64,000 nucleotides of DNA from Anadara kagoshimensis (Eukaryota; Mollusca; Bivalvia; Arcoida; Arcidae). Location of the stretch: contig CM037857.1 in the NCBI GenBank assembly GCA_021292105.1, positions 38,850,916-38,914,915 on the forward strand, in the 5' to 3' direction. Shown here one piece after another: positions 1 to 64,000 of this stretch (positions are counted from its first letter, which is position 1; every line of letters begins with the position of its first letter). The translations under genes were made by a program, and so were the position numbers. Under the pieces are notes generated by a model. The model had not been told where the DNA came from. It saw only the letters and a program-made list of their open reading frames with translations, and did not search any database.

Positions 1-67
1 CCAGCTGACATTTATTGCTCAGGCCTTGCATAAAGCCATCAACACCATACAACCCAAGGATCAGAAG
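1..67 (+). CDS. EIF3A: EIF3A exon (first in window, 5' partial)
   Basis: Codons run from base 2 ([14 protein letters not shown]...DQK) and end in phase 0 before donor GTATGT at 68. Base 1 is the last base of an earlier codon. This corresponds to the region just before the long coiled coil. Confidence 0.9.
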
Positions 68-3000
68 GTATGTCATATTGACAGAAATTTTATCTTAGAT
101 AAATAAATATATTAGCTCTGGTGTTTATTCTAGAAGAGGCCATGGGCCATTGATACCTTAGTTTGCCAAATGACTCATTATTAATTATTTAACATTACAT
201 GAATGCAAAAATATAGATATTATGATGTTTTAGAGAAATAAGATGGAAGTTTTTGAAAATGGTCCCTTCTCAAAAATCCTTGACTGAACACTCAGTTTCT
301 GAACTAGTAATAATTGACAGGCCTTAGAAAATTTTTTGTTCTTGCCATTATTAATTATTATAAAATAAATTTTTTTCGCATGACACTTAGATTTTGGAGT
401 CATACTTCAATTCTTTTGCATCTTTAGAATAATTTCATTTTCCTGACTTTTCTCTTGAAGATTGTTCTTTGGAATGTCAAAGTGGATACAGAGAAAAAAT
501 CATTATCTTGCACTATCAAATTTGAAATTTATACTTGGCACCAGACGAGAATTGCTGATCATGTACAATATTTCAGTTCAGCGCTTTTATTTTCTATCAT
601 TTATTTGATTTTATGTATTTAGGTACAGAGAGATGAGCTGAAAGGTCAGATAGCCAACAATTACAGAATGACTTCCAGGAAGGAACATCAGCGTATCTTA
701 CAGAGACGACAGATTATTGAAGATCGTAAAGAACAGCTGGAACATCTTAATGATCAGAGGGTTTGTATATTATAATATATATTCCATTTATTTACCATGT
801 CTGTAGTCTCGAGAGTTTAAAGTGATTAACTTTAAAGTTTGGAGATCATGGGTTGAATCCTGGGTCTGGTCCAATCTTTAGACTGATTTGTATGATGTAT
901 TTGCTGAATGCTCACCATTAAAGCTCAATTGGAATGTGGGTTTTAATAACAGGAATATCGTATGAAATAAAAGATTCTATAATTATGTACATGTACATTA
1001 CACACACACTCACTGTATGCTATGTTTAAATTTCAATATAAGCAAAGTTTTGTTTTCTGTGCAGAAATATTTAGTGGTGTTGTACAATGAAACTGAGTTG
1101 GTGGTTCAGATGCTTTTACCTGTCATTTCCCCAAAACTTTATTGCCTTACAAGATTGAAATTGTTCAAATGCATTGATTTCATTGATCTAGGTACTAATC
1201 ATCCCCGTTATCATAATTAACTCTGTTCTTTCATTAAATTCCCAGCTGGGTCTGACCCAAGACTTGAAAGTGGGAAGTGACTTTATTTTCGCCAAGCACT
1301 AAATTTACGAAATGAAAGTCACGGTTCTTTTGAATGGGAACTTAAAATAAACGAGGTCCCATGTCACCATGGGCTTGGCAGGCTAAAGAAACCTGCTGTA
1401 TAATGCCATCAGCGCAACGCACAGGCAAAATTTCTGCACCTTCGCCTATAGCTGGCGACGTCTCGATATAAGTGAAATATTCTTGACTGGGACGTTAAAC
1501 ACCATTACTCAATTCAACTCTTTCATTAAATTAAGTCATATGAAGTAATATGTAATGCAAAACATATCTTCAAAATGTAACTTAGTGGAAGTAGCTGACA
1601 AACTTAATCCAAATCTGAATAGGTAACAGACAACTTTCGTCACCATGATAGCTTTTTAGAAACCTCTGTTAATTGGATAAATGTTGTGTTGTAGGAAAGA
1701 GAGGAGATGGAACAAGCTGAAGAGCAAAAGAAGAAAGCATATGAAGCAGAAATGGCTAGATTGGACAGAGAAGCCAAGGAAAGAGAGAGACAGAGGAAAA
1801 TAGAGGAACATAAAGAAATTCAAAAGAAACATGCCATGGAAAGAATAGAACAGTTGAAGAAAACAGATATAGGTGCTAAAGTTCTACAGAATCTTGATGA
1901 AGAGGTGCGACTTTTTTGCAATGTTTTATGTTGATTTAGTATTGAGTCCGGGATTCTGAATCATAAAATTGCTACTATGTAAAATCACATGGCAGAGGTT
2001 AGATAAACTCCAATAACTGTAAAGAAAAGAAAAAAAATTATAAAAATTAAATTGTTCATGAAGATTTGGGAGCAAAGGGGGGTCAAATTTTAGACAATAG
2101 CTTGGGCAGTAGAAATATAAATTTTTCATATAACTGTTGATAACATTTAAAACTGATTAAAATTTAAATTAGAATTGAAACTAAAATTGTTAACTAGACA
2201 TATAGCAAAATATTTCTTGTTGTTAAATTCATAATATTTTGTTGATAGGTTTTGGCCAGTCTAGATGTGGATGACATTATGGCTAAACAAGTTGAACAGC
2301 TAGAGAAGGAGAAGAAAGAATTGATGGAACGACTCAAGAATCAAGAAAAGAAGGTAACCTTTATGTGATTTCTTATCAGAAGCAGCGTTTTCTTATTTCA
2401 TTGAAAATTGATGCTTAAAGTGGAGATTGGTCCTACCCCAATAATGTAGTTACATCGATTCTTCTAGGGTTGAAGTGCAGGCAAAACAAACTCTGACAAC
2501 TCTGTACAATACTAAGTGGTACTTTTCCATTTGTAGACAAACACATACAAATTTGTACATGTAATAGACTGGTCAATATCAATTTTATAAAGCAATTAAT
2601 ATGATTGTATAGTTATCATCAATAAGTTTGATCACAATATGAATTTTAAAAAAAATTATCATAGTGCACTTTAAAGCATATTCTAATGCAAAGATTTTGT
2701 AAACAGGATTTTGATTGGACCCCGACCGCAGTAAAATCTACGTTTTACGGTCGGAATTATGACGTCGCGTGCTGTCTAGACTACGATTACGTCATGTATT
2801 CCTACACGCCGGTACACGTGCTTTTGTTTACAAAACGTAATGACTTAATTCATCGTTGTAAACAAAGATTTTGTTATATTTAAATACCATAATATTTATT
2901 CGGCATCTGTATTTCGAACAATATAATTATATTACCTATAGATATCGGTGCTTTAGTGATAGAACTATATTTGTGTTGTGGCGCAACGATACAGGTCTGT

Positions 3001-6000
3001 ACTAAACAATGTCTAACTGTAGCATCGGAAATCTTCATTTATTCAATGAATTTGATCATTATTTTTTTATTCGCGAATGATCTTGATCATTCTCGAATTT
3101 AGCTGTTACATGCAGATTTCTCAACCCGAATATTCTTCCGTTACAGATAATCAACTCTCTCTCGTATGTAGGTTCAAAGTTGAAATAAAGGTAGATAACT
3201 CAAATTTTGAATGCAGGTTATGGACGTTTCGCCCAAATATTAATATTTTCCGCCCCAACTATATTCTCCGCTTTATCATACCTGCCAACCCTCCCGATCA
3301 GGGATTGAGATTAACGGGCGCCCAGTTTTTCGCTCTGGGCGATAAATGTATCATACACAGGTCGCCCAGGGCTGCCAGGTGGCGATTAGAATTTTCAGTT
3401 CGGTGTATTTGACATTCCGATCCGTTTACCGATTTCCTGTTTATATTTCTGACTGGCGACAATAATAGTAAAATTGAAAAATGGGTATCATATAGTTAAC
3501 AAGTGTAAATGGACCGGTGTTCCGACCGGAATTCAAATACGGTGCCATTTCGTTTCCTTTTCTGATATTTATGTATAAAATGATACTTCTGGCTTTCTGC
3601 CATGTGGAAATTTTTAGGAGCATCGACTCCAAAGGCTAAACAAGGACCTGCGGAAAAACGAAAGTACTATCAAGAGTATGATAAGTCCAAACGCATCGGA
3701 GCATATAAAAAGCCATGGGAAGATGGCAGGCCTTGGTTGTATGATACGCAGGACGGAATGAAGTGTGCCGATTGTGTAGAGTTCGACAGGAAAAAAATCT
3801 GTATTTACCGAGGGTTGCACTAGTTATAAACTTGACAGTGTAAATAAACATGACATTTCTGAATCTCACAAACAGGCCCAAGCCTTTAGTAATGCAAAAC
3901 AAGTACCTGCTAATAAATCAAAATCTGCCAAAATTATACAGTCATTGACATTGGCAGTACCTATAGATCAACATTTTCTGCAAAACCATTCGTCAATGTA
4001 ATTGCAGATGTTGAATATCGAAAAGTAAAGCAAGGGATAGAATAATCCAAAGGTATATGCCTGATATATTCAGATCAACCATCACTCTTGACAGTTCATT
4101 GTATGGCTCATCGAAAAGTTAAGCTCAATCCCTGCTGATGTGAGGAGTCTCCCCATATTAAGACAAAAATTTTGGAATTTTGTGCTATCCTTAAAAAATT
4201 ATAAATTGATTAGAGTGAAATTTGGGATAGAGATCACTTTGTAGAGTGGTCATCTGTCAACTACATTTTTATCATGTACAGAACCTTTGTAGAGGGGTCA
4301 CCTGTCAAACCCAGTCAGCGGGATCCTAACGGCCACCCGATTGAAAAAATTGTTGTTTACAAGATTTACTAAAATTATGCTGGTCTCGGGAATAAAAAGT
4401 CTTCCAAAAATTATCGAATTCTTAAAACACAACTCTGGTGATATAAATAATAATAAAATAATAGTTAATTTTTTCAAGTTATTAATTTATTTAAAAAATA
4501 TCCTCAATCATGACATGAAAGATATCAGAAGCTTATTAGCTCACCTGAGCCAAAGGCTCAGATGAACAATTGTCATCTATCTTCATCCGTCTTGTATAAA
4601 CTTTTTAGCTCACCTGAGCCAAAGGCTCAGATGTGCAATTGCCATCTATCTTCGTCCGATGTGCGTCATGTATAAACTTTTCACATTTTTTATCAATTCC
4701 TCCAAAACTACAGAGCCAAATTGGATGATATTTGACAGTAATGGTCAAGTAAGGGGTTTTCAGATTTGCACAAATGCAAGGATTATGTCCCCTTGGGGCC
4801 CCATAAAGGGGAAATTTGTGAAAATCTTAAAAAATCATCTGCTCTGAACCTACAAGAGATATAACTTAGATATTTCATGTAAAACACTATGGGCACCTAG
4901 TTTTAGATTTGCACATATTGTAGCTTTAGGGGCCAAAATGAGATAATGGCAAGGTACTTGAGGGGGAAATTGCAAAATTAATGTATTTGTCAATATATTT
5001 GAAAACTATAAGCTTTTTGTATGGGCATCATCATCATGTGTATTGGAATACTGTAGGCATTTGCACAACGGTCATTTTGATATATGAATAGAGGTCATAA
5101 GTTCAAAGGTCAAGGTCATAGATGTAAACGAATACTGAAATGGTTAATTATCTCAAAAACTTTGAACTCTTTGTGTAGGCATGTATATTAGAATATTGTA
5201 GGCATTTGCCTTACGGTCATTTCCATATATGAACGAAGGTCATAGGTTCAAAGGTCAAGGTCATAGATGCAAACAAATACTGAAATGGTGAATTATCTCA
5301 AAAATGATAAACTTTCTCTATAGGCATGTATATCAGAATGTTATAGGCATTTACACAATGTTCATTTTGATATATGAATGTAGGTCATAGGTCTAATGGT
5401 CAAGGTTATAGATGCAAATGAATACTGAAATGATTAATTGTCTTAAAAACTATAAACTTTTTGTATAGGCATATATGTTAAAATATTGTAGGTATTGGCC
5501 TAACGATCATTTTGATATATGAATGAAGGACATAAGTTTAAAAGTCAAGGTCACTGATGCAAACAAATACTGACATGGTTAATTATCTCAAAAACTATAA
5601 ACTTTTTGTATAGGCTTCTAAATTGTAGGTATTGACCTAATATTCATTGCGATATTTAGATTAAGGTCATGGGTTCAAATTTTTCTTTACCTTTTTAGTT
5701 GTTTATAAACAATATATTGTAGCTAGATTTCAGATATATTATATGTAGCACTCTTATGACTAGTTATGTTATAATACATTTGCAAAAAATCCTTACATAT
5801 AATTGGCCCTTACTGCTGAAAATTTATTTGGACATTCTCTTTAATTAATGTCAATGACCATTGAACCTCTGCATGAGATATGTACTCAGCTGCATGTGAG
5901 CATTAAGGCTCATGGACCTCTTGTTTAATATTAGGGTCGCCATGACGATGGAAGTAACTTTGACCATCCTTGATGGTTCCATACATGCATTTATTCGGAT

Positions 6001-9000
6001 TGAACTATTTCCTACATGAATCCTTAATATTGGTCCAATGTGTGAATATTAAAACAGCCCCATGCTCATAGTCTGCACATTGCACACTACATGAACCCGC
6101 TATGTTGTGTTGGGAGCAATGCAAGGTGAACATAACAACCTCCTTTCAGTTACCTGACAACTTCATATACCTGACACTACATTGATGGAGACACTGAACT
6201 CCCTGTCTTTCTAATCTTTCGCGAATTTTAGTACTTTCAGTACTTTGATTTGATTTGCATTAGAATGGAGATAACTATGTTACATTTGAAGAGTTCCGAC
6301 CGTAAAACGTGGATTTTACTGTCGCAAATACCGTTTACCTGGCTCCGCAAGCGTCGCCAGGTAGAACTTATTTTGCGACAGTAAAATCCACGTTTTACGG
6401 TCGGAACTCTTCAAATGTAACATAGTTATCTCCTAATTATACATACAGTATGCCTAGAAGTGTTACTGCTGTTATCAGTATTAATTGTTACAGTAGTGTC
6501 AATCTGGGCAGAGAGTAATGAGTTGGTTCTCCACAAGTAACATTTAATCTGTAATGTGTACTTACTATATACCAACTGACACAACTGAATTTTAACATGC
6601 ATCTTATATTTACCTGTAAATATTTAAAGGATAAGAAATATCATTTTACAACTCATTAATCATTACAAAAAACCAAACTGAATCTTATTATAAGTTTATT
6701 TTTCGCAAATATTTTATTATACACCCAGCAACAAAGTAGTGGGGAGTGTAATGTTTTTGTTCTGTCGGGTCATTTTCACTCTGGTCGGCTCCATATCTTG
6801 CATTCCCACATGGATTTTAATGAAACTTGGTACAAATATAAACCAGCATGTTCCATGAACCATGTTTTATTAGAAAAAACAAAGGTCAAGGTCATGACGA
6901 TGATAGATATGCGAGCTTACTTCTGGTATATATTTGTGAAATATTTTTTTCGGAAAATAAGTGAGATTCATTATACATGTATATGATGTAATTAAAACAT
7001 GATAAATATTTCATCAGATTAGTTGATAAGTCAGGAAATATATAAATAAAAAGCCTATTTATTGTTCATAATTTTTAATGAGTCCAATTCTCAGGGGGAA
7101 AAAAATTATGATAGTAAATGTTACATGCAATATTTAAAATATAATGAAAAAGTAATTTAGAATTTATATTTAATGTGCCTAGAAGTGTTACTGCTGCCAA
7201 CAGTATTAATTGTTACAGTAGTGTCAATCTGGGCAGAGAATAACGAGTTGGTTCTCCACAAGTAACATTTAATCTGTAATGTGTACTTACTTAATACCAG
7301 CTGACACAACTGAATTTTTACATGCATGTGTAATTTACCTGTAAGAATAAAAATTATCTTTTTACAACACAATAATCATTACAAAAAAAGAGAACCACAT
7401 TGAATCTTATTAGATTATTATATACCCAGCAACAAAGTAGTGCGAGTGTAATGTTTTTGTCTTGCCCGTCAGTCACATTGGTGTCTGCTCCTTATATTCT
7501 TTTTTCCTACATGGATTTTAATGAAACTTTGTACAATTATAAACCAGGGTGCAGCATGTGCCATGAACCATGTTTCATTTTCAAAATCAAAAGTCAAGGT
7601 CATGAGGATGATATAGAATTGGGGTGAATATGCGTTCTTGCTCAATTCCCTTCTTGTTACTGTTAGGTAAATTGGATGTTACAAAGAAACTTGGTACAAA
7701 TTTGTGAAATAAAAATTGTTGGAAAATAAGTGATATTCAATATATTTGGTGTAATTAATACATGACAAATACTTCATAGGATTAGTTAATAAGTATAACC
7801 TATTTTCTTTTTCATAATTTTTAATGGCTCCAGTTCTCTGGGAAAGAAATTTATGGCAGTAAATGTTGAATTTACAGTCTTTTTAGATGAAGGCAATATG
7901 CATGCAATATTTAACATGAAGTGAAAAAAAATTATTTAGAATTTGTAATAAATATGCCTAGAAGTGTTACTGCTGTTATCATCATTATTGTTACAGCAGT
8001 GTCAATCTGGGCAGAGAATAACGAGTTGGTTCTCCACAAGTAACATTTAATCTGTAATGTGTACTTACTTAACACTAACTGACACAACTGAATTTTTACA
8101 TGCATGTTTTATTTACATGTAAATATTTAAAATATGAAAAATATCAAAATATCATTACACAACACAATATCAGGGCTCCAAGTAGGATTTGGTTTTCACT
8201 AGCCTTCTGGCTACCATGTTTTATTTTTACTAGCCAAGGCCAAAATTTACTAGCCAGGGTTAAATATTTTGGTCGCCAAAACAAAAGTTCCCCGTGATCA
8301 TGCAATGATACAAAAAAGCTGAATTTGTAAAACTTTTAATTCAAATTGAAAGCATAATAAAATTTGACAAATAACTGTGTGCCAGCGGAAGTCGCATATC
8401 ATCACTGTCATCAAGATCCAGATCATAACAAAGTCTTCTGGCCATTCTTTGTAGGCCACCTTCATTTTTGTTGACAACAATTGCGCATTCTATACATACA
8501 ACCGAGAAAATTCATTACACCATTTTGCTAAAAACTTTGGCTCGCTTGATGCGGCAGTGGGCATTTGTTGTTCATTATCGGCAACACATTTTGATTTCGG
8601 AATGGATGGTGTGCCGAAACCGAATGAGGACAATTTCCCTTATGTCCTGCTGGCTCGTTTGGCCATGTTGTTTTCTATAGCAATGTGCAATCCGTTGTAC
8701 GTTTGTATATTAGCAAGGATTATCATAAGTTACAAGCGTTTGTGTGACCTGCATAACACAGACGGGGTTCCTGTGTATATGAGCAGGGGCTATAAACAAA
8801 CTGTATACAACACTAGCAGCCGAGGTGTACCAAATTACATTGTTTACATGATCATCTTGTGGCTAAAAACGATGTTTACATGATCATCTCCTGGTTATAA
8901 AACAATCTTTTCAGTACAAAAAATAAATTTTCGGTCGCAGCCTCTGTATTTATTGATCGCCGTTTGGCGAGTGCATCAGAAATTTACTAGCCATATCTGA

Positions 9001-12000
9001 TTTTTAGTCGCATATGCGAGTAATTTACTCGCTACTTGGAGCCCTGAATATTCATTACTAATATGAACAAAATTGAATCTTTTTATTAGTGTATTTTTTT
9101 TATGTACACTATATTATACCTCTGCAACACACTTGTGGAGGGTATAATGTTTTTGTCCTGCCTGTCAGTCTCATTGGTGTGTGTGCCGTATCTCTTACAT
9201 TCTTGCATAGATTTTAATGAAACTTGGTACTAATGAAAACCAGCATACGGATGTATCATGAACCATATTTTGTTAAAAAGGTCAAGGTTATGGCAGGGGG
9301 GGGGGGGGGGTATGTGAGCTTTCTCACTTGTGCTCTTGTTCGTCATAATTTAGTGGATTATGTTACCACATAGTTCTCGGTATAAATTTGTGAACTAAAA
9401 GTTGTTCGAAAATAAATGATTCTCTGTATGTGTGACAAAATTATTACATTTTATGAGATTGGTTGATAAGTTAAGAAATTCATGAATTAAGATTCTTACC
9501 TAGTAATTTTCTAATGCCTAATTTTATAATGGTTTCAGTAATCATGAAAATATTGTAGTGTCAGTGAATGGTACTGGTAAATTATCAAATGTATTTATAT
9601 GAACGCATTTACATGCAATATTTAAAATGAAGTAAAAATAAAACTTTTACATGTATTTAGAATTTGTAATACATATGCCTAGAAGTGTTACTGCTGTTAT
9701 CATCATTATTGTTACAGCAGTGTCAATCTGGGCAGAGAGTAACGAGTTGGTTCTCCACAAGTAACATTTAATCTGTAATGTGTACTTACTTAATACCAAC
9801 TGACACTTTGTCAATATTCATGGAATTAAAAGTTGTGTTTGGAAGTATGCTGAAATAATAACTAATCTGAATTAGAAATCTTGATGCTTTCTATTAGAAA
9901 TTTTCAAACATATACCAAGTATAACTGAAAATTCACTGATCTTTGTTTGACGGACTGGTCCAAATTTCGAACTATAAATCAAAGATAAGAAATGATCTAT
10001 TAAAAATTTAGTTGTATGTGTACCATGTGATACTCCATACATTTCTGCAAAACTTTCTTCCATGGAGATGGTGTCACTTCAGTTTACATTTTTCTGTAAA
10101 ATATACATAATTGCGAGAAATTTCAACGTAAATGTTTTCCAAAACTTTCCGCACAAACGTATTTATCAAGTGGTAAGCTGGCAAACTCCATTAAGTTTCC
10201 CTAACTTTTGATCACTCAAACACCAATACCTCATGTATTTGTTCAATACCTCATGTATCTGTTTACTTGAGAAAGCCTGGTTTGTGCATTTTGACAGTGA
10301 AACAAATAGCTGTTGTTTATTTCTTAAAATATTTGATCTTGTTTTACAGATTGACTTTTTTGCTCGGGCCAAAAGGTTAGAAGAGATACCATTATTGAAA
10401 GGACAATATGATAAAGAGAAGGTTGTGAACAGAGAGTTCTGGGAGCAACAAGAAGCAGAAAGGGTAATACTTTACATCTTAATTTACATATTACATGCAC
10501 AATGAAGGCTGAATGTGAAAATTATGTATTCTGTTATATCATGTATGTAAGTTTTCTGTCTACCACACACAAATCTTTTATGTCACCATACTAAAGGTAT
10601 CATATTCGATTGCATTTCTTCTTCATGAAAGCCAATGTATTATAAACTAAAACTGATGGGATAGAAAAATATAAATCCTGGTTTCTGGCTGTATTGCGTC
10701 CATTTTGCAAGGAAGAATTGCCAATGATTCTGGAAATTCAATTTTTGATGAATTTGTCATCACATTCTCTTTTGCATCTGAAATTTGTTTTGGGAATGGA
10801 TTTTACTTTATATACATTTTATGTGTTATATTTTATCAAATTTGTAGAAAATATTTAAGGATGAGGCAGCCAGTCTGTTACTGCAACTGTCAAATCAACT
10901 TGTATTACAATTGTCTTCTATTTGGTATTAGTAGCTTTGTACATTGTTACATAGAAATTTGTGAGGCACTCGCACACTTTTGATTGGCATGTTACAGTCT
11001 GTCCAAATTTAAAACCAAGTTTCTGTGTTCAGTAAAACATCCTATTTTTTCACAGAATATTGAGGTTTACCAGAATGATGTGTGTAGCTTGCTCATTTGT
11101 TTGTCATACAGAACATATGGAGACTGTGTGATGTATTGTGAGCAGACATTAAATGTTGGTTGTCAATAAATGATATTCTTGATAAAATATTGTTCACTAA
11201 AGCCAACAGACATTTAGTTAAAAAAAAAAATTTTATTTAAAACTTGATTGCGTTCGTTCTAGAAGAGGACCATGGGACCATTGATCTCTTATTTTGCCAA
11301 ATTATTATCCCATTGTTAAGGTCCTGACTTACTTGACTTATGTCCATCTCTCCTTGTGGAGAATTGGGCCAGATATCTTTCTCCTCCAAGAATCTCTATT
11401 GGCAGCTACATGTATTTTAGCAGCTTCACTCCATGTCCCAAGTCCAAAATCTGATCTTTCTCTTTCAACAGTCCTGCGCCAGGTCTCCTTCTGCCGCCCT
11501 CTTCTTCTCTTTCCTTCTGCTGGTGTCCATTGCAGAGCAATCCTTGGATGTTCTTGTTAAGGTCCTAGTGGGCCATATTTAAAATTATATGAATGCAAAA
11601 ATATTGATGGTATGGTATTTTAGAGGAAAGATTTTGAAAATGTTCCCTTCTGAAAAATCCTAGAATGAACACTGCTTAATCCAGTAAAAATCTTTCCATG
11701 TTCCAAAGTATGTGTACATGTTAATGTTTCACTAAACTGTCATGGCAAGGCAATACTTCAGAAATTATAAAAATAGGTAACACTCTCGCTGGGCCATATC
11801 TGACGATACTGGGCCCATTCACAATTTGAAATTTAGTGGTTTTTAAAAACTTGCAACTCTTAAGTTGATTTTTAAGCTACCCAAACACAATATCAAATAA
11901 TATGACCAGCTGCAACACTAGCCCAATCATTGCGACATTTGAACATGTCAATCTATATTCATATTTGAATAACTATTATAGTTTAAGTTTGTTTTTGTTG

Positions 12001-14566
12001 CTGCATTAGTTTGTGTACTTGGATGGCAAAATTTTATTTCTGATAGTAAATAATGAAATGTTTGTTTAGAATTTTTTAAATTGACTGTCTGTATTTATTT
12101 TTTTTTTAGATTGAAAACCTGAAGAAAGACCGAGTATTAGCATTAGAAACTAGAGACAGATTAAGTCGTATGAGGGGAGATAAAGACGAATTTCTTAGTA
12201 GACTTAAAAATCAACGTAAAGAACAGTTCAAGGTAAATACATGTAGTTTTGACCTTCATTCCAGATATTGAACTCGTGTATTGTAAATCGGGGGCGGGTA
12301 ACTTGAAGCAATCTTAAATCTGATTCGTAAGTAGATGATACGACAATCGTAAGTATATACTACGATAGATTTACACGGGTAACTCGAAACGTACTTAACG
12401 CGTACTTAGGATCGCGGTTTATGTGTGGAGTTATGAATTCGTTTCGTTATTATATTCTGCAATATACAACGTTTTTCTTTTACTTCTTCGTAGTTTCTTT
12501 TAATGTTCGGTTACCCCGTTATTACTTTAGACAGTAGAACTTACAAAATAATTAAATGACAGTCAAAAGAAATACGGCAAATTATAAAGTCATTAACTAA
12601 ATAGCAACTGCTTCGAACAGGGTAAAAAAAGGAACACTTGATTACGAAGTGGGCCTGTTGAATTTTGAAAACATTAACCCATAAAATTCAATATACGAAC
12701 ATGAACTAATTATGTAATGTAGTAGTTTGAAAACACAACATACACTTAAATAGGGAAATTTTCAGGGTGAAATTAAATTATAGTTTCCATCGGATCACAT
12801 ACTTTACAAAAAAAATCCAGCACTCGTCTATGTTTTACATTTTTAGTTCACCTGGCCTAAAGGCCATGTGAGCTTTTGCCATCACTCGGCGTCCGTCAGT
12901 CTGTCAGTCCGTCAGTCAGTCTGTCTGTAAACTTTTCACATTTTGGCTATCTCCTCTGAAACCCCTGAACCAATTTTAACCAAACTTTACAGGAATGATG
13001 TATGGAAGGTCCTTTACTTAGATTGCCAAAATTTTTTTGATCCGCCAAAAAACATGGCTGCCAGCGCAGAAGATAGTTTAACATTGGACCCTATGGGAAA
13101 AATGCATTTTTGACTATTTCCTCAGAAATGACTGAAGCAAATTTAACCAAACTTTACAGAAATGGTGTAAGGAAGGTCCTTTACTTAGATTGCCAAAATT
13201 TTTCTGATCTGTCAAAAAACATGGCCGCCAGCGCAGAAGATAGTTTAACATTGGACCCTATGGGAAAAGCATATATTTGCTATCTTCTTTGAAACCGCTG
13301 AGCCAATTTAAACCAAACTTTTCAGGAATAATGTATGCAAGGTCATTTACTAAGATTGCCCAAATTTTTCTGATCCGCCAAAAAAATGGCCGCCAGGTCC
13401 AAACAAAGTTTAACATTGGGCCCTATGGGAAAACGCACATTTTGGCTATCTCCTCTGAAACGACTGAAGCGAATTCAATTAAACTTTACAGGAATAATGT
13501 ATGGAAGGTCTTTTGCAAAGATTGCCGAAATTTTTCTGATCCGCCTAAAAATATGGCTGCCAGCGGGGAACATAGTTTAACATTGGACCCTATGGGAAAA
13601 ACACATTTTGGCTATCTCCTCTGAAACTTTTGAAGCGAACTTTACCAAAATTTAGAGAAATGATATATTGGAGGTCCTTTACATAGATTGCCAAAATTTT
13701 TCTGATTGGCCAAAAAACATGGCTGCCAGAGCAAAAGGTAGTTTAACATGGGATCCTATGGGAAAAACGCATTTTGGCTATCTCCTCAGAAATGACTGAA
13801 GCGAATTTAACCAAACTTTACAGGAATGATGTATAAAAGGTCCTTTACATAGATTGCCAAAATTTTTCTGATCTGACATAAAACATGGCTGCCAGTGGAG
13901 AACATTGTTTCACATTGGACCCTATAAGAAAAGCATATATTTGCTATTTCATTTGAAGCTACTAAAGCAAATTGAATCAAACTTTACAGGAATGATGTAT
14001 GGATGGTTCTTTACTTAGATTGTGGACATTTTTTTGATCTGCCAAAAAAGATGGCTGCCAGCACAGAACATAGTTTAACCCTATGGGAATAGCATATATT
14101 TGCTATCTCCTCTAAAGCTACTGAAGCAAATTGAACCAAACTTTATGGGAATGATGTATGGAAGGTCCTTTACTTAGATTGACAAATTCAAATTGCCCGT
14201 TTCATTTACAATAAAGGCAAAACACTTTCAAAATCTTGGAAGCGGAAATTTCATTGGACAATAAATGTTACAGCAATGGCTCATTCACATATGCCCCTAA
14301 ACAGTGTTTCCTCAGATCTCCCACTCCGCGCCTATATCAAAAATGGGGGAGCAAGTGAGAGATGTGATTTTAATCAGATTGAAAAAACTGTGAATGGTAC
14401 ATGTAGTTCTACAGTGATTTCCTTAGCCATTCTGTCTGATATAAACAGTGCATTTTTTCATCACTGGAATACAAATTTGCTTTAAAAGCATTTTAGTCGG
14501 GTGAGCGATACAGGCTCAGCCACACAGAGCCTCTGGTTGCATTTAGTTTCACCGATACTTCCAATG

Positions 14567-14618
<52 letters not shown>

Positions 14619-17600
14619 GATCTAAAAGAAATATTGAAATGGGCATGGGAGTTAGGTTGGTTCATTTTCGAATAGGAAAAGTATTGTATATAGAATACAT
14701 GTAGATACATGCGTTCGCTAAATTTCATCGTGACATTTAATAACACTGTGGCATTCCCTTGTTTTCTTCATCCTATTTTGATTAAATAATCATTCTTTAT
14801 AACAAAATACGTGTCATATAACAATAAGCAAGTTTCAAAATGGAAACTTCTTAAAGCAAATTCGTCGGAAATGGTTATTTAACGTTAAATAAATTATACA
14901 GTTTCCATAGTTTTCAAGAGAGCATGCTTTGTGCAGATCTGTAGTTTACACGAAATCTATTGAAACTTAAAATTCATAAATGATTCAGTATCATACACAA
15001 GTTACTTAAATATTTAACAATTGAACTGTTTAGAAATGCGGTTCATAGTCCATATGAACGCAATTGATATGCAAGCAAACTGAATAACGCGCGTCAGCGT
15101 AAATGCTTACGGTTTTAAGCATAAGTTGAGAACTCCGATTAAATTTTAATTAATAATTATTATCATAATATTATTAATGATCATAATTTTGAAACAAACC
15201 ATTGTTGTTTTAAAAACAGTCACTTTAATGTTCAATTTTTTGAAGAATTTATCAAAATGATAAAAAAAACCAACTTTAATCGATGTTGTCAAAATGAAAT
15301 AATAACTAGAACACATGCAATTAATGTGTAAATCTCTTGTTTGAATGTGCAACGTTACGCTAAGTATGGTCTAAAGGAGGTATTTCGCTGTCGTAAAGTT
15401 AAGGACACGTTACGATGACTACCTTACTTACGACTGTTTCGAGTTACCCGATTTTATTTTACGAGTTTCGTAAGTAGGCGTTAAGTATTCGTAACTGTTA
15501 AGAGAGCTTCGAGTTACCCACCCCTGATAGGTAAAATACTTATACCAGCAATGGTTTACATTGAATTCATTGGTTTAGAAAATTATGAGCACCTGTGTAC
15601 TGGTCAGGTGTATCATTTTGCTTACCTGATTACAAATGTTACTCACCTTGACATTCATAGAAAAAACTTCTTTCCTTAATTCATGCAAGTGACCTACATA
15701 CCTACATTAAACGATGATATTAGGAAATAGTTATGTCCCCCAAACAAAGGGGGGGGGGGGGGGATAGTGTTCACTCCATTTCTTCCAGACAACATTTTGT
15801 CTTCTACTTTTCTCAAAAACCATTTAATAGATCTTTATAAAACTTCACAAGAACAATCTTTGGATGGAGTAAATATGCCATTGGCTATTCATACTTTGAT
15901 CATAAGGCATGGTTGAGGATTTCCCAGTTTGTTTTTTGGACACGCATGTTGTCTTGTTTCAGTTATAACTTGTTATTACTATCAATATTAAAGTGATTTC
16001 TACATATTTGTAGTGTAACTTGACTGTTTGGGTTTTTCTTTACAGGAAAAATCTTCCCAATTTGAGAAACAGTTGGCAGAAACCCGCAGAGAAAGACTTA
16101 AAGAAAGGAAAATTAGAAGAAAAGAAGATAGAAGAATTAAATGGATTACAGAGAAGGAAGAAGCAGAACAGAAAGCCAAGGATGAAGCATTGAAAAAAGG
16201 TAAAGATCTAAATAAGAAAGTGGGCAATTTTAGAAAGAAAATACAAGACTAAATATCAATGTTATACTAAACTGACCCCTTGATATAAATGAAAGAATCT
16301 TCACTGGGGTGTAAAACTACTTTACTTTAATTTTTGGCTGATACCTTTTTTATAAAAACCTTTAAAGATCTTTCATGAAAACTGAAATGCCTAGAAACTG
16401 AAAACTTAGTGTATGTTATCAGTGGTAAAAGGGTTGATAAGTTTGCAAAGTTCTTTGATTTTGATCTCATTCAAGAATATTGCAAAAAAGATTGATTAAC
16501 AGCAAGTTTTCTTGCCTTCATTGGGTTTCCATGTAAACAGTTTTGTTGTTTATTTCGGAGAAATGAGGCATAGATGAAATATTTACCAGACATTTAATGA
16601 GTTGATAAGATATTCCATAATCTTGTCACTTTGTACTGGTAAGTGACATTTTATGTTCTCACACTATTGTTTCTAAGAAGACTGTATATAGACCAATCCC
16701 CTGATGTTTTACATAAATGATTACAAGATACATTGATTTCGCCTTTAAATTGGGAAAATTTTGAGTTCTGATATATTGCAAACTGCATTTTAAGATGCTT
16801 GCAATAGCTTAGGATCACCATTGCAAAGATGTTATTGTGACAATATCTAACATTTTGTGGGTAAAGTCAACTTGATATAATTTGCTAGTGTAACACTGTT
16901 GTTTTGGGAATTTTAGTGGTCAAATTGGGAAATTTTAATATTTTTTCCCTAGGGGAGACTACCTTTATTAGGTAGTAATATTAGGCAAACAAAATCACTG
17001 AGATATAACTGCATGTAGTGCCAAAAAATTGAAATTGCTCCAAATACATGTAGTAGTTAAAAATAAATCAACATTTCTTGCATATTTTAAAATAAATATA
17101 ATTGTTCAGTAACACTGCTTTATTGTGAATTTAAATCCAGTATTTTGAAACTTCTAGTTCCTTCGTATACTACAAGATGGGTGAAGAGTACTCCCAAAAT
17201 CTACAAAAAAAAAAAATATCCACATTTACCTGTCTATAACTCTTATATTTATATCAGAACGGGAAGAAAAGGAAAGAATTGAGAAAGAAAAGTTAGAAGC
17301 AGAAAAGAAAGAATATGCAGACAAATTATTAAAATTACAAGAACAGGCAGAAAGACAGAAACAAAGGGATAGAGAAATAGAGGAACGTGAAGAAAAGCGC
17401 AGAGAGGAAGAAAAGAAACAGTATTTAGACAGATTAAGGTTAGTGAAAAAAACAAAGCTTGTCTAGTTATTTAAGAATTAAAATTCATGACTTTAAATGT
17501 TTTAAATATAAATAAATATAAAAATAAATGTTATAAGTTTAATGTACAGGCATAGATTTTGAATTCATCTTTAAGATTCTGATGATGTTTGATCTTGCAC

Positions 17601-20600
17601 CATGTGATAATCGTTCGTGTTTGTTTAGAACTATTATTTGTATAGACTTAATTTATTTGACAAATTTTGGGTTTTTAGCTCACCTGAGCCAAATTTTGAT
17701 TAGATTTTTGGATTCAGGATACCTAGGAACATTTAAATTGTGTTTTTCATGAAAATTGGATGAAAAGTAGGTTAACAAGTTTTTTGCGTAAAATTACGTA
17801 ATTTTTAAAATGGGACATTTATTGTTATAACTTCATAATGGCTGAAGATAATTGCATGGAGTTTTCACTGTTGATCTTGTCTTGTGATTTTCTTCCGAAT
17901 AATGTCAAGGTCAAGGTCATGTCCCAGTTTTTGACCTTTGATAAAAAATGCTTTTTTTTTTAAACATTTCTAATGATAATGATGTAGGATTTTTGGTTAA
18001 TTGTAGGTATTGACACGACGATCATTTTGATATATTGATCAAGGTCATGGGTTCAAAGGTCAAGGTCACAGATGTACAAGTTAACCAAAATAGTTAATTA
18101 TCTGCAAAACTATGAACTTTTTGTATAGGCATGTATATTAGAATATTGTAGGTAATGGCCCAATGGTCATTTTGATATATGAATAAAGGTCATGAGTTCA
18201 AATGTCAAGGTCATATATGTAAACAAGTACTGAAATGATTATTTATCTCAAAAACTATAAACTTTTTGTATATGCATGTATATTAGAATATTTTAGGTAT
18301 TAGCCTAACAACCATTTTGATATATGAATGAAGGTTATGGGTTCAAAGGTCAAGGTCACAGATGTGAACAAGTTCTGAAATGATTATTTATCTCAAAAAC
18401 TATAAACTTTTTGTATAAGCATGTATATTAGAATATTTAAGTATCATCCTAATGATCATTTTGATATATGAACGAAGGTCATGGGTTCAAAGGTCAAGGT
18501 CACAGATGCAAATGAATACCTAAATGGTTAATTATCTTGAAAACTATTAACTTTTTGTATAGGCATGTATATTAGAATATTGTTGGTAGTGGCGCAATGG
18601 TCATTTTGATATATGAGTGAAGTGCATGGGTTCAAAGGTCAAGGTCACAGATACAAACAAGTAATGAAATGATTATTTATCTCAAAAACTATAAACTTTT
18701 TGTATAGGGATGTATATTAGATTATTGGCCTAATTATCATTTTGATATTTGAATGAAGGTCATGAGTTCAAAGGTCAAGGTCACAGGTGAGCGTTAAGGC
18801 CCATGGGCCTCCTGTTTAATCATCAGTGTTACTATAGTAGATCCACTTGAAATGTTCTTTTTTCATGAAATAATCTGAAAATAAAAGCATTGTCCGATCA
18901 AATGATGCTAAATAATGAAAATCATAGCTTAAATTCATAAACAACATTTTTCTTGCTTAAGAAGCTAAGGAAAGAAAATCATGTTGACAGCGGTCACTTG
19001 ACACCATAAACATACAAAATCACCTATAAACCAGGCTTTGCTATGCAGCCGGTCACAAAATCGATGAGCACTGACGGCATTACACAGATGACCACTTATT
19101 TGAGGTGAAATATAAAGTAAAATTCATTGGGGGGGATGCAACCTGGCTGCTGTCAGCAGGTGATCATTAATTCCATGTGACCGCTAAAGCAGGTGACTAT
19201 TAGTTCCAGGTGTCTGCTAAGGCAGTTTTTACTGTATTTTAAGTTTGGATGACTGTGTTGTTTGATATATAGGTAAAAGTTAAATAATTAAGGATAATGT
19301 TTCCTGGGATATATAAAAGTTATTTACATTTGTAGAGAAGAAAGAGATGGTAGAGGACCAGAAAGAGAGAGTCGTGGACCTCCTCCTCCTGCCAGAGATG
19401 TAGAAGATAGATCAGCATGGCGTCCAGCAGTTAAAGAAGGTGGATGGAGAGAAAGAGAAAAACAAAGATCAGATAGTTGGAAGAAAGATCCCACAAGTCC
19501 TTCAAGAAGGTAAATCATATATCTGGTCATATTTAACAATACAGACAAACCTGCCTTAAAGGCTATCTATCTGTTTTTTAAGGCCATTAACATTTTATCC
19601 CAATTTCTCTTTATTCATGTAAAATGTAAAACCTGGGCCACCAGCCCATAAAGGCTACTTTACTGGTTTCCTTAGGTGGCCCTATAGACAAGTTTGACTG
19701 TAATACGTTTAGTTATAATGGAGGGGGTTCCAGTGGCTGGGTGGTTAGAAACACTGGCTTAAAGGCTATCTATCTGTTTTTTAAGGCCATTAACATTTTA
19801 TCCCAATTTCTCTTTATTCATGTAAAATGTAAAACCTGGGCCACCAGCCCATAAAGGCTACTTTACTGGTTTCCTTAGGTGGCCCTATAGACAAGTTTGA
19901 CTGTAATACGTTTAGTTACAATGGAGGGGGTTCCAGTGGCTGGGTGGTTAGAAACACTGGCTGGCTTGCAAATTGTGGTACCTTTTGCCACCAATGTTTG
20001 AAACCTACACAGGCTATCCTAATGTGTGAATGTGTGTCAAATCGTTTGCTGAAGGTTGTTCTTTTCCTCTGCTACTCTGGTTTATAACTGACTCTGCATA
20101 TACATGTATATGTGATTAATAGGATTTATCGCTAATGGTCATATGAGATAGGGAAATTTCAACCCAAGGTCATATATCTGGCCCAGAACTCGGTTGCCGA
20201 GTTCTGGGCCAAATATATAAGACCGACGAGGCTTAAAGATTTCCCTATCTCATATGACCAGTAGCGATTGATTCTTTTTCTCACACCATATTCCTTTAAA
20301 AATCCATTAAAAGCTTTTAGGGTTACAGAAAACAGCTGTTTTTTTTTCAGGCGTAGCATGAAGCCTGCCTGCCTGTCTCAACCCTAGGGTGAGACAAGAA
20401 AATCCCACATGGGTAAAACCAAGGGATTTCAATGTCACAGGAGTGAGAAATAGCTGAGTACTATGTACTTGTCAATTTTGAAATGAATGAGACACAAGAA
20501 AACTGATTAGTCCCCCGATTGTAAACTTCCTAACATTTTGGGACAGGAACAGACAAAATAACATTGATATCAAGTGATGTAGTTAGAGTACTTTATCCTA

Positions 20601-23150
20601 TCCATACCTTTCACACCAAAACCAATCGCTCCACCTACTGTATATAAATTTGACAAATGTCTAATGGCTTATTGACTGAAATGTAAATTTTTATAAAAAG
20701 TTTGGGTTATTTCTTGGTTTGTAAATAACTTGATGTGCATAGCATCAATTCAGATTATTTTTCAATAACCTGAGTGAAAATCGGATTTAATGCTTCAATT
20801 TATAACCCATTTGTCAAACAGCTCACAAAATCAAGACATGTTTGTAATAATATTGAACTCCATCTAGAGTTACTTGTAATGTGTACATATTTCAGGCCTC
20901 TGATTTTCTATCATAAGAATTTTCTACAAATTAAATATAAATCATTCTCTTTAAAGGGATGAAGATGATGAAAGGGACAGAGGACCACCAAGAGATGAAA
21001 GAGATGGTTTTAGAGACCGTGGTCCACCTGAAAGAGATGGCTGGCGTGACAAAGCACCACCTACAGAGGAGCGTGATACTTGGAGAGATAGAGCACCACC
21101 AAGAGAGGACAGAGCACCTCCAAGAGAGGACAGAGATTTTAGAGGCCCTCCAAGGGATGACCGCAGAGGCCCTCCAAGGGATGAAAGAGATGGCTGGAGA
21201 GATAGAGGTCCACCAAGAGATGATAGAGATAGCAGAGGACCTGGTGATAGGTGGGGTGATAGAGGCCCTACAAGGGATGACAGAGGTCCATCTAGAGATG
21301 AAGATGGATGGAGAAGAGGTCCACCACGAGATGACAAAGACAGAGATGATGACAGGTGGCGTAGGGGTCCACCAAGAGAGGACAGAGATTCTCGAGGCCC
21401 ACCAAGGGATGAATGGCGGCGAGGAGGAGATAGAGGGCCACCAAGAGATGACAGAGGACCTTCACGAGAGGAAGGTGGTGGATGGCGAGACAGGGAAAGA
21501 AGTAAAGGGGATGATGATAGAGGAGTCTGGAGACGAGATAGAGACTCTAGAGGTCCACCATCAAGGGATGATAGGGGTCCCCCACCAAGAGATGATAGAG
21601 GCCCACCTTCAAGGGATGACCGAGGAAGTGGTCCATGGAGAGGTAGTAGAGGCGGTGACTCTGAGGGAGGGAGCAAATGGGGTCCATCTTCTAGGGGTGG
21701 TGATTCATGGAGAGATAGAGCCTCTGACAGGGGAGAGAAAGACTTTAGATCTCGAGATGACAGAGGGCCACCACCACCAAGAGATGAAAGAAGAGGTCCA
21801 CCACCTAGTGATAGGGGTGGGGATGCATGGAGAAGAGGAGGTGGTACCAGTAAGTATTAATATTTTCACAAGTGTCCATTGGATTATGGTTGAAGAAAAA
21901 AATTGCAACAGCAGGTATGGTGTTTAATAGAATCCTCTGTATTCATTGTCATATGTAAGTTTTGTTAACATTACCTATATAGCTTGTTATGTCTCTCTAC
22001 ATTGATTCTAATTGCTTAAAATTACCACTGAATATATGTAGGAAGTTTCCCTTGGGGAAAAAGGACTTAAATTTCCCAAATTGATCACAAACGTTTTCCA
22101 AACAATAGTCATCTCACACAAGAGCAAAATGTTAATACAAAACACTACTGTAAGGTAAACAGAGTCGCTCTTTATATAACAACATATCTCAGACGAGATT
22201 TGGCAAGACCAATAATTATGTCCATTGAAAATTAACAAAAAATAATAATGTGCGTTATTCAGTTTGCTTGCACGGCAATAGAAGTTATAGCACTATAAGC
22301 GTAATTTCTAGACAGTTCAATGGTTAATTAAATTCAGTTGACCAATTACTGTATGTCTTGACCCACAAAAATACAGATATTGTTATAATATTACATCTTT
22401 GCTATGAAGGTCCTAGCTGTTGGAAGCATCACACAAAAAAGTTTTTTTCTCAGTTTTTAAACTTGCACATTTTTATTTTTTAAAACCAATAGGAAGTAAA
22501 TGAAAAAAAGTTACAAATAACTTGCATAATTGAATTGATCTGGCCTGGGATGTAAATCAATTTTCTCTCTATTTTATACATGGTTGACAAAGTATAGTAA
22601 ATGATCTGAAATACTTAGCTCCAGTTATCAAGAAAATTTTCATCAGACATTTCTCGCTTTGTTTTTTTTTTTTTTTTCAGTGTTCAATCTAGAATTTTTC
22701 ATATGGGGTCATTTTCAAATTTTTTGTCTAAAACATTTTTTAACATCAATATTTTTGCATTTATCTCATTTTGAATGCTACTAAATTCTTACCGATGGGG
22801 CCATTTGGCCAAGTAAGGGGTCATTGGCCCTATAGCCTCTTCTAGATTGGACACTGTTAGGTCCTGAGAAATATTTCATTTATTCTTATAGATAAAGTAA
22901 TAATTGTGTGGCCATTTTTGTGCCTTGTTGTTGGTTGCTATGGCTGTTGCTAAGTATGTTTTTTCAGTTACAAATTTTTGTCTCCTTGCAGTGTCAGATC
23001 CCCAAAATTTAGGTTGTGATGCTGTACACTTTTACTGATCAGAAAATTTTGTAGCCTTATTGTTCTAATTGATTTTACAATATTAATTTTGCAGGTCAAA
23101 GATCTGAAGGAGGCGAGGAAGATGACGGCTGGACAACAGTTAAATATTGA
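1..23150 (+). CDS. EIF3A: eIF3 subunit a (EIF3A), C-terminal part, 11 spliced exons, 5' partial
   Basis: eIF3a is the largest scaffold subunit of the cytoplasmic eIF3 complex, which binds the 40S ribosome and organises initiation. Exons: 1-67, 623-760, 1695-1904, 2249-2353, 10350-10463, 12110-12232, 16046-16199, 17258-17438, 19336-19509, 20957-21849, 23095-23150. Every intron is GT-AG and every junction keeps phase, giving about 737 residues. Diagnostic stretches recalled from vertebrate eIF3a are [39 protein letters not shown], and the extreme C terminus [10 protein letters not shown]. The first half is a long charged coiled coil (the spectrin-like, eIF3b-binding part in the family). The second half is the Arg/Asp/Pro repeat region. 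The N-terminal PCI domain is upstream of base 1. The large introns are filled with repeats. The identification is very secure; only exact splice positions remain untested by RNA. Confidence 0.97.
116..294. repeat. MITE-like repeat, family M1, copy 1
   Basis: Begins near CTGGTGTTTATTCTAGAAGA and ends GACTGAACACTCAG, imperfect inverted termini. Internal sequence matches 11248-11674 and (inverted) 22678-22856: all have 'AGAAGAGGCCATGGGCCATTG', 'GAATGCAAAAATAT' and 'GAAAATGGTCCC'-type blocks. Lies in an EIF3A intron. Confidence 0.6.
623..760 (+). CDS. EIF3A: EIF3A exon
   Basis: 46 codons between acceptor TTTAG (to 622) and donor GTTTGT (761). It contains the strongly conserved [13 protein letters not shown] stretch of eIF3a. 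Confidence 0.95.
1241..1518 (+). repeat. SINE (family S1, V-SINE-like), 5'-truncated, with TSD
   Basis: Body and tail of a tRNA-derived SINE without its tRNA head: 'TCTGACCCAAGACTTGAAAG', 'AAATGAAAGTCAC', then the tail 'GTGAAATATTCTTGACTGGG' + 'ACGTTAAACACCATT' and a short ATTCAA-type end. Bounded by the 14-bp duplication TCTTTCATTAAATT at 1227-1240 and 1519-1532. Same family as 26060-26345 and 37441-37742. Confidence 0.75.
1695..1904 (+). CDS. EIF3A: EIF3A exon
   Basis: 70 codons after acceptor TTGTAG, charged coiled coil rich in Glu/Lys/Arg. The exon ends phase 0 at GAAGAG with the weaker donor GTGCGA. Read-through of this donor would reach a stop within about 30 nt. Confidence 0.94.
2249..2353 (+). 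CDS. EIF3A: EIF3A exon
   Basis: 35 codons carrying [18 protein letters not shown], one of the most conserved blocks of the family. Donor GTAACC. Confidence 0.96.
3602..3995 (+). pseudogene. ZNF862/TTF-type zinc-finger gene relic (hAT-like transposon related)
   Basis: First frame (3602-3823) has [20 protein letters not shown], typical of the N-terminal zinc finger of ZNF862-like/TTF-type proteins. The match continues in another frame after a run of seven A's near 3791-3797: [17 protein letters not shown], then [11 protein letters not shown], ending at a stop at about 3997. Zinc ligands are visible as CxxC and HDISESH. A frameshift and a missing C-terminal part show it is dead. These genes derive from or travel with hAT-type transposons. 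Family name from memory. Confidence 0.6.
4534..5927 (+). mobile_element. Pearl/Helentron-like non-autonomous element with 147-bp minisatellite
   Basis: Starts with the inverted motif AGCTCACCTGAGCC...GGCTCAGATG, present twice (4537 and 4606). Then come about four repeats of roughly 147 bp recognised by 'TTCAAAGGTCAAGGTCATAG' (near 5100, 5248, 5395, 5540). The end is 'TTAAGGCTCATGGACCTC' + TTGTTT, a degenerate hairpin. Architecture (short palindromic ends plus central minisatellite plus terminal hairpin) fits the molluscan pearl / Helentron-associated elements. Same family as 17672-18818. Confidence 0.55.
6267..6433. mobile_element. Perfect foldback (MITE-like), 62-bp arms
   Basis: Bases 6267-6328 are repeated as the exact reverse complement ending at 6433. 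A second inner inverted pair (ACCTGGC/GCCAGGT) sits in the loop. The arm contains CGTTTTACGGTCGGAA, also at 2740-2756. No coding capacity. Confidence 0.8.
6450..9830. repeat. Tandem array of ~0.75-kb units, four copies
   Basis: A conserved block of about 115 bp ('CCTAGAAGTGTTACTGCTG' ... 'CTGGGCAGAGA' ... 'GTTGGTTCTCCACAAGTAAC' ... 'GTGTACTTAC') recurs at about 6450, 7178, 7953 and 9675. Between blocks are repeated segments with 'CCCAGCAACAAAGTAGTG', 'TGGATTTTAATGAAACTT' and 'AAGGTCATGA'. Spacing is about 728 and 775 bp, and about 845 bp after subtracting the 876-bp insertion at 8171-9046. ORFs here are short and not conserved between copies. Confidence 0.75.
8171..9046. mobile_element. 876-bp TIR transposon (CAGGG ends), 5-bp TSD AATAT
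   Basis: Termini CAGGGCTCCAAGTAG and CTACTTGGAGCCCTG are exact inverted repeats. AATAT flanks both sides (8166-8170, 9047-9051). The neighbouring tandem unit supplies the empty site (AACACAATAATCATTAC), confirming a 5-bp duplication. The interior repeats 'TTTACTAGCCA'-like words near both ends. The longest internal ORF (8557-8883) has no recognisable domain, so it is non-autonomous. CAGGG ends suggest hAT-like, but a 5-bp TSD is atypical for most hATs. Confidence 0.8.
10350..10463 (+). CDS. EIF3A: EIF3A exon
   Basis: 38 codons ([16 protein letters not shown]...FWEQQEAER), acceptor TTTTACAG, donor GTAATA. It follows the largest EIF3A intron in the window (8.0 kb). Confidence 0.96.
11248..11674. 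repeat. MITE-like repeat, family M1, copy 2 (interrupted by LINE fragment)
   Basis: Both halves match 116-294 ('TCTAGAAGAGGACCATGGGA' at left; 'GAATGCAAAAATATTGATGG' and 'GAACACTG' at right). Split by the LINE fragment at 11326-11553. Confidence 0.65.
11326..11553 (-). mobile_element. 5'-truncated RTE-like LINE 3' end, 13-bp TSD
   Basis: Matches the 3' end of the longer LINE at 56612-59440 (shared 'ACTTATGTCCATCTCTCCTT', 'CAGTCCTGCGCCAGGTCTCC', 'TGGTGTCCATTGC'). Flanked by TTGTTAAGGTCCT at 11313-11325 and 11554-11566, a clean target duplication. Encodes only the decayed C-terminal tail of the reverse transcriptase. Confidence 0.8.
12110..12232 (+). CDS. EIF3A: EIF3A exon
   Basis: 41 codons after a T-rich acceptor (TTTTTTTTAG), ending KEQFK before donor GTAAAT. 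Aligns with the human segment that ends KLKQF. Confidence 0.94.
12841..14190 (+). repeat. Minisatellite element, ~167-bp monomer x7-8
   Basis: Starts TTTTAGTTCACCTGGCCTAAAGG, then a (GTCAGTCC)-like run. Monomers are marked by 'AACATGGCTGCCAGCGCAGA' and 'TTTAACATTGGACCCTATGG' at about 13052, 13219, 13385, 13552, 13720, 13885 and 14050. Pearl-like layout but a different monomer from 4534 and 17672. No 3' hairpin visible, so probably truncated. Nested inside the TIR element. Confidence 0.7.
14571..14616. repeat. (TC)n microsatellite
   Basis: 23 uninterrupted TC dinucleotides. Confidence 0.95.
15749..15763. repeat. G homopolymer
   Basis: 15 consecutive G's directly after TGTCCCCCAAACAAA. The same 'TTATGTCCCCC' start is common in dispersed molluscan repeats. 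Confidence 0.8.
16046..16199 (+). CDS. EIF3A: EIF3A exon
   Basis: 154 nt ending in phase 1, between acceptor TTTACAG and donor GTAAAG. Contains [17 protein letters not shown] and [10 protein letters not shown], matching the human FEERLAEERHNRLEERK region. Confidence 0.95.
16200..17257 (+). other. EIF3A intron 7
   Basis: Ordinary AT-rich intron. No repeat, ORF or RNA gene recognised. Confidence 0.6.
17258..17438 (+). CDS. EIF3A: EIF3A exon
   Basis: 181 nt entered in phase 1 and left in phase 2, between acceptor ATATCAG and donor GTTAGT. Pure charged coiled coil (Glu/Lys/Arg). Confidence 0.94.
17672..18818 (+). mobile_element. Pearl/Helentron-like element with 147-bp minisatellite, copy 2
   Basis: Begins TTTTTAGCTCACCTGAGCC; central repeats of about 146 bp marked by 'GGTTCAAAGGTCAAGGTCAC' (near 18050, 18200, 18343, 18487, 18632, 18768). 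Ends AAGGCCCATGGGCCTCC + TGTTT, where GGCCCATGGGCC is a perfect hairpin stem. The same monomer family is in 4534-5927. Confidence 0.6.
19336..19509 (+). CDS. EIF3A: EIF3A exon
   Basis: 174 nt marking the change from coiled coil to the Arg/Pro/Trp-rich tail ([25 protein letters not shown]). Acceptor TTTGTAG, donor GTAAAT. Confidence 0.93.
19561..19966. repeat. 203-bp tandem duplication in EIF3A intron 9
   Basis: 19561-19763 is repeated at 19764-19966 with apparently a single substitution (AGTTATAATGG vs AGTTACAATGG). Either a very recent duplication or an assembly artefact. Confidence 0.85.
20128..20268. mobile_element. 141-bp foldback MITE
   Basis: Outer arms ATCGCTAATGGTCATATGAG and CTCATATGACCAGTAGCGAT, inner palindrome GGCCCAGAACTCGG/CCGAGTTCTGGGCC at about 20180-20210. 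No coding content. Confidence 0.75.
20957..21849 (+). CDS. EIF3A: EIF3A repeat-domain exon
   Basis: 893-nt exon, entered in phase 2 and left in phase 1, encoding about 297 residues of degenerate repeats on the theme RGPPRD(D/E)RD, interspersed with GxWR motifs. It corresponds to the decapeptide repeat region of vertebrate eIF3a (motif DDDRGPRRG there), with extra prolines here. The repeats create long open frames out of frame and on the opposite strand (20959-21927 + and 20951-21676 -). These are composition shadows, because only this frame joins the flanking exons. Confidence 0.95.
22678..22856. repeat. MITE-like repeat, family M1, copy 3 (inverted), best-preserved ends
   Basis: Ends CAGTGTTCAATCTAGAA and TTCTAGATTGGACACTG are inverted repeats with one mismatch. 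The reverse complement matches 116-294 through the interior. Confidence 0.7.
23095..23150 (+). CDS. EIF3A: EIF3A last coding exon
   Basis: After acceptor TTTTGCAG it encodes [18 protein letters not shown] and TGA at 23148-23150. The DGWTTV ending is the signature C terminus of eIF3a. Confidence 0.97.
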
Positions 23151-23820
23151 TCGATTAATCTGGACAATGGTCAGCATATGCATGATTGCAATATAAGGAC
23201 ATGAGATGAAATCTGTGATGTTTATGATAATTCAAAAATGTTAGGATTTACATTGGAAGTTGAAACTGTAAATTAAGAATAATTTATTGAAACAAGAGAG
23301 AGTATAAAAATCAACTCTATCTACTGATAAAAACTAAATCATGGACAATTTATTGCCACTTTGAATTTTTGTTAAACATTTTACTGGAGATGGGTGCCAT
23401 TTATGGATTTTTTTTTTGCGGGAGGCTATGATGATAATGTTTTGATTACATTTAAGGAATTGTATTGATTACATATAAGGAATTGTACATTTCATCTTTT
23501 TATTCTGTAATGAAGATATTTATGTGCATGTTTAGAAATTTTCTGCCGAATTTGATGTACTAAATACAATTTACAATGCAATTTTGTTAAGTTTTTTGGT
23601 TGTCTGTCACCCATCGGTTTTTCATAAAAACCAGTTCTTAGTGTAAAATTTGTGACATCAATTTTTGTGAATTGAGGAATGAAATGAAATTTTATGTATA
23701 CTACATACCATACATGTACGTTATTGTATACTATGATTTAAGAATCGTCATTGCTTGAATTGAGTATAAATTAAGTGCTATTGTTAAATAAATATATTAT
23801 TTGCCATGCTATATGACAGT
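23151..23820 (+). other. EIF3A: EIF3A 3' UTR with candidate poly(A) signal
   Basis: AT-rich sequence without ORFs follows the stop. A canonical AATAAA is at 23787-23792, so cleavage about 15-30 nt later is expected. The UTR end is inferred, not observed. Confidence 0.55.
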
Positions 23821-24389
23821 TTGTACATGTGTAATGTAAAAACAGTTTGGTAATTTTTTTCTGTGTTCCATTTGTGCTTAAATGGAATGATGTATCCTTG
23901 TTTGACCTTGAAGTCATTGTGCATCTAACTAGATCATTTGAATTCACCAATATATTGCTATTCCCTACTACTAATCTTACACATGCATATACATTTACAT
24001 TAATGTGGAATTATGATTTGTATGTATTGAAAATTATTGTATGCCCTGCCCATGTACATCTGCAGGTTGCATTTGGCATTTTCTCCTTTTTGTTCATGGT
24101 ATTCTTTGCAGGAATGGCATACGAGTGCTACATAAAATGTCTCTTGTAATTTGGTTTAAAACTGTGAATTCTCTTATATTTATTATGTTAACTTTTCATT
24201 ATCCAATGAAAACATGTCATTTTAATATTGGAAAAGTAAAAATATGATAACAAAATAATAGCCTTTGTTGTAACTTCAGATTATTGTTCAAGTTTATGTC
24301 AAGGACGATAACTCTAAATGGCTATTAACACACTAATTCAATATAACCTCAATATATATCTACGAGGAAATCTGGTTCAAATTGTTTGG

Positions 24390-25410
24390 GAATTCTAGGC
24401 TTCGGAGCAGCAACAATGGTAGTGTCAACATATTTTTTTACGACAACCAAACATTGGAAAAATGGCCATAATTTCAATATACACCTAAGCAATAAATATT
24501 GTAAAAATCAGACAAGAACTGCAAGCTGTAGAGTTGAAGTGTATTATTGGCATATTTTACATCAGCCACCATAACTCTGCCAGGTGTTGTTGGAAAATGG
24601 CCATTATCGAACTCATTCTAGATAATCTTGACATACACTTGGACAGAAGTAAGGTTAAAATCAGTTAGCTGTAGAGCAGTAACAAAGTAGTGTTGCCATC
24701 AAGGACAAATCTACCACAGATTGTTGGAAAATGGCCATTATTGAACTCCTGGTTAATCTCAACATACATGTACACATACACAATAAACACAAGTATGGTT
24801 AAAATCAGTTTATAATTGTTAGCTGTGGTTGAATGTTGCTTAACGTCGCATCAGCAATTTTTCAGCTATTCGCGACGAGAACTATTTAATTAATCTCTAT
24901 GAATTAATCTATGAACAATTTTGTGTATGCATATGAAGTGCGAGTGTGTTGTATGGTCTGCCTTGTACTAGCGCGCACTCAGGGCAACTTTACCGTGCTA
25001 GCTCACAGTGTCAGTATGCAGCAGACAAGCGTACCACTCCCCCAGTCCATTATACTGATACCAGGTGAATCAGTAAAGGCCAACGGCAAGGAAAATTCAC
25101 TTTCCCACATGTGGTCCGAGCGGGACTCGAACTCGCAGCGGTGAGAGACCCTGGATTTGAAGACTAACGTCTTATCCAGTAGGCCACAGGCCCTCTACTT
25201 GTTAGCTGTGGAGCATTAACAAAGTAGTTTGACATATATAATTACGCCAACTGCCAAACGTTGATGGAAGATGGCCATTGATGAACTCATTCCAGATAAT
25301 CTTGATATAATATATACACCTACAAAGTGAATTCTTTTCAAATCAGTAGAGAATTGTAGAGTGGCAAGGAGCAATTGTTGATACCAGTCCATCAACATTC
25401 ATAAAACCAT
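24390..25410. repeat. Imperfect tandem repeat, about 140-bp unit, four copies
   Basis: 'TTGGAAAATGGCCATTAT.GAACTC'-like blocks at about 24450, 24590, 24722 and 25264, with 'GCTGTAGAGCAGTAACAAAG' and 'GTTAAAATCAGTT' words in each unit. The SINE at 24829-25198 is inserted in the last interval. Lies between the two genes. Confidence 0.65.
24829..25198 (-). repeat. tRNA-derived SINE (family S2), full length, 13-bp TSD
   Basis: Read on the - strand it starts AGTAGAGGGCCTGTGGCCTA; box A-like TGGCCTACTGGATAAGACG, box B GAGTTCGAGTCCC, then body, ending GCGACGTTAAGCAACATTCAA. Flanked by TTGTTAGCTGTGG at 24816-24828 and 25199-25211. The complete, clean boundaries give a 370-bp unit. Not a functional tRNA, since the head runs into the SINE body. 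Confidence 0.85.
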
Positions 25411-26059
25411 ATCCCGAGTGCAACTTTATTACTGATTTATTGGTAATATGAACTTAAATGGTAATTTAAGCATCATTTTGACCACCAGATTTCAGTATGC
25501 ACAAGACTGCATTCTCGTAATTTAATGCTCCTTTGCCCTAGAATAGGACATTTTAAAGGCAAAACTGCCAACACTCGAGATATTTGAAATAAATCCTTGC
25601 AGTCTCTTGCCAGATCTAAAATCGAAGAGTGATTTTCTATTTTTGGGATAATATCAATCTATTTATTGAATACATGTATAATCAAATATCAGATTTGGTA
25701 AGAGACTGGGGGAATTTATTTCAAACATTACTTTCAAGTTTCTGTATTTTTTGGTACCAGTATTTAAAATTTGTGGTACTCTTTGGAAAAAGAGCATTAA
25801 GTGTGCTGGCATATGGCCTTGTTTGACCCGTTTACTGTGGCTTGGGTGTTCAAAGTGGCACCATTTTAGTTCATATGACGGAATAATTTTGAAATGCTAA
25901 AAAAATGTTAAATTATTTTTGTCCATCTTTGTAAATAAGGAATTGCTGGTACATCGTGGAAATTGGAGGATCAATTGGTTCCCTGCATATCAATTTACTA
26001 TGCATCCACCATCATGGAATTTGCAGCTATTCCACTAAAACATGCCAATGGATCGATTA

Positions 26060-26345
26060 ATGGGTTTACTCTCCTAGTCAAGAATATTTCACTTGTATCA
26101 AGAAGTTGCCAGCTATAGGTAGTGGCAGATATTTTAACTTTTGCAGAGCAATGTGCAGGTTGGGTTCTTTTAGGTGATCGTGGTCAGTTTTTAAGATCTC
26201 TTCCGATTGACCCTGTGACTTTCATTTCTAAATGCTGAGTGCTAGCCGAAAGAACAGTCACTACCAATTTTAAAGTTTTGGTCGAACCAGCCGGGGTCCG
26301 AACTCGCAACCTCTCGCATATGGAGCATGCCAATGAAAGCTAGAG
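26060..26345 (-). repeat. tRNA-derived SINE (family S1, V-SINE-like)
   Basis: On the - strand: degraded tRNA head, box B GCGAGTTCGGACCCC, body 'AAATGAAAGTCACAGGGTC', tail 'GATACAAGTGAAATATTCTT' + GACTAGG. Aligns along its length with 1241-1518 and 37441-37742. In the intergenic region. Confidence 0.7.
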
Positions 26346-26943
26346 TACTAGTGCATGACCAAATAATGGACATTAAGCACTAAAACTGTCACATCATCCT
26401 GGGGTGAAGCTAACCAATAAGAACAAAACTGCATGGAGAAAAAAGTAAAGGAACCTATGGATCATTATACCTTTTAAGATTTACTAGCAAGTTGCTACTG
26501 CTATTTAAATTCAGAATTCGAACATCCTTGTGCTGAATTTTTAATACCGGTAATTATCATTTTCGTGAACCATGGATATAAGATGTAGGAGACTGATTTG
26601 ACCATAATAGTGCACCAATTTCTACTTTGGTGGAGATGCAGTAGGTCAACATAATGAAAGGCTTGTTACATATTATCTTGTATGTCTATCTCTTTTACAT
26701 CACATCAGCAGTTGTTTAGTAATTGACTCTGACAATACTGCTAGCAGCCTGCCTTGTGCCTATGCAAGTGTGGCCAAAAATGAACACCAATTGATAGCAT
26801 TACAAAAGACTTGACACTTCACTTGTAATTTTGTGATATTTAAACTTCGGAACTTCTTTGTATCAATAAGGATCCACCATCAGACTCTTTAACACCACCA
26901 ACTACCGTAAGAATGTTGATTCTCTTATTAATTTTATTTAATA

Positions 26944-26992
26944 ATTGAGTTGAGTTGAGTAATGGTGTTAAACGTCCTAGTAAAGAATCAAG
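26944..26992 (-). repeat. SINE tail fragment (S1)
   Basis: Complement gives TTCTTTACTAGGACGTTTAACACCATTACTC plus (AACTC)n, the S1 tail alone with an expanded pentamer end. Confidence 0.55.
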
Positions 26993-27747
26993 AATTATAG
27001 CATATTACTGTGTGATAAGTTTAAATTTCTGAATCACAAAGGTGGTGATGTCTTGATATAAGCAATATAATCTGATTGAGATCTAAAATCCATGTCACTG
27101 ACTTGTTCTCTAAGCACTACATATTAACATTCAATATACATTAAATAAACCTATCTTAACAACAAATAAACAAAACAAGTATTTTTATAATAACAAAATT
27201 TTATTTCATATGACATGTATTAACAATGTCGATTCTTAACAACTGATTCATGATATTAATAACTTTTATCTGATAATGGTTATAAATAAATGCATTGCTT
27301 TTAAAGATTTAAAAAAAAAGCTGAAATGTAACAAATCGACATACAGGCCACTATAAAGCTTCCCTGTACATGGCGAGAGAGAAAAATTTGTACCAAACTT
27401 TTTAAGATGATCTTTCTGGGCAAGTTTTCCCCAAGTGGCCTACTTTTTCACCCAACATGGCCTATATATTTACAGACTCCACCTCGGTTAATAGAATTGA
27501 TGTCCTTGACAGGGAAGCACAAGCGAGGCAATGTGATACCAAACATGACAAGGTTATTATTGAATTGTTGATTTCAGCATAATAGCAATACCATGTAAAG
27601 TAAATACTATTTATAATTACAAAAATCAACAAGTTAATGTTATGAATGAGAATATGGGAATTTGTCAAATTAGTCTCTTGGGGATTAGTTTTCAAACAAC
27701 AATTTACAACCTTACATACATTGTACATGCATGCATGCAGTCAACTT

Positions 27748-27748
<1 letters not shown>

Positions 27749-27777
<29 letters not shown>
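27749..27777. repeat. (AG)n microsatellite
   Basis: About 14 AG units. Confidence 0.95.
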
Positions 27778-27779
<2 letters not shown>

Positions 27780-28068
27780 ATCAACAAACTGCATTTCTCG
27801 GATTCAACAACAAACTGCAATTCTAAGAATCAACCTTGATATTTAAATTTTCATACCTGCATAGCACTAAAATATCAATTATCTTTGGGTAACAAGAAAT
27901 ATCCAAAGACAAAATTTGCATTTAAAACGCTCAACAGATTTCCAATTCTGTTACAGATGTCACAACTTAAGTCCCTGTATTCTAACAATAAAATGTTTAT
28001 GAAATGTGAATTGGACATCAATCAATAACAAGTATGTTTATGTAATTAAATGGGGATATCATGTACAA

Positions 28069-28074
28069 TTTATT
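28069..28074 (-). promoter_or_regulatory. Candidate PUF60 poly(A) signal
   Basis: Complement reads AATAAA, about 1.2 kb after the PUF60 stop; another lies near 27200. Which, if either, is used cannot be told from the sequence. Confidence 0.25.
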
Positions 28075-28791
28075 TGTGACTGGATTTCTTCTCTTAGATA
28101 ATATGCAATGAATAAAAGAAGTGTGTAATGAATAAAACAGGAGTAAAACATTTGTATAGTTAGGAAACAATATCCAAAATAAACAGATGCATGGTATATG
28201 CAAGATTATCATCAAAATTGTTAAGTTAATGGATTAAAACTGAAGCACCATCAGAGGAAGGATGTAACTTTGACTGTACATCTAGTCCATCAAATATCTT
28301 AAAACTTAAAATTCAATTGGATTCCAAAATTAATGCTGATGTTCATAAGGGAATATAACAGTATGAAGTGACCAAAATTTCCAAATTTCTATTAAACAGA
28401 GAATTTGCAAAATATTCCATGTCCAATACAAGTCTAGAGCTATTTCATACCTTGGACATGCACATGTAAGCTCACCCGTTTGGTGCAGTCATGCTTACAT
28501 GTACATCTAAAGATTCAGTCGGATAATTCCAACTATTGATTGAAAACGGCATAAACATAATACATCTTCACTAAACCAAATAACGGTAAATGTCTAGGAT
28601 GGTTTATGATTTTGAGACAATGTGTCACAAACCATGTAAAATATAAAACAAATGTTATAATTCACAACTGTGACATATGAAAAAGGTTCACAACTTTGCA
28701 GTTTTTAACATGTTGCAATTCATATTTTTGCATATCACATACAGCATAGACTCTTACACGTGTTAACACATACACACAGCCTTAATTTGTG

Positions 28792-28792
<1 letters not shown>

Positions 28793-28824
<32 letters not shown>
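28793..28824. repeat. (AC)n microsatellite
   Basis: About 16 AC units. Confidence 0.95.
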
Positions 28825-28826
<2 letters not shown>

Positions 28827-29266
28827 TATAATAACAATAAATCCTTCTGGAAATTATTGCCACCACTATTTCTAACCAGTTCTCACAACAAGCTTTGTTT
28901 GGTCCACATCACCATTTGTATAGCAGTGTAAATATTTTGGTCTACCATCATAATGTGGGAAAATTTCTGTTAACAACCACTGTGAATAAAACTACCAATA
29001 TCCACATTTAATCATTTCCAAAACAATTCTTTGATGTTAACTTGCAAGTATAATAAAACACTGCACCACATCTTCACAGCCTTGTTTAACCAGACTAGCT
29101 CAAACAAATCTGACATTCAAAATATCATATCTGTATACTCGCTAACTGTTGTCAAGACATTTGAGGGTATTCATATCCATTATTTCAGGGTAATATTATT
29201 CATTATACTGCTAATGTCTCCACATGACTTTGATTTAAAATATAAATTAATTTTAAAATCCTTTTA

Positions 29267-29376
29267 TCATCCAGACAAATCATTTGCGTGAAACATATCA
29301 ATGTCATATCTTTCTGCTCTTACTGTTCTCCCACCAAAATATCGTCCATTTAGGGCACTGCATGCTCTTTCCACTT
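29267..29376 (-). CDS. PUF60: PUF60 exon 13 (UHM end, stop)
   Basis: 110 nt: [25 protein letters not shown]..., ending ANDLSG and TGA. RYF is the R-x-F motif that UHMs use to bind ULM peptides of SF1/SF3B1. Acceptor TTTTCAG. Confidence 0.96.
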
Positions 29377-32300
29377 CTGAAAATAAACAAAGTAAAATGC
29401 AATATATGAGTTTATTATATAGCAATACATGCTTCACATAGAAATTAAAACCATAAGCGTGCAATAAATATCGATTTTTGCACACTGACTTTGTTCCAGT
29501 CTAATGTTTCCCAAATCAATTTTTTCATACTGCATGCTTGGTCACATGATGCTGTTGTTTATGACATCATGATTGTTGTCACATCATCACTGTGTTGTTG
29601 TCATACTGCACTAGTTCTTGTATTCATTTACAAGAACTAGTGCAATATTTATGTATTTTACGACAAAATGGTATATTAGATAAAATACTTGATGGAAGTA
29701 AACAAACTTTATTTTGCTATAATAAAAGGGTTATTGAACTGATATTATGAAATATTGTCCCTCGTTGACTCAAAATTTGCAATCGCAAGTTCATGCAAAT
29801 GTTGAGTCAACTCGGGACAATATTTCACAATATCAGTTCAATAACCCTATAACCATACTCAATACTAGTGCATTTTAAATGACGTTATCTCTTTACATGG
29901 AACCATTAAATTTGGAAATTTGAAACAAAGATAAAAACATTAAAACTAATGTCACAACTAACAAAGGATTTTAACCTTCAGTTAATCTGCTGTATGATTA
30001 TTCCTTTAATGGTTAAAACGTACAAGTATAGTGAAATATTGATTAGGCAACACTTCATTTTTGACTTCAAGTTATCCAAAAGTTCCAGTTTACAAATTTG
30101 ACAATACAACAACCAATTGGATAATGTCATATTTTTTGTTATTCGCTTTTCTCAAGCACTAATTGGATGATAAGGTTTATTGATAAATCCTCATTATTTT
30201 AAGAGTTTTTATTGTAACAGGTCGCATGACCAAATACTAACAAAACAATGATTAGCTCAAATCTGGTAATCAAGATGGACTTACAATTCCATATACATTT
30301 AGGGTATTAGTTAACCTTATGACACTTGATCTACTTAATTTAATTGTTTGGTTTTTGTTTGTTTGGGTTTTTTTTAATCTTTTTTTTATTTTTATTATTA
30401 TTATTTTTTTTTGGTTTACAAACACTTGGCATTGGATGAAGCTGAACTACATGTATTCAGAGTTGGGACAGCTCACTTCAGAAAAGAAGTTGTAATTGAA
30501 TAAATAGATAAAATGTGTAAAATGTAGGAGCCCAGACTTATTTTTAGGAACCACAATACTCATGCTGTGTACCGGCAGTATGATAAAATCTATTCTGTGC
30601 TTCTGGCAGGAAAATAAAACAAGAAGACTTACCATCCTGTGATATAAATTCTACAAATATTTTAACTATAACTTCAGCATCATCTTCTTCACTCTGTTTT
30701 TCTTGATAAATAATGACTCTGTTGACATTTCCATATTTTCCACATTCATCAGTTACTTCATTCTCTAGTTCATCATCCAAATCTTCTGGTCCAACCATAT
30801 TTCTAAGCACCATTACACGACTCTACAATTATAAAATTACCATACATTATAAAATTCAAGATAGTCTTTTCCTATTGCAGCTGATTTCAGGTTACCAATG
30901 CAAGTTAATGTATAGAAGGATGAATTTAAAGAACAAGTAAAACTACTGTTGGTATATGACCAGATTATTCTAAATCTGGAAATGGGTTCAACTGACATAA
31001 GGAATGAAATCCCATATATTAAATTTGCTTGGAACTATCATTTCCTCCATATGCTTCAAAACCTCCATTCCAGACAGCTGTTTAGATACCAACAAAGTTT
31101 AGCAAACATTAAAGTAAACAAGCGCATTTAGTGACTTAGGACCCACTGAAAGTAGGTACTTTTTGTAATTTGCACTTGTGTTCAAAGGACAATAACTCCA
31201 AGGAAAATGAGCAAATCATTTTATGTAAATGATCTGAACATTTTTTTTTATGTTGATGCTTTGTATGAAGTTTCATAAAATAGTGCTTCTTTGGAGAATG
31301 GCTCCAGGGAAAAAGTGTCAGGATGGACAGAAGTTTGAATTGGAAATCCCCCTTTCTTCAAAAGGAGGGGGGATAAATATATCTAAACCAAAAACCTATT
31401 AATACTGTATACTGAATAATCTGATGCTAACTAAAATTCTACCCAAGCCTAAACCAAAGATTACTCTCTTTTCATAAAGAATCTTCTAACCAGAGAACGA
31501 CAACTATTCTATTGTAATACTAACCTCTGATTTCCTCATTAATTTCTGCATGACCATATGTCTAGCATTACTTCCACTAATTTTCATATTTTCTTGTTGA
31601 GCTAGTGTCTGAGCTGGATCCTCCAGTGACGGTTTCTTTTCTTCCTCTTCTTTAGGAGGAGGCACACCTTGTGGCATCATCGGGGGAGGAAGGGGTATCT
31701 GTGATGGCATAGCAACTGGTGCAGGAATACTTGCTACTCCAACTAAAATTTATGTAAAATTTTTAAATGTCTTAAAAGAGAAGAAAGCATGTTAGCAACA
31801 TTAATAAATACTATTTTTTGGTGTCGTTTTTGTGACTTGGGAACAACCATAAATTCTAACAAAGATAGATAAACTCTATAATTAAGATGTGCTGAAGTAA
31901 CCAGTTTTCAAAGAAAATCACTGTACATCTTGTCCTTCTATGTCTATCAAAATGCTGTTACTGATACCCATGCAGCAGCCTCATATGCTATAAGTGTTCT
32001 CTGTACAAGTAAGGTAACAAAGTCATGTACTGAGCAGTGTGTGTGTGTGTGTGTGTATCCACATATTCTCACAAGTATTTCTACATAGACGTTTGATACA
32101 ACTTTGTTACTATAAACACAAAAGTGCAATGACTCCAGAAATCTGATGTATAATGAAATATAAACTCAGACAAATTATTGTTATTGTTCACTTATCCATG
32201 GTGTTTGGAAAAAATGTATCAAAATTTGCTACATTTAAAAAAAAAAAAAAAAAAAAAAAATATGTATATACAGTTGACTCTCGTTATCTCGAACTCGACG

Positions 32301-35300
32301 GGGAAATGCAAAAAGTTCGACTTATCCGGAGTTCGAGATAACCGATGTTAAAAACGACAACAAAAGGGAATTAACTCGTACACGCCTACCGGAAGTCGCT
32401 TCCGGTTTTATCTTGTCAAACTGTATATTGCCGTTTTCTCCTATATCATATGTATTCAAACATGATATATTAAAACTGCATTATTTATTATTTGTATTTA
32501 TAATTGAGAATGTAGTATATAAAAAATCGGGAGATTATCTGTTACTTGTTATTAGCCGACAAATAGTGGAGTCGGCTTTGGTCTCCATACCAGTTTCGCT
32601 TTGTGTACTTTAATCACCCCAAGCTTCCGGTTGTATAACTCAATTTGAGTAATGTTCACATCACACGCTTTCGGAAGCCATGTTCAGCTTGGCAGTAATT
32701 ATAACACCTGATAATCACCTGGATAGTTTAATTGCTTATGCAAGGGATAATAATTAAGGGCTTAAGGAAATTTGGAGGTCAGTGCAATGTTGTAATTTTA
32801 AAATCAACACGAGGCCGACAGTCAAATATTTTATTTGTGTCGGAATGTGTTTTTTTCTACCAAAAAATCTGTAGGCGCTGACAAATTTGATTTCTCAAAA
32901 TATTTTGTTCGAGTTAACAAATTTAATTTTCCTAAATTTTTTGTTCGAGTTAACGAGTGTAATTTTCCTAGGATTTTCATTCAAGGGGACGAAAATATTG
33001 TTCGACATATCAGAGTTCGAGATAACCGGAGTTATTTTGGTTTAATAAAGAACAACTCTGTTCGGACTTTTTAAAAAAGTTCGAGATATCCGAGTTCGAG
33101 ATAACGAGATTCAACTGTATATATATATATATAGAGAGAGATTACCTGGTGGAACTGGTATTGGTACTGGTGGCTGTATCATTCCACCTGCACCTAATGT
33201 TGGCATGGCAACTCCAGGTACTGGTGGTGGTAACTGTGGTGACCCTGATCCTATAGCAGGACTGCTATCAGAACCAGCTCCACCCAGACCGGAAGGTGTT
33301 GCAACTCCAGGTGGTGCCTAAAACATTGAGATTATATCAATAATTAAAAGTACAGAAATATTTCCTAAAACAGTTAATACAACATATATTCTACATTAAG
33401 TTAAGAAGTTTGAACAATAAATTTAGATTTAAATATTTGTTTATTTGGATTTAGAAGAATAATCTTTACCTCTATCCACTTGTTAATTTCTCTGCTTAAA
33501 ACCTTGATAATATCCGTGTTTTATTATACAGGCAAAAATGAAGTGAAAGAAACTGTCAAAATTCAAACTCAAATACTGGCAACATTAACAAATAAAATGT
33601 ATTTAAACATGCCACTTTCTATGCAAACGTGCTGCCACTGATGTTATGTCTTGTGTGTATATGTGCGTGTGTGTGTGTGAGTGTGTTTGTAGACACCTAC
33701 CAGAAGACCTATTTGTTGTTGAGCATCCATTGCTGTAATTTTTGCTGTCACTGCGGCTGCTGCTACTGCTGCGGCAGTTGGTAAACTACCAGGACCAGCT
33801 GTAGGAGCTAATGCATCTGGTGGAGTGATTGCCTACAGGATAGAAAGTGTATAATAAATAGTGGGTCTAACATTTTTCTTGATATAACATTAAATTAAAT
33901 TCAATACTATATGAACACAATGTAAAATTTGTTAAAACTGAAAGTTTGTTCCTCACCAAAGGGAAATAGTCAAAATGTTGGCAGTATGCACAAATGATGT
34001 TCAGATTATAATACACTGTATAACAAACATTATTAAGTTTCATTTGTTTTGATAAATTAATTCAGTACATACAAGATTTTGGTTCCAGTTTTCAAACGGA
34101 TGTAAAATAAGTCATGATGCTTGTCAAAATTAATTATAATGAAGGTTTGATCACACTACATGTATGTGCAAGACTGGAAATTTTTACTTTAAGTTAACAG
34201 TCTGGGCATCTGAATTAATGAATTTGAAATGGAGTGCATAGAATAACAGCTGGTTTTAAATAATAACTGAGATATTTTATTCATACTGCCCCCGATTTCT
34301 TGTCTAAATCTCTTGATGTCAAAACATGTTTTAGTAGTCTTCTCTAACTTTGATTCATTTCATGCTTTAGAATAAATGCTTTTTGGCAATGTAAAATCAA
34401 TCGGGATCCAATGATATAAATAAGATTTCAAGAACATATACAGGTATATAGTGAGAATACATCCACTACCAGTATTAATGGAGTTTGTGATCTTAACGTT
34501 TGTGCAGAACATTTACATCGAAATTTCCCAGAGTAACATCATTTTTATGGGAAAACGTGAACTGAAGCGATTCCATCTCCATTGGAAATAATTGTTCCGC
34601 AGAAACGTGATGGGGTATCATGTGGCACATTTGTGAGCTCCACTGAGAAACAAACTTCTGTTGTATAGGTATTCATCAGTTATGATATGACAGACTTACC
34701 CTTCCAACTCTTAAGTACTGTCCACCGAGATCAAACAGATTCATAGAACTGACTGCATCAAGTGCTGCTTGTTTTGTATCATACTCAATAAAACCATAAC
34801 CTCTGAAATACAGATTTTTATAACATCATTTGTCCTAATTTGAATTAAATCGGCATTGATTCAATATAATGTTTCGAAATGCATAATTTCAGAAGACTTA
34901 AACAGATCCAATTCTAAAGACGCCAAAGAATAGATCAGAGGACAAAAACCTTGTATTCATAACATTTGAGAAGCATTTATTGTACTTGTATTCAGATGTC
35001 ATTACTTAAAAGATCCTATGAAATTGTAGTCATTTCTAATTTTGTTTACAGCAAATGTAGCAAGAGTTTTTTTCTTTGTACAATGTCTATCATGATAGTA
35101 GCCATCATATTTTAACATCTCGTTCAAAGAACCTAAGTGTGGTGGTACAGTAAAACCTTATTATACCGCAATGTTTTATCAATCAATGCTTTGGCGTTAT
35201 AACATGCTTGGTGATAAACGGAGGGGGACTGACAACCGGAAGTTGATGTGTACTTTTTTCTATGGTCAAAGTAGGATACATCAAAATCGGAATTGTAGAC

Positions 35301-38300
35301 AGGTCACTATACTAAGATTATTATTAAGGAATTAAAGCAAGGAATACCTTATTGACTATTGGGGTTCGATAATTCGGCTTTTTACTGTATATATAAAAAA
35401 TCTTAATTTTTTTAGAAGCACAGTGATTTGAATTCACATTCCTGGACTTGTAAAACAAGTGACAGTTTCTCTACATAATCTCCATCGATGGGTTAGAAGC
35501 ATCAAATAATGATAATCAGGATTGATACCGAGATTACAGGGATTTTACACTGAATAATTTAGGATGAGAGATATTGATAGACAAGCACTAAAGGTGTATC
35601 AATAAAATAAGCTTCCACTGTTGCATGTTGGTTATAACATATAAAATAGATTTTTTTGTCTTGGACTTTAACAACAGTGTCTGCCTTTAAATTAACAACA
35701 AAGACAGTAAAACTAGAACTGTATTTTGAGACACCCCACCCCCCCAAAGTCTACATGGGTTCAATATTTTCCAATGACATTGACCTTTCTGATATGATCT
35801 TGGTTTAAGGTAATGACACACCTTTGGACCATAAAGATTATTCAAGTGAAGTTTTATGACCATTGTCCAAAGCAATTATGAGGTATGGCTGGACAGGATT
35901 TTACATGGACAGACAGACAGACATGGTGTTTCCTATATTACCCCCTCAAACTATTTTATAAGGAGTATAATAAGTCTACTTGTGGTAGGAGACTTAATTA
36001 ACCAAAAGTTTTTTGTCATCATTTACTTGGAGTTCTTCAGTAGAAATTGGGGGAAAAGATTTTCTTTTCATTTGGAAACAGGCCCATTTTCTGCCCTTAA
36101 ATCCCTAAAAAGCCTCATTTTATTAACTTACTTGTGTTTTCCTGGTTTTACAGATTCATACTCTAAACTACAAGCCATTATTTTACCAAATGCTTCAAAT
36201 ACACTGCAAATAATCAAAAGTTGAAAATATAAATGAAATAAAAAAACATAATCCATCAGTATTCTAAATACGCTATTACTTAAATTTACCAGAATGTGCA
36301 ATAATACAATAATCTCCTTCCACAGATGGTGTGAAAAATTCAAGATTATTTCAACTAATTTTGTGTAGTTCAATATCTAAAAGCAACAAACATACAGAAA
36401 GACGGAAACAAACACAAAAAGAAATATAGAATATAACTTTTGGTGTACTGTAAACTCGGTTTTATTGGCATGAAGGTAATTTTCGTGTTAATTAACGATC
36501 CAATTCATTCGTAAATTCAACATCCTCGCATAATTAAAGTATTCAGCTAAATTTTAAATGCTAGTCAATACCTGATGACTGAAAATAACCAGATTTACAG
36601 TTTATAACCAAAAATTTACAACATAAACGGAAAATTTGTTTAGAGCCCATATTGAAAACATACATACTTTTATTGTAAACCATACACAGAATGTAAAAAT
36701 AAATTATTTGGATTGGATTTCACATATAGTTGAAAATATGTTTTCTATACATTTTCCATATGGTGTCTGATGTTCTACATAGATAAAACATTTGTGCCTA
36801 TAATAAATTATCCAACATTGATCTTTTCATCAATTTCTCTTATTTCACCATTTACTTTGTAAGAATTACCTCTGGATATCGTGTTCTGTGAGATCATGGT
36901 GTATTGATGCTATGTATATTCTATTAAAGTTCTTAGCTTCTGCTGCTAACTGTTCAATAATTGGCTGTGCTTGAGGCATATTGCTGGGTCTACCAACCTG
37001 TAAACATCAACACAACATCAAATAACATTCAAATCAAATACAATGGAATCAGAACAAAATGTAAACAAACTCACATTTTTAATCATTATCTTTGAGTAAA
37101 ACACAATAACTAGCATATACATGTATGTTTACAACAGTCAGATATATAGTATTATCCAATTTTTGGTGTACCATTCAATTACAAATATTCAAATATTTTA
37201 CCATTATTTTTTTCTTAGTTTTTATTGTAATTTTCCAGTTTCACAGCAGGTGAATCATACACCCTGTTATGAATTTGGTCTTGCCAGGTACAAGTTTATA
37301 GTTAAATGGTGGATTTACCCAATAATTAATCAATTCACTTAAAAATAAGAAATAAGGCATTATTTTTACATTTCCTCCAAAGGGTTCAATGTGATTAATA
37401 TCTATGTACAAACAATAGTAAATTATGCCTGAGGTGTATAAGATTGATTGATTGAATGTTTTATGTTTCAGTCAAGAATATTTCACTTGCAGACATCACC
37501 AGCTATAAGTGTAGTATGCTCAGGGCAATGTACAGGGAGGGTTCTTTAATGTGCCTTGCCTGCTGTGACATGGTGCATCAGTTTTAAGGTTTCCTCCCAA
37601 GGACCCTGCGACTTTCATTTCTAAATAGAGTGCTTGGGGAAAGAACAGTCACTACCTATTGACAAGTCTTGGTCAAACCCTGGCTGGGGTTCTAACACAA
37701 ACTCTTCCAAAATGAAGCAAGCAATTTACTGAGCTACCATAGTGGTCCGAGGTGCACAAAAATGAAACCCAGACACCCAAATTACAAAGAAAGTACTATA
37801 TCATGAATAAAAATACAGCAGTTGTATATTCATGGGTTGTGGGTTCGAAAGGTCACCTTCATCTTCTACCCATACTAGAGCCTTAAAAATGCTCAATCCC
37901 AGAATAGTCATTTGGATGAGACCCAAAACTGAGGTTCCATTTCTCAGAACATGCTAAAGACATCTCTGTAGAGTTTGAAAAAGAAAGGCCACCTGTGGCC
38001 GCTACAGAGAGTGCAAATGTAATAGACTGAGCAAAAAGATAAAATTCTCTTAATATTACTGTAACAAACCTTAATATTTCTACCACCAATCATGACACCA
38101 TTCATCTGTTCTAAAGCTAATTGTGCTGCCTCTGGGATTTCATATTCTATGAAAGCAAATCCTTTGTGCTTGTTTGTGATTGGATCCCAGGATAGATTCA
38201 CACTTTTGATTGGTCCAAATGGAAGGAATGCTTGTTTGATGGTATCTTCTTTAATCTCAAAGTTGATACTTCCAACATATATTCTGTAAATATGAAATTT

Positions 38301-41300
38301 ATTAAGTGCAGTTGTATTTCACTAACAAAAACTTAATTCACTTTCAAGACTTTATTAAGAAATCAACTAAATGAATAAAATTTTCAAAGGAAACTTTAAA
38401 ATTTCACTTAAATTAGAAGTAAAATTTAAATTCATCGTTTTAATTAAATGATATTGCAAAACTAAAATTTAAAATGCTAGTAAAATGAATTTATGCAACT
38501 GACAAAACTTAATAAATTAAAACCATGACAACAGTAAATTTTGAAATAAAAAATACTAACAAAATCATCATATCAATTGAAATTTCATATTTATATTTTC
38601 AGCTTGTCTATTATTGAAGAGAAGACATAAACGAACAAAATACAACTACAGACACAACTGGAATTGAATTGCATGCAACAGAGAAAAATAATCAAGTTTT
38701 CTTATTTAAAAGTTGAAACAAAACTTTACAAAATTGATTTTTTACATAATTACTTGATTCTAGATGATGGTATTACCCAAGAGTTGCCTACCCTTAATAT
38801 TTTATCTTCATAAATAGTATTTTAATGTTTTGAAGAGTTCTGATGATGTTCATGTTGTACATATACCATAAATGAGGTATTGCACATGTTTATAATTCAT
38901 TATTCTTAATTATTATATAGCAATATACACTTAGCATACAAATTAAACGTAAAACCCCGAGGTGTTAGCGTGAAATATGGATCAATATTTGCATGCAAAC
39001 TTAGTTCAAGTCCGAGGTTTCCCAAATATTTTTTTCATATTGCGCCCTTTGTCACATGTTGTTACATGGCTGAAGACGTCATTGCTGTGTTGTTGTCATA
39101 TTGCACTAGTTCTTGTATCCATTTACAAGAACTAGTGTAATATTTATGTATTGTACGACAAAATGGTGTTTTAGATGAAATACTTGACGAAAGTAAAAGA
39201 AATTTATCTTGCTATATAATAAAAGTGTTATTGAACTGATATTGTGAAATATTGTCCTGAGTTGACTCGACATTTGCACAAGCTTGCGAGTGCAAATGTC
39301 GAGTCAACTCTGGACAATATTTCACAATATCAGTTCAATAACCCTATATAATATAATTAATATTTAATAATTTACATACGGTAGGTATGTACATGGAATT
39401 TGATATTCTGCTGAAGAACATGGGTAGTTTACACCAAGAGTAAGCAACTCTACTGAATCAGATTTCAAAATCACATATCAGAACTTATTCTCTGTCATGT
39501 GCCCTAATTATATAAATAAAATTCCTTCCTTATCCTATCTTAATATTAAATTCAAAGTTTCTTTTCACAATTCGATAACTTTAAGGAAACTCTACTTATT
39601 TCTTAAAATATATTTATTTTATAGAACCTGCCACCTTTGTAGTTCCCCATCATATTCCCTACATTTCCATAAGAACTGTATATAAAATATTATAAAATTC
39701 CATAGCATACTTGCACATTAAAGCAAGGGCTTGCTGTTTTTGCATCGTGTTCTGAAAATTTTGTAGTTGCTGAAACGAGACAAAAGAAATAAAACATTTA
39801 CGCATGGCTTTTACTTCCAATGAAAAAGAAAAAACCTGTAGGAGATTAAAAAAACATGTGAATAAAAATATCCATTCATACCTGCACATTAAAGCAAGGG
39901 CTTGCTGTTTTTGCATTGTGTTCTGAAAATTTTGTAGTTGCTGAAAGTATAAAATAGATTATAAGAAACGTATATCTTTAAGGTTCACTTTAAATGACCA
40001 GTCACTGGAACCTCCACAGCAAGCAGCTTCATGTGATATCAGAACACATATATATATTCAAACTTTCCCTGGTAAAAAATATTCTTATTACCGATTATAA
40101 ATAAGCAACTATCATACAAACATATCTCCTTGTTCTGACAAGGCATTGAAACAAAGAATAAAACTTGAGCAATCTTTTGCATGCATAACTTACAGGGAGC
40201 AGTCCTTGAGTTTAACTTTTGGTATAAACATCTAAACACAAGGGCATCATAAAGTTGTGTTTGAATTAGGACAGGTTGACCAAAAGTATGAAATTTTTTT
40301 CCCCTTGTATTAATTTTCTATTAGATGACTCTGGAACAGATTAATTGTGTTAACATCTTGAGATTCTTTCCTGATATTGAGGCGGACAGTTCTGAGATGA
40401 AGGAAACTGGAGTTACCTGGAAAGAACCACCAAAATTTGGCAAGCTAACTGACAATTTTTCTCATGCTAAAATTTTTTCCGAGTGGGATTTGTAAGTGGG
40501 TAGTGAGAGGCACTGTGATTTGTAAGTGCACATTTTTTACCACTAAGCCACTGTGACCCCCACCAGTATAATGAATTGAGTGGTCTATGATGTTTAATTA
40601 TCTGCGATATTTTCAGGTAAGTGTACTTGTACTCTATAGGCCATTGTAAGTATGTGGTAGCACAAAGCAAATTGGAAACAATTAATTCTTGAGATAAAAA
40701 AAAGGTTGTGTCATGAATAACTAAAACATTGTTACTGGTGTATGAAAACAGTCAACTTACTAAACTACTTGTATAACCAATCAACAGAAAGTGGCTAAAT
40801 CAACTACTTATATAACCAATCAATAAAAATCTGCTAAATCAAAGCTTTTCAAGGATTTTTGTATACATTTTTGCTGATTATCCTGAAGGTAGTGGTTTTT
40901 AAGATTAATTCAAAATCTAGTGCAGATTTAAATATATTTTTCTATAAGAAACAATCTGATGATTAGATATAAATATAGAATAGTTGGTTGGCTGTTATCA
41001 TACGTCAAATCAACAATGTTTTAGCTACAATCAAATAATAACACCCCCATTCCACTACACCAGATCCAAGTCATAATGACTGAATCTGGACTAAATATAG
41101 TGCTTAATTGTTTAATTTTTGTCCCTTCAATTAATAGTCTTTTAAAATGAAAAACTAAAGTAATATGAAGAGTTTCATCGGTGCTGTCTGAAAAAGCATA
41201 ACATGTCTGCACATTTGAGTCCACCAAAAACTTACAGCATTCCTAAAATAAAACTTTTGTAACAAAACAAAGACTCAAATCCAAAGGTATAATAAATGGT

Positions 41301-44300
41301 ACCTTAAATTGCTTTCCAACAAACACAGCAAAAGAATGTATCCATTAATTAGCTTTTTGTATCATACATGTATTGATGACTACATGTAACATGTATGATA
41401 CTATGGATGTCCAGAAAACACTGACTCAACTTAAAATCATTAGGAAGATTTAGCTCACATAGGACTGTATTTGATTACACAGGTTAATTTAACAAACAAT
41501 ATAAACATTGTGTCTTATTAAAGAAGTAAATTCAGTTAATTAAGATCCCCTGCCAGAAGGTACTTTTTGTGATTCACACTTATGTTCAAAGGGCCATAAC
41601 TCCTAGCAAACCAACTCAGGTTAATGATATGCACATATCCTATCAATATTGATACTTTGCACCAAGTTACATAAAATAGTGCTTTCAAAGTTTTGGAGAA
41701 TTACTCCAGACAAGAAGTGTCTGGGTGGACGGAAGGACAGACAGAAATTAGAATTTAATAAACACCCCCTTCTTTCTTTGAAAAGCAGGGTATAATGAAG
41801 TACTTCAGTTTACTCAAGATTCTGTTGTCACAAGTTGCACTCTGCAATTCTTCTTGGTCCAATCAAGTGTTAAAATGAAATCTGGTAGTTCTGACTACAG
41901 TTTAGTAATTAGAGATTTTTAGCACAACTATATTACCAGTACATCTTATCTGTCATATTACCAGTACTTAACTGCCAACATGTTTTAATATCTAACATTT
42001 TGGTTGATCTTCCAATTTACTGCAGGTTTTAATCTTTTTTTAAAGGTTCATCATAACTTACCTAGTCCTCCCAAACTGTTGACAGTACATATTGAACAAT
42101 TTACATGTATAATGATTTATTCCATTTCAGATAACATATATCCTAAGTGTGTGAGAATTTGTAATTACACTGTCTTAATACCTACAACTGTAATCCACAT
42201 AAGAAAAACTACACAAAGTTTTCATTCCTGATTGCCAAAATCATGATCAGCTACCAATTTCTTAAAACATAGCACTGCTGTGCTGCTGTACAGCGTAGTT
42301 AGGAAAATTGTGTTGTGGCAAGACAGAATATAACCGAAAATTCGGGGGGGGGGGGGGGGGGTTGGGTTCGATCTATGCATAGTCCGACGGATGGTTTTTT
42401 TTGGAAAAGGAAACAATGTACCAAACCATGTATTGCTGAATTAAATGGTAGAAAATAATAATTTCATAAATATATGAAAAAGACAATCGGTAATTGAAAT
42501 TTAAAAAAGTTGTACCCGATCGTTTTGTCATTTCGGATAGAGAGAAAGTAGAGTTTTGCAGATCCTGCCGTCGCTATGAGGGGGTACATTCTAGCGGTTG
42601 TATGTAACTGGATCATTTGCTGTTAATCTGGGTTTTAATTAACTGCTGATTATCACTCACAATATTCCCGTTTCATGTTAATGGTGAAGTACAGTTGGTT
42701 TACCAGTTCCGAATTTTTACTACCGAATAATCTAAAATTTCAACCCCGTTCAATTAAAAGGAATCGAAAAATAACTTTCTCAATTTGCTTCTACTTGAAT
42801 GTATGGGCATTAATTGTTTAAATAATATAAACTTCAACCGCTTCCTAAATGTATGTGCACGACAGGTCGACAGATTGTTGGTGACCTAGTTTAACGATGT
42901 AAACAAATCGTGATCACGGAAATGCTCTTTTCAAGAAAACATACTACCACGTGTTTTTGAGGACAGGTGTCGATATTTTGGAATCAGTAAACATCTGTAT
43001 TATTACACCACATAAATTTTATTTCCTCTGCTTGTGGATGACGTCTGCAGCAGCGCTTATATGAAACCCTGTTCGGAACTGGTAAAAAGACTGTATTTAA
43101 AATTTGCACACAACTGTACGAATTATCTCCCTTTCACGAAAGTAAAATCTAATCGATAAAGTTTTAAAATATGACACAATTGCCTCAACATCAAAATACG
43201 TTATCATAACCTTCAAAATAAATTTAAATTTCCGTAGATTTCACGAAGAATTAATTAAACAACCTGCCGTTGCTGTTCATTTCATAAAAAGTTATGATTT
43301 TACATCGTCGGACGCCAACTTCTCGAACTACTTTTTATTGTAAACATGAGATCAGTTCGCCAAATTGCAGAAATTATTAGATGCATCCCGTCGCAATATT
43401 TTACTAGATTCCGAAATGTATTCCGAAAATTTATTCTAAATGTGCATATGTAACCAAATGCATTACCCGTCTCAGAATACATATCTCACGATAAAACAGA
43501 TATACTTCTTTCACGCTCATTTACCAGGCGCACTATTTCCAGGTGTACTCATATCTTATAATTTCATAGCAAAGAAGCTCGATATCTTGGAAGAAAGCGA
43601 CAGATAGTGAACGCTGTACAGAAATTCTTTAGAAATAAAACCTTTTCAACAATTTTGTGTAAAAAATACTTCCAAGGTCACAAATTTTGGAAATTTGGCT
43701 ATTACTGTAATAATTTTATATTTGTGGAAACCTAGCGGATATATACAACTAATGTCTTGATATAGTGAAAACATTTTCAAAGCAGGCACATAAACCACAT
43801 TAAATCAATCTATAAACTAGAACTATGTTCAACTATCTCTTGAGAGCCAAATACCCACTCCTCTCAACAGTTAATGTTTTCTTGCGACCTTGACCTTTGC
43901 GATGTGATCTTGGTTCAAGGTCATGAAACACCTTTAGACCATGAAGATTATTCATGTGAAGCTTTATAACAGTCGTTCAAAGCAATTATGAGATATGACG
44001 GACAGACATGGCGATTCCTATATATTCCCCTCAAACTAGTTTGTGGGAGGAATAATCGGTATCTATAGTCTACCAATTTAAAACATTCTACTTGTTTATA
44101 CTTGTTAACAGCTAAAGTAACGCCCCAAAATACTAAAGTGCTGTTTACAAAACCTGGGACTTAAAACTTTAGTTTTAGCAAATATGTTTGACCTAGCCTG
44201 AAATCTATGTTGTGATGCAAAACATTTAGCAAAAGAAATGCATTGTTGAAAGACTGAAGTGATGGCGATGACCATTCATTTAATTAAATCCTTTTATATA

Positions 44301-47300
44301 CTTTCATGTTAGAAAAACAATGTTCTTTTTATCCGAATTAGCTGTATGTGAAAGTACCGGTATACAATACAGTAACAAATTTTAGAAAACTTACATTTCT
44401 TTTCTTAATAATCTGTACGGTGGAGATATGTTGAACAACTTGCGTTAAATAAAAACAAATCAGTTGTGCAAAAGCATACAGGCTGTAAAAGATTACATCT
44501 TCAACTGGTCATGAGATTGTGTGTTTTGAGAGTAGAACAATATGTATGAATCACTGTAAAATCTAGCTTGACATGATAACATATACATTACCTGGTGTTG
44601 ATGGGCTATGGTCTGTCGCACGAGAACACTTTTGATACTTTGTTCCATAGCATATTTCTTTGCTCTCTGGATGGCATCTTGTTGAGATGAGCTCAATTTT
44701 GGCAATGCAAATGGCTTTTGATCTCTCTTGGCTCCTGGTCCTTCCAGTAGAGGTCCTGACTGTTCCAACTGGTCCATTTGTGGAGACATACTCCCGTTGA
44801 AATCTGAAGCAAGATAGAATAGAATAGTAAATTTTTTACCTCTCCAAGTGCCTATAACATCTGCAAACTTGTAAATGCAATATAAATGGATTTTAACCCC
44901 CTCACTTTTAAACAAAAGAGGAAATGAATTGCAAAAATCACCCAAATGTGTTGGGTTTTTCATCAAAATGAAATATGCATTTAATTCAAAATTTGAATCT
45001 TTTTTAAAATCTAAAACAACATGTTTCAACTTTTCCCAAAAAACTTTGTTCATAATTTTCAAACCAAAGATTTCTCATTTACTGGAAATCTAATACTTCA
45101 TGATAGAATGAAAATTTGTTCATCAAATGGCTGAAAAAATTGGGGAGAAAATGAAGACATGGCGCAGATGTTACAGGCTAAAATAAAACCTAGAAAAAGA
45201 CGATAAACACAGATAACAAAAAACAAATTATATACTACTGAAATGAAAGACTGTAAAAGAATAAAATGCTGCATAGTATTCCAGCATTGAATTCAATCTT
45301 TACCGCTATTTTTCCATGACGGAGGACCGAGAGCAGATGGTTGTGGCAACGAGCCCTCGACATAGTATTTCGGTCGGCACTAGTTTTGGGGAACCACATA
45401 TTTGCACTTGATACTTTTATCAATATGAAAAACACAGAAAAGTAAAAAGAAAGAAAACCATGGATGAGTGTCAAATATTTCAAACGTTTTTAAAAAAAAG
45501 AAAATGATGCAGTGATGCTTTCAAAAATTCAAACAAAATACTTGCAAAATGTCTGATAATGATTTTTTTTCACAAAGCCAAATTTTGGAGAAAAAAAACA
45601 ACCAAAAAGTGTTAGACTTTAATAATTAAATCATTGTTTAAGATGGACATACAACAAAACTTAATAATTCTATCCATACAAGATTTCAAAACTTCGATGT
45701 CAAAATTTGGATTTAAATTTATCAGACATTTCACAATATTTATAAACCTAATATATACACATGATACAGTTGTTGTACAAATATCAGCTGAAACAAAACA
45801 AGTTTATTTTCCATTTCTTTCTAATTTATGATGTCTTAAAAAAGTCATCATCTACTCAAAAATTAAATCAGCTTTTAGTGCCATTATCAACATAAATGAC
45901 CACTAACAATATAATAACAGGGGGAAAATCATGAAAACTTTTCAAAAGCAATAATTATACATACATGTGTCAAACTTATACATTATAATCTAATAATAAA
46001 TCCTGTTGTATTGTTCCTAGATTATTGTTTTAAGTGTTCAGAGCCAAAAACTTGTTCAAGTGGGTTGTGGTTGCCACAACTGGCTGTGACTAAGAGCACA
46101 TGACACCCTCCTTGTAGGATGTAACTTTCACACCAACATTAGAGAGCAATATAACTAAATGAAGACAAGCTTTTGACAAAATTGCCCCATAGTTTTGTTG
46201 TTTGATTTTTAATTTTTTTTAATATAAATCTTGTAAATTATTACATCTGAAGTTTTGACTGACAAAAATATATTGGATACAAAGATTATTTATAAACTTT
46301 AATGACATTTTGTGAATGACAATAATCTAGGAAAAAAATCAAACACTTTTAAAAAGTCAACACCACCACAATTCTGAATTTTGTTTCACCTATAAAAGAA
46401 AGTAAAAAGAAAATGTAATTAATAATTAATCCAGATGGGTCATTTAAAAATTAAAATACTAAATTTGCCAAAACAAGATTTTTCTATTTAAATTCACAAA
46501 ACATAACTCCATGTTATAAATCTGAAAATTGGTCAAACTATGGTGGGACCAATACATGTATCTACAAATGTTGGTCATAATGTATCAATGAACTGTCAAG
46601 TAAACATTTTCCTTTAATCCTGGACCAATTTTAATTAGGCTAGCAAATTCACAATTATCTACAATTGTATTAGACATACTCTGTGACAATTTATTAAAAA
46701 TTATATCAAAACACATAGAAGACAAACAGTTGCAAACATCATTATGACCAAATTCTAGATGCATCAAGACAACTATCTCACAGGAGATACTGTCTTATGA
46801 TTCATAAACATTTAAAACATTCTTTATGAATGGAAAAGCCAATAACTTGAAGAAAATAAGTAAAATATCTATTTTCTAAATTTAATAAATTCATATATGC
46901 CTCTTCTTTTTTGTTTTATTTTTTGGTAGAATTCTACACCAATGAAATAATTCATGATACATTTGTAATAACATTATTGCTATTCAAATTGTAGCCATAA
47001 AAACAAAGACTGCATCTATCGGTGTGAAAATTGTTGATTATAATTAGTCCCTCCATTGTTATTCCACCAGGATGACCCATCTGAAGGCAAATCTAGAAAA
47101 TTAATATACAATACATTATACATGTGTGCCATGCATTGAAAATTTTGCTAAACACTAAAAACAAGATAAGTTTGAAAATATCACAGAGTGGTGTTTTCAA
47201 ATAAACTTTTTTCAAGCATGGAGGGAGAGGATCAATTTTTTAAAGTATAGGTTGCCAAAAACTAAATACAAGTATGAATCCAACATTATCTATATTAAGA

Positions 47301-50300
47301 AGATGCCAGTTTTCATTTTGTTAATGTGACATTCCACAAAAATACTGTAGGAAATGTAGGTCTTTATCAGTAATTGATGTATGTATAGTATAACTTTTGG
47401 CATCATTTGCATTAGTTGAAATCATGTGGTGCCCAAGTTCCAGAAAATTACATTTTTTAAAAATTTAATATGCAGGTGATTCCACATCAGTGTCTCAATT
47501 TCCCATTTTTTTCTTATCTTGCTCAGCCTGATTCAATGGCTTTTATTTGTAAGTGTTCTCTGTAGCTTCCACAGGTAGCCTACTCTTTTTCGAATTCTAC
47601 AGAGGTGTCTTTAACATGCACCGAGACATGGGGCCTCGGTTTCAAGTCTCATCCAAACGACTATTCTAGTACTGAGCTTTTTACACCTCTAGTATGGGCA
47701 GGAGATGAAAATCATCTCAGAAAATGTCCAAGTTCCGAGAGAGGTTCGAACTCACAACCCTTGACTTCAAAAGCAAGTGACAGTACCATTCACCCATGTA
47801 TGCCCATAATCTGATGTGCATAAATATCTATTTATGATCTATTGTTGGCATATTCTATATATATTTTTTCATACACACAGAACAAGCTTTTACTGATACC
47901 AGTAATTCAGAATTCTGTAGTGTCAATATAATACACTAAACAGAACAAATAGCTAAATGGACTAACAAAAAGATCCGATTCTAATTAAAAAACCTTGACA
48001 GGTGAAGGGAAAATAAGGTACTTGAGATCTGTAAAAAAGAAAATCAAACTATTATTATTACTATTAACTGATCAATATAATATCAATATAATAAAAGTAC
48101 ATATGACTTAAATGCTAAAGAAGAAAATAAACACTAAAATAAAAAAATTGGTAGTATTTCAGGATTTTGAAGATTTAAAAAAATAAATCAATAATGCATC
48201 AGTCTTGACTTCTTCAATTAATATATGACCTGAAAAAGAAAACTAGACTTCTCAAATTTTAAATTTTAGAAAAAAATATCAAACAAGAAAAAAAATTGGT
48301 TACTATTATAACCAAAAATATATTATACATTTCAGGCACTCTACAGCTAATATCATATAATACATGTATCATCACTAATATTCCATTTTTTACGTTATCA
48401 CATCAGTCTATTTTATACTTTTCCAGTAATAAACTTGAAATACAAAATGAGGTCTACCCAGTACTGACAAGAAATACCAACACTCTACAATGACCATAAT
48501 GGAATTTCTAGTGGATTCAAGAATTTTATGAAAATAATAACTAACAACTAAAAATTTAAACCATCAGCACTTGTATCCTTAATCAAATACTGAAGTAAAC
48601 CAAGTCCAGCTTGTGGCATATACCAGTACATAAATATTCAAAGTTTAAAACAACATACTTCAACCTTTTACCATATGGCCTAAAAGTAAATTACTGAGTA
48701 TGTTCCCAAATTAATCTCTCAGAAAATAGGACAAGCAATGTTTGCTTAAAAATCATTTCACAAAGCTTACTGACTTTCAAAACTAACAACAAAAACTTTA
48801 GAAACTTTAAATATGAGTGGATAGATTAAGGAAATACAGCTTTTTCAGTTTTTAAGGGCTCTAAAACCAGAACCTGAAGTTTTGAGTCATAATCCTTCAT
48901 ATACACCAACATTATAAGTCAAGAAATAAACAATCAATAAAAAAAACTTGCAATTGAAACCGTCTAACATATGAAGCTGGGAAATGTTTGAATTTAAAAA
49001 TTCACCAGCAATAATAAGCTGCTGACACACTACACAACTATACTACAAGATTATTTAGGTAGACTTGTACAGAGCAATATAATTCTTCATTCAGATCTGT
49101 TATATGTTTTGTTCTGACATTCTGTTCACTTGGCTGTTTATGTGGTAAACTGCAAATACATAGAGAAAGAAGACAATACTATAAATATTTTATTTTGTCA
49201 TACAAGTATTTGCGGAGAGCAGGGTCTTGTTATTTTAAAATTGGAATTTTCACAAAAAAATGGTGAAAAGAATTAGCTAAACATGTTTAACACATTATTT
49301 TAAATTCAAAAGATCTGCATACTATTTTAGAAACCTTTCATTCAGATTAAAAAAGGAAACAAATTTGTTACATCAATATAGCTCAATAGTTTTATCAAGG
49401 CAATTTTTACAATTTTAAATAAGATATAAATATTAAATTACCCATACAATTTTATAGTGAATAAATGTGAAAAATATTATCTAGAGAGAGGTCAAATTCA
49501 TTTTCATTTTTTATTACAAGTTATATTTGCTACCAATGTTAACTTAAATTACATGTATATAAAATTTATATTCAAATGTATTTAACTTCTAAAATTAATT
49601 AAAAGTCTAAAATTTTTGTGTAAAAATACATGAATAATTAATTCAATATTAGGGTTTTTAATCTTCATCAAATTTATATTTTAATTTTGTTTTCAAGCAT
49701 AATCATGAACACCCAAATTGTAATTACTGAACATTTATTATATTTTTAATGATTTGCCAGCATTTTCATTTTTCACACTTGATCATTCAGTATAAAAAGC
49801 GCACAGTTAATCTTGGATAAGAATGAATGTTGTCATGATACAGTACAAGCTTTATTAGTTTAATGTATTTAATCACGAAGATAGAATAAGAGACAATAAA
49901 TCTATTTTTACATTTATGCAAGGATTGTCGACAAAAAGACATTGTATCAGTATGGTAAAGTTTATTTGTAAAGGTCAAAACATGCTTATTGTTATTTCAA
50001 TTTATTTTCACTTATGTTTTCTTTTTATTAAATTTTAAAAGATCATTTTATTTTTATATTTCATTAAGAAATTTTTAGACACAATACACAAAATATAATT
50101 TGGGTAAGGTATAGGCACTAACACTTTTTAAAAAGATATTTTTTCTGTTTCTAAATATTTTTTTTGTTGCTATAATCTAGCAATAACGATTGATGATCAC
50201 CGAGACTGATTACTGCAGCTTGACGGGATCTGTAAAATACAATAAAATACATTTAAGTTTTCCAACGCCACGCTCAAAACCATTATAAATACACAATGAT

Positions 50301-53300
50301 TCAAGGACTTGCCAAGTTAATATTTTCATACAATGTAATTATCAGATTTCCTAAACATGAATGACTGTTTTAATATATAACAATTAAATTGGGTGATCTA
50401 TTCTTAGAAATGCATGGACCAGAACAATGTACAAAGACTGAAGGATACAGCTTGGGGACTTTTTTGGATGAAAACATTGAAACATTTTGCAAAATTATGA
50501 CCATTCCTAATCTCAATATTGCAATGTTTTCTATGCAAAATATTACAGGTCACACTGAAAAATTATATATTCGACTGAAAAGTCACAAGGCTTGACCTGC
50601 AGACACCTGTAGAATGGCCTGAATGAACACTGTAATTGGATTTTGTTAACACAGGGATTCATCAAGGGTCTATTTAGGGCCGAAATTCGGCCCCATTCCC
50701 AATGGGAAAAACCTTAATTTTTTCCCAAAATCGGCTGAGAAAATTCCCAATTAGAAAATTGTGTTGTTTTTAAACAAAAACGAAAGTAAATTTTGTGAAT
50801 CCCCCCAAATCAGCAAAATCAATTAAAAGAGTCAAGATTATTTTAAAACAACATCTGCAAAACAAGATGAAAATACCGCTTCTACATTAAAGGCTTCCGA
50901 GGTTGTGAGTAAACTGACTTCTGACATGATGTCGAAGTTTTCCCAAAATGAGCAGAAAGCTGTTAGTTTTTCCCAATTATTAGTTTAGGGCCTTTTCCCA
51001 AAAGACCCTGATAAATCCCTGTAACACTTATTAAGAAAAGCCAATCCTACAATTAATGCAATATAAGATGCTTAGTATTTACAAATAAAAGTTTTGAAGG
51101 TATCCTTCAGTCTATTTCCGAGTACATTTCAATATTGGGTACCGGAAGAACAAATATGAATTTACCTCAATGTTATGTGTATCTAAATCAATGAATTCAT
51201 TAAAAAAAAGCATTTATGAAGGGAGAAAACACATACTTGAAATATGTAAAAGCTTATAAAATAATTTTTTTGGGGGGATAAAACAACATAAATAATAATA
51301 AATATAAAAGTAGCTGGTATTCTTGTTGCTCTCAAATATGTTATTTTGATGCATTCCACATGATGTGGCTGTTGGAAGCTTGCTGCCGCATGATTCCTTT
51401 AGGACATTCCCGCCATCATGGCACACACTCTATAAACCTCACAAAATACAAAAAAAAGAAAACCTTGTATTACTCAGTGCCACATGGTTTATATACTCAA
51501 CAATGATGAAAATCATGCATAAATCATAACACCAGTTTTTAGACAAAATCTACAACAGTTTTATGAAATGTTTCACTAAGAGAAAAACTGAAGATTTTTT
51601 TCTACGGATAAAATTCAAAACCAAAAATATTGCTGTTAATTGCTGAAATAGTGGCAAATGAAATATATTTTGCCAAAAACATTGAATTCTAAAATTTCAC
51701 ATTTTTTTTATTTTTCATGAAATAGAAGATTTAAAAAGTTTCCAAATTAAAAGTCATAGAAACTTAACAGCAATACATTTGGAAAAATTTGTACATGAAA
51801 TTACATACATATATTAAGTTTTCATGTGTATTAAAATGTATGCCATGAAATCAACATGAAAATGGATATGTTTTACACAAACCTTAACATATTATGCAAG
51901 CTATACCATAAAAAGAGTGCTAAATGAAACACCTGAATACATACTTTTCACAAAATTCTCATATAATAATAATAATCACCATTAAATATGAAGGATTGAT
52001 TGTCCATCATGTCATCTGTAATAAGTTTGACTGAATCCAGATCTTCTATGACTTAATATATATTTTTATTTCAAACACAAATGAAAACATAATTTTACCA
52101 ACTTTAAAATTCAGACAATTAAAGTTGGGAGAAAAAAAAATAAACATGTGTAAAGTAGCAACTTCAAAAATATTTAAATAAGTTTACATAAAATGAAGGA
52201 GGCTGATTATAGCAGAATCGTACATAAATCTTTGGAAAAGTCAAATTGGTGTAAATTTTGCTGTTTGAACATGACTTCATTATTCAGTCTTTTGCCAAAC
52301 AAGTTCTATGTTTAAACTCAATAAATTAGTTATAAAACTTATTATGAGGTAGCTTTAGAATTGAGATGTAAACTTGTGTCCAATAAAAGGTTTGAAAAAA
52401 AAAAAATCAAAAATATATGTTACGTAAAACTATGAACTAATAAAACTTAACGGGTATATAAAAAAAAAATAATTCAAAAAATGGTAAAAGTCGTGGAAAA
52501 TATCTGAGAAACCTAACTTTACATCACTCCTAAAACCTTATCTATACAATCAGATTCCAGCTTACCTGTATAACTTTGTTTCTGGGGGTTTAATGATGTG
52601 CCATCTACTCAGCTTATGAAACTAAAACTTACTATATTCAAATTGGGCACCATATTGAAGAATTTGGACTCTTGTATGGAAAAATATTCATGTCTTATAA
52701 AGAAAACTTACCTTTAAGAACAAAAACAAAACCGAAATGTACTGTCTGATACTATCGTATTACATAATTATTATAACCCACTGACCATAAAATTATAATT
52801 TAATAATTCTGTTGTGTGCTGAAGTGAAAAGATGTCAAAGTGTGTTATCACTTCTTTCCACTTCATGTCAACAGAACATAACTGAAATGAGCCATACCTA
52901 TATCTTCAACTTTCATCTTCTTCATCATTGGTTCTTCACTCTAAAACAGAAAAGTAGTGAAATTAAAATAAGGCCTAATGTAACTTATTGAAATTGTATG
53001 CAAACGAGAAGTGAAGTATATTTATCACACAAAAGACAATGTCATTTATAATTTAACAGGATTGTGTAGCGGGACTGAGTTAATCTGATGAATTCTATTG
53101 TTGTATAAAGTAGATATAATAGTAGATATAATAGAGTTATTTACTAACAGACTTTTGGGACAGGATATTTTCGTTGTGTTAGTACACTTGCTTTTATCCA
53201 GGAAGCCTGGGTTCATTCATCGGTATAGAATTGGGTTTCAGCAGGGGTCTCCTCTTTCCAGTTACAGTTATATCACCTGTCAAATGTGGAGATGTTGGGA

Positions 53301-55815
53301 CAAGTGGTTAGGACTACTAAATCACAATGCAAGAAAGGCTGTTTGCCAGCATGACATTTTTATTAAATATTGTTCCAGTTTACCATGCTAATAATTACAG
53401 GGATACCATCCTAAAATTGGGTTTACATTGGGATGGACTTATGCCAGTGGTGTTCTAATCAAATTTAAGATTTGTAAACATGTAAAAATACATATATTCC
53501 CTTAAAGAATTGGCTAAATCAATCTTCTTTTGATTGTTTGGATCTTTTATCCCTATGTACTTTCACTTTTAGCCAATCAGAATGTTTACCAAAATTCAGT
53601 ACAGGATCAGCAATCACAGTTGACTGTGGCCATGTCAGAAAGTGCAATGGTCAAATAAAGTTTATGTCCTGTGACATGGTTTAGAGACGACAATGGCAGA
53701 CATTTTGTACATCATTCTTTAACGGAATATCCTCGTGTGTCCTAAGTTCGTGGTACTAACAGTTTGTATTAAAAAATTAATGAGCAATCGTCAGCAAACA
53801 ATGAACATTTGAGTCTTACTTCAAATTTCTTGTCACTTCGCTTTAAAAACCGAAAATAACCTCGGCTATTTCCGTTACATACCGGTAAACATTGTTTGTA
53901 AACAATACCCTCGAGTTAGATGCTATTTTAAAGAATGTGTGGAAAGTTCGTAGGAGATCTCCCAGATCACGTGATTTCACATGATCAATTTCTAAAAATC
54001 TGATTTTATCTAAAAGCAATATTTTAAGTAGTCTAGTTTAGATTAACAACAGAATTTGTTAAAAAATAACAGCTGTATTAAGAAAAAAAGATCATACACT
54101 TCCGGTATGACATGAGCAATTGACCTCATTTTTACATCATATTATATAGTGAAAAATGCATATATTGTACTGAAAATGGCCAGGGATTTTTCTGACCTTT
54201 TTGGGAAAAGGACCTTGGGATAAAATTGGGAAAATGCTCAACAAAAATGTAATTTTGGGGAAAATCACAACAACATATTAGAAATTCTAGACCAATAGAA
54301 TACTGGTAATTGAACAAATTATATCGGTGTTCACAGCAAAATAGCACTGTCTCTTTTGTCTCTATATAAATCATCCAGCAAAATGTGGGTTAATATAGAT
54401 TGAAATCGTTATCAGAACGAGATATCCTCCGAATATGATGTTGATGATCTTGTGATTTTTTTTTTCTCAAAAAATTGATAAACATAGGTAATTGGGAATT
54501 TTTTACTACAGAATTGGGAAAAACGTATGTTTTTTTGCATTGGGAATGGGTCCCTTTACCGGACCCTGTGAATACCCAGAAAAATCCCTGATGGCGTGTC
54601 ACACGTTTTTGATTTCATTAAAAACTATATTTACCTGGTACTAAATGTTTCAAACCAAGATCAGATAAATAAGTCAAGAGACTCCATTTGCAGACAACAT
54701 AGTTTAAATCTTGATTTATTTTACATGTGACGAAAAAATAATGAGATAGTTTAAGAATAATTTGGGAATAGTAAAATCTGTCTAAAAATTAAAATTTCCG
54801 ATATTGTTACATATTTCGTAATTTTCAAACATATTTTAAAATTTTTCTAAAAAAATGGAAAGTTGAACACTTATGGCACCTTTTTGACTTTGAACATGTG
54901 CAGTGATGTGCTTCCTATGATTGATATCCGTTATAAACAAAATGCCACGGACTTGACGCTACCACGAAGTTAGAGCACATGAGGATATATGTAGAAAAGA
55001 ATGGTATATGTTGTTTTTTATAATTCCCCAGCATTACTTCAAAAACAAAGTAAAAAACCAAGGGGGGGGGGGTGGTCAACGTTTTGGATAGCGTGAAGAT
55101 AGATACCTTGTGTTATGTTTAAGTATAGAGTGTTATTTTTTAATACCAGAAACAAGTGAGTGGTGTTGAACTGCAAACTGTATGGGGAAAACAAAAAATT
55201 GTATCCTCGACCGTCCGTGATTCGAGACTCTAAAAGAAAACGAACTAAATTTGCTAACGCAACAAGAAATTGAGAGCTGAAAAATAGACAACTGATTTTT
55301 CTGGATAGTTTCACAGTAAATACCTAAATTTTGTCTTTAATGCATGAAATCGTCACTGCAGAGACGATACTCGCGTATAATAACTGAAAACAAAAATGGC
55401 CTCGAATCTTAGGACGCTCTCGATTTTAGGACGGTCGACGATATGGCAAACGTACAATTTTACGTTTTTATCAAAATGATGGAGACTTTGTCTTGGACAT
55501 TTTTGGAAACCTTTAAGCAGATAATGATATTTGCAAACAACTGTCATAGCAGCAATGTATCAGAAACAGCATAAATGATGCATCTTAACCGGTCTTAAAC
55601 GCACAAGACAAAACATCAGACGGCGATAGAATAATTTACGACAAATTGTTTTGCAAATACCACTCTCATGTGAAGGCCATCTAATTAAAGCAATATATAC
55701 AAATAAGTATCAAATAATGGCAACTGAAAATCGTGCATACTTCCATCATCATCATGTTTCCATTTTGATTTTCCATTTTGATTCCCATGCTAATTTCGTC
55801 GATGCTTGTCGCCAT
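29267..55815 (-). CDS. PUF60: Poly(U)-binding splicing factor PUF60 / half pint, complete, 13 exons in the message
   Basis: PUF60 is a nuclear U2AF-like factor that binds polypyrimidine tracts and helps recruit U2 snRNP. Exons in transcript order: 55815-55741, 52940-52898, 44803-44592, 39940-39882 (or 39769-39711), 38283-38070, 36997-36870, 36203-36132, 34802-34700, 33832-33701, 33317-33146, 31742-31525, 30822-30633, 29376-29267. The sum is 1728 nt = 575 aa plus TGA (human isoform a is 559 aa). [14 protein letters not shown] sits near residue 90. RRM1 begins IYVGS at about 131 (RNP1 KGFAFIEYE). RRM2 begins IYIAS at about 228 (RNP1 KGYGFIEYD). An Ala/Pro-rich linker follows (about 303-476), then the UHM (about 478-565) with [13 protein letters not shown] and the R-x-F loop as RYF (551-553). 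The C terminus is DLSG, as in Drosophila Hfp. All junctions are GT-AG and in phase. Confidence 0.97.
29414..29851 (+). mobile_element. 440-bp foldback element F1, copy 1 (PUF60 last intron)
   Basis: Starts TTATATAGCAATACATGC, contains the 19-bp-class hairpin CACTAGTTCTTG/CAAGAACTAGTG and ends with a long foldback: GGGTTATTGAACTGATAT...GACAATATTTCA.../...TATCAGTTCAATAACCC. Collinear with 38914-39350 over its length. Confidence 0.7.
30633..30822 (-). CDS. PUF60: PUF60 exon 12 (UHM)
   Basis: 190 nt: [35 protein letters not shown] and [11 protein letters not shown]. This is the body of the U2AF-homology motif. Acceptor TTGTAG, donor GTAAGT. Confidence 0.97.
31140..31378. repeat. Dispersed repeat D1, copy 1
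   Basis: 'GGTACTTTTTGTAATTTGCA', 'AATAACTCC', 'TCATAAAATAGTGCTT', 'GTGTCAGGATGGACAGAAG' and a C/T-rich end. Same order of words at 41555-41790. In PUF60 intron 11. Confidence 0.6.
31525..31742 (-). CDS. PUF60: PUF60 exon 11 (linker, pre-UHM)
   Basis: 218 nt: acidic/Pro-rich segment, then [19 protein letters not shown] and [15 protein letters not shown], which match the family block just before the UHM. Acceptor TTTTAG, donor GTTAGT. Confidence 0.95.
32037..32056. repeat. (GT)n microsatellite
   Basis: About 10 GT units. Confidence 0.9.
32271..33117. mobile_element. 847-bp pogo/mariner-like non-autonomous transposon, TA target
   Basis: Ends CAGTTGACTCTCGTTATC and GATAACGAGATTCAACTG are inverted; TA flanks both ends (32269-32270, 33118-33119). 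TTCGAGATAAC-type motifs recur inside both ends. CAGTTGA ends with TA duplication are typical of pogo/Tigger-type elements. No transposase ORF remains. A poly(A) run (32237-32260) and (TA)n flank it. Confidence 0.8.
33146..33317 (-). CDS. PUF60: PUF60 exon 10 (Pro/Gly linker)
   Basis: 172 nt, low-complexity Pro/Gly/Val linker ([10 protein letters not shown] ... PPVPIPVPP). Acceptor TTTTAG, donor GTAATC. A pogo-like element ends 28 bp past the donor. Confidence 0.9.
33701..33832 (-). CDS. PUF60: PUF60 exon 9 (linker)
   Basis: 44 codons: AITPPDAL..., then an alanine run and [15 protein letters not shown], matching the family [13 protein letters not shown] linker. Acceptor CTGTAG, donor GTAGGT. 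Confidence 0.94.
34700..34802 (-). CDS. PUF60: PUF60 exon 8 (RRM2 end)
   Basis: 103 nt: RNP1 GYGFIEYD, then [19 protein letters not shown]. Acceptor ATTTCAG, donor GTAAGT. Confidence 0.97.
35148..35387. mobile_element. 240-bp pogo-like MITE, TA target
   Basis: Ends CAGTAAAACC and GGCTTTTTACTG, with TA on each side. In PUF60 intron 7. Short imperfect TIRs, so moderate confidence. Confidence 0.5.
35745..35965. repeat. Dispersed repeat D2, copy 1
   Basis: 'GATCTTGGTTTAAGGT', 'ACCTTTGGACCATAAAGATT', 'CAAAGCAATTATGAGGTATG', 'GACAGACAGACATGG' and 'CCCCTCAAACTA'. Same series at 43865-44060. Confidence 0.65.
36132..36203 (-). CDS. PUF60: PUF60 exon 7 (RRM2)
   Basis: 72 nt: [23 protein letters not shown]. 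Acceptor TTTGCAG, donor GTAAGT. Middle of RRM2. Confidence 0.95.
36870..36997 (-). CDS. PUF60: PUF60 exon 6 (RRM1-RRM2 link, RRM2 start)
   Basis: 128 nt: [17 protein letters not shown], then RRM2 RNP2 [11 protein letters not shown]. Acceptor TTTACAG, donor GTAATT. Near-identical to human and fly in this stretch. Confidence 0.97.
37441..37742 (-). repeat. tRNA-derived SINE (family S1)
   Basis: On the - strand: box A-like GTAGCTCAGTAAATTGCTT, degenerate box B TGTTAGAACCCC, body with AAATGAAAGTCGCAGGG, tail AGTGAAATATTCTTGACTG, ending in (ATCA)n. Full-length but diverged. In the PUF60 intron after exon 5. Confidence 0.75.
37800..38036 (+). repeat. tRNA-derived SINE (family S3), + orientation
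   Basis: Box B GGGTTGTGGGTTCGAAAGG near 37833; body 'TCATTTGGATGAGACC', 'CATGCTAAAGACATCTCTGT', 'GGCCACCTGTGGCC', end 'GTAATAGACTGAGC'. The reverse complement matches 47520-47805. Confidence 0.65.
38070..38283 (-). CDS. PUF60: PUF60 exon 5 (RRM1)
   Basis: 214 nt encoding most of RRM1: RNP2 IYVGSI, then [19 protein letters not shown]1 KGFAFIEYE, and [21 protein letters not shown]. Acceptor TTTACAG, donor GTTTGT. Confidence 0.97.
38914..39350 (+). mobile_element. 440-bp foldback element F1, copy 2 (PUF60 intron 4)
   Basis: Ends TATTATATAGC and CTATATAATA (inverted). Same hairpin and long terminal foldback as 29414-29851, here with arms GTTGACTCGACATTTGCA / TGCAAATGTCGAGTCAAC well matched. Confidence 0.72.
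39711..39769 (-). CDS. PUF60: PUF60 exon 4, copy 2 (alternative duplicate)
   Basis: 59 nt, acceptor GTTTCAG, donor CAA|GTATG. Differs from copy 1 at two bases: a synonymous ACA to ACG, and the last base G to A, which turns the junction Arg into Lys. Same phase, so it can replace copy 1 but not be added to it. Whether it is used needs RNA data. Confidence 0.75.
39882..39940 (-). CDS. PUF60: PUF60 exon 4, copy 1 (upstream copy)
   Basis: 59 nt, acceptor CTTTCAG, donor CAG|GTATG. Encodes [19 protein letters not shown] plus the first two bases (AG) of an Arg codon, matching Drosophila QALALMCR just before RRM1. It is the better match to the family because it keeps Arg and has the stronger donor. 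A near-identical second copy lies 112 bp downstream. Confidence 0.92.
40480..40570 (-). repeat. Possible degraded tRNA-like SINE head
   Basis: Complement contains CAGTGGCTTAGTGGTAAAA, resembling box A; box B is not convincing. Confidence 0.3.
41555..41790. repeat. Dispersed repeat D1, copy 2
   Basis: Collinear with 31140-31378: 'GGTACTTTTTGTGATTCACA', 'CCATAACTCC', 'ATAAAATAGTGCTT', 'AGTGTCTGGGTGGAC'. Confidence 0.6.
42344..42361. repeat. G homopolymer (18)
   Basis: 18 consecutive G's. Exact length is uncertain in any assembly. Potential G-quadruplex. Confidence 0.8.
42692..43093. mobile_element. 402-bp TA-flanked MITE
   Basis: CAGTTGGTTTACCAGTTCCG at left and CGGAACTGGTAAAAAGACTG at right are inverted with a few mismatches. 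TA at 42690-42691 and 43094-43095. Pogo/mariner-like layout, no ORF. Confidence 0.65.
43865..44060. repeat. Dispersed repeat D2, copy 2
   Basis: Collinear with 35745-35965 ('GATCTTGGTTCAAGGT', 'CAAAGCAATTATGAGATATG'). Confidence 0.65.
44592..44803 (-). CDS. PUF60: PUF60 exon 3
   Basis: 212 nt after acceptor GCTTCAG, ending phase 0 at CAG before GTAATG. Encodes FNGSMSPQ... and the family signature [19 protein letters not shown] / [17 protein letters not shown]. Confidence 0.96.
47520..47805 (-). repeat. tRNA-derived SINE (family S3), - orientation
   Basis: On the - strand: head TGGGTGAATGGTACTGTCAC, box B GTTGTGAGTTCGAACCTC, body 'TCGTTTGGATGAGACTTGAA', 'CATGTTAAAGACACCTCTGT'. Same family as 37800-38036. 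Confidence 0.7.
50652..51021. mobile_element. 370-bp CAGGG-ended MITE, 5-bp TSD TAACA
   Basis: Ends CAGGGATTCATCAAGGGTC and GACCCTGATAAATCCCTG; TAACA on both sides (50647-50651, 51022-51026). The interior has several TTCCCAA/TTGGGAA words and matches the reverse complement of 54181-54590. Confidence 0.8.
52898..52940 (-). CDS. PUF60: PUF60 exon 2
   Basis: 43 nt, phase 0 to 1, encoding [14 protein letters not shown]. Acceptor TTTTAG, donor GTATGG. The Lys-rich stretch could be a nuclear localisation signal (inference). Confidence 0.85.
54181..54590. mobile_element. 410-bp CAGGG-ended MITE, 5-bp TSD ATGGC
   Basis: Ends CAGGGATTTTTCTG and CAGAAAAATCCCTG are exact inverted repeats. ATGGC on both sides (54176-54180, 54591-54595). 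Same family as 50652-51021 in opposite orientation. In PUF60 intron 1. Confidence 0.85.
55741..55815 (-). CDS. PUF60: PUF60 exon 1 (start codon)
   Basis: Start ATG (complement of 55813-55815) in the good context AAAATGG. 25 codons, [19 protein letters not shown]..., resembling the human N-terminal DSIKMENGQ. Ends phase 0 before donor GTATGC, and phase agreement with exon 2 supports the start. The 5' UTR and promoter must lie just above 55815 (before about 56.1 kb). No TATA box stands out. Confidence 0.87.
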
Positions 55816-56160
55816 TTTGTTTTGATCACTCCGATCTTGAACTCTCGTAATACGAGAAATATCGTGATTTAATTTTTTTCAATTACTTTAATAATGATAA
55901 ACCATAATTCACTATAGTAATTGAAACAAAAACCTTTATGCTGTGTGGCGGATTTACAAGATAGAATCCTAATATTTATTTTAATAAATTATTATACGGA
56001 AACATCCGAAAGTATACGAGTGCGCACACTTACATACAGGAATTACTTCCCTTTGATCAGTGTATTAATGTTCAAGTTTGAGAAATAAAAACTGGAAATG
56101 ATTAACTACAACTTAGATCCTTTCATATCAAGGGGCAATCCTTATAGTCCAAAGATTACT
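55816..56160 (-). promoter_or_regulatory. PUF60 5' UTR / presumed promoter region
   Basis: Sequence between the PUF60 ATG and the first retroelement. No ORF or repeat seen. A short palindrome CTCGTATTACGAG lies 32-44 bp upstream of the ATG (about 55847-55859). Promoter position is inferred from location only. Confidence 0.35.
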
Positions 56161-56531
56161 TTGTACAACGAAGTAGGCTGCTTGCAAATAAATTGTTGAC
56201 TCAGGGATATTGCAAGCCTAGGCTTATCAAAGCCCTCAAAAAGTTTTATGGCCGTCATTACAGTATTGTTGATAAGTTTGATGTCTCTGTGTCCAGGATT
56301 GCCCTGGATATATTTGACGTCTCATAGTTCCATGTTCCTTTCACACAGTTTTGATTACACACGTGGCGGATGTAGCTATAGCTAAACAGGAGGTGTTTAC
56401 CCCTTCCGGAGCACCCGGCCTCACTTCCCTGGTGGAAGTTCACGTGTCTAACCTAACTAGTCAGTTCCAAAGTTTTTACTTTGCTTCTGGCTTGTGATTC
56501 GGACATGGATTAGTATGTTTGTTTTTGATTA
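56161..56531 (+). mobile_element. Penelope-like element, 5'-truncated 3' end (copy 1)
   Basis: About 95% identical by eye to 61991-62358, where it continues a reverse transcriptase relic. Encodes the RT C-terminal tail (LLANKLLTQGYCKPRLIKA..KKFYGRH, family pattern 'QGY..L...KFYGR') then the 3' UTR up to TTTTTGATTA. Confidence 0.7.
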
Positions 56532-57298
56532 CTGATTTTTCTAAATCTAAAAATAAACATACAATGTAGGTAATTTTGAAAGTGTCATTAATGATAGAAA
56601 ATTTTAGTGATAGTCTTGACTTATGTCCATCTCTCCTTGTGGGCCAGATATCTTTCTCCTCCAAGAATCTCTGTTGGTAGCTATTTTAGCAGCTGCACTC
56701 CATGTCACAAGTCCAAAATCCGAGCTTTCCCTTCCAACAGTCCTGCGCCAGGTCTCCTTCGGCCGCCCTCTTCTCTTTCCTTCTGCTGGTGTCCATTGCA
56801 AAGCAATCCTTGGATGTTCATCTGGCTTCTGTCTTAATATGTGTCCAATCCATTGCCACCTCCAATTATCTTTTTTGTTTTTGTTCTTTCTCTGATTTCC
56901 TCATTTGTAATATTGACAGGCCAGTATATTTTGAGGATTCTTCTAAGACATTTGTGGTGGAAAGTGTCCAATAACTTTTCATCCCTGGTGGTCATTCTCT
57001 ATGTCTCGCAACCATATAATAGTACCGACACTACATTGGACAGGTATATTCTGCTCTTGGTTTTCCTGCCATACTGACTGCTTTTCCACACCTTGCCTAG
57101 CTTGTTGAATGCAACTCTTGCCTTCCCTATTCTTGCTTTGATGTCACAATCTGTCCCTCCTTTGCTGTAACTGAAACTCCAAGGTAAACAAACTTGTCAA
57201 CTTCCTCGACTTCCTCATTTCCGATTTTGAGCCTGCTTTCTCCCTTCATATTGTTACCCGCATTCAATTTCATTGTCTTAGTTTTCTTGACATTTATT

Positions 57299-58608
57299 TT
57301 AGGCTTGTTGTTTTCCAAAATTGTTTACATTGTTCACCTTCTGTTGTATGTTGTTCAGATTGCAAGATATTAGAGCTAAATCATCAGCAAAGTCCAGATC
57401 TTCAAGATTTTCCATCATTTTCCATCTGATACCAGTGTTTCCTTCCTCTGTTGCTTTCCTCATTATCCAGTCAATGATAAGTAGGAAGAGAAGTCCGGAC
57501 ATCACACAACCTTGCTTAACTCCAGATATTACTTCGAACCATTCTAATGTTCCCGAGTCATCCAATACTGCACATTTGTAGTCAACATACATGGTTCTCG
57601 TCATTCTGATAAGCTTATCTGGTATGCCATAGCTTCTCATGATTGTCCAAAGCATCTCCCTATCCACACTGTCAAAGGCCTTTTCATAATCAACAAAACA
57701 GATATATGCCGGTGTTCCACTCTACTGCTTGTTCTATAATATTTCTCAAAATGAAGATTTGTTCTGTTGTACTTCTTCCTGGTCTGAGCCCTGCTTATTC
57801 CTTTCTCAATCGTTTATCCACTCCATCTCTTACTCTTCTAATTATAACTTTACACATCACTTTGGCTGGTACTGATAGTAAAGTAATCCCTCTCCAGTTG
57901 CCGCATAAAGTCAAATCCCCTTTCTTTGGTAGTTTGACTATCAATCCCTTACTCCAATCATCAGGCATTACTTCCTTGTCCCATCTTTCTGAACAAATCT
58001 TTGAATAATTCTGCAGTAATATTGATATCTGCACACATTAATTCTGCTGTTATTGAATCCACTCCTGTTGTTTTCCCTTTTTTCAATACTTTAATTGCTT
58101 TCTTTATCTCATCTTTATTGATGTAACTGGTGTTGATCTCGTCAATTTCATTTTCACATTCTTCCACTTCTATTCTGTCTGTTGGTGCTGGCCTGTTTAG
58201 CACTTCTATACAATGTACTTTCCATCTTGCTCTTATTTCACTCTCTGTTGTTAGTATTTTCCCATTTTTATCTTTTACTGTTGTTGATTTCCTTGGTCTG
58301 TCATTACACAATCTCTTTGTGGCGTCATACACTCCCTTCATTTGGCCCTGGTTTGCCGCGTCCTCTGTTTCATGTGCTATACCGTTTATCCATCCTCTTC
58401 TATCATTTCTTAAACTCTTTTTTACTTCATTGTCTCTATCTCTGTATTCCTGTCTATACTTTTCCTGTAATCTTTCAGACTTTGTCTTGTTGACCTTGGT
58501 TTTGATTTTCCTTCTGTCTTCAATCTGCTTCCAACTGTTCTGACTTATCCGGTCTTTACTTTTATACGTTTTATATCCAATGGTGTTCCTAGCCGTTTCG
58601 TTAAACAC
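57299..58608 (-). pseudogene. LINE reverse transcriptase remnant
   Basis: Three overlapping open blocks in different frames give the RT in order: linker and fingers (KTTGVDSITAELM), palm start (GLRPGRSTTEQ after a stop at 57795), KQGC and FADD. FADD is the catalytic box (F/YADD). Broken by frameshifts. Confidence 0.82.
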
Positions 58609-59431
58609 TGATTTTATTACGTTCCATTTTTCCCTCTACCTTTTCCTCCTTATTCCTGTCATCTTCTATACTTTCGCTTTCATCCTCCTGTAAACAACTG
58701 AACCGATTTTTCAGTTCTAACACAAACTTTTCCTTCATCTCTGGTATTTTTAGTTTGTTGACCTCATATTTCCTAGTCTTATTTTCACTCTTTACTACTC
58801 TGTTCAGTTTGAGTTTTGTCTTGGCTATTACCAGACTATGGTCACTTCCCACATCAGCCCCTTGATATTTTCTTACGTCTTGGACTGACCATCTAAACTT
58901 GGAGTTGACAGCTATATGGTCTATCTGGTTCTTGTATTTACCATCTGGTGAGGTCCATGTATATTTATGTATATCTTTATGAGGGAACATGGTTGATGTT
59001 ATCACGAGATTATTCCTGGCACACAGGTTAACAAATCTCTCCCCATTGTCATTTCTTTGTCCTGTAATTAGGGCATGGTTTCCTACAATACCTTTATCTG
59101 CCTCTTCTGCTGTTCCTACTTTGACATTCCAGTCGCCCATAATTATCAATAAGTCATGCTTTGGTACCTGCTCTATTACTGACTGAACCTGCTCATAAAA
59201 TTCATCTTTTACTTCTTCATCATCTTCGTTTGTAGGAGCGCAGACCTGTATGACTGTAGTCTTGATATACTTAAAATAGAACCAAGCCGTTATGATTCTA
59301 TCATTCACCGGAGTATACCCTATCAAGCTCTTTTCTATCTCTTTGTTCAATAATATTGCCACTCCGCCTTGATGTTTGTCCTCTTTTCCTGAAAATATGA
59401 TTGTTTCATGAGTGGACATATGTATTTTCAT
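58604..59431 (-). pseudogene. LINE AP-endonuclease domain remnant
   Basis: 276-codon open stretch with GDxN and SDH catalytic motifs of the exonuclease-endonuclease-phosphatase fold, followed by a Lys/Glu-rich linker. It starts inside the domain (the first beta strands with the N and E residues are missing). Frameshifted into the next block at about 58605. Confidence 0.8.
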
Positions 59432-59440
59432 CTCAAATGC

Positions 59441-60404
59441 ACCCCGATCTTTGAGCTACCCTTCATTGTACCCCTTACACAACTACATAAATAGTAAATT
59501 CTTTAGTAATAGTAAATTACGTCAATCGAAAGGCACAGCCATGTTGTCAAAGTTTATAGGCCTATATAAACATCGACTAAAATACATTTTGGTGCATTAA
59601 TTTATTATTTACAGGAGATATTTATAATGCATAGATTAATTGAAATATTGGTTTTAATCAACGATTCGGCTCATGTAAGTAAATTGATACCCATTCCATT
59701 GAAAATCTACAAAATAGGATTATTATTTTTTGTTAAATGATTGCTTTTTCATATCATTTTGTGAACTTAACTTGAATTTAGCACCGCCAACGTTACGACA
59801 CGGTTTTGAAATTCATATTGGGGGACAAGAAGGTTATTTAAATACATGTACCAATAAGTTGTTTATTATATTAGAACCAGGTAGGTCTAGTAATAAGTTC
59901 AAGTGAAGCGGCAAATGAAAATCCGCCATTAACCGTTATTTGAGAGGGGATGTGATATCACTTTGCCAGGGGTGTGATGTCATTTTGCCAGGGGTGTGAT
60001 AGGCCTATCACTTTGCCAGGGGTGTGATCACTCAGGGGATGTCACTTTGTCAGGGGCGTGATATCATCCAGGCTGATTTCAATTTTTGTCATTTTTGACT
60101 TATCACATAGAAAAAATGATATTAGTATTATTAAAAAAACCCACAATAAAACTGTTAATATAATATCCACATAAGTTATCTAATAGACATATTAACCAAA
60201 AAACGAGCTGCAGTGTACACGTACACAAAAGTATGGCTACAATATTGTACATGTATCACAATGTGTTATGCATCTTTGAATGTCAATCTTGATGCCATCT
60301 ATTGATACACCATGTAAGTTGTCACAGTCGAGGTCAGGCAAGACGTCACGTGTGTATTGTTTGTGACTGTTCTTTTCTAAGCACTAGTCACCTGACCCTT
60401 ATGA
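59441..60404. other. Unassigned stretch with a short minisatellite
   Basis: AT-rich. Holds the CAGGGG(T)GTGAT minisatellite at 59952-60066 and otherwise nothing recognisable. Confidence 0.5.
59952..60066. repeat. Short minisatellite, ~26-36-bp unit
   Basis: Four to five copies of 'TCACTTTGCCAGGGGTGTGA' with slippage. Confidence 0.8.
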
Positions 60405-60566
60405 AGAGACCTTAAAAACCGATGCCCTGTATAACGTCAGCGTGGCACATTGCCCTCAGCACACTGCAAAGGTCAAAATCTCTGTGAGACTCATCTATAG
60501 CTGGTGGCGCCGCGATGTAAGTGAAATATTCTTGACTTTGATGTGAAACCTTTCCAATCAATCCAT
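60405..60566 (+). repeat. SINE S1 3' part (truncated)
   Basis: 'ATCTATAGCTGGTGGCGCCG', 'AAGTGAAATATTCTTGACTT', then ATCAATCAAT-like end. Same tail as 1241-1518. Confidence 0.6.
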
Positions 60567-60899
60567 CGCCGTTTAGGGTGTTTTACAGCATACATTCTAA
60601 ATATTCCAAAGGAGAAATCATAAAGAATTAAAGAAATACCCATGTCCGATAAGTGTGTAAAATTTCATTACAAAATATAATAGGAGAAAATAATGTAAAA
60701 ATGAAGCGCAGGTGACACTTTTCGAACGGTGCCCCTGAGTTACCATTTGTGGGCTTGGTAATTTTTTTAAGTGATATTTCAAAACTTTGAGTCAATAATC
60801 TAAAAATTCGAAAACTTAAAAACTTGAAGCGATTTTGGATATTTTACTTTTTAGATTTTTGGTCAAAAATCTAAAAACTCGTTTGTGACGTATATTGGT

Positions 60900-62358
60900 T
60901 AGGAAATGAAAAAATGTGTATAATCCCGCAATGCGTGAATATATATACGCATTAGCCAATCAGAACCTAGTTTTGAACGACCATAGGGGAGTTCTCGAGT
61001 CTTTCGGTATCAATCTTAAAGAGGAAGATCTTGGTCTTCCTTACTTGTATTGGATTCCTAAACTCCATAAAAATCCATACAAGGAAAGATATATAGCAGG
61101 CTCATCTAAATGTACTACTAAATCATTATCGGTAATTCTAACACAAATTTTGACAATCGTCAAAGATGGTCTTCAGTCTTATTCAGATAAAGTATATTCT
61201 AACTGGAATCAACCAAATGTGGATTCTTAAAAATTCTAAAGAATTACTTGAACATCTTGCTTCTAATACTTTATCTCATGTAAAAAGTATAAAAACATTT
61301 GATTTTTCTACACTGTACACCACTATCCCTCATTCTAAATTGAAAGAACGTCTTAAACAAATTATTCACTTGTCTTTCTTTTACAAAAACGGTAAGCCAA
61401 GATACAAATATCTGGTGCTGAACAGGGATTCTTGTTATTTTGTCAAGCATCATACGGATTCCAAACAAAAATATACTGAAGATACCATCAACAGAATGTT
61501 GGAGTTTTTGATAGATAACATATTTGTTGTGTTTGGTAATATAGTTTTTCAGCAAACAATCGGTATACCAATTGGTACAAACTGTGCACCATTGCTTGCT
61601 GATTTGTTTCTTTATTCTTATGAAGCAGAATTTATGCAGAACCTTGTTAAATCAGGAGAGAAGACTGTCGCCAAATCATTCAACTCAACATACAGATATA
61701 TAGATGACGTTCTGTCTCTTAACAATCCTAAATTTGGAGACTATGTAAATGTCATCTATCCTATTGCTGAAATAAAAGACACGACTGATTCCTCAAGTTC
61801 TGCTTCATATTTAGACTTATAAATACCTGAATCATGACGCACGCGAAAGGCTACATTTGAAACTTTATGACAAACGTGATGACTTCAATTTTTCTTTCCT
61901 GTTTTATGCAGCAGTATACCTGCTTCTCCTGCTTATGGTGTATTTATTTCCTAATTATACGCTATGGTAGCTTGTTCCCACTACGTGGACTTGTACAACG
62001 AAGTAGGCTGCTTGCAAATAAATTGTTGACTCAGGGATATTGCAAGCCTAGGCTTATCAAGGCCAGCAAAAAGTTTTATGGCCGTCATCACAGTATTGCT
62101 GATAAGTTTGATGTCTCTGTGTCCAGGATTGCCCTGGATATATTTGACGTCTCATAGTTCCATGTTCCTTTCACACAGTTTTGATTACACACGTGGCGGG
62201 TGTAGCTAGCTAAACAGGAGGCGCTTGCCTTTCCGGAGCACCCGGCCTCACTTCCCTGGTGGAAGTTCACGTGTCTAACCTAACTTGTCAGTTCCAAAGT
62301 TTTTACTTTGCTTCTGGATTGTGATTCGGACATGGATTAGTATGTTTGTTTTTGATTA
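60900..62358 (+). mobile_element. Penelope-like retroelement, degenerate (copy 2)
   Basis: RT in pieces: 60916-61230 (LPYLYWIPKLHKNP, YIAGSSKCTTKSLSV), frameshift at about 61200, then 61166-61822 (FDFSTLYTTIPHSKL, GIPIGTNCAPLLADL, catalytic YRYIDDVLSL, SASYLDL). The match continues in another frame (KLYDKRDDFNF-like), then QRSRLLANKLLTQGY ... KKFYGRHHS and the 3' UTR shared with 56161-56531. YIDD and the KFYGR tail fit Penelope-type RTs. No GIY-YIG domain seen. 5'-truncated and frameshifted. Confidence 0.72.
61166..61822 (+). pseudogene. Penelope-like reverse transcriptase remnant (palm)
   Basis: 218-codon open stretch with motifs A (FDFSTLY), B (GTNCAPLLAD) and C (YIDD), so the catalytic aspartates are retained, but it is cut off from the fingers by a frameshift and from the thumb by stops after YLDL. 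Confidence 0.75.
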
Positions 62359-62639
62359 TATCAATGAAGCGGTTGTATATGCCATATCAAAATGTCAACT
62401 ACGGTATGAAAATGGAAATTTCAAAAACTGGATCATGCACTTAATCTTTGACCTTGAATTTGAGGATTACATCAACCCAATATCAAAACTGAAATTTTTC
62501 ACTTTTCAAGACTTAAAAAAAAATAATAATAAAATAAACGATAAAAGGCATAGCATTAATTTCGAACAAATTTCACGACATGTAATTTGTCAGATATCAA
62601 ATTTGCCGGTCAATGATTTCTCCGATTTCCTACACCGCC

Positions 62640-62866
62640 CCTGAACTGACCGCCTTGATTTTGGTAACTCTATACAGGTTCTACTGCGACGGCCCGAGAC
62701 CAACCTGTAGGTCGGCCACTTCCCAGGGTCAGACGAGCATCCAATGTAACAGAATAGGGGAAAAATTCAGGGCCAAACGGGGACTCGAACCCGATACTTT
62801 CCAATATTTGCGGGATGCTCTACCAGCTGAGCTACCTGGTCAACTTTCGAGCCCGGTCCGCCACAT
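62640..62866 (-). repeat. tRNA-derived SINE with well-preserved A and B boxes
   Basis: On the - strand: GACCAGGTAGCTCAGCTGG (box A), GGTTCGAGTCC (box B), 3' half GGCC. Six of seven acceptor-like pairs form and the D-stem GCTC/GAGC is perfect, but the T-stem is mismatched, base 33 is not U, and sequence continues as a SINE body to about 62640. So a SINE (or tRNA pseudogene) rather than a working tRNA. Confidence 0.65.
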
Positions 62867-64000
62867 AATTTTAATTATACATATTACTACATCTGAATGG
62901 CTCGAGCTAAAAACCAGGTTAGCAGGGTTTTTAATTTGAATTTATTTCAATTTAATTTAATTTAATTTATTTGTATTATTATTTTGTATAATTACTGATA
63001 AGTTCAAAATCTAACAACATTTAAAATATTTTTTAATTTCCCTTTCAGCTGGCCCCCTTAAACATCAGCCAATTAGGACCGGCAGCAGCAGCACGTGATT
63101 ATATGACTGTCATGATGTAACCTTCAGCTCTTTCCATCAGGTGCGGGCTGGATGGGAAGTCGCATACAGTTAGTGACGGATTGTTCACGTGGCGCATTTC
63201 ATTTTGGATTTAGCAGTTTATTAGTGATTCTTAAAAAAATGCACGTGTTTCATATTGGATTTAAATAGCAGTTTGTTGGCGATTCAGTTAATTCATGTGT
63301 TATATATTGGATTTAGCAGTGTAATCAACATACCGCATACAACGTGGTGATGTTGTGCAGATTTGAAAAATCTACAACCTACAACTTACAAGACATCTCT
63401 GTGTAAGGTAAGTACATTTGTTTATTATACCCATGACATGTGCTATTTTTAAATTTTTAGAAAAAATAAATAAAGAACGTTTATAGGCATTTTTCTTAAA
63501 AAAATCAAAAGTAGCACATGGCCACGTGCAATTATCGCCGCAGTTTTCAAGCGTGATAATTTTGTAGGTAACTATTTGCATTGATTGAAAGTATTAGTAA
63601 ATCGAAAATTAAAGATTATTTTATTTTGCAAATATTGAGTAAATAACAGACTTTTTATAAACAAAGAGTTTGGACACTTTTTCAATTGCGCAAATTAATT
63701 CAAAACGGAAGCTCCCAAGGTGGGGGGGGGGGGTTAATTTTTTTTCTTTTATAAGTTATCATTTTGAAGCTGCGTGCGTTTTGTTTAGCTATAATCCACT
63801 TTTATTGTAATAGTGAAATTATTGTTATTTTTGTTTTTTTACAAATTATTGTGTTATTTATTGTTGTACTGAGGTAAATCATTTGTTACATTGTATAAGT
63901 TTTTAAATTAATTTTTTTTGTAACAAAAGGTTGAAATTAATAATTTTCACACTTAGTATTGCAGTTTTCAAATATTTTTACATTGGGAGAAAGTGTGGGA
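62867..64000. other. Unassigned right end
   Basis: (ATTTA)-rich stretch at 62930-62985, G-run near 63722-63732, and a donor-like AAGGTAAGTAC at 63405-63415. No ORF with recognisable content. Confidence 0.4.

Follow-up and report, generated by a model that had tools for sequence, protein, structure and literature searches.

Exon 4 of the gene for the splicing factor PUF60 (half-pint) is present in tandem in Anadara kagoshimensis, where two 59-nt copies, here called A and B, are identical at 57 of 59 bases and separated by 112 nt. Our preferred and still tentative reading is that this duplicated coding exon, with a length that is not a multiple of three, regulates how much PUF60 is produced, in the manner of a splicing valve. 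The sequence was taken from assembly GCA_021292105.1 (contig CM037857.1, positions 38,850,916-38,914,915 of the forward strand), and all positions given without further label refer to this 64-kb window, the whole stretch of DNA that was analysed. The gene model lies on the minus strand and spans exon 3 to the stop codon in exon 13, with exons numbered as in the original prediction. All of its introns are GT-AG, and its elements are as follows (a slash marks the exon-intron boundary).

44592..44803, minus strand: PUF60 exon 3, ending IAHQHQ in phase 0
39882..39940, minus strand: exon 4 copy A, 59 nt, encoding 19 residues, with split codon AG encoding Arg with exon 5 and donor CAG/GTATGA
39836..39837, minus strand: inner AG (cctacAG) with a T-rich stretch ahead of it
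39770..39881, minus strand: intron between the copies, 112 nt, GT...AG, 49% T, free of stops in the frame read from A through to B
39711..39769, minus strand: exon 4 copy B, 59 nt, encoding the same peptide as A, with split codon AA encoding Lys with exon 5, a weak donor (CAA/GTATGC) and a pyrimidine-rich acceptor
38070..38283, minus strand: PUF60 exon 5, encoding RRM1, its first base completing the Arg/Lys codon
29267..36997, minus strand: PUF60 exons 6 to 13 and the stop codon, TIGR01645 half-pint family

On its match to TIGR01645, the curated half-pint model, the gene housing both copies is the PUF60/half-pint splicing factor. The modelled protein scores 676.3 bits with copy A and 673.7 bits with copy B against a cut-off of 443.95, which, together with the identity at 57 of 59 bases, upholds the original prediction of a duplicated exon in PUF60. 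The RRM1 segment can be aligned with solved PUF60 structures, which we take to be human, and Arg occupies the Arg/Lys position in all three alignments displayed. PUF60 is apparently single-copy in its own genome, as a 244-residue PUF60 query returned 16 genomic matches, seven on the PUF60 gene itself and nine elsewhere at 28-38% identity. A retrocopy or paralogue was considered as the source of the exon, and none is present among these 16 matches. Prokaryote-genome and viral contigs yielded no relatives, the 37 and two pattern matches found there being without tblastn support, and no RNA families reached gathering thresholds over window positions 29000-46000.

The two differences between the copies fall at exon position 24 (ACA in A and ACG in B, both encoding Thr) and at position 59 (G in A and A in B), where the codon split with exon 5 becomes Arg or Lys just before RRM1. 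Similarity outside the exons is confined to a common TTTCAG upstream (6 bp) and GTATG downstream (5 bp), and the match of A to B within the 64-kb window is far above chance (blastn E 1.3e-26). The coordinates, the 59-nt lengths, the 112-nt spacing, the two differences and the end of similarity at 5-6 bp are all as first described, and base 59 of each copy bears out the predicted exchange of Arg for Lys. A third copy of exon 4 was sought in the same window at blastn E 0.01 and none was found; among the 11 modelled exons, exon 4 alone is duplicated there, if two 16-17-nt matches to exon 11 are set aside. The 97% identity of A and B could in itself point to a duplication made during assembly. This explanation is barely credible, as the flanks of the copies are unrelated, the copies are parted by an intron with its own splice sites, and the 230-nt block of A, intron and B was found once in the 36-contig, 1.115-Gb assembly of its own genome; on the differing flanks and the single genomic occurrence, we ruled out an assembly artefact.

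Copies A and B are homologous neighbours that agree in length and phase and are each bounded by GT-AG sites of their own, and the pair can be interpreted as one of the frame-enforced tandem exons, a known class. With A alone or B alone, the model reads 535 residues from exon 3 to the natural stop. With A joined to B, a TAA ends the modelled stretch within copy B, 106 residues in, and with neither copy, a TGA is met at codon 9 of exon 5, exactly the frame arithmetic that had been proposed. Stops ahead of later exon junctions are presumed to provoke nonsense-mediated decay (NMD), and since both of these stops lie upstream of such junctions, NMD would be expected in either case. The frame trap itself is an automatic result of duplicating an exon with a length that is not a multiple of three, and such exons occur in 377 of 629 human MXE clusters according to the available portion of PMC5740500.

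Two in-frame routes lead around the trap. If the intron at 39770-39881 is kept, 230 stop-free nucleotides (2 mod 3) join exon 3 in frame to exon 5, and if the inner AG at 39836 is used from exon 3, the frame is kept through an extended copy B of 125 nt. Under the first route, the 230 nt might form a single composite exon, or an exitron, in which the retained 112-nt intron adds 57 in-frame residues. An open frame across 39958-39662, which takes in the stop-free 230 nt, is in keeping with this, but an open intron of this length is expected by chance in 8.6% of 5000 shuffles and occurs in 150 of 2340 slices of the neighbouring introns 3, 4 and 5. The inserted peptide moreover looks hydrophobic and GT-AG sites of ordinary form bound the intron, so that we consider a composite exon or exitron very improbable; given a chance expectation of 6-9%, the open intron is not built upon here.

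Donors were scored by simple pairing with what we take to be the sequence of the U1 5' end, a score not trained on this organism, and by this measure the donor of copy B (-1.6 kcal/mol) is the weakest of the 11 modelled, the 10 others lying between -5.1 and -9.5 kcal/mol. The acceptor of copy B contains 17 pyrimidines in 20 positions, the top value among 12 acceptors, and that of copy A contains 14 in 20, again by a simple count that is not organism-trained. The base responsible for the change from Arg to Lys is the last base of copy B, where it removes one U1 pair and thereby weakens the B donor. The intervening intron has a T content of 49% relative to a mean of 35%. Introns 3 and 4 were cut into 853 overlapping slices of 112 nt, 14 of which reach at least 49%; this comparison favours any real intron because the slices may be without a 3' splice-site tract.

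Under the valve reading, copy A would be the default exon, as it combines a good donor with the Arg found in PUF60 proteins of known structure. Recognition of copy B would be conditional, as suggested by its possession of the weakest donor despite the most pyrimidine-rich acceptor and a T-rich 112-nt intron. Joining of B to A would generate an unproductive mRNA, presumably destroyed by NMD, while B alone would be an occasional substitute for A. PUF60 binds U-rich tracts and, more speculatively, abundant PUF60 may promote B and so limit its own output, as described for U2AF1 and RBM39; by analogy with such factors, PUF60 autoregulation through the exon pair is plausible.

The weak B donor might equally signal a dying copy, in which case copy B would be a silent duplicate that is seldom or never spliced, its donor having decayed or never having been good. 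Consistent with this, the B donor is the poorest in the model, B loses the Arg of the solved structures, and a mere two differences in 59 would require little time if the copy is young. On the other side, B retains an open frame and a GT donor, and its acceptor has the highest pyrimidine content in the gene. Were B both old, as the unrelated flanks suggest, and unused, it should also have gathered more substitutions. A silent duplicate is in our view unlikely, though it is the alternative to the valve that we take most seriously.

We infer mutual exclusivity from the reading frame, and this part of the original prediction stands insofar as inclusion of A and B together breaks the frame, but simple tests gave no clear enforcement of exclusivity by steric hindrance or RNA structure. 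A motif scan of the intervening intron for yUnAy placed candidate branch-point adenines at positions 19, 23, 36, 61 and 92, of which only that at 92 falls inside the 36-nt AG-free zone of copy B and the first three come before the inner AG. A steric block would call for a branch point usable by B within about 50 nt of the upstream donor, and the scan gave no clear sign of one. The local RNA over the exon pair has no special fold (z 0.13). Pairing of the exons with the intervening intron was equalled by 6 of 20 shuffles for A and 2 of 20 for B, pairing with intron 4 by 18 of 20 and 20 of 20, respectively, and pairing with intron 3, assessed for copy A only, by 5 of 10. If anything, the strong donor of A opposite the strong acceptor of B would promote the joining of A to B.

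These results also weigh on the possibility that A and B are a true mutually exclusive pair maintained for the sake of the protein, with Arg or Lys before RRM1 tuning RNA binding. The reading frame stays complete with either copy, the frame imposes exclusivity at the protein level, and Arg is found at the same position in solved PUF60 structures. However, the change is a mild one, the half-pint model scoring 676 bits with Arg and 674 with Lys, simple tests uncovered no clear enforcement, and the base concerned closes the exon, a position that pairs with U1. The amino-acid change may therefore be a by-product, as it coincides with the base that weakens the B donor, and tuning of RNA binding strikes us as an improbable purpose for the pair.

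A plain tandem duplication that included flanking sequence would leave an intervening intron that matches the outer flanks. Compared without gaps, the intervening intron agrees with the upstream flank at 24 of 100 positions and with the downstream flank at 35 of 100, and local flank alignments are at shuffle level in six of six tests, with 16-70% of 300 shuffles scoring equally high. Since similarity to the flanks is lacking along the entire intervening intron, a simple tandem copy of recent origin is disfavoured. In the exons themselves, A and B show one difference at about 10 synonymous sites, and the probability of one synonymous difference or fewer is 0.011 or 0.0017 given a neutral divergence of 50% or 60%. 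Either the duplication would be old, with constraint or conversion acting on the exon, or the copy would be young and cut almost exactly at the splice sites; the old duplication appears likelier, since exact breakpoints at both ends would be a coincidence. Why duplicated exons stay so similar can be asked cleanly here, given two almost identical copies amid unrelated introns.

As a control, other nearly identical exon pairs in unrelated surroundings were sought in nine myosin stretches of the same genome, in part on the plus strand only and with low-complexity masking, and no usable pair was present among the matches listed. Other arrangements were observed at these loci. At C11:32453000-32459000 (stretch L020), a unit of about 97 nt is repeated eight times head to tail at positions 1969-2740 of the stretch. 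The unit consists of a 3' splice site and the beginning of a myosin-motor exon, and the full exon seems to continue from the last unit only, giving an array of competing acceptors. The same splice-site and myosin-motor-exon unit of about 97 nt occurs in at least five repeats at about 2121-2600 of stretch L021. Several myosin-head matches that agree or almost agree in profile span and score occur in pairs 150-360 kb apart at C1:42.81/43.02, C5:65.84/66.20, C18:4.08/4.23 and C14:40.71/40.90 Mb, an agreement that suggests recent large duplications or retained haplotypes.

The introns of PUF60 and the remainder of the window contain repeats of their own. A near-perfect palindrome with 56-nt arms and a 10-nt loop (RNA fold z -18.5) occupies 39224-39345 in intron 4 and has no match in Rfam. 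A 21-nt piece of its arm is found again in intron 12 at about 29739-29836 as two copies facing opposite ways, one with one mismatch, and with this recurrence in mind the palindrome is probably a foldback mobile element of MITE-like type. About 200 nt of intron 3 (about 40361-40561), some 420-620 nt upstream of copy A, form a dispersed repeat: of 1050 candidates, 40 were scored, and at least 39 further genomic sites match at 72-80% identity. Elsewhere in the window, broken open frames on the minus strand at 56607-59455 presumably derive from a non-LTR retrotransposon, as they resemble its endonuclease and reverse transcriptase.

Among the literature matches listed, as judged by titles and abstract openings, none describes a duplicated PUF60 exon in any animal; alternative splicing is reported for rnp-6, the nematode half-pint homologue (PMC2265522, in the text available). 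The comparisons that follow likewise draw on excerpts of the papers cited. The tandem exon arrays of Dscam resemble the PUF60 pair in having duplicated exons and introns of about 100-200 bp; in contrast to the near-identical PUF60 copies, the paralogous Dscam exons are described as diverged and without evidence of gene conversion (PMC3236188). The exon pair 4a/4b of OGDH, reported to be PUF60-regulated, likewise has a short U-rich intron between its exons (118-131 nt in birds and mammals), and its exclusivity is enforced by distant branch points near the donor (PMC7969005). In the PUF60 intron, unlike that of OGDH, the AG at positions 45-46 would intercept a donor-near branch point. Knock-down of PUF60 is reported to shift the exon pairs of both U2AF1 and Ogdh (PMC5224494, PMC7969005). 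RBM39, a U2AF65-related splicing factor, limits itself through inclusion of poison exon 2b, a parallel to the valve proposed here, although exon 2b is additional to the coding exons and not a copy of one of them able to take its place (PMC10477243).

The closest precedent for the PUF60 pair is vertebrate U2AF1 (U2AF35), with exons Ab/3, also named 3a/3b. Both genes encode splicing factors of the 3' splice-site pathway and contain two homologous exons in tandem that share one length, which is not a multiple of three, and in both, inclusion of both or neither exon leads to a stop, with NMD reported and poison-exon autoregulation proposed for U2AF1 (PMC6547761, PMC5224494). According to the excerpts, U2AF1 transcripts with both or neither exon are cut by NMD (PMC5224494), exon 3b is probably a poison exon, and its inclusion rises on depletion of NMD factors and falls on depletion of U2AF1 (PMC6547761). 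The U2AF1 exons are 67 nt long, 68.2% identical and differ by seven amino-acid variants (PMC6547761), whereas those of PUF60 are 59 nt long, 97% identical and differ by one Lys/Arg. One more specific reading, which we hold to be rather doubtful, is that PUF60 acquired a duplicated-exon self-limiting switch in this lineage independently of vertebrate U2AF1, its exons having been kept near-identical as RNA while the flanks on both sides were entirely replaced. Synonymous-site constraint or local conversion would then preserve 59 nt that serve as both essential coding exon and poison exon. If copy B is used, PUF60 would be a second 3' splice-site factor besides U2AF1 controlled by itself through a duplicated, frame-breaking exon, suggesting a design reached repeatedly in the 3' splice-site pathway.
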